A DNA stretch of 44,703 bases from NCBI GenBank assembly GCA_003241875.1, contig QBLU01000027.1, positions 1 to 44,703 of the forward strand, written 5' to 3'. The notes beneath the pieces are model-generated. The model searched no databases, was not told the origin of the DNA, and saw nothing but the letters and a program-made list of their open reading frames with translations. Below, one piece after another: positions 1 to 44,703 of the stretch (the stretch's first letter is position 1; each line of letters opens with the position of its first letter). The position numbers were made by a program, and so were the translations under genes. The DNA comes from Alphaproteobacteria bacterium. GTDB lineage: Bacteria > Pseudomonadota > Alphaproteobacteria > Sphingomonadales > Sphingomonadaceae.

Positions 1-1272
1 GGGACAATCACCACCGCTACGCCGTCGACCCGGCGCGTGCTCGGCGCCAGCCTGATCGGCACGGCCGTCGAGTTCTACGATTTCTACATCTATGCGACCG
101 CCGCCAGCCTGGTGTTCGGGCCGCTGTTCTTTCCGTCCGACAACCCATCGGCGCAGCTGCTCGCCGCCTATGCCAGCTTTGCCGTCGCCTTCATCGCCCG
201 GCCGATCGGCGCGCTGGTGTTCGGCCATTACGGCGATCGCATCGGTCGCAAATCGACGCTGGTGGCCTCGCTGCTCCTGATGGGCGGCAGCACCTTCCTC
301 ATCGCCTTCCTGCCCTCCTATGCGGTGATCGGCTGGCTGGCGCCGGTGCTGCTCTGCCTGCTGCGCTTTGGCCAGGGCTTCGGGCTGGGCGGCGAATGGG
401 GCGGCGCGGCGCTGCTGGCGGTGGAGAATGCCCCGCCGGGCTGGCGCGCCCGCTATGGCATGTTCCCGCAGCTGGGGGCGCCGGTGGGCTTCATCGCCGC
501 CAATGGCCTCTTTCTGCTGCTCGGGCTGATGCTGCCCGAGACGGCGTTCCGCGAATGGGGCTGGCGGCTGCCGTTCCTCGCCAGTGCGCTGCTGGTCGGC
601 GTCGGCCTGTGGGTGCGGCTGAAGCTGACCGAGACCCCGGCCTTTGCCGCCATGGCCGCCGAGGGCCCGCCGCCGGCGGTGCCGATCGCCGAGCTGTTGC
701 GCCTGCACTGGCGCGAGACGCTGGGCGGCATGCTCGGCGTCATCGTCTGCTTCGCGCTCTTCTACCTGTCGACGGCCTTTGCCCTCGGCTATGGCACGAC
801 GAAACTCGGCTATCCGCGGGAAACGTTCCTCGGCGTCCAGCTTGTCGCCATCCTGTTCCTGGCGGCCGGCATTTTGCTGTCGGGCTGGCTATCCGACAGG
901 TTCTCACCGCGCGCCGTGCTGATCGGGGGCTGCCTCGCCGCCATCGGTGTCGGCGGCCTGCTGGCGCCCATGCTCGGCAGCGGGTCGCTGCTGATGGTCG
1001 GCGTTTTCCTGTCGCTGGGGCTGTTCGTCATGGGCTTTGTCTATGGGCCATTGGGCGCCTGGCTGCCCGGGCTGTTCCCGGCGCGCGTGCGCTATACCGG
1101 CGCCTCGATGGCGTTCAACCTGGGCGGCATCCTCGGCGGCGGCGTCGCACCGGCCCTGGCGGCGGCGCTGGCGGCGCAGGGCGGGCTTGGCTGGGTTGGC
1201 GCCTATCTGGCGGCGGCGGCGGCGGCGAGCCTGGTCGGTGTCGTGCTGCTGAAACGACCGGTGCTTGCCTGA
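1..1272 (+). CDS. MFS transporter, MHS (metabolite:H+ symporter) type, 5' end missing
   Basis: Inner-membrane secondary transporter of the major facilitator superfamily, probably a proton symporter for a small organic acid; the substrate cannot be read from sequence. The open frame runs through the left edge of the window: residues before the first GTG (position 37) continue the family's usual N-terminal pattern, with a basic patch followed by the ASLIGTAVEFYDFYIYATAA stretch, so the real start lies upstream. The loop 2-3 signature GHYGDRIGRK is present near residue 67, and about 12 hydrophobic segments follow, as expected for a protein of roughly 430 residues. The C-terminus is complete. It is followed after 27 bases by the acylase gene on the same strand, so the two may share a transcript. 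The family call is firm; physiological role is open. Confidence 0.88.
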   Translation, partial: GTITTATPSTRRVLGASLIGTAVEFYDFYIYATAASLVFGPLFFPSDNPSAQLLAAYASFAVAFIARPIGALVFGHYGDRIGRKSTLVASLLLMGGSTFLIAFLPSYAVIGWLAPVLLCLLRFGQGFGLGGEWGGAALLAVENAPPGWRARYGMFPQLGAPVGFIAANGLFLLLGLMLPETAFREWGWRLPFLASALLVGVGLWVRLKLTETPAFAAMAAEGPPPAVPIAELLRLHWRETLGGMLGVIVCFALFYLSTAFALGYGTTKLGYPRETFLGVQLVAILFLAAGILLSGWLSDRFSPRAVLIGGCLAAIGVGGLLAPMLGSGSLLMVGVFLSLGLFVMGFVYGPLGAWLPGLFPARVRYTGASMAFNLGGILGGGVAPALAAALAAQGGLGWVGAYLAAAAAASLVGVVLLKRPVLA

Positions 1273-1299
1273 ACAGCCGCGGCCCGATAGCCGTTGCGC

Positions 1300-3459
1300 A
1301 TGAAAATCCTGCTCCTCGCGCTGCTCGTCTCCGCCCCGGCGCTCGCCGCCGATGATGTCGCGCGCTGGCAGGCGCAGGCGTCGCGGGTGACGATCACCCG
1401 CGACGACTGGGGCATCGCCCATGTCCATGGCCGTTCGGACGCCGACGCCGTGTTCGGCATGATCTATGCCCAGGCCGAGGACGACTTTCCGCGCGTCGAG
1501 ACCAACTTCATCAACGCCCAGGGCCGCCTCGCCGAGGCCGAGGGCGAAAAGGCCATCTGGCAGGACCTGCGGATGAAGCTGTTCATCGATCCCGCCGATC
1601 TGCAGCGCCAGTACGCCGCCAGCCCGGCCTGGCTGAAATCGCTGATGGTCGCCTGGGCCGATGGCCTCAACTTCTACCTCCACCAGCATCCGGCGGTGAA
1701 GCCGCGGGTGATCACGCGCTTCGAACCCTGGATGGCGCTGGCGTTCAGCGAGGGCAGCATCGGCGGCGACATCGCCGGCGTGTCATTGAGCCGGCTCGAA
1801 AGCTTCTACAACGGCACGCCGCTGGCGCTGAACGCTGTCGAGACGGGCAGGGTGGTGCCCGAACCGCTGGGTTCCAACGGCATCGCCATCGCGCCGTCGC
1901 GCGGCGCCAACGGCCATGCCCTGCTGCTGATCAACCCGCACACCAGCTTCTTCTTCCGGTCCGAGGCGCAGGTCAGCAGCGATACCGGACTCAACGTCTA
2001 TGGCGCGTCGACCTGGGGGCAGTTCTTCACCTACCAGGGCTTCAACAGCGATATCGGCTGGATGCACCCGACCAGCGTCGCCGATGTCGTCGACGAATTC
2101 GCCGAAACCACCCGCAGCGTCGGCGGTCGGCTTGAATACAAATTCGGCAACGACTGGAAGCCGGTGACGGTGAAGACCATCACGGTGCCCTATCGCGGCG
2201 CCGACGGCACGCTGAAGACGCGCGCTTTCACCACCTGGCGGACACTCCACGGCCCGGTGGTGCGCAGCGAGAACGGCAAATGGATCAGCGTGTCGCTGAT
2301 GGACAAGCCGGTGGCGGCGCTCCAGCAAAGCTGGCTGCGCACCCGCGCCCCCGACATCGCCGGCTATATGAAGGTCGGCGAGCTGCGCGCCAATTCATCG
2401 AACAACACCCTTCTTGCCGATCGCAAGGGCGAGATCGCGTTCCTTTACCCGCAGTTCGTGCCGAAACGTGACCCGCGCTTCGACTATTCGAAGCCCGTGG
2501 ACGGCAGCGACCCGGCGACGGCCTGGCAGGGCGAAACGCCGCTGGCGCAATTGCCGACGGTGCTTAGCCCAAAGAACGGCTGGGTGATGAACGTCAACGA
2601 TGCGCCGTGGAACGCCGCCGGCGCCGACAGCCCCCGGCAGGCCGACTTCCCCGCGTACATGGCGCAGATCGGCGCCAATCCGCGCACGCCGCACGCCATC
2701 CGCGTGCTCGGTGCGACGCCGAAATTCACCGCCGCCAGCCTGCTCGATGCCGCCTATGATCCGTGGCTGCCGGCCTTTGCCGATCTCGTGCCGACGCTGC
2801 TCGCTGCGTATGACCGGCTGCCCGCCGCCGATCCGCAGCGCGCGGCGCTGGCGGGGCCGATCGCCGCGTTGCGGGGCTGGGACCATCGCACCGGCGAGGC
2901 GTCGGTGCCGGCGGCGCTGGCGGTGTTCTGGGGCGATGCGCTGGTCGAACGCTTCGGCACCGCCGCGAAAAGCGACGACGAGCCGGTGGTGCCCTATCTC
3001 GTAAAGGTGCCCACCGACGCCGACCGCATCGCCGCCTTGTCGGAAGCGGTCGCGCGGTTGGCCGGCCAGTTCGGCAGATGGGACACGCCCTGGGGCGAGA
3101 TCAACCGCTTCCAGCGCCTGACCGGCGATATCGTGCAGCCCTTCGACGACAAGGCGCCAAGCACGCCGATCGGCCTCGGCTCGGCGCAATGGGGCGCGCT
3201 GGCGTCGTTCGGGTCGAAACCCTGGCCGGGTACGAATCGCTGGTACGGCACCTATGGCAACAGCTTTGTCGCGGTGGTCGAATTCGGCCCGCAGGTGAAG
3301 GCACTGGCGATCTCGGCCGGCGGCCAGAGCGGCGACCCTGGATCACAGCACTTCACCGATCAGGTCGATCGCTACCGGCGGCATGATTTCCGCACGGTCT
3401 ATTTCACGCCGGATGACCTGAAGGGGCACGTAAAGCGGGCATATCACCCGGGCAGATAA
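1300..3459 (+). CDS. Secreted penicillin-acylase-family amidohydrolase (N-terminal nucleophile, S45)
   Basis: Predicted periplasmic N-terminal-nucleophile hydrolase that cleaves an acyl-amide bond; relatives include penicillin acylases and acyl-homoserine-lactone acylases, and the substrate here is unknown. The ATG at 1300 gives a clean signal peptide (MKILLLALLVSAPALAA); a TTG two codons upstream is less likely. The proenzyme layout is visible: an alpha region with the family's RDDWGIAHVHG motif, then the autocleavage site in GSNG with Ser192 as the predicted first residue and nucleophile of the beta chain, then a long beta chain. At 719 residues it has the family's normal size. The position next to a transporter gene suggests uptake or release of the product, but this is only contextual. 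An acyl-homoserine-lactone acylase (quorum quenching) is a possible alternative that sequence alone cannot decide. Confidence 0.85.
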   Translation: MKILLLALLVSAPALAADDVARWQAQASRVTITRDDWGIAHVHGRSDADAVFGMIYAQAEDDFPRVETNFINAQGRLAEAEGEKAIWQDLRMKLFIDPADLQRQYAASPAWLKSLMVAWADGLNFYLHQHPAVKPRVITRFEPWMALAFSEGSIGGDIAGVSLSRLESFYNGTPLALNAVETGRVVPEPLGSNGIAIAPSRGANGHALLLINPHTSFFFRSEAQVSSDTGLNVYGASTWGQFFTYQGFNSDIGWMHPTSVADVVDEFAETTRSVGGRLEYKFGNDWKPVTVKTITVPYRGADGTLKTRAFTTWRTLHGPVVRSENGKWISVSLMDKPVAALQQSWLRTRAPDIAGYMKVGELRANSSNNTLLADRKGEIAFLYPQFVPKRDPRFDYSKPVDGSDPATAWQGETPLAQLPTVLSPKNGWVMNVNDAPWNAAGADSPRQADFPAYMAQIGANPRTPHAIRVLGATPKFTAASLLDAAYDPWLPAFADLVPTLLAAYDRLPAADPQRAALAGPIAALRGWDHRTGEASVPAALAVFWGDALVERFGTAAKSDDEPVVPYLVKVPTDADRIAALSEAVARLAGQFGRWDTPWGEINRFQRLTGDIVQPFDDKAPSTPIGLGSAQWGALASFGSKPWPGTNRWYGTYGNSFVAVVEFGPQVKALAISAGGQSGDPGSQHFTDQVDRYRRHDFRTVYFTPDDLKGHVKRAYHPGR

Positions 3460-3470
3460 CGCCCTCTACC

Positions 3471-3560
3471 GTCATCCCCGCGCAGGCGGGGATCCATCGC
3501 CGGACTGCCGCGACACGCGTCCACGGCAAGGCGATGGATCCCCGCCTGCGCGGGGATGAC
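3471..3560. repeat. Paired palindromic intergenic repeat, family B copy 1
   Basis: Perfect 31-base inverted repeat (arms 3471-3501 and 3530-3560, loop 28 bases). Each arm also contains its own hairpin (TCCCCGC / GCGGGGA). It lies between the convergent acylase and M28 peptidase genes, where it could also act as a bidirectional transcription stop. The outer ends read GTCAT inward, as in the other family B elements of this window. Confidence 0.85.
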
Positions 3561-3569
3561 GAGATGTTC

Positions 3570-5069
3570 TTACGGCGCCTTCAGTGTCATCCGCGGCGGC
3601 TCGGCCGCATCCGCCACCGCCGCCGTCAGCGCACCGAAGAACCGGTTGAAATCCGACGCCGCCCTGGCATCGAACGGCTGGGCCGGATCGTCCTGCGGGC
3701 GGTGGTAGCGGGTATTGACCCAGTGGCGATAGATCGCCTCCTCGGCCGTGCGCGGCGCATAGCCGAAGATGAAGGCCGTCGCCGGGATGCCGGCGGCCAG
3801 GAACGCTGCATGGTCGGTGCGGCCGTTCATGCCGCGCTCGGGCTCCGGATCGGCCTGGATGGTGATCTTCAGCGGCGCCGCCACCGCCCGCACCGTGTCG
3901 GTGAGCGTCGATTCGGCCATGCCGAGCATCGTCAGCCGACGCAGCGGAAACAGCGGCCGCAGGCCGTCGAGGTTGATGTTGGCCACCAGCGACGCCCTGG
4001 GCAGCGTCGGATTTCGCACGAACCAGCGCGCCCCGAGCAGGCCTTTTTCCTCGCCCGTGAACACCGCAAACAGCACCGGCCGGCGAAAGCCCTTGCCGCG
4101 CCGGGCGTCGGCCAACTGGATCAGCGTCGCGACATAGGCGGCGTCGTCGAAGGCGCCGTTGTACAGGTCGTCACCGCCGACAGCCTCGCCGCGGCCATAT
4201 CCGTCGCTGTGCGCCGACACGACGACGATCTGGGCGCTGAGCGTGGGGTCGGTGCCCGGCAGCAAGGCCAGCACATTGTCGCTGGCCAGGTCGCGTTCCG
4301 ACACCTTGATCGTCGCGGTGAAGCGCCCCGGCAGCGCGAATTGTTCGAGCGGCCGCGACAGTCCGCCATCGGTCAGCACCGCCGACGCGAGATGGCCGCT
4401 GCCCTCGATCAGCGCGGCGAACGCTGTGGCATTGAGCCGGAACTGCGGGATCGCCGCTGTCGGCGCCGGCTGGTCGGTCGCGACGATGGTGCGGGCATAG
4501 GCATCGGGCCAGCGCGGCGGCTCGACGGCGAATTCGCGATCATCGACGGTGACGATGGCGACGGCGCCGGCGGCGGTCGCGGCGGCGCTGCGCTCGGGCG
4601 CGAGCGGCAGCCCGGCGCGGCGGTTGCCGAAGCACACGGCGACCTTGCCGCGCACGCTGTAGCCAAGCTCTGCCGCCGAACAATAGCCGCCGAACACCAT
4701 GGCGGCGTCGATCGTCGCCGGCAGGCCAGGCCCGGCGCGCAGGCTGATCTCGTGGAGGAATTTCAGCGGCACCGTCTTCTCCGGCTGCACGATGGCGATG
4801 CGCGTGCCGTCGGGCTCGATCTTCCACTCGTGCAGCCGCAGCGTCTGCGTCCAGCCGCCGTTCTCGCCTGCCGGCTGCAGCTTTGCCGCCTTGAAGCGCG
4901 CGACGATCATCGCGACGGCGCGAGCATGACCGGGTGACCCGGTGTCGCGCCCCTCCATGCTGTCATCGGACAGCGCCGTGGTCGTCTGCCACCAGGCTTT
5001 CGTGGCGCCGTCGGGGGCGGCAAGCGCCGGGGTGGCGAGGATGAGGGCGAGGAGGAAGGCGCGGGTCAT
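3570..5069 (-). CDS. Secreted M28-family zinc aminopeptidase with PA-like insert
   Basis: Predicted exported metallopeptidase of family M28 that removes residues from peptides in the periplasm or outside the cell. The ATG at 5069 is preceded by AGGAG at good spacing and opens a signal peptide (MTRAFLLALILATPALAA); a TTG one codon upstream is not preferred. The first half contains a region of about residues 120-240 that looks like a protease-associated (PA) insert. The catalytic M28 domain follows, with zinc ligands in AHSDGYG (His287), NGAFDD, TGEEKG (catalytic Glu and ligand Glu), NINLDG and a late His in TDHAAF. Length of 499 residues fits this subgroup. It converges on the acylase gene across a palindromic repeat and lies just downstream of the HPr-EIIA operon on the same strand, apparently as a separate unit. 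Confidence 0.88.
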   Translation of the reverse strand: MTRAFLLALILATPALAAPDGATKAWWQTTTALSDDSMEGRDTGSPGHARAVAMIVARFKAAKLQPAGENGGWTQTLRLHEWKIEPDGTRIAIVQPEKTVPLKFLHEISLRAGPGLPATIDAAMVFGGYCSAAELGYSVRGKVAVCFGNRRAGLPLAPERSAAATAAGAVAIVTVDDREFAVEPPRWPDAYARTIVATDQPAPTAAIPQFRLNATAFAALIEGSGHLASAVLTDGGLSRPLEQFALPGRFTATIKVSERDLASDNVLALLPGTDPTLSAQIVVVSAHSDGYGRGEAVGGDDLYNGAFDDAAYVATLIQLADARRGKGFRRPVLFAVFTGEEKGLLGARWFVRNPTLPRASLVANINLDGLRPLFPLRRLTMLGMAESTLTDTVRAVAAPLKITIQADPEPERGMNGRTDHAAFLAAGIPATAFIFGYAPRTAEEAIYRHWVNTRYHRPQDDPAQPFDARAASDFNRFFGALTAAVADAAEPPRMTLKAP

Positions 5070-5114
5070 CAAAACTCCTGGCTCCCCTGCTTGCGGAAGG
5101 GGAGCAGTGAGGGG

Positions 5115-5405
5115 TCAGTCTTCCCCGAATTTGTCGAGCACCAGCCCCGCCAGTTTGGCGACCGCTGCATCGGCCTCGGGCCCCGTCGCCGAAATCTCGA
5201 TCGAATCGCCCAGGCCCGCGGCCAGCATCATCAGCCCCATGATCGACGTGCCGGTAACGCTGGCGCCGTCATGGGTCACCGTCACTTCGGCGTCGAAGCC
5301 GCTGGCCAGGGTGACGAACTTGGCGCTCGCCCGGGCGTGCAGGCCGCGCTTGTTGGTGATCGGCACCGTCACCGGGCCGACCGTGCCCGGGATCGTCTCG
5401 CTCAA
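5115..5405 (-). CDS. ptsH: HPr-family phosphocarrier protein of the regulatory PTS
   Basis: Small phosphocarrier that accepts phosphate from PTS enzyme I on a histidine and passes it to EIIA proteins; in alphaproteobacteria this branch is regulatory rather than a sugar transporter. The active-site stretch NKRGLHARASAKF carries the conserved His, and the second signature SIMGLMMLAAGLG contains the serine that HPr kinase phosphorylates. Length 96 residues fits HPr. The best start is a TTG at 5405 that overlaps the EIIA stop as TTGA; a GTG eleven codons further in would still leave the whole domain. It is the last gene of the minus-strand operon chvI-chvG-hprK/rapZ-EIIA-ptsH and is expected to be coupled to EIIA in translation. 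Enzyme I is not in this window. Confidence 0.92.
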   Translation of the reverse strand: MSETIPGTVGPVTVPITNKRGLHARASAKFVTLASGFDAEVTVTHDGASVTGTSIMGLMMLAAGLGDSIEISATGPEADAAVAKLAGLVLDKFGED

Positions 5406-5803
5406 GCGGCTTCGCCCAGCATCTTCGACGCGACCGCGATATATTTCCGCCCGGCCTCCTGCGCCGCATCGACGGCGGCGGCGACCTTCAGCGTCTTCCT
5501 GACGCTGGCGAGCTTGATCAGCATCGGCAGGTTGACCCCGGCGATCACCTCGATGCCGGGCCCCATCAGCGAAATGGCAAGATTGGAGGGCGTGCCGCCG
5601 AACATGTCGGTCAACATGATGACGCCCTGGCCGGCGTCGCAGCGAGCAATGGCGGCGGCGATGTCGCCGCGACGGATTTCCATGTCGTCATCGGCGGCGA
5701 TGCAGATCGCCTCCACACGCTCCTGCCGTCCGACGACATGCTCCGTCGCGGCCAGGAATTCGGCGGCCAGATGGCCATGTGTGACGAGTACCAGTCCGAT
5801 CAT
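5402..5803 (-). CDS. manX: PTS EIIA component, mannose (ManX-like) family
   Basis: Cytoplasmic EIIA-Man-type protein that receives phosphate from HPr on His9 (LVTHGHLA) . No membrane EIIC/EIID partner is nearby, so it is likely part of the regulatory phosphorelay of alphaproteobacteria, where phosphorylation state reports carbon and nitrogen status and feeds into HPr kinase and the ChvG/ChvI circuit. The conserved core LTDMFGGTPSN, typical of EIIA-Man, is near residues 64-74. Length is 133 residues, the size of a free-standing EIIA domain. Its start overlaps the end of the HprK-RapZ fusion by four bases and its stop overlaps ptsH, which indicates co-translation. Confidence 0.92.
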   Translation of the reverse strand: MIGLVLVTHGHLAAEFLAATEHVVGRQERVEAICIAADDDMEIRRGDIAAAIARCDAGQGVIMLTDMFGGTPSNLAISLMGPGIEVIAGVNLPMLIKLASVRKTLKVAAAVDAAQEAGRKYIAVASKMLGEAA

Positions 5804-7182
5804 GTGGCGCCCCCGTCGCGCGATGTGGGGGCTGCTGTCAATATGGCCGCGTCATTGCCCTGCTTGCCGACGTCGCGGTGGACGAGCAGCGCCGGGTGCC
5901 CGGCCGCGTCCAGCCGCTGCTGCAATTCGCGCGAGACGGCGACGCTGCGATGCCGGCCGCCGGTGCAGCCGATGGCGATGGTGAGGTAGGCCTTGCCCTC
6001 GCGGCCATAGCCCGGGATCAGCGTCGCCAGCAGGTCGGCGATGCAATCGACCGCCGGGCCATAAGCCGGATCGCCGGCGACATAGGCGGCGACGGTCGCG
6101 TCCTCGCCGGTCAGCGGCCGCAATTCCGGCTCCCAGTGCGGGTTGGCGAGGAAGCGCATGTCGAACACCAGGTCGGCGTTGCGCGGCAGGCCATGGGCGA
6201 AACCGAACGACTGGATCGTCACCGTCAGCTGGTTCTGGTCGCTGCGCCCCAGCCGCTCGGCGATGCGGCGGCGCAAGTCCGTTACCGACAGGCCGGTGGT
6301 GTCGATGACGAGGTCGGCCCAGCGCTTCAGCGGCGCAGTCAGCTCGCGTTCCAAGGCGACGCCATCGGCAAAGGGCCGATCGAGCGCCAGCGGGTGGCGG
6401 CGCCGGGTTTCCGAAAAGCGCCGCGCCAGTTCGTCGTCGCTGCAATCGATATAGACGAGCCTGATGTCGACGCCTTCGCCGCGCAGCACGCGCAGCCGGT
6501 CGACCAGCGCCTGGGCATCGAAGGCGCGGGTGCGGGTGTCGATGCCGAAGGCCACCGGCCTTGGCGGCCCGTCGCCGCCCTCTGCCGAGGCCAGCAGCGT
6601 GTCGACGAGGCCGAGCGGCAGATTGTCGACCGCTTCATAATCCATGTCCTCCAGCGCCTTCAGCACCGTCGCCTTGCCGGCACCCGACATGCCGCTGATG
6701 ATCAGCATCGGCGGTGCGGTGCGGGTCGCTTCGAAAGGAGTCTGGTCAGCCACGGGCCTGCTGTTTAGGGCAGCGAGCGCCGCCCGCAAAGCCCGCTCGG
6801 CCTTCAGCGGCGCCGACTCGCCGAATGCATCGAAGGCGAGCAGCGGAATCGCGATGCCATGCCACGCCTGCGAGGCCGCTTCGGGCAGCCGGTCGGGCGC
6901 CGCCGACAGGTCGAGCGCCAGCGCCACCGGGGCGGCGGCAGTGGCCTCGGGCATGATGCCGAGGCCGCGCACCTCCAGCATTCCGGCGAGCACCGGCGGC
7001 GCGCTCGCCACCAGCCGGCCGCCGGCGACACCGAGCACGACCCGGTCATCGGCGACCAGCCGCCAGCCACGATCGATCAGCCGCAGCGCGAGGTCGGACT
7101 TGCCGGCACCCGACGGCCCCAGCAGCAGCACGGCCTCGCCGCCATGCGCCACCGCGGTAGCGTGGATGGTGTCCGGCATCAT
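5800..7182 (-). CDS. hprK-rapZ: HPr kinase/phosphorylase fused in frame to RapZ
   Basis: A single open frame of 460 residues joins two proteins normally made separately. Residues 1-139 are a short alphaproteobacterial HPr kinase, lacking the extra N-terminal domain of Firmicutes HprK: P-loop GPSGAGKSD at about 22-30 and signature LEVRGLGIM near 68-76. It would phosphorylate the serine of HPr. Residues from about 159 are RapZ (RNase E adaptor / nucleotide-binding protein): GMSGAGKATV at 164-173, VYIDCSD, and the C-terminal motif GCTGGRHRS. At the hinge a TAA sits one frame off (6767-6765) and an in-frame GTG (codon 144, 6753-6751) could start RapZ alone. The Walker A residue after Lys170 is Ala171 instead of Ser/Thr. 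The gene overlaps chvG (ATGA) and EIIA by four bases each. Either a real fusion or a one-base frameshift/assembly error is possible. Confidence 0.85.
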   Translation of the reverse strand: MMPDTIHATAVAHGGEAVLLLGPSGAGKSDLALRLIDRGWRLVADDRVVLGVAGGRLVASAPPVLAGMLEVRGLGIMPEATAAAPVALALDLSAAPDRLPEAASQAWHGIAIPLLAFDAFGESAPLKAERALRAALAALNSRPVADQTPFEATRTAPPMLIISGMSGAGKATVLKALEDMDYEAVDNLPLGLVDTLLASAEGGDGPPRPVAFGIDTRTRAFDAQALVDRLRVLRGEGVDIRLVYIDCSDDELARRFSETRRRHPLALDRPFADGVALERELTAPLKRWADLVIDTTGLSVTDLRRRIAERLGRSDQNQLTVTIQSFGFAHGLPRNADLVFDMRFLANPHWEPELRPLTGEDATVAAYVAGDPAYGPAVDCIADLLATLIPGYGREGKAYLTIAIGCTGGRHRSVAVSRELQQRLDAAGHPALLVHRDVGKQGNDAAILTAAPTSRDGGAT

Positions 7183-8789
7183 TCCGCCGGCAGGTCGACG
7201 ACAAAGACCGCGCCGCCCTGGGCCCGGTCGTCGACGCTGATGCTGCCGCCATGGGCCTCGACGATGGCGCTGGCGATCGACAGGCCCAGCCCCGAATGGC
7301 GGCCGAAGTCCTCAGCCTCCGGGCGCTGCGAGTAAAACCGCTTGAAAACATCGGCGCGGTTCTCGGCCGGCACGCCGGGGCCTTCGTCCTCGACCCGTAA
7401 TCGCACCCGGCCGCGGCCGGTTTCCGCCGCCACGACGACCAGGCCGGGGACGGGCGAGAAGGAAATGGCGTTGTCGATCAGGTTGCGCAGCACCTGCGCC
7501 AGCCGCGCCGGGTCGCCCACCACCTTGGCGGCGCCGGCGGCGGGCGGCAGATAGGCGATGTCGAGCCCCGCTGGCAGGCTGGCGGTGCGATAGGCGGCGA
7601 CCAGCCCCTGCGCCAGCGCGCCGGCATCGACGGGTTCGAAGCCGGTGCGCGACAGTTCGGCATCGAGCCGGCTGGCATCGGAAATGTCGGTGATCAGCCG
7701 GTCGATGCGGCCGACATCATCGCGGATCACCGCCAGCAGACGCTGCCGTAGTTCGGGCTGCTCGACCTGGTCGAGCGTGTCGACGGCGCTGCGCAGCGAA
7801 GCGAGCGGGTTCTTCAACTCATGCGCGACATCCGCGGCAAAGGCCTCGGTCGCGTCGATGCGGTTCCTCAGCGCGATCGACATGTCCGACAGCGCGCGGG
7901 CCAGCGCGCCGATCTCGTCGCGGCGGTCGGGCAGGCGCGGCACGATGACTTCGCGGCTGCGCCCCAGCCGCACGCGGTGGGCGGCGATGGCGAGCATGCG
8001 CAGCGGCCGCACGATGGTACGGGCGAGGTACGACGACAGCGTCAGCGTCAGCGCGGTGATACCCAGAAGCAGCCAGAACGACGTCAGCCGCTCGGCGCGC
8101 AGGATCCGCGTCAGGTCGGCGGCGCTGTCGGTGACATGGACGATGGCCCCCGCGGCGACGCCGCCCGTCACCCCCGCGGCGACGCCGCCCGTCACCGGCG
8201 CGGCGGCGCTGATGATGAAAACCCCATCCTCGGCACGGCGCAGGCTCGTCGCTGCCTGGCCGTCGCGCCGTGCCGCCGTCGCCTCGTCCCATTGCGCGAC
8301 GCTGTCCGGTCGGGCCTCGCGATAGGTCGCGATGGGCTTGAAGGCGGCGATATCCTCCAGCGCGCGATCGATGAAGCGCGCCGACCGGCGCCGCCAGCTT
8401 TGCGTCGCCGGGTCGTCGAGCACGAAGCGGGTGGTGCCCGGTTGCCGCCAATTGTCGGCCACCAGCCGGCCATCGGCACCGTACAGCCGCAGCCGCGTGC
8501 CGCGGGCAAAGCTGCGCCGGGCGATGGCATCGGGCAGGATGGCGGCGGGCAGGTCGGCAGCGAAGCCGGCGATGGTCACGGCCTGGCACGCCAGCTCGGT
8601 GCGCCGTTCCTCGATCAGCCGCGACCGCACCGAATCGATATACAGCAGCATCAGCGCCAGCACGATGACGGCAAACACGTTGACCGCAAAGATGCGGGCC
8701 CGCAGCGAGCCGAAGCCGAGGCCGCGGCGCCATTCCTGGACTTCGGGCGGGGTGCGCCCGCTAATCCTCGTTGAAACGATATCCGACAC
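7179..8789 (-). CDS. chvG: Sensor histidine kinase ChvG (ExoS-like)
   Basis: Inner-membrane sensor kinase of the ChvG/ChvI two-component system, which in alphaproteobacteria responds to acid or envelope stress and controls envelope and metabolic genes. Order of parts: a transmembrane segment at about residues 33-52, a periplasmic sensor region to about 240, a second transmembrane segment near 240-260, a HAMP linker, a HisKA domain with the phospho-accepting His in DVAHELKNP, and a HATPase domain with N-box [15 protein letters not shown] and GLGLSIA. The periplasmic part contains a duplicated eight-residue block (VTGGVAAG twice). The likely start is a GTG at 8789, overlapping the chvI stop by 29 bases; I see no in-frame ATG that would keep the first membrane segment. 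It overlaps the HprK-RapZ gene by four bases. Confidence 0.92.
8147..8194. repeat. Perfect 24-bp tandem duplication inside chvG
   Basis: Two identical 24-base units lie head to tail (8147-8170 and 8171-8194). They keep the reading frame and duplicate eight residues (VTGGVAAG) in the periplasmic sensor part of ChvG, just before the second membrane helix. A recent slip or duplication is the simplest explanation. Confidence 0.9.
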
Positions 8790-9495
8790 CGTAGAGCGTC
8801 TCTATCCCCTTGAAGTCGTGATCGACCGCGCGGAATTTCTTGCGCAGCCGCTTGATATGGGAATCGATGGTGCGATCGTCGACATAGACGTCGTCCTGGT
8901 AGGCCGCATCCATCAGCTGGTCGCGCGACTTGACGAATCCGGGTCGGCTGGCGAGCGTTTCGAGGATCATGAACTCGGTGACGGTCAGCGCGACATCGCC
9001 GCGGCGCCCCTCGCCGGCATCCCAGGTGACGCGATGGCGCGCCGGGTCCATCGTCAGCCGGCCGCGCACGATCGGTTCGGCGGCCGGTTCATCGCCCGTC
9101 GCCTCGGGCGGGGCGCGGCGGTTGGCGGCGCGGCGCAGCACGGCGCGGATGCGCTCGATCAGCAGGCGCTGGCTGAACGGCTTGCCGATATAATCGTCGG
9201 CCCCCATCGCGAGGCCCAGCGCCTCGTCGATCTCGGTGTCCTTCGATGTCAGGAAAATCACCGGCACCTCGGATTTTTCCCGCAGCCGGCGCAGCACCTC
9301 CATGCCGTCCATGCGCGGCATCTTGATGTCGAGCACGGCCAGGTCGGGCGGATTGTCGAGCAACGCCTTCAGCGCGGTGTCGCCGTCGGAATACATGCGC
9401 ACGGTAAAGCCCTCCGCCTGCAAGGCGATCGACACCGACGTCAGGATGTTGCGGTCGTCGTCGACCAGCGCGATGGTGGGGGCGTTGCCGGACAT
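8761..9495 (-). CDS. chvI: Response regulator ChvI, OmpR/PhoB family
   Basis: Cytoplasmic DNA-binding response regulator, partner of ChvG. The receiver domain (residues 5-120) shows the acidic pocket DDD at 12-14, the phospho-acceptor Asp56 in LDIKMP, the conserved Thr/Ser and Lys (LTSK, GKPF). The winged-helix output domain occupies about 150-240, ending in [14 protein letters not shown] chose the ATG at 9495 ([14 protein letters not shown]); a TTG upstream at 9531 would add an unlikely Ala/Pro tail. It is first in the chvI-chvG-hprK/rapZ-EIIA-ptsH operon and divergent from pckA, a classic alphaproteobacterial arrangement suggesting joint control of envelope, gluconeogenesis and PTS phosphorylation. 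Confidence 0.93.
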
Positions 9496-9592
9496 TGCCG
9501 GGGTTGTCGCGCCTGGCGCGCGCGATGGCAAGACGTGCGCGGCCGCCGCCGTCGCTCGCGCCGGCTTTCACGCGCGATTAACGCATGGGCTT

Positions 9593-9621
9593 TTGACGAA
9601 TACCCGCGCGTTCGCTATGCG
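9593..9621 (+). promoter_or_regulatory. Possible pckA promoter
   Basis: TTGACG (9593-9598) and TATGCG (9616-9621) are separated by 17 bases in the 213-base divergent region between chvI and pckA. This would give a leader of roughly 80 bases for pckA. The -10 is weak, so this is only a candidate. Confidence 0.35.
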
Positions 9622-9708
9622 CCCCGGTACGGGGAGATCGCGGTCGCAACGTCGACCATCATCGTTCCGGCGACCGCGGGGCTGCCGGCGTAAAGGAAGG
9701 ATTGGCGC

Positions 9709-11319
9709 GTGCCATCATCGATCGTTTCGAACCATGGCCTCGACGCCCAGGGTTACCCCACCTCGGCCGAACAGCATTGGAACCTCGGCACCGCGCCGCT
9801 CATCGAGCTGGCGGTGACGCGCGGGGAGGGCCTGTTGTCGAAGAACGGCGCGCTCGTCGTCGAAACCGGGAAGCACACCGGCCGCAGCGCCAATGACAAG
9901 TTCATCGTGCGCGATGCCGTCACCGAAGACGCGATCTGGTGGGGCAAGACCAACAAGGCGATCACGCCCGAGCAGTTCGCCGCCGTGAAGGCCGATTTTG
10001 CCGCCGCGCTCGCCGCCAAGGACCATCTGTTCGTCCAGGACCTGTTCGGCGGCTCGCAGCCCGAACATCGCGTGAAGGTCCGCGTCATCACCGAAAAGGC
10101 CTGGCACAGCCTGTTCATCCGCACGCTGCTGGTGCGGCCCGACGCGGGCCAGCTTGCCGATTTCCTGCCCGAATACACGATCATCGACCTGCCGAGCTTC
10201 AAGGCCGATCCGGCCCGCCACGGCTGCCGCAGCGAGACCATCGTGGCGGTCGATTTCGAGGGCAAGACCATCCTCATCGGCGGCACCGCCTATGCCGGCG
10301 AAATGAAGAAGAGCGTGTTCTCGATCCTCAACTATCTGCTGCCGCTGAAGGGCGTCATGCCGATGCATTGCTCGGCCAACATCGGCCCAAAGGGCGATAC
10401 CGCGGTGTTCTTCGGCCTGTCGGGCACCGGCAAGACGACGCTTTCCGCCGACGCCAGTCGCACGCTGATCGGTGACGACGAGCATGGCTGGTCCGACACC
10501 GCGGTCTTCAATTTCGAGGGTGGCTGCTATGCCAAGGTCATCCGCCTGTCGGCCGAGGCCGAGCCCGAAATCTATGCGACCACCCAGCGCTTTGGCACCG
10601 TGCTCGAAAATGTCGTTATCGATCCGGTGACGCGCGAAATCGATCTCGACGATAATGCGCTCGCCGAAAACAGCCGTGCCTCGTACCCGATCGATTTCAT
10701 CCCCAATGCCAGCGACGACAATCTCGGCCCCGTGCCCGACAATGTCATCATGCTGACCGCCGATGCTTTCGGTATCCTGCCGCCGATTTCCAAGCTGACG
10801 CCCGAACAGGCGATGTACCATTTCCTGTCGGGCTATACCGCCCGCGTCGCCGGCACCGAGATCGGCGTGACCGAGCCCGACGCGACGTTCAGCACCTGTT
10901 TCGGCGCGCCGTTCATGCCGCGCCACCCGTCGGTCTATGGCAATCTGCTGAAGGAGCGCATTGCCAAGGGCGGCGTCGACGTTTGGCTGGTCAACACCGG
11001 CTGGACCGGCGGCGGCGCCGGCACCGGCGGTACCGGTTCGCGGATGCCGATCAAGGCGACCCGCGCGCTGCTCAACGCCGCGCTCGACGGCACGCTGAAG
11101 ACCGGCGAGTTCCGCACCGACCACAATTTCGGCTTCCAGGTTCCCGTCGCAGTGCCCGGCGTCGACAGCAAGATCCTCAACCCGCGCGACACCTGGGCCG
11201 ACAAGGATGCCTATGACGCCAAGGCCAAGGCCCTGGTCGGCATGTTCATCGCCAACTTTGCCCAGTTCGCCGATCACGTCGATGCCGGTGTGATGGAGAG
11301 TGCGCCGAAGGCAGCCTGA
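9709..11319 (+). CDS. pckA: Phosphoenolpyruvate carboxykinase (ATP)
   Basis: Converts oxaloacetate and ATP to phosphoenolpyruvate, CO2 and ADP, the entry step of gluconeogenesis in the cytoplasm. The kinase-specific P-loop [13 protein letters not shown], the PEPCK signature region and the tail typical of ATP-type enzymes are all present in 536 residues, the normal length. The start is a GTG at 9709, eight bases after a strong AGGAAGG (9694-9700); no ATG in frame fits. It is divergent from chvI-chvG and the regulatory PTS genes, a linkage conserved in alphaproteobacteria that suggests carbon-dependent regulation. No clear intrinsic terminator follows before the toxin-antitoxin operator. Confidence 0.97.
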
Positions 11320-11340
11320 GGCAAGAGGATGGGTGGCTGA

Positions 11341-11370
11341 TTGCAGTCTTGTACCAAAACCGGTACAAGA
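11341..11370 (+). promoter_or_regulatory. YefM-type operator overlapping a promoter
   Basis: A perfect inverted repeat with nine-base arms TCTTGTACC (11347-11355) and GGTACAAGA (11362-11370), spacer six bases, sits directly before the antitoxin gene. YefM-family repressors are known to bind palindromes with a TGTAC core, which both arms contain. TTGCAG (11341-11346) and TACAAG (11364-11369) with 17-base spacing form a promoter whose -10 lies in the right arm, so bound antitoxin would block transcription. The expected start of the transcript falls at or next to the antitoxin ATG at 11375. Confidence 0.65.
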
Positions 11371-11374
11371 CCGC

Positions 11375-11629
11375 ATGGATGTCATCAGCTTCTCCGAGTC
11401 GCGTGCGAATCTCAAATCGCTGATGGATCGCGTCGTTGCGGACCGCACGCCGGTGGTCATCGCGCGTCAGAAGGCCGAGTCCGTGGTCATGGTGTCCCTG
11501 GCCGACTGGAACGCCCTGGAGGAAACCACTTACCTGCTGTCGACGCCGGCAAACGCGCGCAATCTGCGCGAGTCGATTGCCGAACTTGATGCCGGCAAAG
11601 GGCAGGAGCGTGACCTGGTCGACCTGTGA
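11375..11629 (+). CDS. yefM: Antitoxin, YefM/Phd family
   Basis: Antitoxin of a type II system: the N-terminal Phd/YefM fold binds the operator and the C-terminal tail neutralises the toxin. The opening MDVISFSESRANLKSLMDRV and the central TPVVIARQ/AESVVMVSLADWNAL blocks are characteristic; the acidic C-terminus (ELDAGKGQERDLVDL) is the toxin-binding end. Length 84 residues matches YefM. I start at the ATG at 11375, just after the operator; no Shine-Dalgarno is visible, which fits a leaderless message from the overlapping promoter. Its stop overlaps the toxin's GTG start (GTGA), so the two are translated together. Confidence 0.93.
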   Translation: MDVISFSESRANLKSLMDRVVADRTPVVIARQKAESVVMVSLADWNALEETTYLLSTPANARNLRESIAELDAGKGQERDLVDL

Positions 11630-11889
11630 GGCTGGTCTTTTCGACGCGCGCCTGGGATGAATGTCTCTACTGGCAGGCGACGCCCGCCACGCTGGCGCGG
11701 GTCAATGCGCTGATCCGGGAGGCCAGCCGCACGCCGTTCACCGGGACCGGCAAGCCGGAGCCACTGCGCGGTGACCTGAAGGGCTGGTGGTCGCGCCGCA
11801 TCACGGTCGAAGACCGGCTGGTCTATCGGGTTACCGGCCGTGGCGCCGACCAGTGTCTCGAAATCGCCCAGTGCCGATCGCATTACTGA
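11626..11889 (+). CDS. yoeB: Toxin YoeB, ribosome-dependent mRNA endonuclease
   Basis: Txe/YoeB-family toxin that cleaves mRNA in the ribosomal A site when freed from YefM. The 87-residue protein keeps the residues known to matter in E. coli YoeB: Glu45 in KPEPL, Arg64 in DRLVYR, and the C-terminal His86-Tyr87 pair. The start is a GTG overlapping the antitoxin stop. With all these residues intact it is probably functional. The pair lies between pckA and a nuclease-helicase gene, an accessory position. Confidence 0.93.
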   Translation: MRLVFSTRAWDECLYWQATPATLARVNALIREASRTPFTGTGKPEPLRGDLKGWWSRRITVEDRLVYRVTGRGADQCLEIAQCRSHY

Positions 11890-11954
11890 TGGCTGATTGA
11901 TCCGGTCTGGCGCGACAGCCTTGTGGCGACGCCCGCAGCCTGGCACCAGGCACC

Positions 11955-13967
11955 ATGGGGCGGGCTTATTTCGATGCGAGCGGCGCTGACCTTGCGGCCG
12001 CTGATCCGATGGCGATCTTTGGCGCGCTCGCCGCGGCGCTGAACTTCCCGGTGGAGGCGGCGCAGAAGGGCGCCTGGCTCACCGAAATCGCCCAGTTGCA
12101 GGTTATCGGTGCGGCGTTGCCCGATGCGCACATCTTTCTCGAATTCGCCATTCCGCGCATGGGGCGCCGCGCCGATGCGGTGATCGTTGTCGGCGGGCTC
12201 GTCTTCGTCCTCGAATACAAGGTCGGCGAGCGCGAATTCCCTCGCCACGCGGTCGAACAGGTCCATGGCTATGCCCTCGATCTCAAGAACTTCCACGTCA
12301 CCAGCCACGACAAGACGATCGTGCCGCTGCTGATCGCCACCGAGGCACCGCCGCAGCAGCTCGACTTCGGCTTCTATGCGCCCGACCGTGTCCACAGCCC
12401 GGTGCGGCTGGCGCCCGGTGACGTGCTGCCGACAATCCGTCGTATGGTCGCGGCGGGCGATGCGCCGCCGTTCGATGCCGTCGCCTGGGCGGCTGGCAGC
12501 TATCGCCCGACACCGAGCATCATCGAGGCCGCCGAGGCGCTGTATCGCGGCCACGACGTCACCGAGATTTCCCGCTCCGAAGCCGGTGCCGAGAACCTGA
12601 CGCTTACCGCCGCCGCGATCGAGGCTGTGGTTGCCGACATGAAGGCGACCGGCGGCAAGGCGATCTGTTTCGTCACCGGCGTGCCCGGCGCCGGCAAGAC
12701 GCTGGCCGGGCTCAACATCGCCTGCGGGCGGATGACACGCGATCTCGGCGAGGACGCGACCTTCCTGTCCGGCAATGGCCCGCTCGTCGATGTGCTGCGC
12801 GAAGCCCTGACGCGCGACGTGCGCGCCCGCAAGGGCCGGCCAGTGCCCGGCGATGCGCGCCATCTCGCCGAACGCTCCCCCGACAAATTCGTGCAGAACG
12901 TCCACCATTTCCGCGACGAGTACATCGCTGCCGATCAGGTCCCGTCCGAACACGTCGTCGTCTTCGACGAGGCCCAGCGCGCCTGGAATCAGGCGATGAC
13001 GGCGGATTTCATGCGCAAGAAGCGCGGCCAAGCCGGCTTTGACCAGTCTGAGCCGGCATTCCTGCTGTCGGTGATGGACCGCCGGCCGGACTGGTGCGTC
13101 GTCATCTGCCTGATCGGCGAGGGCCAGGAGATCAACCGCGGCGAGGCCGGTATCGCCGAATGGGTGCGCGCGCTGCAGGCCGAGCTGCCGCACTGGCAGG
13201 TGCATCTGCCACCACATCTGCTGGTCGAAGGCTCGGGGCTCGACGCCGGGCTTCGGTGGCATCTGGCGCGGCGGGTGGCGGCGCCCGATCCGGCCCTGCA
13301 CCTGGCGGTATCGGTGCGCTCGTTCCGGGCCGAAGTCGTCTCGGGCTATGTCGCGGCGCTGCTGGGAGAAGACGCCGGTGCCGCCGCGGCGCTGCGGCCC
13401 GCAACCGGCACGTTTCCGATCCTGCGCACTCGCAACCTGGCAGCGGCGCGGGCCTGGCTGCGCGCGCAGCGCCGTGCCGGCGAGCGCGCCGGCCTGCTCG
13501 CCTCATCGAACGCCCTCCGGCTGAAGCCCGAGGGGCTGTACGTCACGGCCGACATCGACGTCTGCTACTGGTTCCTCAACCCGACCGAGGACGTGCGATC
13601 GTCGAACAGTCTCGAGGATGCTGCCACCGAATTCGCCGTGCAGGGGCTGGAACTCGACTGGACCTGTGTCGCCTGGGATCTCAACCTGCGCCGCGGCGCC
13701 GGCTGGGAGGCACGCGAGTTCCGCGGCACGCGCTGGAACGCCATTCATGGCGAGGCCGATGTGCTGGGGCGCGCGGACTATGTGCGCAACGCCTATCGCG
13801 TGCTGTTGACCAGGGCGCGGCAAGGCATGGTGATCTTTGTGCCGCGTGGCGATGCCGCCGATGCGACGCGGCCACCGGCGGATTATGATGCGCTGGATGC
13901 CTGGTTGGCGGATTGCGGGGTGCCCGAGCTCAAAGCCGGCATGGATCGAAGCGACCGGAACCGCTAA
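11955..13967 (+). CDS. Predicted PD-(D/E)XK nuclease fused to Schlafen-group-3/DUF2075 helicase
   Basis: A 670-residue protein with two parts. The N-terminal about 150 residues show a PD-(D/E)XK nuclease pattern: Asp74 (RRADAVIV), Glu87-Tyr-Lys89 (LEYK) and a downstream Gln102-x3-Tyr106, like RecB-type nucleases. From about 230 onward is a superfamily-1-like P-loop helicase domain of the DUF2075 type: Walker A VTGVPGAGKTLAG, Walker B VVVFDEAQRAW, and a late motif NAYRVLLTRARQGMVIFVP typical of motif VI with its arginines. The predicted activity is nucleic-acid unwinding with cleavage; target and role are unknown. The ATG at 11955 is the best start though its ribosome site is weak. It follows YefM-YoeB by 65 bases on the same strand and ends beside palindromic repeats, so a small accessory or defence patch is plausible. 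Confidence 0.8.
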   Translation: MGRAYFDASGADLAAADPMAIFGALAAALNFPVEAAQKGAWLTEIAQLQVIGAALPDAHIFLEFAIPRMGRRADAVIVVGGLVFVLEYKVGEREFPRHAVEQVHGYALDLKNFHVTSHDKTIVPLLIATEAPPQQLDFGFYAPDRVHSPVRLAPGDVLPTIRRMVAAGDAPPFDAVAWAAGSYRPTPSIIEAAEALYRGHDVTEISRSEAGAENLTLTAAAIEAVVADMKATGGKAICFVTGVPGAGKTLAGLNIACGRMTRDLGEDATFLSGNGPLVDVLREALTRDVRARKGRPVPGDARHLAERSPDKFVQNVHHFRDEYIAADQVPSEHVVVFDEAQRAWNQAMTADFMRKKRGQAGFDQSEPAFLLSVMDRRPDWCVVICLIGEGQEINRGEAGIAEWVRALQAELPHWQVHLPPHLLVEGSGLDAGLRWHLARRVAAPDPALHLAVSVRSFRAEVVSGYVAALLGEDAGAAAALRPATGTFPILRTRNLAAARAWLRAQRRAGERAGLLASSNALRLKPEGLYVTADIDVCYWFLNPTEDVRSSNSLEDAATEFAVQGLELDWTCVAWDLNLRRGAGWEAREFRGTRWNAIHGEADVLGRADYVRNAYRVLLTRARQGMVIFVPRGDAADATRPPADYDALDAWLADCGVPELKAGMDRSDRNR

Positions 13968-13972
13968 CAATC

Positions 13973-14048
13973 CCGCTCAGGCTGAGCTTGTCGAAGCCGG
14001 GTCTCAAGGAGTGCTGTTCGGCGGCTTCGACAAGCTCAGCCTGAGCGG
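13973..14048. repeat. Palindromic repeat family A, copy 1
   Basis: Perfect inverted repeat, arms 13973-13998 and 14023-14048 (26 bases each), loop 24 bases; core GCTCAGGCTGAGCTTGTCGA. Other copies lie at 26422, 40789 and 44517. The right flank (TTTGAATGGA) recurs beside copy 2. It may also stop transcription of the helicase gene. Confidence 0.88.
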
Positions 14049-14085
14049 TTTCTTTGAATGGAAAGTGACACTGTGGCGCGAAGGT

Positions 14086-14156
14086 CGCGGCAAAGCCGCG
14101 CCCTTACGTCAGACGGATTCGGCTGGCATAAGCCCCCGCCGCCCCGCTGGCCGGGC
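14086..14156 (-). repeat. Dispersed repeat family C, copy 1 (reverse orientation)
   Basis: Read on the minus strand this stretch runs GGCCAGCGGGGCGG, then GCCAGCCGAATCCGTCTGAC, then a hairpin CGCGGC-TTT-GCCGCG (14086-14100). The same ordered blocks occur at 26284 and 44268. It lies 38 bases from family A copy 1, downstream of cysH. Confidence 0.6.
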
Positions 14157-14206
14157 CGGCGCGAGTCCGCGCCTTGCGCTTCGCGCCGGCTGCGGCCGCG
14201 CTGCGC

Positions 14207-14941
14207 CTAGAAGGCCGGATCGTGGATCCCGCACTCGCTCTTGTCCCAGCCGCGCCAGCGGCCGGCGCGGGGGTCTTCCCCGGGCTGCACCTGCGATGTG
14301 CAGGGTACGCAACCGACGCTGGGATAGCCTTGCGCCTCCAGCGGATGGCGGGGCAGCTTGCGGGCGTCGAATTCCGCGTCGATGGCGGACTTGGTCCAAT
14401 CGGCGAGTGGGTTGATCTTCAGCCGGCCTTCGTCGATCTCGAAACGCGGCAGCGCGCCGCGGCCGGCCTGGAAGCCCTTGCGGCCCGAAATCCAGGCATC
14501 GAACGGTGCCAGCGCGCGGCGCAGCGGCTCGACCTTCCTCAGGTCGCAGCAGCCGTCGGGGTCATAGCTCCAGCGCAGCGACGTCGCATCCTTCGCCGCC
14601 AGCAGCCGTGGATCGGGGCGATAGACGCGCAGGTCGGTAAAGCCCAGCTGCTCGGCCAGCGTGTCGCGATAGGCCAGCGTCTCGCCGAAAATCTTCTGCG
14701 TGTTGATGAAGATGACCGGCACGTCCTTGTCGACCGCCGCCACCAGGTCGAGCAGCACGGCGGATTCACTGCCGAACGACGATACCGCGGCAACGCGGCC
14801 TTGCAGTTCCCCGGCCAGCAGGTCGGCGAGCATGTCGGCAGTGCTTACGCCGGCATATTTCGCCGTCAGCCGCGCGACATCGGCAGCCGTGAACGGCGGC
14901 GCCGTCATGATGCTGTCGATGACGCGCGCGGCCTCAGCCAT
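14207..14941 (-). CDS. cysH: Assimilatory adenylyl-/phosphoadenylyl-sulfate reductase
   Basis: Reduces activated sulfate (APS or PAPS) to sulfite with thioredoxin or glutathione in the cytoplasm. The PP-loop-like nucleotide site (SSFGSESAVLL) is near residue 54. Cysteine pairs GCCDLRK and CVPC are the [4Fe-4S] ligands of the plant/bacterial APS-reductase type, and the catalytic Cys is in KSECGIH near the C-terminus. Because both iron-sulfur pairs are present, APS is the more likely substrate. Length 244 residues is normal. The start overlaps the DUF934 gene by eight bases. Last gene of the minus-strand cobA-DUF2849-cysI-DUF934-cysH operon. Confidence 0.94.
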   Translation of the reverse strand: MAEAARVIDSIMTAPPFTAADVARLTAKYAGVSTADMLADLLAGELQGRVAAVSSFGSESAVLLDLVAAVDKDVPVIFINTQKIFGETLAYRDTLAEQLGFTDLRVYRPDPRLLAAKDATSLRWSYDPDGCCDLRKVEPLRRALAPFDAWISGRKGFQAGRGALPRFEIDEGRLKINPLADWTKSAIDAEFDARKLPRHPLEAQGYPSVGCVPCTSQVQPGEDPRAGRWRGWDKSECGIHDPAF

Positions 14942-15419
14942 GCCGGAGTGCCCATACAGGCTGCTTGCCGTCGGCCGCCTTCATGTAGACGTAAGGATAG
15001 CGATCGAGCGTCGCCTGCACGACCTCGGGCGCCAGCGGCTTGTCCGGCGCAAAGCTGTCGAAGCCGACCCGACGCATGAACTCGATCTGGTCGACCAGCA
15101 CATCGCCAGCGGCGCGGATTTCCCCGGTAAAGCCCGCCTCGCGCAGGATCCGCGCCGAAGAATAGCCGCGACCGTCGCGGAATTTCGGGAACGCCACCTC
15201 GACCAGCTTCAGCCGGCCGAGATGCGGCACCAGGTCCCGCGCATCCTCGCCCGGATCGATGCGCACCGCGGCGAAGTTGCCGCCGGCCAGGAAGTCCGCC
15301 AGCGGCGCGATCGGGCCGTCATCGGGCGCATCGGTGCGCCAGCGCAGCAGCGCCGGGGCGTCGTCGAGCGCCGGGGAAGGCGCGCCGGCGACTGCGACCT
15401 GGTCCTGGTTATCAAGCAT
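14934..15419 (-). CDS. DUF934 protein of the sulfite-reductase operon
   Basis: Small cytoplasmic protein of the DUF934 family, almost always encoded between sulfite reductase and cysH in alphaproteobacteria; presumed accessory to sulfite reduction, biochemical role not established. The family's conserved stretch (VEVAFPKFRDGRGYSSARIL) and C-terminal VDQIEFMRRVGFDSF are clear. Start choice: the ATG at 15419 has AAGGA eight bases upstream, whereas the ATG at 15428 is part of that same ribosome site, so 15419 is preferred. It overlaps cysI by eight bases and cysH by eight. Confidence 0.9.
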   Translation of the reverse strand: MLDNQDQVAVAGAPSPALDDAPALLRWRTDAPDDGPIAPLADFLAGGNFAAVRIDPGEDARDLVPHLGRLKLVEVAFPKFRDGRGYSSARILREAGFTGEIRAAGDVLVDQIEFMRRVGFDSFAPDKPLAPEVVQATLDRYPYVYMKAADGKQPVWALRHG

Positions 15420-17052
15420 AAACGGCATCCTTGAACGGTGCCGGCCCGAGGCGGCGATAGGTGTCGAGAAACCGCTCCGACGGGTCGGCGCGGGCGGTGC
15501 GGTAAAAGGCGATCAGCTTGTCGACGGCCGCGACGATGCCGTTCTCGTCGAAGCCGGGCCCGAGGATCTTGGCCAGCGACGCGTCTTCGGCGCCGGAGCC
15601 GCCGAGGAGGAGCTGATAAGCTTCCTCGCCCTTCTTATCGACGCCCAGGATGCCGATGTGGCCGGCATGGTGGTGGCCGCAGCCGTTGATGCAGCCCGAG
15701 ATCTTGATCTTCAGCTCGCCGATATCCTGCTGCTCGGCCGTGTCGTCCTCGAACTTCGCGGCGATCTTCTGGGCGATCGGGATCGAGCGGGCGTTGGCCA
15801 GCGTGCAATAGTCCATGCCCGGGCAGACGATGATGTCGGTGACCTTGTCGAGGTTGGGCGTCGCCAGGTCGACCGCGTCCAGCGCCTGCCAGACGGCGTA
15901 AAGGTCGGCCTTGCGGACATGCGCCAGCACCAGGTTCTGGCTGTGCGTCACCCGGATTTCGTCATGGGCATAGCGTTCGGCGAGGTCGGCGATCACGTCC
16001 ATCTGCGCTGACGACGCGTCACCCGGAATGCCACGCTTCGGCTTCAGGCTGATCGTCGCGATGGCGTAGCCCGCCTGCTTGTGGGCGTGGACATTCTGGT
16101 CGACCCACAGCTTGAAATCGGGGTCCGACAGGTCGAGCGTATCGGGAGCACCGGCGTCATAGGCGGGCTCCGCGAACTGCGCGATGATGCGGTCGTATTC
16201 GGCCTTGGGCGCATCGAGGCCTAGCGGCTCCAGCACCGCCCATTCGGCTTCGACCGCCCTCGTGAACTCCTCGATACCGAGCTCGTTGACGAGGATCTTG
16301 ATGCGCGCCTTGTAGATGTTGTCGCGCCGGCCGAAGCGGTTGTAGACGCGCAAAATCGCTTCCGAATAGCTGAGGAACTGGCTGACCGGGATCCATTCGC
16401 GGACGACCTTGCCAATGATCGGGGTGCGGCCCATGCCGCCGCCGACATAGACGCGAAAGCCCAGGTCGCCCGCCTCGTTGCGGTACAACTGCAGGCCGAT
16501 GTCGTGCAGCTGGATGGCGGCGCGGTCGGTGTCGCTGGCGATGACGGCGATCTTGAACTTGCGCGGCAAAAAGCTGAATTCCGGGTGCAGCGTGGACCAT
16601 TGGCGCAGCAACTCCGCATAGGGACGAGGGTCCTCGACCTCGTCGGCGGCGGCGCCGGCGAACTGGTCCGAACTGATGTTGCGGATGCAGTTGCCGCTGG
16701 TCTGGAAGGCATGCATCTCGACCTTCGACAAATCGTCGAGCAGGTCCGAAAACTGCTCCAGCTTGATCCAGTTGTACTGGATGTTCTGGCGCGTGGTGAA
16801 ATGGCCATAATCGCGATCGTACTTGCGGGCGATGTGCGCCAGCATCCGCATCTGCGTGCCCGACAGCGTGCCATAGGGGATGGCGACGCGCAGCATATAG
16901 GCGTGCAGCTGTAGATACAGGCCGTTCATCAGCCGCAGCGGCTTGAACTGGTCCTCGGTGATCTCGTTCCGCAGCCGGCGGCCGACCTGGTCCTTGAACT
17001 CGGCGACCCGCGCGTCGACGATGGCCTGGTCATATTGGTCGTAGCGATACAT
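15412..17052 (-). CDS. cysI: Assimilatory sulfite reductase hemoprotein (nitrite/sulfite reductase family)
   Basis: Siroheme/[4Fe-4S] enzyme that reduces sulfite to sulfide with six electrons. Two ferredoxin-like halves are seen, and the cluster-siroheme ligands are in C-P-G-M-D-Y-C (Cx5C) and SGCINGCGHHH (Cx3C) in the C-terminal part, as in ferredoxin- or flavoprotein-dependent enzymes. Length 546 residues is typical of the alphaproteobacterial single-gene form; no CysJ flavoprotein is adjacent. It sits between DUF2849 (one-base overlap) and DUF934, and depends on the siroheme made by the methyltransferase at the head of the operon. A nitrite-reductase role is less likely given cysH in the same unit. 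Confidence 0.94.
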   Translation of the reverse strand: MYRYDQYDQAIVDARVAEFKDQVGRRLRNEITEDQFKPLRLMNGLYLQLHAYMLRVAIPYGTLSGTQMRMLAHIARKYDRDYGHFTTRQNIQYNWIKLEQFSDLLDDLSKVEMHAFQTSGNCIRNISSDQFAGAAADEVEDPRPYAELLRQWSTLHPEFSFLPRKFKIAVIASDTDRAAIQLHDIGLQLYRNEAGDLGFRVYVGGGMGRTPIIGKVVREWIPVSQFLSYSEAILRVYNRFGRRDNIYKARIKILVNELGIEEFTRAVEAEWAVLEPLGLDAPKAEYDRIIAQFAEPAYDAGAPDTLDLSDPDFKLWVDQNVHAHKQAGYAIATISLKPKRGIPGDASSAQMDVIADLAERYAHDEIRVTHSQNLVLAHVRKADLYAVWQALDAVDLATPNLDKVTDIIVCPGMDYCTLANARSIPIAQKIAAKFEDDTAEQQDIGELKIKISGCINGCGHHHAGHIGILGVDKKGEEAYQLLLGGSGAEDASLAKILGPGFDENGIVAAVDKLIAFYRTARADPSERFLDTYRRLGPAPFKDAVYA

Positions 17053-17351
17053 CAGATGACTTCCGTCGAAAGGCTGCCGCGCGCGAGATCGGCGCGGACG
17101 CTGGGGCCGGAGGCGCGGACGCGCTCGCGGGTGGTGGTGGGGAGCCAGTTGCCTGGGCCGCCGGTGACATCGATCAAGGCGGGATCATTGACGCGTTCGG
17201 CGGCGAGCAGGTCGGCAACCAGCGCCTCGCCCTCGGGGCCGATTTCGACGGCGTCGCGGATCTGCGTGCTCCAGTCGGAGCCGTCCCACCACAGCACATC
17301 GCCGGTTTCGAGCCGGTTGGCGGTCAGGACACGCTTCAGTTCACCGGGCAT
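17052..17351 (-). CDS. DUF2849 protein of the sulfate-assimilation operon
   Basis: A 99-residue cytoplasmic protein of the DUF2849 family, found next to sulfite reductase in alphaproteobacteria. It begins with the family's N-terminal pattern (LTANRLETGDVLWWDG). No catalytic motif is visible. Its start lies within the end of the siroheme methyltransferase gene (16-base overlap) and its stop touches the cysI start as TGATG, so it is tightly coupled to sulfite reduction; function unproven. Confidence 0.9.
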   Translation of the reverse strand: MPGELKRVLTANRLETGDVLWWDGSDWSTQIRDAVEIGPEGEALVADLLAAERVNDPALIDVTGGPGNWLPTTTRERVRASGPSVRADLARGSLSTEVI

Positions 17352-18118
17352 GGTTGGGCCTTTGCAATTTGGGTGACGGCGTCGGTGCCGAGCGTGGCGA
17401 CATCGCCGACGATGATGAGGGCAGGGGACTTGACCGCTGCGCGCGCCACGGTGCCGCCGAGATCGGCGAGCAGGCTGCGCAGCACGCGCATATCGGGCAG
17501 GGTGGCGCGCTCGACGATGGCGATGGGCGTGTCGGGGGCCAGGCCGTCACCCATCAGCTTTTCGGCGATGCGTTCCGATCCGGTGACGCCCATGTAGATG
17601 ACGAGGGTGCGGCCCTTGCCGGCCAGCCCGACCCAGTTCTGGTCGGCGAGGCCGCGGCATTCCCCGGCGACGAAGCTGACGATGGAGGCATGGTCACGGT
17701 GCGTCAGCGGCATGTGCGCGGCGGCCGCGGCACCGAGCGCCGACGAGACGCCCGGGATGACCTCGACGCTGACGCCGGCGGCGTTGCAGGCCTCGACCTC
17801 CTCGCCGCCGCGGCCGAAGATGAACGGGTCGCCGCCCTTCAGCCGAACGACCATGTGTCCGGCCTGCGCCTCAGCGACGAGCAGCGCGCCGATGTCGGCC
17901 TGCTGCATGGTGTGGCGATCGCGGCGCTTGGCGACCGAGACCAGCCGGGCGCCGGCGGGCACCATTGCCATCACATCGGCACCGACCAGGCCATCGTGGA
18001 CGACGACATCGGCGGCGGCGACGGCGCGGGCGGCGCGCAGCGTCAGCAGGTCGGCGGCACCGGGGCCGGCACCGACCAGCACGACACGACCGGGCGTGGA
18101 GGATTCATCTGCAATCAT
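17336..18118 (-). CDS. cobA: Uroporphyrinogen-III C-methyltransferase (siroheme pathway)
   Basis: SAM-dependent enzyme that methylates uroporphyrinogen III twice to precorrin-2, the precursor of the siroheme needed by the neighbouring sulfite reductase. The SUMT motifs are present: VGAGPGAADLLTLRA at the N-terminus, VRLKGGDPFIFGRGGEE in the middle, VIPGVSSA and the MGV/ATLPDMR region. Length 260 residues fits a stand-alone SUMT without the CysG dehydrogenase/chelatase domain, which must be encoded elsewhere. It is first in the sulfate-assimilation operon; the 159-base gap to rne probably holds the promoter. Confidence 0.95.
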   Translation of the reverse strand: MIADESSTPGRVVLVGAGPGAADLLTLRAARAVAAADVVVHDGLVGADVMAMVPAGARLVSVAKRRDRHTMQQADIGALLVAEAQAGHMVVRLKGGDPFIFGRGGEEVEACNAAGVSVEVIPGVSSALGAAAAAHMPLTHRDHASIVSFVAGECRGLADQNWVGLAGKGRTLVIYMGVTGSERIAEKLMGDGLAPDTPIAIVERATLPDMRVLRSLLADLGGTVARAAVKSPALIIVGDVATLGTDAVTQIAKAQPCPVN

Positions 18119-18238
18119 GATGGCGGACTTAGGCCCTTGGGCCCCGGTTGCGCCAGATGCTGCAGTGCAACGCTTTCTTCGCGCTGGAAAAGCAGGGGTT
18201 CCCCATCGGCAGGGTGGAGATTCGGGCCCGACGCGATT

Positions 18239-18268
18239 CCGGGCGGCGGCACGGTAGCCGCCGCCCGG
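18239..18268 (-). terminator. GC hairpin after rne (terminator-like)
   Basis: Perfect 12-base stem (18239-18250 with 18257-18268) and a six-base loop, ten bases beyond the rne stop. There is no T-run after it on the minus strand, so it may stabilise the 3' end or work with Rho rather than act as a classic intrinsic terminator. Confidence 0.5.
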
Positions 18269-18277
18269 GGGATCACA

Positions 18278-20926
18278 TCAGCCGAAGGTGCGCTGCCACC
18301 AGCCCTTGCGCGGAACCACCGGCGCGCCGTCGCTTGCTGCAGGCGCTTCAGGCGCGGCGGGCGCTTCAGGAGCGACGACGGGTGCGTCGGCATCCGGAAC
18401 GGCGGTAGTCTTCGCCGCTGCCTTCGCACGGCCGGCGGGCTTTGCCGCCGGGGCGGCTTCGGCCTTCACCGGTGCGGCGACGGGCTCGGCCGCCGTGGCT
18501 TCGGGCTTGGCCTTGGCGCGACCGCGCTTGGGCTTGGCCGGAGCTTCGGCCGCGACAGGCTCGGCCACCACTTCGGGCTCGGGCGCCGCGACGGCGGCGG
18601 GTGCCGCCGCCTTGGCCTTGCTCGGACGCTTGCGCGGACCCTTGGCCTTCGGTTCGGCCGGGGCTTCGAACGGCGCTTCCACCGGCGCTTCTGGCGCCGC
18701 CTCGACGGCTTCGGGCTCGGCAACCGCGACAGGCTCTGCCACCATGTCGGGAACGCCTTCCACATCGGCCTTGCGACGACGCGAGCGCTTGGGCTTCTCC
18801 GGCACCGCATCGGCAGGCGTCATGTCCGCAATCGGCGTTTCGACCATGGTATCGGACGCGGCATCGGCGCTGGTGTCGCCGGCAACCTCGCGCGGGGCAC
18901 CATCGCGCTTGCCGCGACGGCCGCGGCGGCGGCGCTTGCGATCGCCGCGCTCGTTGTTGCCGCGGGCTTCGGTCTCGTCGGGGGTTTCGCCCTCGCGGGC
19001 AACGACCGGCGCGTCATCGGCCTCATCGCCGGCGTCGATGGCTTCCACGGGCGCGACAGTATCGCCGGTCTCGGCCTCGTCGCGACCATCGCGATCACGG
19101 CCACCACGACGGCGGCGGCGCTTGCCGCGCTCGTTGCGGTCGCCGCCACTCCGTTCACCACGTCCGCTGCGTTCCGGCCGCTCCTCGCCGTCCTCGGCGT
19201 CGCTGTCGTCACGATCGTCGCGGTCATCGGGATCGTCCTCGATCCGCACCGGTACCGGCAGTGCGCGCATCTCGACCTTCTTGGTCGGCGGCGGGCCACC
19301 GGCATCGATGGCGAAATTCGGGCCGATCAGCGCTTCGTCGGGCACGGTGACGATGGTGACGCCGTACAGTTCCTCCAGCTCGGCGAGCTCGATGCGCTTG
19401 CGGTTGAGGATATAGACGGCAACCTCGTCGCCGGCGCGCAGCGTGAACTCGCTGGCACGGCCGCGCAGGGCTTCCGCCTCCAGCGCGCGCAGCGCGGCAA
19501 GGGCGGCGGACGCCACCGAGCGCACCATGCCGGTGCCTTCGCACATCGGGCAGATATGCGTGCTCGCCTCCAGGATGCCGGTGCGCAGGCGCTGCCGGCT
19601 CATCTCCATCAGCCCGAAGGCGGAGATACGGCCGATCTGGATGCGGGCGCGATCGTTGCGCAGCGCGTCCTTCATCGCCTTTTCAACGCGGCGGTTGTTG
19701 GCGGACACCTCCATGTCGATGAAATCGATGACGACCAATCCGGCCATGTCCCGCAGGCGCAGCTGGCGCCCGATTTCGTCGGCGGCCTCGAGGTTGGTCT
19801 TGGTGGCGGTTTCCTCGATGCCGTATTCTCGCGTCGAGCGGCCGGAGTTGATGTCGATCGACACCAGCGCCTCGGTCGGGTTGATGACGATATAACCGCC
19901 GGATTTCAGCTGGACGACGGGCTGGTACATGCCCTCCAGCTGCTGTTCGACGCCGAAACGCTGGAACAGCGGCACATTGTCGGAATATTCGACGACCTTG
20001 GGCGTGTGTCCGGGCATCAGCATCGACATGAAGCGCGACGCGTCGGCAAAGCCCTCCGGGCCTTCGACCAGCAACTGCTCGATGTCGCGGTGATAGATGT
20101 CGCGGATGGCGCGCTTGATAAGGTCCGAATCCTGGTGGATCAGCGCCGGTGCCGAGCTCGACAGCGTCTTTTCGCGGATCTCGTCCCACAGGCGGGTCAG
20201 ATAATCGAAATCACGGCGGATATCGTCGGCGCTGCGCTTCAGCCCGGCGGTGCGCACGATGGCGCCCATGCCCTGCGGCAGCTTCAGCTCGGCCATGATC
20301 GTCTTCAGCCGCTTGCGGTCGGCGAGATTGGAAATCTTGCGCGAAATGCCGCCGCCGTGCGCCGTGTTGGGCATCAACACGCAATAGCGGCCGGCAAGGC
20401 TGAGATAGGTGGTCAGCGCCGCGCCCTTGGAGCCGCGCTCCTCCTTCACCACCTGGATCAGCAGCACCTGGCGGCGGCGGATGACCTCCTGGATCTTGTA
20501 GCGGCGGCGCAGCGACTGGCGCTTGCGGCGCAGCGCGTCGGTCGGCTCGTCGTGCTGGCCACCGGTTTCGGCGACTTCCTCACGCGGCTCGCCGTTCTCG
20601 TCGAGGTCCTCGTCACCATGGTCGTCATGGTCGGCGGCGTATTCCGCCTCCTCGCGCAGCAGCGCCTCACGGTCTTCGCGCGGGATCTGGTAATAGTCGG
20701 GGTGGATTTCCGAAAAGGCCAGGAAGCCGTGGCGGTTGCCGCCGTATTCGACGAACGCCGCCTGCAGCGACGGTTCGACCCGGGTGACCTTGGCGAGGTA
20801 GATATTGCCCTTCAGCTGCTTCCTGTCGGCAGCCTCGAAATCAAATTCCTCGATGCGTTGGCCATTGACGACGGCGACCCGGGTCTCCTCCGGGTGGCGG
20901 GCGTCGATCAGCATGCGTAGTGACAT
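18278..20926 (-). CDS. rne: Ribonuclease E/G
   Basis: Endoribonuclease that starts mRNA decay and matures rRNA and tRNA, and the scaffold of the degradosome. The N-terminal S1-like RNA-binding region carries an acidic His/Asp/Glu-rich insertion (about residues 90-125), as in related alphaproteobacteria. The DNase-I-like catalytic core has VSIDINSGRST and VVIDFIDMEV with the metal-binding Asp residues, followed by the zinc-link CPMCEGTG. From about residue 530 the protein is a long, low-complexity Ala/Pro/Glu/Arg tail ending in GWWQRTFG, the probable protein- and RNA-binding scaffold. Length 882 residues is normal. The ATG at 20926 follows a long leader with hairpins, in keeping with autoregulation known for rne. 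The adaptor-family partner RapZ is encoded upstream in this window. Confidence 0.96.
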   Translation of the reverse strand: MSLRMLIDARHPEETRVAVVNGQRIEEFDFEAADRKQLKGNIYLAKVTRVEPSLQAAFVEYGGNRHGFLAFSEIHPDYYQIPREDREALLREEAEYAADHDDHGDEDLDENGEPREEVAETGGQHDEPTDALRRKRQSLRRRYKIQEVIRRRQVLLIQVVKEERGSKGAALTTYLSLAGRYCVLMPNTAHGGGISRKISNLADRKRLKTIMAELKLPQGMGAIVRTAGLKRSADDIRRDFDYLTRLWDEIREKTLSSSAPALIHQDSDLIKRAIRDIYHRDIEQLLVEGPEGFADASRFMSMLMPGHTPKVVEYSDNVPLFQRFGVEQQLEGMYQPVVQLKSGGYIVINPTEALVSIDINSGRSTREYGIEETATKTNLEAADEIGRQLRLRDMAGLVVIDFIDMEVSANNRRVEKAMKDALRNDRARIQIGRISAFGLMEMSRQRLRTGILEASTHICPMCEGTGMVRSVASAALAALRALEAEALRGRASEFTLRAGDEVAVYILNRKRIELAELEELYGVTIVTVPDEALIGPNFAIDAGGPPPTKKVEMRALPVPVRIEDDPDDRDDRDDSDAEDGEERPERSGRGERSGGDRNERGKRRRRRGGRDRDGRDEAETGDTVAPVEAIDAGDEADDAPVVAREGETPDETEARGNNERGDRKRRRRGRRGKRDGAPREVAGDTSADAASDTMVETPIADMTPADAVPEKPKRSRRRKADVEGVPDMVAEPVAVAEPEAVEAAPEAPVEAPFEAPAEPKAKGPRKRPSKAKAAAPAAVAAPEPEVVAEPVAAEAPAKPKRGRAKAKPEATAAEPVAAPVKAEAAPAAKPAGRAKAAAKTTAVPDADAPVVAPEAPAAPEAPAASDGAPVVPRKGWWQRTFG

Positions 20927-21336
20927 TGTGGTGCTCCATGGCGCAGCGGCCGCCCGGTAACGGGCGCGCGTGGCGCATATCGGTGGTGCCGGGTGCGCGC
21001 GATGCGGCGTCCCGTGCGAATGATGGTGATGGTGATTTGATGAATGACAGGCCTGCGCGCGACGCGGTCCATGCCGCGTCCGCCCGACGGGCGGCCTCGA
21101 CTGGATTTTTTGGCGTCTCGATCATCCGGCCCCTAGACAAGTCGCCCGGCCTCGACCCCGGCCGGGTAGCAGTGTTCGCGGGAGACTCCGCCAAACGTCA
21201 CCATGGCTGGCAACAGGACGAAGGCCCGGGAAGGACAGCGGCCAAGCCACTGTTCACTATAGTCGTAGCAGCGGATGAACGGGGCGGCAAGGGTCGTGCC
21301 GCCGGCTCGTTTCGCAGCTGCCCGCCGATACGAAAA
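20927..21336 (-). promoter_or_regulatory. Long structured leader of rne, no gene
   Basis: About 410 bases between rne and the rpsD terminator hold no convincing coding region. Two adjacent hairpins are present: GACGCGG/CCGCGTC (21061-21080) and CCGCCC/GGGCGG (21080-21094). A TATAGT on the minus strand (21261-21256) is the best -10 candidate, without a good -35; it would give a leader of roughly 320 bases. RNase E messages in other bacteria have long structured leaders that the enzyme itself cleaves, so a similar feedback site is plausible. Confidence 0.4.
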
Positions 21337-21360
21337 AGCCCGGGCGCTGGGGCCCGGGCT
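21332..21360 (-). terminator. Intrinsic terminator of rpsD
   Basis: On the minus strand the stem AGCCCGGG / CCCGGGCT (21360-21353 with 21344-21337), loop eight bases, is followed directly by TTTTT. It lies 26 bases after the rpsD stop. Confidence 0.85.
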
Positions 21361-21386
21361 GTTCCGTATCGTCGATGGCGTGTCGC

Positions 21387-21998
21387 TTAACGCGAATAGA
21401 ACTCGACAACCAGATTCGGTTCCATCTTCACCGCATAGGGCACTTCGTCCAGCGTCGGCACGCGGACATAGGTGGCCTTGGGGCCTTCGACCGACACATA
21501 TTCCGGCACGTCGCGCTCGGTCAGGCCCTGGGCTTCCATGACCAGCGCCATTTCCTTGGCCTTGGCACCCAGTTCGACGGTGTCGCCCGGCTTCACCTTG
21601 GCCGATGCGATGTTGCAGCGGCGGCCGTTGACCAGGATATGGCCGTGGTTGACGATCTGGCGCGCGGCGAAGATCGTCGGCGCGAACTTGGCGCGATAGA
21701 CGACCATGTCGAGACGCTGCTCGAGCAGGCCGATGAGGTTCTGCGAGGTATCGCCCTTCATCTGCACAGCGGCGGCATAGGTGGCGCGGAACTGCTTTTC
21801 CGTCACGTCGCCGTAATAGCCCTTGAGCTTCTGCTTGGCCTTCAACTGGATGCCGAAGTCCGAAATCTTGCTCTTGCGGCGCTGGCCGTGCTGGCCGGGA
21901 CCATATTCACGCTTGTTGACCGGCGACTTGGGGCGGCCCCAGATGTTCTCGCCCATGCGGCGATCAAGCTTGTACTTGCTGTTATGACGCTTCGACAT
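21387..21998 (-). CDS. rpsD: 30S ribosomal protein S4
   Basis: Primary 16S rRNA-binding protein that nucleates assembly of the 30S body. The 203-residue product starts [16 protein letters not shown] and contains the S4 RNA-binding domain (about 93-155: [30 protein letters not shown]) and the usual ending VVEFYSR. The frame stays open far upstream, but the ATG at 21998 is the conserved start. It is transcribed alone, with an intrinsic terminator behind it, and is divergent from rpoZ. Confidence 0.98.
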
Positions 21999-22125
21999 CG
22001 ATTCGCTTTCGATTTGCTGATGCGGACCCGACAGTGGATCCGAACCCCGGCCTCGCACCGCCCGGCCATCTGCCGGACGCGGCCACTGCTTCACCGGGGG
22101 TGCAGGGCCAATTGCGAAGCGGCGG

Positions 22126-22154
22126 CGGTTAGACGAAGCCGGCCGGCTGGTCAA
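22126..22154 (-). promoter_or_regulatory. Possible rpsD promoter
   Basis: On the minus strand TTGACC (22154-22149) and TAACCG (22131-22126) are 17 bases apart in the 225-base gap between rpsD and rpoZ. The -35 is good, the -10 weak. The resulting leader would be about 120 bases, long enough for S4-type autoregulation. Confidence 0.35.
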
Positions 22155-22223
22155 GTCCGGCTTGACTTTTGCAGGGTCCTCCGCCACACGCCGCGCTCCC
22201 GAAAACACGGAAAGTCCGGCCCC

Positions 22224-22565
22224 ATGGCACGCGTTACCGTCGAAGATTGCGTCGACAAGATTCCGAACCGGTTCGACCTGGTGCTGCTCGCCGCCACCCG
22301 TGCCCGCGCCATTTCGTCGGGTGCCGAAATCACCGTCGACCGCGACCGCGATAAAAACCCGGTCGTCGCGCTGCGCGAGATCGCCGATGAGCTGATCAAG
22401 CCCGCCGACCTGAAGGAAGCCCTGGTCAGCTCGATGCAGCGCGTCGTCGCCAATGAAGACGATACCCCCGACGCCATCGGTTCGCTGTCGGCCTCCGCCG
22501 AGGCGCTGCGCATCACCGCCGCCCAGCCGCCGCGCAACCAGAATTTGGGCCCCGACTACGAATAA
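22224..22565 (+). CDS. rpoZ: DNA-directed RNA polymerase subunit omega
   Basis: Small RNA polymerase subunit that helps fold and hold beta-prime. The 113-residue product begins [20 protein letters not shown] and has the conserved [14 protein letters not shown] block. The frame extends upstream without support; the ATG at 22224 is the family start. It is divergent from rpsD and ends 25 bases before a strong bidirectional terminator shared with the convergent SDR gene. Confidence 0.96.
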
Positions 22566-22590
22566 GGCGATCCGGTCGCCAGCATTGACA

Positions 22591-22624
22591 AAGGGCCGGC
22601 GGGGCAACCCGCCGGCCCTTTTGC
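22591..22624. terminator. Bidirectional intrinsic terminator between rpoZ and SDR gene
   Basis: Perfect 13-base stem AAGGGCCGGCGGG (22591-22603) with its complement (22608-22620), tetraloop GCAA, followed by TTTTGCTT on the plus strand and preceded by AAA, which reads as T on the minus strand. It ends rpoZ and the convergent SDR gene. Confidence 0.92.
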
Positions 22625-23398
22625 TTACATCGCCGAGATGCCGCCATCGACATACAGGCCATGGCCGGTGACCATCTTGGCCTCGTCCGACGCCAGATAG
22701 ACCGCAGCCCAGGCGATGTCGTCGGGCTCGCCGACGGCGCCCAGCGGGATCTGCCGGCCGAGCTTGGCCAGCCCTTCCTCGCGGCCGAAGCGGCTGGTGA
22801 TGCCGTCGAGGATCGGCGTGTCGATGAACACCGGGTGGATCGAATTGCAGGTGATGCCATAGCGCTGCTTGGCACAGTGCAGCGCCACCGATTTGGTCAG
22901 GTGACGGACGGCGGCCTTGGCGCTGTTGTAGGCGGCGCTGTTGTGGCCGGCGATGACCCCGGCGATCGACGAGATGTTGACGATCGAGCCGCGTACCCCG
23001 GTGGCATGGACGGTGCGCGCCATCAGCGGCAAGGCCAGCTTGCAGCCGAAGAACACGCTGTCGAGATCGATGGCATGGACCCGGCGCCAATCCTCGAAGC
23101 TGGTGGCCTCGACGGTGGTGCCCGCCGAGATGCCGGCGTTGTTGACAAGGATATGGATGCCGCCGAACTCGGCCTCGGCAAAGGCGATGGCCGCTTCCCA
23201 TTGCTCGGGGCTGGTCACGTCATGGCCGATGCTGCGCGCCGATGCGCCGATCTGCGCGGCCTGTTCGGCAGCGCCGGCGGCATTGATGTCGGTCAGCACG
23301 ACCCGCGCGCCTTCCTCCACGAACCGGGCCGCCATGGCCGCGCCGAGGCCCTGCGCGGCGCCGGTAATCAACGCGATCTTGCCTGCCAGACGGTTCAT
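22625..23398 (-). CDS. SDR-family NAD(P)-dependent oxidoreductase
   Basis: Classical short-chain dehydrogenase of 257 residues, acting on an alcohol/ketone pair that cannot be named from sequence. It has the cofactor motif TGAAQGLG (residues 13-20), NNAG, the catalytic Ser in NISSIAG and the Tyr-x3-Lys pair in YNSAK, and the end GLYVDGG. Asp in LTDIN after the second strand suggests preference for NAD(H). The ATG at 23398 has GGGAG eight bases upstream. It is divergent from a TonB-dependent receptor, a pairing common in sphingomonads for uptake and oxidation of hydrophobic or cyclic substrates. Resemblance to hydroxysteroid and cyclic-alcohol dehydrogenases is a loose guess. Confidence 0.9.
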
Positions 23399-23622
23399 TC
23401 TCGTGTCTCCCCAAAAGCTTGGTTTCGCCGTTTGGCGGCACCATGGCGATCCGCCGCGGCGGCGGCAAGCGCGGCGGCTGCAAGCACGTGTGTTGTGCGC
23501 TTGCCACACTGCATTGCAATATTTTCCGTTTCGGTTGCGGCCTCCATTGGCGGGCAAATCGCAATGATCTATCGAGGCTGTAATTATTCACAGGGTAAAC
23601 CTGTTCAACTTGGGGAGATCGC

Positions 23623-26214
23623 ATGAAAAGCATCTGGCTGGCGTCGGTCGCGGCGTTTGTGTTGCCCATCGCGGTGCCGGCAGTGGCCCAGGCGCAACAA
23701 ACCGCGGCGGCCGAGAACAACAACGAGATTGTTGTCACTGCGACCCGGCGCAACCAGGTGCTGTCCGACGTGCCGATCGCGGTCAGCGCGATCAGTTCCG
23801 AACAATTGCAGAATTCCGGCGGTACCGACATCCGCCAGCTCAACCAGCTCGCGCCGTCGCTGCTGGTGTCATCGGCGACCAATGAATCCAACGGCGCGGC
23901 ACGTATCCGCGGTGTCGGCACCGTCGGTGAAAACCCCGGCCTCGAATCCTCGGTCGCGGTGTTCATCGATGGCGTCTATCGCTCGCGCACCGGCGTCGGC
24001 CTGACCGACCTCGGCCCCATCGACCGCATCGAGGTGCTGCGCGGGCCGCAGGGCACGCTGTTCGGCCGCAACGCCTCGGCGGGTCTCATCAGCATCACCA
24101 CGGCGCTGCCCGAGTTCGAACCCGGCGGCCTGGCCGAAGCGACCTATGGCAATTTCAACAACATCCGCCTGATGGGCAGTCTGACCGGGCCGATCCTCGG
24201 CGACAAGGCGGCATTCCGCATCGACGGCGTCTACAACAAGCGCGACGGCTTCGTCGAAGACATCATTTCGGGCCGCGGCATCAACAATCGTGATCGTTTC
24301 CTCGTCCGCGGCCAGCTGTTGCTGAAGCCGAGCGACGATATCTCGATCCGGCTGATCGGCGACTATAACCAGAAGAACGAGGAATGCTGCGCCGCCGCCA
24401 TCATCGCGCCGACGCAGAACCTGTCGCGCGACGCCGCCGGCAATGTCGTGTTTGCCCCGAACAGCATCCGCACCCTGATGACGGGGCTCGGCGGCAGGTT
24501 CGCGGTGCCGACCGATGGCACCAAATATGCCTATGCGACCTCGGTGACGCCGGGCGCCGGCTATGACCAGCGCACCCGCGACTGGGGCCTGTCGGGTGAA
24601 CTCAACTGGGATCTCGGCGGCGCCAAGCTGACCTCGATCACCGGCTATCGCGAGTTCAAGAACAAGTCCGCCCAGGATGCCGATTTCAACAATCTCGACA
24701 TCCTCCGCCGCGACGATGCCAACCGCAAGTTCCAGACCTTCACCCAGGAAATCCGGCTGCAGGGCAATGCCTTCGGCGACCGGCTCGATTACCTCTTCGG
24801 CGGCTATTTCTCGCGTGAGACGCTGCGCACCGACGACAATCTCGTCTACGGCAACGACTTCGAACGCTATTACAACACCCAGTTCGCGGCGTTCAGCCCC
24901 AATTTGCTGCAAACCTTTGCCAACGCCATCGGCTATGTGACGCCGGCGGGGCAGAGCCTGCTCAACAACACCGGCATCGTCCAGGGCGGCTATTTCAAGC
25001 AGAAGAGCACCAACTATGCCTTCTTCACCCACAACAACATCAACATCGTTCCCGACAAGGTCACGCTGACCCTCGGCCTGCGCTACACCAACGAAAAGAA
25101 GGAGCTGGAGAGCGTCTTCCTGTCCAGCAACAACTTCTGCGGGGCGCTGCGCCGCTTCACCGGCAACCTCGGCCCGCTGGCCGGACTGCGCCCGACGGTG
25201 ACGTCGGTGGCGTGCGTCATCAACAACACGCCGGGCCCCGGCTTCAACGCCGGCGATCCGGGCACCGTGCGCAAGGAAGACGAATTCACCGGGACGGCGG
25301 TGCTGTCGGTGAAGCCGGTCGACGACCTGCTCGTCTATGGCAGCTACTCGCGCGGCTACAAGGCCGGCGGCTTCAACCTCGACACCTCGGCGCTCAATGC
25401 GACGGCGCCATCGGCGTTCAACCTCCAGTTCGCGCCCGAAATCGTCAATTCGTTCGAACTGGGCGCCAAGCTCGACCTGCGCGAGTTCAAGCTCAACATC
25501 GCCGCCTTCTACCAGAAGTTCGACGATTTCCAGCTCAACACCTTCAACGGCGTCAATTTCGAGGTCACCAACATCGGTGGCTGCGGCGATGACCTGGGCG
25601 GCCGCGATCGCGACCTGATCGCCGGCAACTCGGCCTGCGCCGGCAAGAAAAAGGCCGGGCTGGTGTCGAAGGGTCTCGAAATCGAAGCCTTCTTCTTCCC
25701 GTTCCCGAACTTCACGCTGACCACGGGCGCCACCTATACCGATGCCCGTTATGCCGACCAGCTGACAGGCCTCGCCGGCCTGTCGCTGGCGCCGACGCTG
25801 TTCCAGCTGCCGGGCCGCACCCTGTCCAACTCGTCGGAATATGTCGTCACCGGCAGCGCCGCCTGGACGCCGCAGATCAACGAGACCCTGTCGGCGCTGC
25901 TGTACTTCGACTTCCGCTACACCTCGGCGCTGAACACCGGTTCGGATCTCGACTTCGAAAAGATCCAGCCCGGCTTCGTCGTCGCCAACGCCCGCATCGG
26001 CCTTTACGGCCGCGAAAAGCGCTGGGGCATCGAGCTGTGGGCGCAGAACCTGTTCGACGAACTCTACCAGCAGGTTGCCGCCGACGCGCCGCTCCAGGGC
26101 GGCGGCACCTTCCGCGCCGTCGCCGGCGGCCTGGCCGCCACGGCCAACCAGCTGTTCATCACCTTCCCGGCGGAGCCGCGGACCTACGGCATCACGGTGC
26201 GGACGAAGTTCTGA
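23623..26214 (+). CDS. TonB-dependent outer-membrane receptor
   Basis: Outer-membrane beta-barrel that takes up a ligand with energy from TonB. A signal peptide (about residues 1-24, ending AVAQAQ) is followed by the TonB-box-like stretch EIVVTATRR, the plug domain with IRGVGT and RGPQGTLFGRNASAG, and a long barrel ending in the aromatic C-terminal signature YGITVRTKF. Length 863 residues is usual. GGGGAG lies seven bases before the ATG. Sphingomonads have many such receptors of unknown ligand; the divergent SDR gene suggests an organic substrate rather than iron-siderophore. No regulator or TonB/ExbBD gene is adjacent. Confidence 0.93.
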   Translation: MKSIWLASVAAFVLPIAVPAVAQAQQTAAAENNNEIVVTATRRNQVLSDVPIAVSAISSEQLQNSGGTDIRQLNQLAPSLLVSSATNESNGAARIRGVGTVGENPGLESSVAVFIDGVYRSRTGVGLTDLGPIDRIEVLRGPQGTLFGRNASAGLISITTALPEFEPGGLAEATYGNFNNIRLMGSLTGPILGDKAAFRIDGVYNKRDGFVEDIISGRGINNRDRFLVRGQLLLKPSDDISIRLIGDYNQKNEECCAAAIIAPTQNLSRDAAGNVVFAPNSIRTLMTGLGGRFAVPTDGTKYAYATSVTPGAGYDQRTRDWGLSGELNWDLGGAKLTSITGYREFKNKSAQDADFNNLDILRRDDANRKFQTFTQEIRLQGNAFGDRLDYLFGGYFSRETLRTDDNLVYGNDFERYYNTQFAAFSPNLLQTFANAIGYVTPAGQSLLNNTGIVQGGYFKQKSTNYAFFTHNNINIVPDKVTLTLGLRYTNEKKELESVFLSSNNFCGALRRFTGNLGPLAGLRPTVTSVACVINNTPGPGFNAGDPGTVRKEDEFTGTAVLSVKPVDDLLVYGSYSRGYKAGGFNLDTSALNATAPSAFNLQFAPEIVNSFELGAKLDLREFKLNIAAFYQKFDDFQLNTFNGVNFEVTNIGGCGDDLGGRDRDLIAGNSACAGKKKAGLVSKGLEIEAFFFPFPNFTLTTGATYTDARYADQLTGLAGLSLAPTLFQLPGRTLSNSSEYVVTGSAAWTPQINETLSALLYFDFRYTSALNTGSDLDFEKIQPGFVVANARIGLYGREKRWGIELWAQNLFDELYQQVAADAPLQGGGTFRAVAGGLAATANQLFITFPAEPRTYGITVRTKF

Positions 26215-26283
26215 CGCAGCGCCGCCGCGCTTAACTGGCTGATTGCGCAGCAATCACCGGTTACGCGCCGACAGGCGCAAGCT

Positions 26284-26370
26284 CGGCCAGCGGGGCGGAC
26301 AGCCCCGCTGGCCGAACGCGTCTGACCCCGGATAAAGTCCGGGGCACGCTGCGCGGGCTTTACCCGCGCC
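26284..26370 (+). repeat. Dispersed repeat family C, copy 2
   Basis: Three consecutive hairpins: CGGCCAGCGGGG with complement (26284-26295/26303-26314), CCCCGGA/TCCGGGG (26326-26332/26338-26344) and GCGCGGG/CCCGCGC (26351-26357/26363-26369). A 23-base block (26311-26333) is identical to 44299-44321. It fills the 300-base gap after the TonB receptor together with family A copy 2; no gene is seen here. Confidence 0.75.
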
Positions 26371-26421
26371 CCGCGCTCTCGCGGCGCTACACGCGCTTGC
26401 CGTTCCTTCAAACCACAAGGC

Positions 26422-26497
26422 CCGCTCAGGCTGAGCTTGTCGAAGCCGTGTTGCGAAGCGGTGCTCGCCGGGACTCCGACAAGCTCAGCCTGGGCGG
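26422..26497. repeat. Palindromic repeat family A, copy 2
   Basis: Left arm 26422-26447 is identical to copy 1; the right arm (26471-26497) has several changes and an extra base. The left flank AAACCACAAGG resembles the flank of copy 4, and the right flank CTTGAATGGA resembles that of copy 1. Confidence 0.8.
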
Positions 26498-26514
26498 ATC
26501 AACTTGAATGGACG

Positions 26515-27780
26515 CTAATTCGCGAACCCGCGCGCCGCCGGCGCCACGGTCGTGATCGCGCCATTGCCGATCTGCTGCACCTCGAGCGAGCGCTCGGCGA
26601 TGTTGCCCGGCGTGAAGCGGAACGCCCCGTCGATGCCGGCAAAACCGTCGCGCGTCGTCAATTGCCCGCGCGGGAACGGCGCGCCCAGCGGCCAGTTGCC
26701 GGCGATGTTGTTGACCAGCAGGATCGAATCATAGCCAAAGCTCGCCAGTCGCGACGGGCTGTTGCCGAACTTGGCGCGGTAACGCTCGGCGAGCCGGCGG
26801 AAACGCTCATCGGACACCGACGAGAACAGCGCGCCGCGCAGCGCCGCGGCGCGGGCGAGGCCGGGCTCGTTGTTCCACAATTCGGTGCCGAGCAGCACGA
26901 TCGTGCCGGGCGCGGCGCCGAACTTGGCCAGCGCCGGCAGGAACTGGGCCGCGGTGCTGCCCGAATCGGCGATCAGCAGCGCCTGGAACGGCACCGGGGC
27001 CAGCGTGCCCGATACCGCGGCGACGCTGCCGTCGGGGCGGATCGCGGCGGTGCCGCCGCCGGCCTTGATGCGGGCATCGTAATTGGTGACGCTGCGCGCC
27101 GCCGCCGCCATCTTGGCCGGGTCGCGAGTATAGCTGACGACAGCGGTCGAGCGGCCGCCAGCGGCATCGACGGCGCGGACGAACGCCGTCTGCGCGCGCT
27201 GGCCATAGACGCCGGCGGGCACCAGCGCGGCAAAACGATCGATGCCGCGGCCCTTGGCATAGGCGATGGTGCGGGCGATCGACTGGCCGGGCTGGAAGCC
27301 GAGCACATAGACGTCGCCGCCAGCAAGGCTCGAATCGTTCGAAAAACTCAGCACCGGGACGCCGGCGGTGGCGGCGACGGCCTGGACAGCGCGCACGTCG
27401 CCGGCGAGCAGCGGGCCGAGGAACAGCCGTGCGCCATCGGCCAGCGCGCGTTTCGCGGCGCCGGCGGCGCCCGGTGTGGTGTCATAGACGCGCAGGTTGA
27501 CGCGCTTGTCGCCGACATCGAGCAGCGCCATGTTGGCGGCATTGGCGATCGACTGGCCGACCGGTGCGTTCGATCCGGTCAGCGGCACCAGCAACGCGAC
27601 CCGGTTCTGCTGCGCCTCGACCAGCGCGGTCGGCGGCGGCGCATCGGGGACGGCGATCGGCGGCGGCGCGGTGACCACCCGGCGCTCCGGCGCGGCGCAG
27701 GCGGCAAGCCCCAGGGCCAGGGCAAATGCCAGCAGTCGCGGTGCTTGCCTATTCGCCGCCGTTCGCTTCAGGATACGCAT
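26515..27780 (-). CDS. Lipoprotein, penicillin-binding protein activator (LpoA-like, periplasmic-binding fold)
   Basis: Predicted outer-membrane lipoprotein with a type-I periplasmic-binding fold, as in LpoA, which stimulates peptidoglycan synthase. The signal has the lipobox LGLAAC with Cys28 as the lipid site; a Pro-rich linker (about 30-50) is followed by the binding-fold start NRVALLVPLTGSNAPVGQS and SFGYDSILLVNN near the end. Length is 421 residues. The pairing with a divergent rsmI gene is conserved in many proteobacteria. The ATG at 27780 has AGAGG six bases upstream, which lies inside the rsmI coding region. A branched-chain amino-acid-binding protein is excluded by the lipobox and context. 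Confidence 0.85.
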   Translation of the reverse strand: MRILKRTAANRQAPRLLAFALALGLAACAAPERRVVTAPPPIAVPDAPPPTALVEAQQNRVALLVPLTGSNAPVGQSIANAANMALLDVGDKRVNLRVYDTTPGAAGAAKRALADGARLFLGPLLAGDVRAVQAVAATAGVPVLSFSNDSSLAGGDVYVLGFQPGQSIARTIAYAKGRGIDRFAALVPAGVYGQRAQTAFVRAVDAAGGRSTAVVSYTRDPAKMAAAARSVTNYDARIKAGGGTAAIRPDGSVAAVSGTLAPVPFQALLIADSGSTAAQFLPALAKFGAAPGTIVLLGTELWNNEPGLARAAALRGALFSSVSDERFRRLAERYRAKFGNSPSRLASFGYDSILLVNNIAGNWPLGAPFPRGQLTTRDGFAGIDGAFRFTPGNIAERSLEVQQIGNGAITTVAPAARGFAN

Positions 27781-28668
27781 GTGCAACCTCTTCGCCCAGA
27801 AAACCGTGCCTCGCCGGATCTTGTGCCGGCGCTCGGGCCCGGCCTTTACATCGTCGCGACGCCAATCGGCAATCTTGGTGATCTGTCGCCGCGCGCCGCC
27901 GCCGTTCTTGCCGGCGTGGCGCTGATCGCCGCCGAGGATTCGCGCGTCACCGCCAAGCTGTTGCACCATATCGGTGTGCGGGTGCCGATGCTCGCCTATC
28001 ACGATCACAGCGATGACAAGGTCCGCCAGGGTCTGATCGCCCGGGCGCTGCGCGAACCGGTGGCGCTGGTGTCCGACGCCGGCACGCCGCTGATCTCCGA
28101 TCCCGGCTACAAGCTGGTGCGCGACGCCCGCGCCGCCGGGGTCAACCTCGTCACTATCCCCGGCCCCTGCGCCGCCGTGGCGGCACTGACGCTGTCGGGC
28201 CTGCCGACCGATCGCTTCCTGTTCGCCGGCTTTTTGCCTGCCAAGGCCGGCGCGCGTGCCACCGCCATCGCCGAACTCGCCGGCATCAGGGCGACGCTGG
28301 TGCTGTATGAATCCGGCCCGCGCCTTGCCGCCAGCCTTGCCGCGCTGGCGCAGGGGCTGGGCGACCGGCCGGCGGCGATCGGCCGGGAACTGACCAAGCG
28401 ATTCGAGGAATCGGTCGCCGGCAGCCTTTCGGAACTCGCCGCCCGCTATGCCGAGGCGGCGCCGCGCGGGGAAATCGTCATCACCATCGCGCCGCCGGGC
28501 GAATCACATCCCGCCGACGCAGCGACGCTCGATTCGGCGCTGCAGGCGGCGCTCGCCGGCGGCAGCGTCAAAACGGCCGTCGCCGCGGTCAGTGCGGCGC
28601 TCAAGCTGCCACGGGCCCAGGTTTACGCCCGCGCGCTCGTGCTGAAAGCCGAAAATGGCGCATGTTGA
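27781..28668 (+). CDS. rsmI: 16S rRNA (cytidine-1402-2'-O)-methyltransferase
   Basis: SAM-dependent enzyme of the tetrapyrrole-methylase fold that 2'-O-methylates C1402 in the 16S decoding centre. The opening GLYIVATPIGNLGDLSPRA, then AEDSRVTAKLL, SDAGTPLISDPG and PGPCAAVAAL are diagnostic; a C-terminal helical domain completes 295 residues. The likely start is the GTG at 27781, with AGGA seven bases upstream inside the divergent lipoprotein gene; a second GTG at 27823 would trim 14 residues. The open frame further upstream is antisense to the lipoprotein gene and not coding. It overlaps yraN by 14 bases. Confidence 0.94.
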   Translation: MQPLRPENRASPDLVPALGPGLYIVATPIGNLGDLSPRAAAVLAGVALIAAEDSRVTAKLLHHIGVRVPMLAYHDHSDDKVRQGLIARALREPVALVSDAGTPLISDPGYKLVRDARAAGVNLVTIPGPCAAVAALTLSGLPTDRFLFAGFLPAKAGARATAIAELAGIRATLVLYESGPRLAASLAALAQGLGDRPAAIGRELTKRFEESVAGSLSELAARYAEAAPRGEIVITIAPPGESHPADAATLDSALQAALAGGSVKTAVAAVSAALKLPRAQVYARALVLKAENGAC

Positions 28669-29026
28669 CAGCAATTCGCGACGGAAAAACGACAAAAAGG
28701 GTCGCCGCGCCGAGTCGCTGGCCGCCTGGTTCCTTCGCGCCAAAGGTTACCGAATACTTGCGCGGCGGGCGCGAACACCCCTCGGCGAGATCGATCTTGT
28801 TGCTTTAAAGGGCACAACGCTCGTTTTTGTCGAGGTCAAGGCGCGCGCGACACTCGACAGCGCTATATTTGCATTGCATCCTGCAGCCTTGCGGCGGATC
28901 GAGGCCGCGTCGCGTGTGCTGGCTCCGCGTTATGCGGGCAACTGCACCTCCTCGCGGATCGATGCGGTGCTGGTGCGACCATGGGCACTGCCGGTGCACA
29001 TGATCGCCATCACTCGAGAGGGGTGA
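28655..29026 (+). CDS. yraN: YraN-family (UPF0102) nuclease-like protein
   Basis: Small protein with a PD-(D/E)XK fold, conserved behind rsmI in many bacteria; exact role unknown. The motif residues appear in GEIDLVALKG and VFVEVKAR (Glu-Val-Lys), preceded by RRAESLAAWFLRAKGY. The product is 123 residues. It starts within the end of rsmI (14-base overlap) and is followed after three bases by the SirB1-like gene, so the three are one operon. Confidence 0.9.
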   Translation: MAHVDSNSRRKNDKKGRRAESLAAWFLRAKGYRILARRARTPLGEIDLVALKGTTLVFVEVKARATLDSAIFALHPAALRRIEAASRVLAPRYAGNCTSSRIDAVLVRPWALPVHMIAITREG

Positions 29027-29029
29027 GCG

Positions 29030-29824
29030 ATGGAATTGAACGAACTGGGCCTGCTCGACGATACCGATATCGACCTGGTCGAGGCCAGCATCGCCATCGC
29101 GCGCTGCGATCGTCCCGAAGCCGATCCCGCCCGCCTGCGCCGTATGGTCAGTGGCTGGGCGATTGCCCTGCAGCGCGACACCCAGCCGGTTTCGGGCAGC
29201 GGCCGGGCGCGCCGGCTGTCGGGGCTGATCGCCGGGGAAGCCGGGTTGACCGGCGCCAGCGAGGATTATGACAATCCGCTCAATGCCGACCTGATCGCGG
29301 TCGTCGAACGCGGCCGCGGCCTGCCGGTGGCGCTGTCGATCCTGTATGTGGCGCTGGCCCGCCGGGTCGGCTGGGCGGCCGAGGCGCTCAACCTGCCAGG
29401 CCATGTGATCGTCGAAGTCACCGGCGGCGTCGATGCGGCGCTGATCGACCCGTTCGACCATGGCATGGGCATTTCGCGCGAACGCGCCATGGAAATCGCC
29501 CGCCACGGCGGCGGCGAGCCGGTGTCGGCACGGTTCGAGCCGATGACCAACCGCCAGCTGCTGGTGCGGCTGATCACCAACCAGGCCAGCCGGGCGCGCA
29601 GCAGCGGCGACACCAAGCGGGCGCTGCGCCTGTACGAACGCATGACGATGATCGCGCCGCGGCTGTCGACCCTGTGGTGGGAACGCGCGCGCCTTGAACA
29701 GCTCGTCGGCGCCAACAAGGCGGCGCGGGCCAGCCTGACCGCGATGCTGGAAACGACGCACGACACAGCGATGGCGCGGCGCATCCAGGCGGCGCTGGCG
29801 GCACTGGCACGTTCGGACAGCTGA
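29030..29824 (+). CDS. SirB1-family / transglutaminase-like protein with TPR-like C-terminus
   Basis: Cytoplasmic protein of the SirB1 family with a transglutaminase-like core and C-terminal helical repeats. The conserved parts are GLPVALSILYVALARRVGW and LNLPGHVIVEV, and the C-terminal half (SRARSSGDTKRALRLYERM) resembles TPR helices. The usual catalytic Cys of transglutaminases is replaced by a Ser-Ile in LPVALSIL, as in many SirB1 proteins, so enzymatic activity is doubtful. GAGAGG is eight bases before the ATG. It ends the rsmI-yraN operon and is followed by a palindromic repeat and gshB. Confidence 0.85.
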   Translation: MELNELGLLDDTDIDLVEASIAIARCDRPEADPARLRRMVSGWAIALQRDTQPVSGSGRARRLSGLIAGEAGLTGASEDYDNPLNADLIAVVERGRGLPVALSILYVALARRVGWAAEALNLPGHVIVEVTGGVDAALIDPFDHGMGISRERAMEIARHGGGEPVSARFEPMTNRQLLVRLITNQASRARSSGDTKRALRLYERMTMIAPRLSTLWWERARLEQLVGANKAARASLTAMLETTHDTAMARRIQAALAALARSDS

Positions 29825-29830
29825 CGGACC

Positions 29831-29914
29831 GTCATCCCGGGCTTGACCCGGAGCCCGGTTTCCTTGCCTTGATCCGCGCAGGACAGCTGGGTCCCGGGTC
29901 ACGCCCGGGATGAC
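29831..29914. repeat. Paired palindromic intergenic repeat, family B copy 2
   Basis: Outer arms GTCATCCCGGGC (29831-29842) and its near-complement ending CCCGGGATGAC (to 29914) enclose inner GC hairpins on each side. It lies between the SirB1-like gene and gshB, so gshB may have its own promoter, or the element may be a partial stop. Confidence 0.8.
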
Positions 29915-29948
29915 AGAGTCGTCATCACGGAATCGGAACCCCAGCCCC

Positions 29949-30902
29949 ATGTCCCTCCGCGTCGCCGTCCAGATGGACCCGATCGAAGCCGTCAATATCG
30001 GTGGTGATTCGACCTTTGCGCTGATGCTGGAGGCGCAAAGGCGCGGCCACACGCTCCACCATTATCTCGCCACCGCGCTGTCGGCGGAACAGGGCCGGGT
30101 CCGCGCCCGGGCCCGGCCGCTGACGGTGCAGCGCGAGGCCGGCGGGCATTTCGCCTGGGGCGGCGACGCGGCGACGCTCGATCTCGGCCATGATGCCGAT
30201 GTCGTGCTGATGCGGCAGGATCCGCCGTTCGACATGGGCTATATCACCGCCACCCACCTGCTCGAGATGATCCAGGGCGAGACCCTGGTGGTCAACGATC
30301 CGGCCGAGGTGCGCAATGCGCCCGAAAAGCTGTTCGTGCTGCGGTACCCCGAGCTGATGCCGCCGACGCTCGTCACCCGCTCGCTCGACGAGGCGATGGC
30401 GTTTCGCGCCCGCCACGGCGCCGTCGTCGTCAAGCCGCTCTATGGCAATGCCGGCACCGCGGTGTTCCTCATCGACGAGACCGATGGCAACCTGCCGGCG
30501 CTGGTCGAACTGTTTGGTACCGTGTGGAACGAGCCCTTCATGGTGCAGGCCTTCATTCCGCAGGTCAGCGAGGGCGACAAGCGCATCGTGCTCGTCGATG
30601 GCGTCGCCACCGGGGCCATAAACCGACTGCCGAAATCGGGCGAAATCCGCTCCAACCTCGCCGCCGGCGGCGCCGCCCATGCAACCGAACTGACGGCGCG
30701 CGAGGCCGAGATCTGCGCCACCATCGGCCCCGAGCTGAAGGCGCGCGGGCTGGTCTTTGTCGGCATCGACGTCATCGCCGGCTTCCTGACCGAGATCAAC
30801 GTCACCTCGCCGACCGGTATCGTCGCCATCGACCGCTTCAACGGCACCGACACGCCGGCGCTGATCTGGGACGCCATCGAGGCGCGGCACGCAAGCCGCT
30901 GA
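29949..30902 (+). CDS. gshB: Glutathione synthetase
   Basis: ATP-grasp enzyme that adds glycine to gamma-glutamylcysteine, the last step of glutathione synthesis. The N-terminus VAVQMDPIEAVNIGGDSTFALMLEAQ, the ATP-binding region VVVKPLYGNAGTAVF and the metal-binding INVTSPTG are diagnostic; length 317 residues is normal. I start at the ATG at 29949; an ATG at 29910 lies in the palindromic repeat and would add a Ser/Arg-rich tail. The product is the cofactor of the GloA/GloB pathway encoded a few genes away. It converges on the hypothetical gene ending at 30910. Confidence 0.95.
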   Translation: MSLRVAVQMDPIEAVNIGGDSTFALMLEAQRRGHTLHHYLATALSAEQGRVRARARPLTVQREAGGHFAWGGDAATLDLGHDADVVLMRQDPPFDMGYITATHLLEMIQGETLVVNDPAEVRNAPEKLFVLRYPELMPPTLVTRSLDEAMAFRARHGAVVVKPLYGNAGTAVFLIDETDGNLPALVELFGTVWNEPFMVQAFIPQVSEGDKRIVLVDGVATGAINRLPKSGEIRSNLAAGGAAHATELTAREAEICATIGPELKARGLVFVGIDVIAGFLTEINVTSPTGIVAIDRFNGTDTPALIWDAIEARHASR

Positions 30903-30909
30903 GGAAAGG

Positions 30910-31368
30910 CTACTTCCCCTTCGGCGGCGGTTCCGCGACCTTGGTCCAGGCGCCCAGCGGGCAGCTGCCGAAGGTGATGCGGCTGAATGGATCGAAGACG
31001 TCCACCACGTCGCCGCGGCACTGGCGATCATTGAACGACCGCGTGATCAGCGACCGCGCCTGGTCATAGGCGGGGCAGCTGGCGTCGTTGCGCCACCAGC
31101 CGGCCGATGTCCGCACGAAATAGCCGGTTTCGGCGGCCATCCGCTTTTCCTTGATCTCGCGGTTTCCGATGCAGATCTTGCCGGCTGACGGCTCCGCCGC
31201 TGTGGCTGACGGCTCCGCCGCTTTGGCTGGCGGCTCCGCCGCTGTGGCTGACGGCTCCGCCGCTGTGGCTGACGGCCCCGCCGCTTTGGCTGGCGGCTCC
31301 GCCGCTGCGGCCGGGAGGCCAGCGACAGCCAGCGCAAGTGCGGCGAGCAGGTGATGATGGCGTATCAT
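30910..31368 (-). CDS. Hypothetical secreted protein with Ala/Pro heptad repeat and Cys-rich C-terminus
   Basis: A 152-residue protein I do not recognise. It has a signal peptide (MIRHHHLLAALALAVAGLPAAAA), then about 42 residues of a seven-residue repeat (AEPSATA / AEPPAKA) forming a flexible linker, then a C-terminal region with four cysteines (KICIGN, DASCPAY, DRQCRGD, GSCPLG) that could form two disulfides in the periplasm. GGAGAG lies six bases before the ATG. It begins 29 bases after the LuxR-like/hydrolase gene on the same strand and is probably co-transcribed with it. The folded part looks like a small domain repeatedly seen in sphingomonad secreted proteins, but I cannot name it. Confidence 0.7.
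   Translation of the reverse strand: MIRHHHLLAALALAVAGLPAAAAEPPAKAAGPSATAAEPSATAAEPPAKAAEPSATAAEPSAGKICIGNREIKEKRMAAETGYFVRTSAGWWRNDASCPAYDQARSLITRSFNDRQCRGDVVDVFDPFSRITFGSCPLGAWTKVAEPPPKGK
31184..31309. repeat. Six 21-bp tandem repeats in a hypothetical secreted protein
   Basis: Six consecutive 21-base units (31184, 31205, 31226, 31247, 31268, 31289) with few changes encode the seven-residue linker repeat. Units alternate between two types, suggesting duplication in pairs. Copy number may vary between strains. Confidence 0.92.
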
Positions 31369-31397
31369 GCGTCTCTCCGGGCCCCGCTGCCCGATCC

Positions 31398-33239
31398 TTA
31401 CCACCGCCGGGCGGCGCTCGCCAAGGCTGCGACAACGGCGTCGACATGGGTCAGGTGCAGCCAGCGCCCGCCGTCCGCCACGATCCGGACCTCGGCCCCC
31501 GGCAGCACCCCGCGCCAGAAATCGCCGGTGTCATGGTAATCGTACAGGGGGTCGTTGGCGCCGGCCAGCACCACCCATTCGCTGCCGTCGGCAAAGGTGG
31601 GGGGCTGCGTGCCGGTACCATGCGACTGCACCTCGGCGAGGAAGCCGCGCATGCCCAGCGCCGCCTGCCGCGAGCCGCGGACGATGTCGGCCAGGTTGTC
31701 CGGATCGTCGATTGCCGCCTCGTCGATGGCGCTGCCGGCGACGCTCTGCCGCTGCATGCGCGCGATCTGCGCCGACGAGGTGCGGCGCGACAGGATGCGG
31801 GCAAAGGCCGTCGCCAGCGCCGCATTGCCATAGAACAGCGCTTTGCCGCGGCCCATCATGCCGCCCAGGCGGCCATCGATCGCGGCCGGCGGCTCCGGCC
31901 CGATCAGGACCCCGCCCCGCGCCCGCTTGCCGAGCAGCGCCGCCGCGGTCAGCGGCGCGGTGCCGCCGCGCGCCAGGATGGTGACGGCATCGATTTCCAG
32001 CGCGTCGAGGATGTCGACGCTATCGGCGGCAGCGGCGGCGAACGGCTCCGTGCCGGCCATGTCGGACAGGCCGAAGCCCGGGCGATCGAAACAGATCGGC
32101 CGCCACCCCGCCCGCTGCAGCGCCGCGATGAGGCGCCGTGGCTGGTGGCGGCCGCCGACGGTCGTGTGGAACATCAGCAGCGGGCGGCCGCGCGCCGGGC
32201 CATGGTCGGTCACCGCGATGCGTCCCGGCGCCCAGCGGCGTGCGATCAGCCGCAAGGGCTCGGCCTCGGCGCCGCGCGGCTCTATCTCCACGCTGCAGGC
32301 ATGGGCAAGCCCGCTCAGCGCGTCGACTTCGGCGACAATCCGCGCCAGATCGACGGCGTTGGCGACCCCGCAGGCCAGGAACACCACCTTGAGGTCGGCC
32401 TTGCCGCCGTGGCGCGAGACGCCCAGCGTGTCGGCGGCGCTGTCGCGGGTGGCGCCATGGGCAAGCGCCCGCGCCAGCTCGGCCTGGCGCAGCGACAGGC
32501 CGAACAGCTCGGCGAACAGCCGCACGGCGCCTTCCGGGGGGCGAATGCCGCCCGCCGCTGCCGACAGGATGCGGCGGACAAGGTCGGTCTGCCGCGGCGC
32601 ACCCGCCTTGCGCATGGCACTGGCGACGAGCTTGCGCGCCGTTTCATAGGCAACGCCGGTGTCGAGCGCCGCCTGGTGGAGGTCGCCGCGCCGGGCCAGC
32701 GCCGCCGCCAGCCGGCTTTCCTGTCGCGACAGGCCGTGCGCCCGGGCCGCCTGGTCCCAGGCGGTGACGTCGGGGCGGAAGGCGACGATCGCGAACTGGC
32801 CGGCGCCGCTGTCGAGTGCCTGGCGCACCGCCGGTGCCAAGGGCCAACCCCGGGCGGCGGCAAGCGGCGCGGCGGCGACGGCGACCGGGCGCCCGCTGCG
32901 ATCGTCGGCGATGGTCGAGACGCTGGGCCGGGCGTCGCTGCAGTTGCGCACCACGGCGGCAAGCGGGTCGGGGCCGCCGAGCCATTCGAGGAAACGAGGC
33001 TCGGCGACGATGACGGTGCCGTTGCGGTCGCACGCGGCCGAGGCAAAGCTGTCGGGAAAGATATCGACCGGCGGCCCGGCGGCGTCGGCAGCGGCATCGG
33101 CGGCGGCGAGCAGGTCGGCCGGTGCCGCGTCCATCGCCGCGGCGAGGCCGTCGAAATCATCGGCCAGCAGGTGCAGCAACGCATCGTCCCGATCGGCACG
33201 GCGGAAACGATCGAGAAATGCGGCTGCCCTGGCCTTCAT
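31398..33239 (-). CDS. LuxR-type regulator with tandem HTH segments and a pseudo alpha/beta-hydrolase domain
   Basis: A 613-residue protein that joins regulatory and hydrolase-like parts. Residues about 60-125 look like a PAS-type sensor; 169-225 and 247-303 each resemble a LuxR-type helix-turn-helix (LSRQESRLAAALARRG... and LSLRQAELARALAHGA...); 350-613 has an alpha/beta-hydrolase fold with the DRPGFGLSD loop, an acid in LAGANDPLYDY and a His in HLTHVDAV. The nucleophile elbow reads ILARGGTAP, so Gly425 stands where a Ser is expected; hydrolysis is therefore unlikely and ligand binding is a reasonable inference. The ATG at 33239 lacks a good ribosome site. Near-palindromes lie upstream. The hypothetical secreted protein gene follows. 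Confidence 0.75.
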   Translation of the reverse strand: MKARAAAFLDRFRRADRDDALLHLLADDFDGLAAAMDAAPADLLAAADAAADAAGPPVDIFPDSFASAACDRNGTVIVAEPRFLEWLGGPDPLAAVVRNCSDARPSVSTIADDRSGRPVAVAAAPLAAARGWPLAPAVRQALDSGAGQFAIVAFRPDVTAWDQAARAHGLSRQESRLAAALARRGDLHQAALDTGVAYETARKLVASAMRKAGAPRQTDLVRRILSAAAGGIRPPEGAVRLFAELFGLSLRQAELARALAHGATRDSAADTLGVSRHGGKADLKVVFLACGVANAVDLARIVAEVDALSGLAHACSVEIEPRGAEAEPLRLIARRWAPGRIAVTDHGPARGRPLLMFHTTVGGRHQPRRLIAALQRAGWRPICFDRPGFGLSDMAGTEPFAAAAADSVDILDALEIDAVTILARGGTAPLTAAALLGKRARGGVLIGPEPPAAIDGRLGGMMGRGKALFYGNAALATAFARILSRRTSSAQIARMQRQSVAGSAIDEAAIDDPDNLADIVRGSRQAALGMRGFLAEVQSHGTGTQPPTFADGSEWVVLAGANDPLYDYHDTGDFWRGVLPGAEVRIVADGGRWLHLTHVDAVVAALASAARRW

Positions 33240-33275
33240 GGGCCGATGCTAAAGAGTTAATTTTCTTTCCACAAT

Positions 33276-33305
33276 TACCCCCAAATGGGGCTACGCCCAA
33301 GGGCG
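33276..33305 (-). promoter_or_regulatory. Two adjacent near-palindromes upstream of the LuxR-like gene
   Basis: TACCCCCAAATGGGGCTA (33276-33293) is a near-perfect palindrome, and CGCCC-AA-GGGCG (33294-33305) follows directly. They lie 37-66 bases before the start of the LuxR-like gene, next to an unusually A/T-rich stretch (33250-33277), a plausible operator and promoter zone for it and for the small divergent frame at 33350. Confidence 0.4.
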
Positions 33306-33349
33306 GCGCGGGCGTAACGCTGCCGCCGGGGCGCGTTTTGGGGCGGTAG

Positions 33350-33457
33350 ATGATCGTGCGGATTTCGACGGCATTGGCAGCGGCGCTGATGATCACGTTC
33401 GCCGTTGCCGCGGCTGCATCGGCCGGCGCGCACGCCTTCATCGCCGCCGCGGCCTAA
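33350..33457 (+). CDS. Small Ala-rich membrane or secreted peptide, hypothetical
   Basis: A 35-residue frame (ATG 33350, TAA 33455-33457) encodes a basic N-terminus followed by one hydrophobic Ala-rich stretch, like a signal peptide or single membrane helix. A GGGGCGG precedes the ATG. It is divergent from the LuxR-like gene and overlaps the gloB stop tail to tail by about four bases. Composition alone could produce such a frame in GC-rich DNA, so support is weak. Confidence 0.3.
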   Translation: MIVRISTALAAALMITFAVAAAASAGAHAFIAAAA

Positions 33458-34185
33458 CCGCGAAAACTGTCCTTTGCCGCCCGGCGTGCGCCCAGTTCGG
33501 CGACACTGCCGGCGCGGACGAAGGGATTGGTGGCGCGTTCCTCGCCGATGCTGGAGGGCACCGTCGGCAGGTTCCGCGCGCGGCGGGCGTCGATGTCGAT
33601 GACACGCGCCGCCAGCGCCGCATTGTCGGGCTCCGCTGTCACGGCAAAGCGCGCGTTGCTTTGCGTATATTCATGGGCACAGAACACCTGCGTCGCGTCG
33701 GGCAGCGCCATCAGCTTGCCGAGCGCCGTGAACATGTCCGCCGGGGTGCCTTCGAACAGCCGGCCGCAGCCGAGCGCGAACAGCGTGTCGCCGGGAAACA
33801 GCACGTCATCGGCATCGAAGACATAGGCGATATGGCCGGCCGTGTGCGCGCCGACATCGAGGACGCGCGCCGTGGACGCCCCGACCATGACCGTATCGCC
33901 TTCGCCCACTGCCCGGCCGATGTGTGGAATCTTGGCTGCCTCGCCCCTCGGGCCGGTGACCTTTGCGCCCGTGGCCGCGACGATCGCCGCATTGCCGCCG
34001 ACATGATCGGGGTGCCAGTGGGTGTTGAGGATCTGGGTGATCGTCCAGCCGCGTTCCGCCGCCGCCGCCAGCACCGGTTCGGCCACCGCCGGGTCGATGA
34101 CCGCCGTCTCGCCGGTTGCCGAATCATGCGCCAGATAGACGTAATTGTCGCTGAGCACGGGGATCTGGACGACCTCGAGCGCCAT
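33454..34185 (-). CDS. gloB: Hydroxyacylglutathione hydrolase (glyoxalase II)
   Basis: Zinc/iron metallo-beta-lactamase-fold enzyme that hydrolyses S-lactoylglutathione to lactate and glutathione, the second step of methylglyoxal detoxification. The metal motif THWHPDH lies near residue 53, further ligands in HTAGHI and FPGDTLF, and the glutathione-binding C-terminal part ends ARRAAKDSFRG. Length 243 residues is typical. The ATG at 34185 overlaps the gloA stop (TGATG), so the two glyoxalases are coupled. It is the last gene of a five-gene minus-strand operon. Confidence 0.95.
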   Translation of the reverse strand: MALEVVQIPVLSDNYVYLAHDSATGETAVIDPAVAEPVLAAAAERGWTITQILNTHWHPDHVGGNAAIVAATGAKVTGPRGEAAKIPHIGRAVGEGDTVMVGASTARVLDVGAHTAGHIAYVFDADDVLFPGDTLFALGCGRLFEGTPADMFTALGKLMALPDATQVFCAHEYTQSNARFAVTAEPDNAALAARVIDIDARRARNLPTVPSSIGEERATNPFVRAGSVAELGARRAAKDSFRG

Positions 34186-34601
34186 CACCAGTTCCCGGTG
34201 TTCGGCATCGACGCCCAGGGCTCGGCGGGTTCCTTGCGGGCGCCGGCCTGCAACAGTTCGACCGAGATGCCGTCGGGCGACTTCACGAACGCCATATGGC
34301 CGTCGCGCGGCGGCCGGTTGATGGTGACGCCGCCGTCCATCAGCCGCTGGCACGAGGCATAGATATCGTCGACGGCATAGGCGAGATGGCCGAAATTGCG
34401 GCCGCCGGTATAGCCGCCTTCGTCCCAATTGTGGGTCAGTTCGACCTGCGCCTCCTCGTCGCCGGGGGCGGCCAGGAAGATCAGCGAGAAGCGCCCGGGC
34501 TCGTTGTCGAAGCGGCGGAGCTCCTTCAGGCCCAGGAGTTCGAAGAAGTTCAGCGTCGCGGTGACATCCGAGACGCGGATCATGGTGTGGAGATACTTCA
34601 T
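34185..34601 (-). CDS. gloA: Lactoylglutathione lyase (glyoxalase I)
   Basis: VOC-fold metal enzyme that isomerises the methylglyoxal-glutathione hemithioacetal to S-lactoylglutathione. The N-terminus KYLHTMIRVSDVTATLNFFE has the first metal-ligand His, ELTHNWD and FGHLAYAVDD carry the next ligands, and Glu in SPDGISVELLQ completes the site. The 138-residue length fits. GAGGAG precedes the ATG at 34601, which overlaps the thioesterase stop as ATGA. Works with gloB, encoded just downstream, and needs glutathione from gshB nearby. Confidence 0.95.
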   Translation of the reverse strand: MKYLHTMIRVSDVTATLNFFELLGLKELRRFDNEPGRFSLIFLAAPGDEEAQVELTHNWDEGGYTGGRNFGHLAYAVDDIYASCQRLMDGGVTINRPPRDGHMAFVKSPDGISVELLQAGARKEPAEPWASMPNTGNW

Positions 34602-35050
34602 GCGGGGCTCCTCAAATTGCGGCCTTCATAGGCCTCGAACCTGGCGATGACATCGGCGGGCACCGGGCTCGGCCGGCCGCGCGCCTCGGCGACGACGACA
34701 TGGACCTCCTCGCCGGTGGCGCGCAGGTCCTCGCCCCCGTCATTGGCCTCGCCGTGGATCTCGAACTGCACGGTCATCGACGTGTTGCCGATGCGGCTGC
34801 AACGCACGCAGATGGCGATCAGTTCGTCGATCAGGATCGGCGCGCGATATTCGACGACGGCCCTCACCACATGCGCCTCCGGCCCGCCGGCCAGCCCGGG
34901 GCCGGAATACAGCCCGGCGGCGCGCCAATATTCGACAAGGCCGATATCGAAATATTCGAGGTAGCGCGGGTTGAACACCACCGCCTGGGCGTCGACCTCG
35001 GCAAAGCGCACGCGCTTGGGGAACGAAAAGCGGAAGTCGGAACGGGCCAT
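34598..35050 (-). CDS. Acyl-CoA thioesterase, hotdog fold (4-hydroxybenzoyl-CoA thioesterase family)
   Basis: Predicted cytoplasmic thioesterase that hydrolyses an acyl- or aroyl-CoA ester. The N-terminal RVRFAEVDAQAVVFNPRYLE pattern with the catalytic Asp (position 20) and the YFDIG continuation are typical of the 4HBT/YbgC group; length 150 residues fits. The specific substrate is not readable. It starts 20 bases after the TPR gene and overlaps gloA by four bases, so it belongs to the same operon, which may be concerned with clearing reactive carbonyls and thioesters. Confidence 0.88.
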   Translation of the reverse strand: MARSDFRFSFPKRVRFAEVDAQAVVFNPRYLEYFDIGLVEYWRAAGLYSGPGLAGGPEAHVVRAVVEYRAPILIDELIAICVRCSRIGNTSMTVQFEIHGEANDGGEDLRATGEEVHVVVAEARGRPSPVPADVIARFEAYEGRNLRSPA

Positions 35051-35070
35051 CGGGGGCGTCTAGCAGGCTT

Positions 35071-35808
35071 TCAGCCGCCCGTCAGCGCCGCCTGCGCTGC
35101 CTTGCCGGCGGTCGAATCGCGGTCGGCGCCGACCGCGGCCTCCCAGGCGGTGCGCGCGAGCTCCTTGTTGCCCTGCGCGGCGGCGATATTGCCCGCCTCA
35201 TACTGCACCTCGGCGCTGTCGGGTGCCTGTTTTGCCGCCTCCAGGATCGCCGCCTCGGCGGCCTTGAAGTCGCCCATGCGCCGTGCCAAAGTCGCCCTGA
35301 GCAGCCAGCCCCATTCGACCGCAGGGTCGAGCGTCGTCGCCCGCTCGAGGTCGGCCGCAGCCTCCTTGTCGCGCTTCAGGTCGACCAGCGCCTCGGCGCG
35401 ATCGACGCGCAGCTGCGCCTCCGCGGCGCCGCCGCCGGCCAGCGGGATCGCCGTATCGATATAGGTCACCGCCGCCGCCGGCTGTTCGGCGAGCATCGCG
35501 GTCGCCGCCGCCTGGCCCCAGATCGTCGCAGCCTGACCGTCCGCCGCCTGTTCGGAAGCCCTGGCGGCGCGTTCGAAGGTCTTCAGCGCCGCCGGCCAGT
35601 CCTTGCGCGCCGCCTCGGCCAGGGCCTGGCAGTGCAGCGCCGGGACGCCGCCGTTCTCGATCCGCCAGGCCTGGGCGATGGCGACGGCCCGGCCGGGATC
35701 GGATTTCACCTGCGCCAGGCAGGCATTGTAGCGGCTGCGGTCGCTCGCCATCGGCGCGGCGAGGGCAGGGCCGGCGGCGCACAGCAGCAGGACGGCGACG
35801 AACTTCAT
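35071..35808 (-). CDS. Secreted TPR-repeat protein
   Basis: A 245-residue protein with a signal peptide (MKFVAVLLLCAAGPALAA) and several tetratricopeptide-like helical repeats from about residue 40 to the end (for example AIPLAGGGAAEAQLRVDRAE, KAAEAAILEAAKQAPDSAEV, ELARTAWEAAVGAD). Such proteins hold periplasmic complexes together; partner unknown. The start overlaps the upstream alpha/beta-hydrolase gene by four bases, and the thioesterase gene follows after 20 bases. No catalytic motif seen. Confidence 0.82.
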   Translation of the reverse strand: MKFVAVLLLCAAGPALAAPMASDRSRYNACLAQVKSDPGRAVAIAQAWRIENGGVPALHCQALAEAARKDWPAALKTFERAARASEQAADGQAATIWGQAAATAMLAEQPAAAVTYIDTAIPLAGGGAAEAQLRVDRAEALVDLKRDKEAAADLERATTLDPAVEWGWLLRATLARRMGDFKAAEAAILEAAKQAPDSAEVQYEAGNIAAAQGNKELARTAWEAAVGADRDSTAGKAAQAALTGG

Positions 35809-36551
35809 GGCGTTCCCTCGGCAAGATCGGCCACCAGCCGCAGCAGCAGGGCGATATCCTGCGGCCGCGACAGGCGGTGATCGCCGTCCTTGACCAGCGT
35901 CACCTGAACATCGGCGGAACGCAGCCGCCCGGCGATGTCGAGCGACAGCGCCCAGGGCACCGCATCGTCGCGCTGGCCATGGAGCAGCCGCACCGGCGCG
36001 GTGATGGCGATGGCGCCGCCGAGCAGCCGCTGCGCCGGCGCCTCCTCGATGAGGGCGCGCGAATAGCGATAGCCGGCGGGATCATAGTCGCTGGTGCGGG
36101 TGAACCAGCCGCGGCCCGCCAGCTCGGCACGGTCGCCGGGGGTGACATCGAGGCCCCAATCGGTGAAATCCGGCGCCGCAGCGATGCCGACCAGCCCCGC
36201 CAGCCGGTCCCCGAGCGCCAGCCCGAGCCGCAGCGCCACCCAGCCGCCCATCGAGCTGCCGACCAGCAGCACCCGGCCGGCGGGGGCGACATGGTCGATG
36301 ACGGCCCGGGCATCGCCGACCCAGCGGCCGATGCTGCCGTCGAGGAAATCGCCGCCACTGGCGCCGCAGCCCGAATAGTCGAGCCGCAGCATGGCGCGGC
36401 CGGTCGCTTCGGCCCATTCGGCCAGCGCCGCGGCCTTCGATCCGGTCATGTCCGACATGTAGCCGGGGAGGAAAACCACCGCCGCCCCGGCGCCGGGGCG
36501 GTACCGGTACGCCAGCCTCACGCCGGCGTGGTCGAGAAAATCGGGATCCAT
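35805..36551 (-). CDS. Alpha/beta-hydrolase (serine hydrolase)
   Basis: Cytoplasmic serine hydrolase of 248 residues. The nucleophile elbow GSSMGG, the oxyanion region FLPGYMSDM, the acid in LHGQRDDAVP and the His in DGDHRLSRP form a complete triad, unlike the pseudo-hydrolase encoded at 31398. Substrate is unknown; the group includes esterases and acyl-peptide-like enzymes. I chose the ATG at 36551, after a GGGGG stretch; an alternative start further upstream adds an Arg/Pro-rich tail. First gene of the operon with TPR protein, thioesterase, gloA and gloB. Confidence 0.87.
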   Translation of the reverse strand: MDPDFLDHAGVRLAYRYRPGAGAAVVFLPGYMSDMTGSKAAALAEWAEATGRAMLRLDYSGCGASGGDFLDGSIGRWVGDARAVIDHVAPAGRVLLVGSSMGGWVALRLGLALGDRLAGLVGIAAAPDFTDWGLDVTPGDRAELAGRGWFTRTSDYDPAGYRYSRALIEEAPAQRLLGGAIAITAPVRLLHGQRDDAVPWALSLDIAGRLRSADVQVTLVKDGDHRLSRPQDIALLLRLVADLAEGTP

Positions 36552-36656
36552 GGCCCCCGGATAGCGCTGCGGCGACGCATTCGCAAAGCGGTTGCGCAAC
36601 GGCGTCAATCGCCTAAGCTGCGGAAACGGGGGAGCTGTCAACGCCGGAGACGCGCG

Positions 36657-37439
36657 ATGGACACCATGACGACGTCACCCAGCGCTGCGGCGCCGGTTCG
36701 GTCGCTCAGCACGGCCGATCTCGACTGGGCGCTGCGATCCGGCTGGGACGATTTCAAGGCCAAGCGCGGCGACCTCATCCTGCTGCCATTCATCTATGCT
36801 GCCGTGGGCCTGCTCGCGGCCTGGTTCGCCTTCAACCAGGCCTTGTTCCCGCTGATTTTCCCGCTGGTCGGCGGCTTTGCGCTGGTGGGGCCGCTCGCCG
36901 CCGCCGGCTTCTACGAGCTCGCCCGCCGCTGCGAGAGCGGCGAGGATTCGAGCTGGTGGCACTTTCTCGACCCCATCAAGGGTCCGTCGCGGCTGCCGAT
37001 GATGGCGCTGACGGGGATGCTGGCGCTGCTGTTCCTCGGCTGGATGGTGGTGGCCAATGCGCTGTACGGCGCGACCCTGGGCACGCTGGCGCCCGCGACG
37101 CCGGCGGAGTTCGTGCGTGACCTGTTCGGCACGTCGCAGGGCTGGACGATGATCATCGTCGGCAATCTGGTCGGCGCCATCATCGCGACGTTGACCCTCG
37201 CCGTCGCCGCCTTCAGCTTTCCGATGGTCGTCGACCGCCGCGGCGGTGACGCGACCAGCGCGGTGGCGACCTCGGTCGCGGCGTTTCGGCGCAATCCGGG
37301 CGTGATGATCGGCTGGGGCCTGCGCGTCGCGGGTATCCTGGTGCTGGCGGCGCTGCCGCTGTTCGTCGGGCTGATGGTGGCGCTGCCGCTGCTCGGCTAT
37401 GCGACCTGGCATCTGTATACGCGGGCGGTGCAGCGCTAG
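36657..37439 (+). CDS. DUF2189 integral membrane protein
   Basis: Inner-membrane protein of 260 residues in the DUF2189 family, function unknown. The family's N-terminal block ADLDWALRSGWDDFKAKRGD is followed by about six transmembrane segments (near 44-60, 66-84, 112-135, 160-185, 215-235, 235-255). GGAGA precedes the ATG at 36657. It is divergent from the alpha/beta-hydrolase operon with 105 bases between them and is followed by a palindromic repeat, so it appears to be a single-gene unit. Confidence 0.87.
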   Translation: MDTMTTSPSAAAPVRSLSTADLDWALRSGWDDFKAKRGDLILLPFIYAAVGLLAAWFAFNQALFPLIFPLVGGFALVGPLAAAGFYELARRCESGEDSSWWHFLDPIKGPSRLPMMALTGMLALLFLGWMVVANALYGATLGTLAPATPAEFVRDLFGTSQGWTMIIVGNLVGAIIATLTLAVAAFSFPMVVDRRGGDATSAVATSVAAFRRNPGVMIGWGLRVAGILVLAALPLFVGLMVALPLLGYATWHLYTRAVQR

Positions 37440-37457
37440 GGGGCGATTAACCGACCT

Positions 37458-37561
37458 GTTACCCCGGCGAAGGCCGGGGCCCATGGCTCACGATCTTCGG
37501 TGCGCAGGTGCTCATATTGCCGAGCTTGTGGTTCATGGGCCCCGGCCTTCGCCGGGGTGAC
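37458..37561. repeat. Paired palindromic intergenic repeat, family B copy 3
   Basis: Arms 37458-37485 and 37534-37561 (28 bases) are near-perfect complements; each contains its own hairpin (CCCCGGC/GCCGGGG). It lies between the convergent DUF2189 and M48 protease genes and may end both transcripts. Confidence 0.87.
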
Positions 37562-37569
37562 GGGATGGT

Positions 37570-38589
37570 TTAGCTCCTGCAAATCGCCTGCAACGCCTGC
37601 CAATCCGCATCCTCCAGTGCCGGTGACGCCCACCAGGTCGAGGCCTTGTCGTACAGCGCGGCGCGGGCGGCGTTCGACGGGTGGGTGTCGCCGAACCCGC
37701 CGCCATCGACGCCGGCGGCGATCTGGCGCCTGAAGAAGTCGACGGCGCCATTGGTAGACACCTTGGCGGCTTTCATCACCGCCACGGCGCCGGTATCCGC
37801 CTGCGCCTCCGCCACGCCATCACCTTGCTTCAGCACCGTCAGGTCGGCGAGCTTGCCGGCGTCGCTGCCCAGCGTCCGGGCGATCACCGCGGGGCCGCTG
37901 GCGCGCAGGATCGCCTGGTTGGCGTGCTGCCAGGCGACATGTTCGATCTCATGGGCGAGCACGGCGGCGACCTCGTCGGCCGATTTGGCCTGCGCGATCA
38001 GCCCGCTGTAGAGGACGACATAGCCGCCCGGCAGCGCCACGGCGTTCACCCTGGGGTTGGCGACGACACTGACGGTGACCGGTTCGGGCAGGCCGCGCGC
38101 CGGCAGCAGCCGGGCGGTGAGCCGGGCCAGCGCGGCGCTGCCCTCCCCGCCATCGCAGGGGCGGCCCATGGTGGCGAGATAGGCGCGGCCCATCGGCGCG
38201 GTGACGCCGTGCGGAATCAGCGGTGCCGCGGCGATGATGATGCGCTCCCGATTGAGCCAGGCGATGCCCGCCGCGAGCCCGAGCAGCGCCAGGATCGCCA
38301 GCACGACACGCTGTGCGACCCGCGAAACGCCCTGCCGCGGCAGGCCCGTCGGCCAGCTGTCGGGCGGAACATCGCTCAGCACGACGCGCCAGTCGGTCTT
38401 GTCGGCGCGGCGCAGCACCGCGTCGTCGCACCGGATGCGCTTCAGCGGCACGCCGGCGATGTCACCATCGCCATGGACGACCAGGCGGTCGCCGTGCGGG
38501 GTCACCAGCACATGGCTGGTGCGGCCGCCGCTGTGCAGGACACCCCGCAACGGCAGCCCGCGCAGTGCCACGCCCTTCGATCCGGCCAT
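37570..38589 (-). CDS. M48-family membrane metallopeptidase
   Basis: Membrane-anchored zinc peptidase of the M48 (HtpX/BepA/Oma1-like) family, 339 residues, likely involved in envelope protein quality control. An N-terminal cytoplasmic region of about 90 residues precedes one transmembrane helix (about 97-115); the protease domain follows with NAVALPGGYVVLYSGLI, the active-site HEIEH and the third ligand Glu in AEAQADTGA. A C-terminal region ends in DTHPSNAARA, typical of M48. The ATG at 38589 is preferred over a much longer Arg-rich extension. It is divergent from thrS. Confidence 0.9.
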   Translation of the reverse strand: MAGSKGVALRGLPLRGVLHSGGRTSHVLVTPHGDRLVVHGDGDIAGVPLKRIRCDDAVLRRADKTDWRVVLSDVPPDSWPTGLPRQGVSRVAQRVVLAILALLGLAAGIAWLNRERIIIAAAPLIPHGVTAPMGRAYLATMGRPCDGGEGSAALARLTARLLPARGLPEPVTVSVVANPRVNAVALPGGYVVLYSGLIAQAKSADEVAAVLAHEIEHVAWQHANQAILRASGPAVIARTLGSDAGKLADLTVLKQGDGVAEAQADTGAVAVMKAAKVSTNGAVDFFRRQIAAGVDGGGFGDTHPSNAARAALYDKASTWWASPALEDADWQALQAICRS

Positions 38590-38680
38590 GCTGCCCCCGT
38601 GCTTGCCCCGGCGCCGATCATGCCATGACGGGCGGCGGGGCGGCAAGTCCGAGGGCATCCAACGCAACTTTCATTGACTT

Positions 38681-38706
38681 CGCCGCCTGCCTTGTCGCAG
38701 GTGGCG
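38681..38706 (+). promoter_or_regulatory. Hairpin in the thrS leader
   Basis: A ten-pair stem CGCCGCCTGC / GCAGGTGGCG (one G-U pair), loop CTTGTC, lies 38 bases before the thrS start. Threonyl-tRNA synthetase in E. coli binds a tRNA-like leader of its own message; this hairpin is a candidate for something similar but shows no clear threonine anticodon mimic. Confidence 0.35.
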
Positions 38707-38743
38707 GCGCGTCAATTCCGGCGCCGACAGGCTGTATTTACCG

Positions 38744-40759
38744 ATGTCCGACCTCATCAACCTCACGCTTCCCGATGGCTCCGTGCGCTCCGTGGCGACC
38801 GGCACCACCGGCGCGGACGTGGCGGCGAGCATCGGGCCCGGGTTGCTGAAGGCGGCGCTGGCGGCGCGGGTCGATGGCGAGCTCGTCGACCTGATGCGGC
38901 CGATCACCCGTGACGCGAAACTGGCGCTGGTGACGGCAAAGGACGAGGCCGACGCGCTCGAACTCGCCCGCCACGACTATGCCCATGTGCTGGCGGAGGC
39001 GGTGCAGAAGCTGTTTCCCGGCACGCAGATCACCTTTGGCCCGTCGACCGACGATGGTTTCTACTATGATTTCGCGCCGTCGCCGGAGCGTGGCCCCTTC
39101 ACCGAGGAGGACCTGCCGGCGATCGAGGCCGAGATGCGTGCCATCATCGCCCGCAACGAGCCGCTGGTGCGGGAGGAGTGGACGCGCGAACAGCTGATCG
39201 CGCACTTCAACGCGCATGGCGAGACGTTCAAGGCGGAATGGGCCGGGGCGCTATCGGGCGACGAGCCGCTGACGGTGTACCGCGCCGGCAACCAGGCCGA
39301 TGCGTGGCTCGACATGTGCCGCGGGCCGCACCTGCCGTCGACCGGCAAGCTCGATCCGAGTGCCTTCAAGCTGACGCGGGTGTCCGGCGCCTATTGGCGC
39401 GGCGACCAGAACAACGCGATGTTGAGCCGGATCTATGGCACTGGCTGGCTCAACAGGAAGCAGCTCGACGCCCATATGCTGCGGCTCGAGGAGGCCGCCA
39501 AGCGCGACCATCGCAAGCTGGGCCGCGAAATGGACCTGTTCCACCTGCAGGAGGAGGCGCACGGCAGTGTCTTCTGGCACCCGCGCGGCTTTGTCATCTA
39601 TCGCGCGCTGGAGGCCTATATGCGCCGCCGGCTCGATGCCGCCGGCTATCAGGAGGTGAAAACCCCGCAGATCATGGACGCCCGGCAGTGGGAACAGTCG
39701 GGCCATTGGGGCAAATATCGCGAGAACATGTTCGTCATTCCCGACGAAGTGCCCAACACCGAGGATGAGGGCCCGGTGGTTTCGGACAAGGCGCAGTGGA
39801 TGGCGCTGAAGCCGATGAACTGCCCGGCGCACGTGCTGATCTTCCGCCAGGGCATCAAGAGCTATCGCGACCTGCCCTTGCGGCTGGCGGAGATGGGCTG
39901 CTGTCACCGTAACGAGCCGCATGGCGCGCTGCACGGGTTGATGCGCGTGCGCCAATTCACCCAGGACGACGCCCATATCTTCTGCCGGGAAGACCAGATC
40001 GTCGGCGAAATTGCGCGCTTCTGCGACCTGCTCGACGTGGTCTACAAGGACCTGGGCTTCACCGACTATGCCATCAAGCTGGCGCTGCGCCCCGAAAAGC
40101 GCTTCGGCACCGACGCGATGTGGGACTGGTCGGAACAGTCGATGCGCGATGCCGTCAAGGCGACGGGCCGCGACAACGCCGACTGGGGCTGGGAAGAACT
40201 GCCGGGCGAAGGGGCTTTCTATGCGCCCAAGCTCGAGTTCCACCTGACCGACGCCATCGGGCGGACGTGGCAGGTGGGGACGATCCAGACCGACACGGTC
40301 CTGCCGGAGCGGCTCGACGCCAGCTATGTCGCGGAAGATGGCGCCCGCCATCGCCCGGTGATGCTGCACCGGGCCATCCTCGGCAGCTATGAACGCTTCA
40401 TCGGCATCCTCATCGAGCATTATGCCGGGCGCTTCCCGGCGTGGCTGGCGCCGGTGCAGGCGGTGGTGGCAACCATCGTTTCCGACGCCGACGACTATGC
40501 GCTGCACGTCACCGAGGCGTTGCAAAAGGCTGGCATCCGCAGCGAAACCGACCTTCGCAACGAGAAGATCAACCTCAAGGTGCGCGAGCATAGCTTGCAA
40601 AAGGCGAGCTACATGCTGGTCGTCGGGCGGCGGGAGGCCGAGGAAGGCACCGTCGCGCTGCGCAATCTCGATGGCGGCGAGCAGCGGGTGATGCCGCTCG
40701 CCGAGGCGGTGGCGCTGTTGCAGGCGGAGGCGACCCCGCCGGACCTGCGTACCGCCTGA
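38744..40759 (+). CDS. thrS: Threonyl-tRNA synthetase
   Basis: Class II synthetase that charges tRNA-Thr. In order: TGS domain (1-65), the editing domain with [13 protein letters not shown] and CRGPHLPS, the catalytic core with the zinc-ligand Cys in MNCPAH and motif 2 ([20 protein letters not shown]), and the anticodon-binding domain ending about residue 660. The 671-residue length is normal and the whole protein is intact. The ATG at 38744 has only a weak ribosome site. It is divergent from the M48 protease gene and followed by a hairpin and a palindromic repeat. Confidence 0.98.
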
Positions 40760-40761
40760 GC

Positions 40762-40781
40762 CGGCGCCCCTGCGGGCGCCG
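40762..40781 (+). terminator. Terminator-like hairpin after thrS
   Basis: Perfect eight-base stem CGGCGCCC / GGGCGCCG with loop CTGC, two bases after the thrS stop, no T-run. It probably protects or ends the transcript with Rho rather than as a classic terminator. Confidence 0.5.
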
Positions 40782-40788
40782 AGAATTG

Positions 40789-40863
40789 CGCTCAGGCTGA
40801 GCTTGGCGAAGCCGGATCGGGTGCTGGCTTGCTACCCGGCTTCGACAGGCTCAGCCTGAGCGG
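40789..40863. repeat. Palindromic repeat family A, copy 3
   Basis: Arms 40789-40813 and 40838-40863 match the family A core with one or two changes. It stands alone here, without a neighbouring family C element. Confidence 0.85.
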
Positions 40864-40933
40864 GGTCCTTGCTGACCAAGTCCCGAGGGCCGGAACGCCG
40901 TTTCGGGCGTTGTCGGCTGCGAAAGGCACGCGA

Positions 40934-41173
40934 ATGGCAACGACCCGGGACCGGCTGGAAGCCGAAATGCGCGCCGCCGCGGCCGCCGGCGCCTATGAAC
41001 GCGCGGCGAAACTGCGCGATGAACTGCGCGCGCTCGACTATGACCCGGCGGAAATCCATGCCCAGGTGCCCGGCGCCATGGGTATCGGCACCCAGCACCC
41101 CAAGCCGGAGCGGCCTGCCGGGTGGCAGAAACCCCGCAAGCCCGACCCGATGACGCGCGGAAACAAGCGCTAG
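40934..41173 (+). CDS. Small UVR-motif protein
   Basis: A 79-residue protein whose first half is a UVR motif (AAAAGAYERAAKLRDELRAL), the helical hairpin by which UvrB contacts UvrC and which also occurs in McsA-type proteins. The second half is basic and Pro/Lys-rich (KPERPAGWQKPRKPDPMTRG). It may bind a nucleic acid or a Clp/UVR partner; function is unknown. The ATG at 40934 is favoured because it opens the motif directly. It follows thrS after a hairpin and a family A repeat. Confidence 0.78.
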   Translation: MATTRDRLEAEMRAAAAAGAYERAAKLRDELRALDYDPAEIHAQVPGAMGIGTQHPKPERPAGWQKPRKPDPMTRGNKR

Positions 41174-41200
41174 ACCGGTCGCAAGGGCTTGAATTTAGAC

Positions 41201-41332
41201 GTCATGCCGGCGAACGCCGGCATCCACCGTGGTGCCATGGTCCGGCCATGGAGCCCATGGCCCCCGGCCGGCGCAAGAACGAACCCGGCGGTGCGTTGCT
41301 CGACGGTGGATGCTGGCGTTCGCCAGCATGAC
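41201..41332. repeat. Paired palindromic intergenic repeat, family B copy 4
   Basis: Arms 41201-41228 and 41305-41332 face each other; each forms its own hairpin (TGCCGGCG-AA-CGCCGGCA and TGCTGGCG-TT-CGCCAGCA). The arms differ at two positions that form one base pair of the local stem, C-G in one and T-A in the other. It fills most of the 221-base gap between the UVR gene and the S9 peptidase. Confidence 0.85.
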
Positions 41333-41394
41333 GGGTGGTGGAATTGGGCCGCAAACGGCCGCGAATCCGATGTGTAATCGACGAAAATAGGCGA

Positions 41395-43512
41395 TTATGG
41401 CTTGAGTGAGCGTTCAAGAAATTCTGCCGTCGCAGCCCCCGCTTTTACCCAGTTCTTGTGCTGCAAAAAGTCATGGATCTCGTCGGGAATGACCAGTTCC
41501 TCGTAAGGAACGTCGCCCTTGGCATCGAGCCGGCGCACCAGATCGATGGTCTGCCCCACCCGGACGTTGCGATCATCGTCACCGTGGATGAACAGCACCG
41601 GCGATTTCCACGTCGCGACATCGGCGACCGGCGAGGATTTGAACGCGGTTTCCAGCGCTTGGGCACGATCGCCCTGTTCGAAACGCCCTGGCGGCGGCAG
41701 GAATTCGCCCATGAAGGCCGACCAGTCGTGGACGCCATGGATATCGACGCCGGCCTTGAACAGGTTCGAATTGCGCGCCAGTGCCAGCGCCGTCAGCAAC
41801 CCGCCATAGGATCCGCCCCAGATGCCGATGCGCGAGCGGTCGACATTGGGCAGGCCCTGCAGGTGTTTCGCGCCGGCGACGACGTCCTGATACTCCGAAC
41901 TGCCCGTCGCACCGCCCTTGTCGGGGTGCTGGAAGTCCCAGCCATAGCCGATGCCGAGCCGGTAATTGACCGACAGCACGGCAAAACCGCGCGAGGCCAG
42001 ATACTGGTTGATGGCATAATTGTTCGCGTAATAGCGCATGTACGAGAAACCGAGCAGCATCTGCCGCGGCGGCCCGCCATGGACGTAGATCAAACCGGGC
42101 CGTTTCGCATCGCCGCCGGCATCGAACAGCTGGCCATGGATGACGAGACCGTCGGCGGCGGTGAAGGTCACCTTTCGCGGCACGACGAAATCGGCCCCGG
42201 CAAAGCCCGCCGGCACCGCCTGGCCCCCCAGCACGCGCGACGTTCCCGCCATGGTGACGCCCACCTGCGGCGGCAGTTTCGCCGTGGCGCCGATCCACGC
42301 CGCCCCATCGGCGAGGCCGACGGGGGTCCATTCGAGGCTTTCGCCGGTAGTCAGCGCCTGTGGCGGACCGCCGGCGACGGGTACGCGGAAGACGTGGCGG
42401 CGGGCGTCATCGTCGGGCGTTGTGCCGCTGTTCGCCGAATAGATCAGCGCCTTGCCATCGGGGCTGAGCGCGATGTGCTCCACCATGAACGCCCCCGGGG
42501 TCAGCGCCGTCGCCGCGCCGCCCGCCGCCGGCACCGAATAGAGGTTCTGCCAGTTCGATTCGACCGACAGGAAGGCCAGCCGATCGTCGGCCGCCCAGTG
42601 CAGATTCGCGCCGCCGGTGACATCGGGGTAGCTGCCGTGGAGGGTCTTGCTGCTCGCCCAGACCCGCCGGCCGGTGCCGCTGGCGACATCGGCGGTCCAG
42701 ATCGCCCACGGCGAAGGCGTCTCCTTCAGCATCGATTCGGGGGCGCCGCCACGTCCCGGCCGCCGGGTGAAGGCCAGTCTTGTGCCATCGGGCGACCACA
42801 CGGGGTCGCTGTCGAGGCCCGTCGACGGGGCCAGCCAGGCCAGCGGCGTGTCGGCGCCGGCATAGACGCCGATGAAGCTGTGGTCGCCGCGGTTCGACAC
42901 AAAGGCCAGCCGGCTGCCATCCGGCGACCAGGCCAGGCGGCCGTTCTTGCCGCGATCGAAGAACAGCCGGCGGACATCATTGGCGTCGCCGGTGACCTTC
43001 AGCCGCGCCGCCCAGACCTGGCCGTCGCGCAGGAAGGCGAGATCGCCGCGCGCCGACAGGGTCGGGGCGTCGCCTTCGGTGACCTTGGCCGCCCTGGAAC
43101 CGGGTGCCAGGCCGGCGCGCCACAGCGTCACCTTGGGCTCGGTGAGCGGCGAGCCGGGGTTGGGCTGCAGGTTGCCCGCCGCCGGCCAGTTCGAATCATG
43201 GTCGCCGCCGCGCACGAAAACCAGCGTGCCGCCATCGGGGGCAAAGACCAGCTGGGTCAATTCCTGACCGTCGTCGGTGGTGAATTGCGTCACCTGGCGG
43301 GGGGAAAAGCCCGGCGCATCGGCGACCCAGATGTTGCGCACCCCGGCGTCGATGCGCACCCAGGCGATGCGCTTGCCGGCGCGGTCGCGGACGAGGTCGC
43401 TGGCGAACGGAAATGCCATCGCCTGCGGCAGGGTAAAGCCGGCGGCCAGCGCCGGATTCGCGCCCGACAGTGCCAGCAGCAGCACCCAGAGCATCGCCAG
43501 TCGTTGCATCAT
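41395..43512 (-). CDS. Secreted S9-family serine peptidase (prolyl-oligopeptidase type)
   Basis: Predicted periplasmic serine peptidase of family S9, cleaving short peptides. The ATG at 43512 has AGGGG six bases upstream and gives a signal peptide (MMQRLAMLWVLLLALSGANPALAA); an ATG two codons earlier lies on top of that site. Residues about 30-430 form WD40/TolB-like beta-propeller repeats (WSPDGSRLAFVSN, WSPDGTRLAFTRR), which act as a gate. The alpha/beta-hydrolase domain has Ser568 in GGSYGG, the Asp in HGDDDRNV and the His in DEIHDFL. Length 705 residues is normal. Divergent from infC with about 180 bases between. Confidence 0.92.
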   Translation of the reverse strand: MMQRLAMLWVLLLALSGANPALAAGFTLPQAMAFPFASDLVRDRAGKRIAWVRIDAGVRNIWVADAPGFSPRQVTQFTTDDGQELTQLVFAPDGGTLVFVRGGDHDSNWPAAGNLQPNPGSPLTEPKVTLWRAGLAPGSRAAKVTEGDAPTLSARGDLAFLRDGQVWAARLKVTGDANDVRRLFFDRGKNGRLAWSPDGSRLAFVSNRGDHSFIGVYAGADTPLAWLAPSTGLDSDPVWSPDGTRLAFTRRPGRGGAPESMLKETPSPWAIWTADVASGTGRRVWASSKTLHGSYPDVTGGANLHWAADDRLAFLSVESNWQNLYSVPAAGGAATALTPGAFMVEHIALSPDGKALIYSANSGTTPDDDARRHVFRVPVAGGPPQALTTGESLEWTPVGLADGAAWIGATAKLPPQVGVTMAGTSRVLGGQAVPAGFAGADFVVPRKVTFTAADGLVIHGQLFDAGGDAKRPGLIYVHGGPPRQMLLGFSYMRYYANNYAINQYLASRGFAVLSVNYRLGIGYGWDFQHPDKGGATGSSEYQDVVAGAKHLQGLPNVDRSRIGIWGGSYGGLLTALALARNSNLFKAGVDIHGVHDWSAFMGEFLPPPGRFEQGDRAQALETAFKSSPVADVATWKSPVLFIHGDDDRNVRVGQTIDLVRRLDAKGDVPYEELVIPDEIHDFLQHKNWVKAGAATAEFLERSLKP

Positions 43513-43650
43513 CGCCATCCCCTGTTTGTCGCAGGATGGGCTGCCGCGCGGCAAAATGGCAACCTGACAGTTGCGCCTGCTGTGTTTCTTTTGCGTCAGG
43601 ACCGTGATTTTCGACCGTAATTGCCGGCGCATCCCTTTCGGATGACGCCA

Positions 43651-43672
43651 ATCGGGGTTACATAGCCCCGAT
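43651..43672 (+). promoter_or_regulatory. Hairpin in the infC leader
   Basis: Perfect seven-base stem ATCGGGG / CCCCGAT with an eight-base loop, ending eight bases before the infC Shine-Dalgarno. Position suggests a role in translational control of infC or as the leader's 5' structure. Confidence 0.4.
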
Positions 43673-43692
43673 ACACGACAGGAGAAGCTGCC

Positions 43693-44238
43693 ATACCACC
43701 GCCCCCACGCCGCATGATGAACGCCCCCGCGCCGATGAACGGCCCGCGTTATGACGAATTCATCACCGTTCCCAAGGTCCGCGTCATCGACCAGGATGGG
43801 GAAAATCTGGGTGTATTGTACACCAAGGAAGCCATTGCCACCGCGCATGAGGTCGGCCTGAACCTGGTGGAAGTCTCCCCGGGTGCCGATCCGCCGGTCT
43901 GCAAGATCCTCGATGTCGGCAAGTTCAAGTACGAGGCCCAGAAAAAGGCCGCCGCCGCCCGCAAGAACCAGAAGACGCAGGAGATCAAGGAGATCAAGAT
44001 GCGTCCGAACATCGATGACCATGATTACGAGACCAAGATGAAGGCGGTCCATCGCTTCATCGAGGAAGGCGACAAGGTGAAACTCACCCTGCGCTTCCGT
44101 GGTCGCGAGTTGTCGCATGGCGAGCTTGGGCTGGCGCTGCTGGAACGGGTGCGTGACGATTCGGCGGAATATGCCAAGGTCGAGCAGACGCCCAAGATGG
44201 AAGGCCGTCAGATGTTGATGGTCATAGCGCCGCGCTAA
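43693..44238 (+). CDS. infC: Translation initiation factor IF-3, probable ATA start
   Basis: IF-3 binds the 30S subunit and checks the start codon and initiator tRNA. The protein has the full two-domain structure: N-domain with the [20 protein letters not shown] opening, [20 protein letters not shown], the Lys-rich linker [19 protein letters not shown], and the C-domain ending MLMVIAPR. Start choice: AGGAG (43680-43684) is eight bases before an ATA codon at 43693; between the in-frame TAG at 43663 and the ATG at 43714 there is no ATG, GTG or TTG. The first ATG is 29 bases from the ribosome site. IF-3 genes are known to use rare start codons (AUU in E. coli) so that IF-3 can repress its own synthesis, so ATA is the best reading (181 residues); from ATG 43714 it would be 174. 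Confidence 0.9.
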
Positions 44239-44267
44239 AGCGCGGAGCGGGCGCGACTCGCGCCTGA

Positions 44268-44365
44268 CCTGGCCAGCGGGGCGGGCGGCCTCAAGCCAGC
44301 CGAACGCGTCTGACCCCGGATCAAGACCGGGGCAGGCTGCTCGCGTTTTGCCCGCGCCTGCCAGC
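44268..44365 (+). repeat. Dispersed repeat family C, copy 3
   Basis: Contains the family C blocks in the order GGCCAGCGGGGCGG, then a 23-base block identical to copy 2 (44299-44321), then the CCCCGG/CCGGGG hairpin and a TTTTGCCCGCGCC element. The region from the infC stop to 44644 (about 406 bases) contains only repeats; no gene is seen. Confidence 0.72.
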
Positions 44366-44459
44366 GGCTTCGATGCGTCCCGAAACGGGCTGTTCAGCCG
44401 GCGGATGCAAGCCCACACGCAGCACACCGGCACCAACGGCCGGTCCCCGCTGCACAGCG

Positions 44460-44491
44460 GATACTGGCGTCAGCCAGCATGACGGCGTCGC
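44460..44491. repeat. Single half of a family B repeat
   Basis: ACTGGCG-TC-AGCCAGCATGAC resembles the right arm of family B copy 4, but no partner arm facing it is found within this gap. A solo half or a decayed element. Confidence 0.55.
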
Positions 44492-44516
44492 TAGAGTTGA
44501 TTGCATCTGATTTGAT

Positions 44517-44591
44517 CCGCTCGGGCTGAGCTTGTCGAAGCCCCGCGAACGCCAGCTTGCGACACGGCTTCGACAAGCTCAGCCTGAGCGG
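44517..44591. repeat. Palindromic repeat family A, copy 4
   Basis: Arms 44517-44542 and 44566-44591 match the family core with one change in the left arm. The right flank GGCTTTGTGGTTCAA is the reverse complement of the left flank of copy 2, showing that the element extends beyond the palindrome. Confidence 0.87.
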
Positions 44592-44644
44592 GCTTTGTGG
44601 TTCAACCGAACTGAAAACGGGCCTGAAGACCGGGTGCTGAAACG

Positions 44645-44703
44645 TTAATCGGGGTCGGCGCCGCCGCCGCCCATTCCGCCGCCGCCGCCGCCGCCGCCAG
44701 CAC
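44645..44703 (-). CDS. C-terminal tail of a glycine-rich protein, partial
   Basis: Reading in from the right edge on the minus strand, a frame gives a run of glycines with one Met, then GGGGADPD and a TAA (44647-44645). Gly-rich acidic tails end several cytoplasmic proteins, but the family cannot be told from 18 residues. The call that it is coding rests only on the in-frame stop and composition. Confidence 0.35.
   Translation of the reverse strand, partial: AGGGGGGGGMGGGGADPD

Follow-up and report, generated by a model that had tools for sequence, protein, structure and literature searches.

The window analysed here, a stretch of 44,703 nucleotides from a sphingomonad genome, carries on its minus strand one open reading frame in which an HPr kinase-like (HprK) part runs directly into RapZ. 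These proteins are usually encoded by two separate genes, as a sequence-only reading of this DNA had stated, and the separate arrangement indeed prevails among the genomes of the family. The locus raises the question of whether the joined frame is real and old, and whether RapZ is made from it in one form or in two. The same reading had proposed either a recent fusion by a one-base change that removed the HprK stop codon or an error in the sequence. The features discussed below are collected in Table 1.

Table 1. Positions of genes, protein parts and hinge elements in the window
Feature	Positions	Strand	Remarks
Fused hprK-rapZ gene	5800..7182	-	460 codons, ATG at 7182 to TGA at 5800
HprK part	6763..7182	-	about residues 1-140; P-loop GPSGAGKSD, motif EVRGLGIM
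RapZ part	5803..6708	-	residues 159-460; P-loop-like GMSGAGKAT
Low-confidence linker	6724..6759	-	residues 142-153, pLDDT <50
-35-like TTGCGG	6784..6789	-	36 nt before internal GTG
-10-like TAAACA	6762..6767	-	spacer 16; contains off-frame TAA 6767-6765
In-frame GTG, codon 144	6751..6753	-	proposed leaderless RapZ start
TTGACA in rapZ 3' end	5836..5841	-	38 nt before manX ATG
Presumed HPr (ptsH/ptsO)	5115..5405	-	His in GLHARAS, Ser in TSIMG
Presumed EIIA-Man type protein (manX)	5402..5803	-	start overlaps the fusion's stop codon; gene order as in the available part of PMC13104625
chvG-type histidine kinase	7179..8789	-	stop overlaps the fusion's start codon; named by gene order as in the available part of PMC13104625
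chvI-type response regulator	8761..9531	-	named by gene order as in the available part of PMC13104625

One polypeptide with a short HprK and a complete RapZ

Translation of the minus strand gave a 460-residue frame with no internal stop codon, and homologues in relatives were likewise stop-free over both the HprK and the RapZ parts. Pfam Hpr_kinase_C covered only residues 5-77, scoring 63.5 bits where the cut-off is 33.3, and scores for the full-length models were far under their cut-offs (TIGR00679, 70.3 of 240 bits; NF003883, 50.1 of 252 bits). The first part was therefore classed as a short HprK-type domain and not as full HprK. The second part matched the NCBIfam RapZ model NF003828 over its whole length (residues 159-438, 330 bits against a cut-off of 244), and both RapZ Pfam domains, PF22740 and PF03668, scored above cut-off. 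Frame, motifs and domain matches thus agree with the proposed order of a short HprK followed by a complete RapZ. The predicted structure of the fusion had a mean pLDDT of 91.0 and a pTM of 0.49, with residues 454-460 joining the linker in falling below a pLDDT of 50; these values indicate confident models of each part and an uncertain placement of one relative to the other. Using the predicted structure, Foldseek recovered E. coli RapZ (5o5o) and, at probability 1.00, the HprK structures 1kkl, 1kkm and 3tqf. A search of the whole genome with the fused protein returned a single match. A short HprK and a full RapZ are encoded here as one real polypeptide.

Both halves retain their key residues. 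In the HprK part, H7, K28, S29, D45, D46, E70 and R72 were invariant in 25 aligned fused proteins; we take the P-loop, the Asp pair and the E-R of the signature to be the catalytic residues of HprK. In the RapZ part, the phosphate/malonate pocket (H349, C406, T407, G408, H411 and R412) was invariant in 25 fused proteins, the pocket residues H349, T407, G408, H411 and R412 being those named in the available parts of PMC5737377 and PMC9841335. Compared with E. coli RapZ (YhbJ/YvcJ; 5o5o), the window protein keeps both domains and the pocket residues H190, T248, G249, H252 and R253 of that protein and differs in carrying an HprK domain in front and in having GKA for GKS/T in the P-loop. A further difference lies at the C-terminus, where the basic tail is absent: the last 19 residues of the window protein contain a single basic residue (one Arg, no Lys), and E. 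coli RapZ has 8 such residues among its 19 according to the available part of PMC5737377. A search of the genome for GlmZ (RF00083) gave no match, with a positive E. coli control. It appears doubtful from this comparison that the window RapZ serves GlmZ as an adaptor to RNase E. The suggestion that the fusion physically ties PTS sensing to the RNase E adaptor family accordingly stands as far as HprK and RapZ share one polypeptide and is doubtful as regards the adaptor role.

The RapZ P-loop varies among relatives. Codon 171 of the window gene (6670-6672, within GAGKAT) encodes Ala, in contrast to the Ser found there in the other fused genes. In the genus g59 and in many alphaproteobacteria the RapZ P-loop reads GAGR. 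A Lys-to-Arg change in this P-loop was considered as a mark of fusion and rejected: it occurs in all 12 fusions of the families f29 and f55 and in g59, and many relatives without a fusion, Paracoccus among them, have it as well.

Spread and history of the fusion

All 24 genomes of the genus gave matches, and 22 of them were fused over the hinge, 20 with the whole fused frame and two (G023 and G016) truncated by contig ends. The genomes G009 and G022 had one match each, a rapZ without hprK, which in G009 lies directly 3' of chvG. Across the family (199 genomes in 91 genera), stop-free matches over both parts were found in at least nine genomes of at least four genera (g1, g4, g68 and g59); the six genomes of g59 divide into two fused, three split and one without a match. 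In the order (397 genomes), no further fused genera were found among the matches listed. In the class (387 genomes, 302 with a match), the matches listed included, besides the window, fused genes in G531 and G640 of family f29 and in G804 and G738 of family f55. Nine of the ten f29 genomes were stop-free, and the tenth, G895, contained one TAA within the match yet was open over the hinge. One fragmented genome (G017) has on contig C281 another fused copy (L025) that is incomplete and differs from the first; it may be contamination. Among publications dealing with HprK together with RapZ, covered by titles and the beginnings of abstracts and mostly open-access, we found none on a fusion, and we do not assert that it is new to the literature.

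These counts decide the origin proposed for the frame. Nothing besides the off-frame TAA at the hinge speaks for faulty sequencing or assembly, or for a stop codon lost very recently. This explanation is refuted by the relatives that share the unbroken hinge, namely 21 further genomes of the genus and members of three additional genera; we assign it practically no probability. A recent one-base fusion fails for the same reason, as the frame is unbroken at the hinge in 22 of the 24 genus genomes and in the three further genera with linkers of many lengths. Comparison of these genomes indicates that the fusion is old and has been kept.

Two RapZ trees were used to trace how often the fusion arose. 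The first (52 rows) included the split g59 rows and the hprK-less rows. Here one group (85/90, not starred) united the sphingomonad fusions with the three split g59 rows and the two hprK-less rows, so that RapZ without fused HprK, from three g59 and two genus genomes, is nested among fused rows. The least number of changes in this tree was three, which may represent one gain and two losses. The second tree (43 rows) left out the split rows, since re-split rows alone could break a fused clade. In this tree, a branch at 70/82 separated the fused f1 rows from all others. A single clade of all fused rows was rejected (p-AU 2.67e-132), as were clades of f1 with f29 (p-AU 2.67e-9) and of f1 with f55 (p-AU 1.27e-46). 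One origin for f29 and f55 together was not rejected (p-AU 0.379). Given the rejected joint clade, the tie between HprK and RapZ would by parsimony have formed at least twice; a fused ancestor followed by many splits needs more changes and is the less economical alternative.

The hinge DNA and a candidate inner start of RapZ

The off-frame TAA and the in-frame GTG to which the earlier reading had drawn attention lie at the positions it gave. The GTG is kept as GTG or ATG in relatives, and this conserved codon may be the start of a RapZ that is also made alone, as a second product separate from the fusion. The TAA itself is probably not a lost HprK stop codon, as had been supposed, since it falls within a conserved TAnnnn box and since G074 and G070, two unfused relatives, have their hprK stop one codon later (cta TAA). 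A TTG, 16 nt, a TAnnnn box, 8 nt and a start codon make up a sigma-70 promoter layout with a transcript beginning at the start codon.

Spacing in this region is unusually uniform. A TTG precedes an in-frame GTG or ATG by 36 nt in 25 of 28 fused hinges, by 33 nt in two and by 38 nt in one. In 2000 rounds of synonymous resampling, TTG at -36 occurred on average in 2.12 of the 28 hinges and never in more than 8. Every other in-frame distance reached at most 4. TTG at -36 together with TA at -14 was observed in 10 of 28 hinges against a resampled maximum of one, and among 14 chosen representatives 13 had TTG at -36 against a resampled maximum of 6. Since the rows share kinship, these figures serve as guides and not as probabilities. 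The 14 hinges without TA near -14 comprise 13 from one subclade of the genus, some of which have purines resembling a Shine-Dalgarno (SD) sequence, and L008. In a codon-alignment scan, the hinge was the window of highest synonymous constraint for all 27 fused genes (z 9.2) and for subset A (14 sequences, z 6.8); in subset B (12 sequences) it came a close second (z 4.4) to the rapZ 3' end (z 4.6). Constraint in subset A was driven by GTA/CTA (12/14), GCT (10/14) and TTG (14/14), set against a background in the scanned genes of 191 TTG among 1655 Leu codons and 21 GTA among 880 Val codons. The comparison thus shows that the hinge bases and the start codon are conserved beyond the need of the protein.

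With TAnnnn 14 nt ahead of the start codon in some of the hinges, the layout resembles a sigma-70 promoter of the alphaproteobacterial type from which rapZ would be transcribed as a leaderless mRNA, and we infer both promoter activity and leaderless translation from it. In Novosphingobium, over 80% of such promoters are without T at -7 and keep the TTG (PMC8407463, available part), a style into which the boxes TAGAAG and TAAACA fit. Genes of Zymomonas mobilis, as described in the available part of PMC7566282, have promoters inside the upstream coding region, some of them leaderless, as proposed for the window; the window promoter would differ in sitting mid-frame of one fused ORF, with an internal codon as its start. 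If this reading is true, promoter, start codon and protein linker would share the same bases, a compact case of its kind.

Internal ribosome entry at the GTG or ATG of the operon message would yield RapZ alone without an inner promoter. SD-like purines do precede the start in L010, L014 and L016, and both f55 fusions retain an ATG after CAGAGGGCC or CAGGAGGCC. We nevertheless hold this route to be improbable, because a clear SD sequence is absent from the hinge of the window and from several others and an SD would leave the TTG at -36 unexplained.

The unfused relatives bear on the age of the box. Of the 36 family loci without a fusion, 14 have a TTG placed 33-39 nt ahead of an in-frame start codon, and 22 lack it. 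Nine of the 14 also have TAnnnn after a 16-nt spacer (L032, L034, L037, L038, L040, L041, L044, L086 and L089). In L032 and L034 (G074 and G070) the box reads TATAAG and encloses the hprK stop codon TAA, and the box of L086, shifted five codons onward in hprK relative to its usual place, retains the 36 nt. The promoter-like box is hence probably older than the fusion, which may have arisen by a change of the stop codon inside the box with the box itself staying in place. It seems to us an even call that a bifunctional HPr kinase-RapZ sensor evolved at least twice in Alphaproteobacteria, that the sphingomonad leaderless promoter predates the fusion and goes on producing RapZ alone from within the reading frame, and that cells adjust the balance between coupled and free RapZ, as seen in fusion, re-splitting and the loss of hprK alongside a phosphoserine-like Asp in HPr.

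In samples of three genomes (G000, 253 kb including the window; G154, 400 kb; G008, 400 kb; 147, 243 and 277 start candidates, respectively), -35-like sites did not peak 36 nt ahead of gene starts, and SD-like motifs peaked at -10 to -13. Leaderless starts as a genome-wide habit were rejected on this basis. Only a weak genome-wide signal is to be expected, given that 119 of 2,675 pairs of transcription start site and gene are leaderless in Zymomonas (PMC7566282, available part); the absence of a peak still counts as a negative result. In the mostly open-access literature we found no work on leaderless transcription start sites in Sphingomonas. Ten f29 hinges, likewise, revealed no conserved internal start, which indicates that fused genes do not generally require a second product.

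Both of these negative results can be read in favour of a locus that makes the fused protein only, its hinge DNA being kept for another reason such as a transcription-factor site or a message element: the f29 fusions show that the fusion can work alone, and the genome-wide leaderless signal was not found. We regard this explanation as rather unlikely, as it leaves unaccounted for the in-frame GTG or ATG at 36 nt in 25 of 28 hinges, the distance kept in L086 with its box placed elsewhere and the presence of the same box before some separate rapZ genes. We read the locus as known parts in a new arrangement, a fusion that is real, old and kept, for which comparison gives good evidence of an inner start signal and indirect evidence of a second product and of the mechanism.

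In 19 of the 21 genus loci, a TTG also lies 38 nt before the ATG of the gene following the fusion; among all 37 loci the count is likewise 19, every one of them in genus g1. It was rejected as a second instance of the hinge-type promoter, being confined to g1 and having no evident -10-like box.

HPr, the operon and a two-product model

We take the gene at 5402..5803 to be manX and the gene at 5115..5405 to encode HPr, with the Ser of TSIMG as its presumed phosphorylation site. The available part of PMC13104625 gives chvI-chvG-hprK-manX-ptsO as the alphaproteobacterial operon order. The short HprK of this operon resembles that of the window in gene order, P-loop, Asp pair and E-R-G signature, and in an adjoining HPr with the target serine; that of the window differs in being covalently joined to RapZ. 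The whole genome further encodes two proteins with a PEP-utiliser C domain (enzyme I or relatives) and one EIIA of the PTS_EIIA_2 type.

The HPr serine was present in 80 of 81 hprK-bearing loci (duplicates included), the remaining one having no aligned site. In both hprK-less genomes of the genus, G009 and G022 (L161 and L162), it is changed to Asp (TDIME for TSIMG). The Asp was counted at four loci, each of the two genomes being counted twice, and represents one event in a sister pair. L084, likewise without hprK, retains the Ser. The Asp in hprK-less genomes suggests that the HprK half targets the HPr serine and, as Asp resembles phosphoserine, HPr in these cells may permanently mimic the form that HprK would otherwise produce. 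The change thus offers a natural experiment.

Taken with the hinge, these observations incline us towards a two-product locus, comprising a bifunctional HprK-RapZ and a leaderless RapZ from an inner promoter, with metabolite-gated control of HPr-Ser and output to EIIA proteins and ChvG. Translation of the operon message would yield the bifunctional protein, and a conserved promoter within the 3'-terminal stretch of the HprK-coding region (a TTG and, after a 16-nt spacer, TAnnnn or a box of weaker form, followed at 8 nt by GTG or ATG) would produce a leaderless message for RapZ only. The HprK part of the fusion would set the phosphorylation of HPr at serine. The RapZ part would report the supply of cell-wall precursors through its conserved phosphate pocket, metabolite binding being carried over by analogy from E. 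coli, and precursor sensing would thereby be coupled to HPr-Ser phosphorylation. From HPr, the output would reach the EIIA proteins and probably also ChvG/ChvI, the envelope system encoded next to the fusion, either through PTS proteins or directly. In E. coli, glucosamine-6-phosphate is the metabolite sensed by RapZ, and the ligand-free protein stimulates the histidine kinase QseE (PMC7073468, available part); this stimulation and the chvG gene adjoining the fusion led us to propose the ChvG/ChvI link. Here, where the search gave no GlmZ, the repeated covalent tie of RapZ to HprK suggests the HPr-serine switch as its partner.

In the unfused sphingomonad loci L042, L045-L048, L050, L051 and L060-L065, His7 of HprK is replaced by Gln or Asn and HPr reads SILG. 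Fused loci of the family keep the HprK His and the HPr SIMG where both are aligned. In two fused loci, L165 and L166 (G898 and G897), HprK reads ALRG for EVRG, with Ala replacing the signature Glu, and the kinase domain there is possibly inactive yet kept in the fusion.
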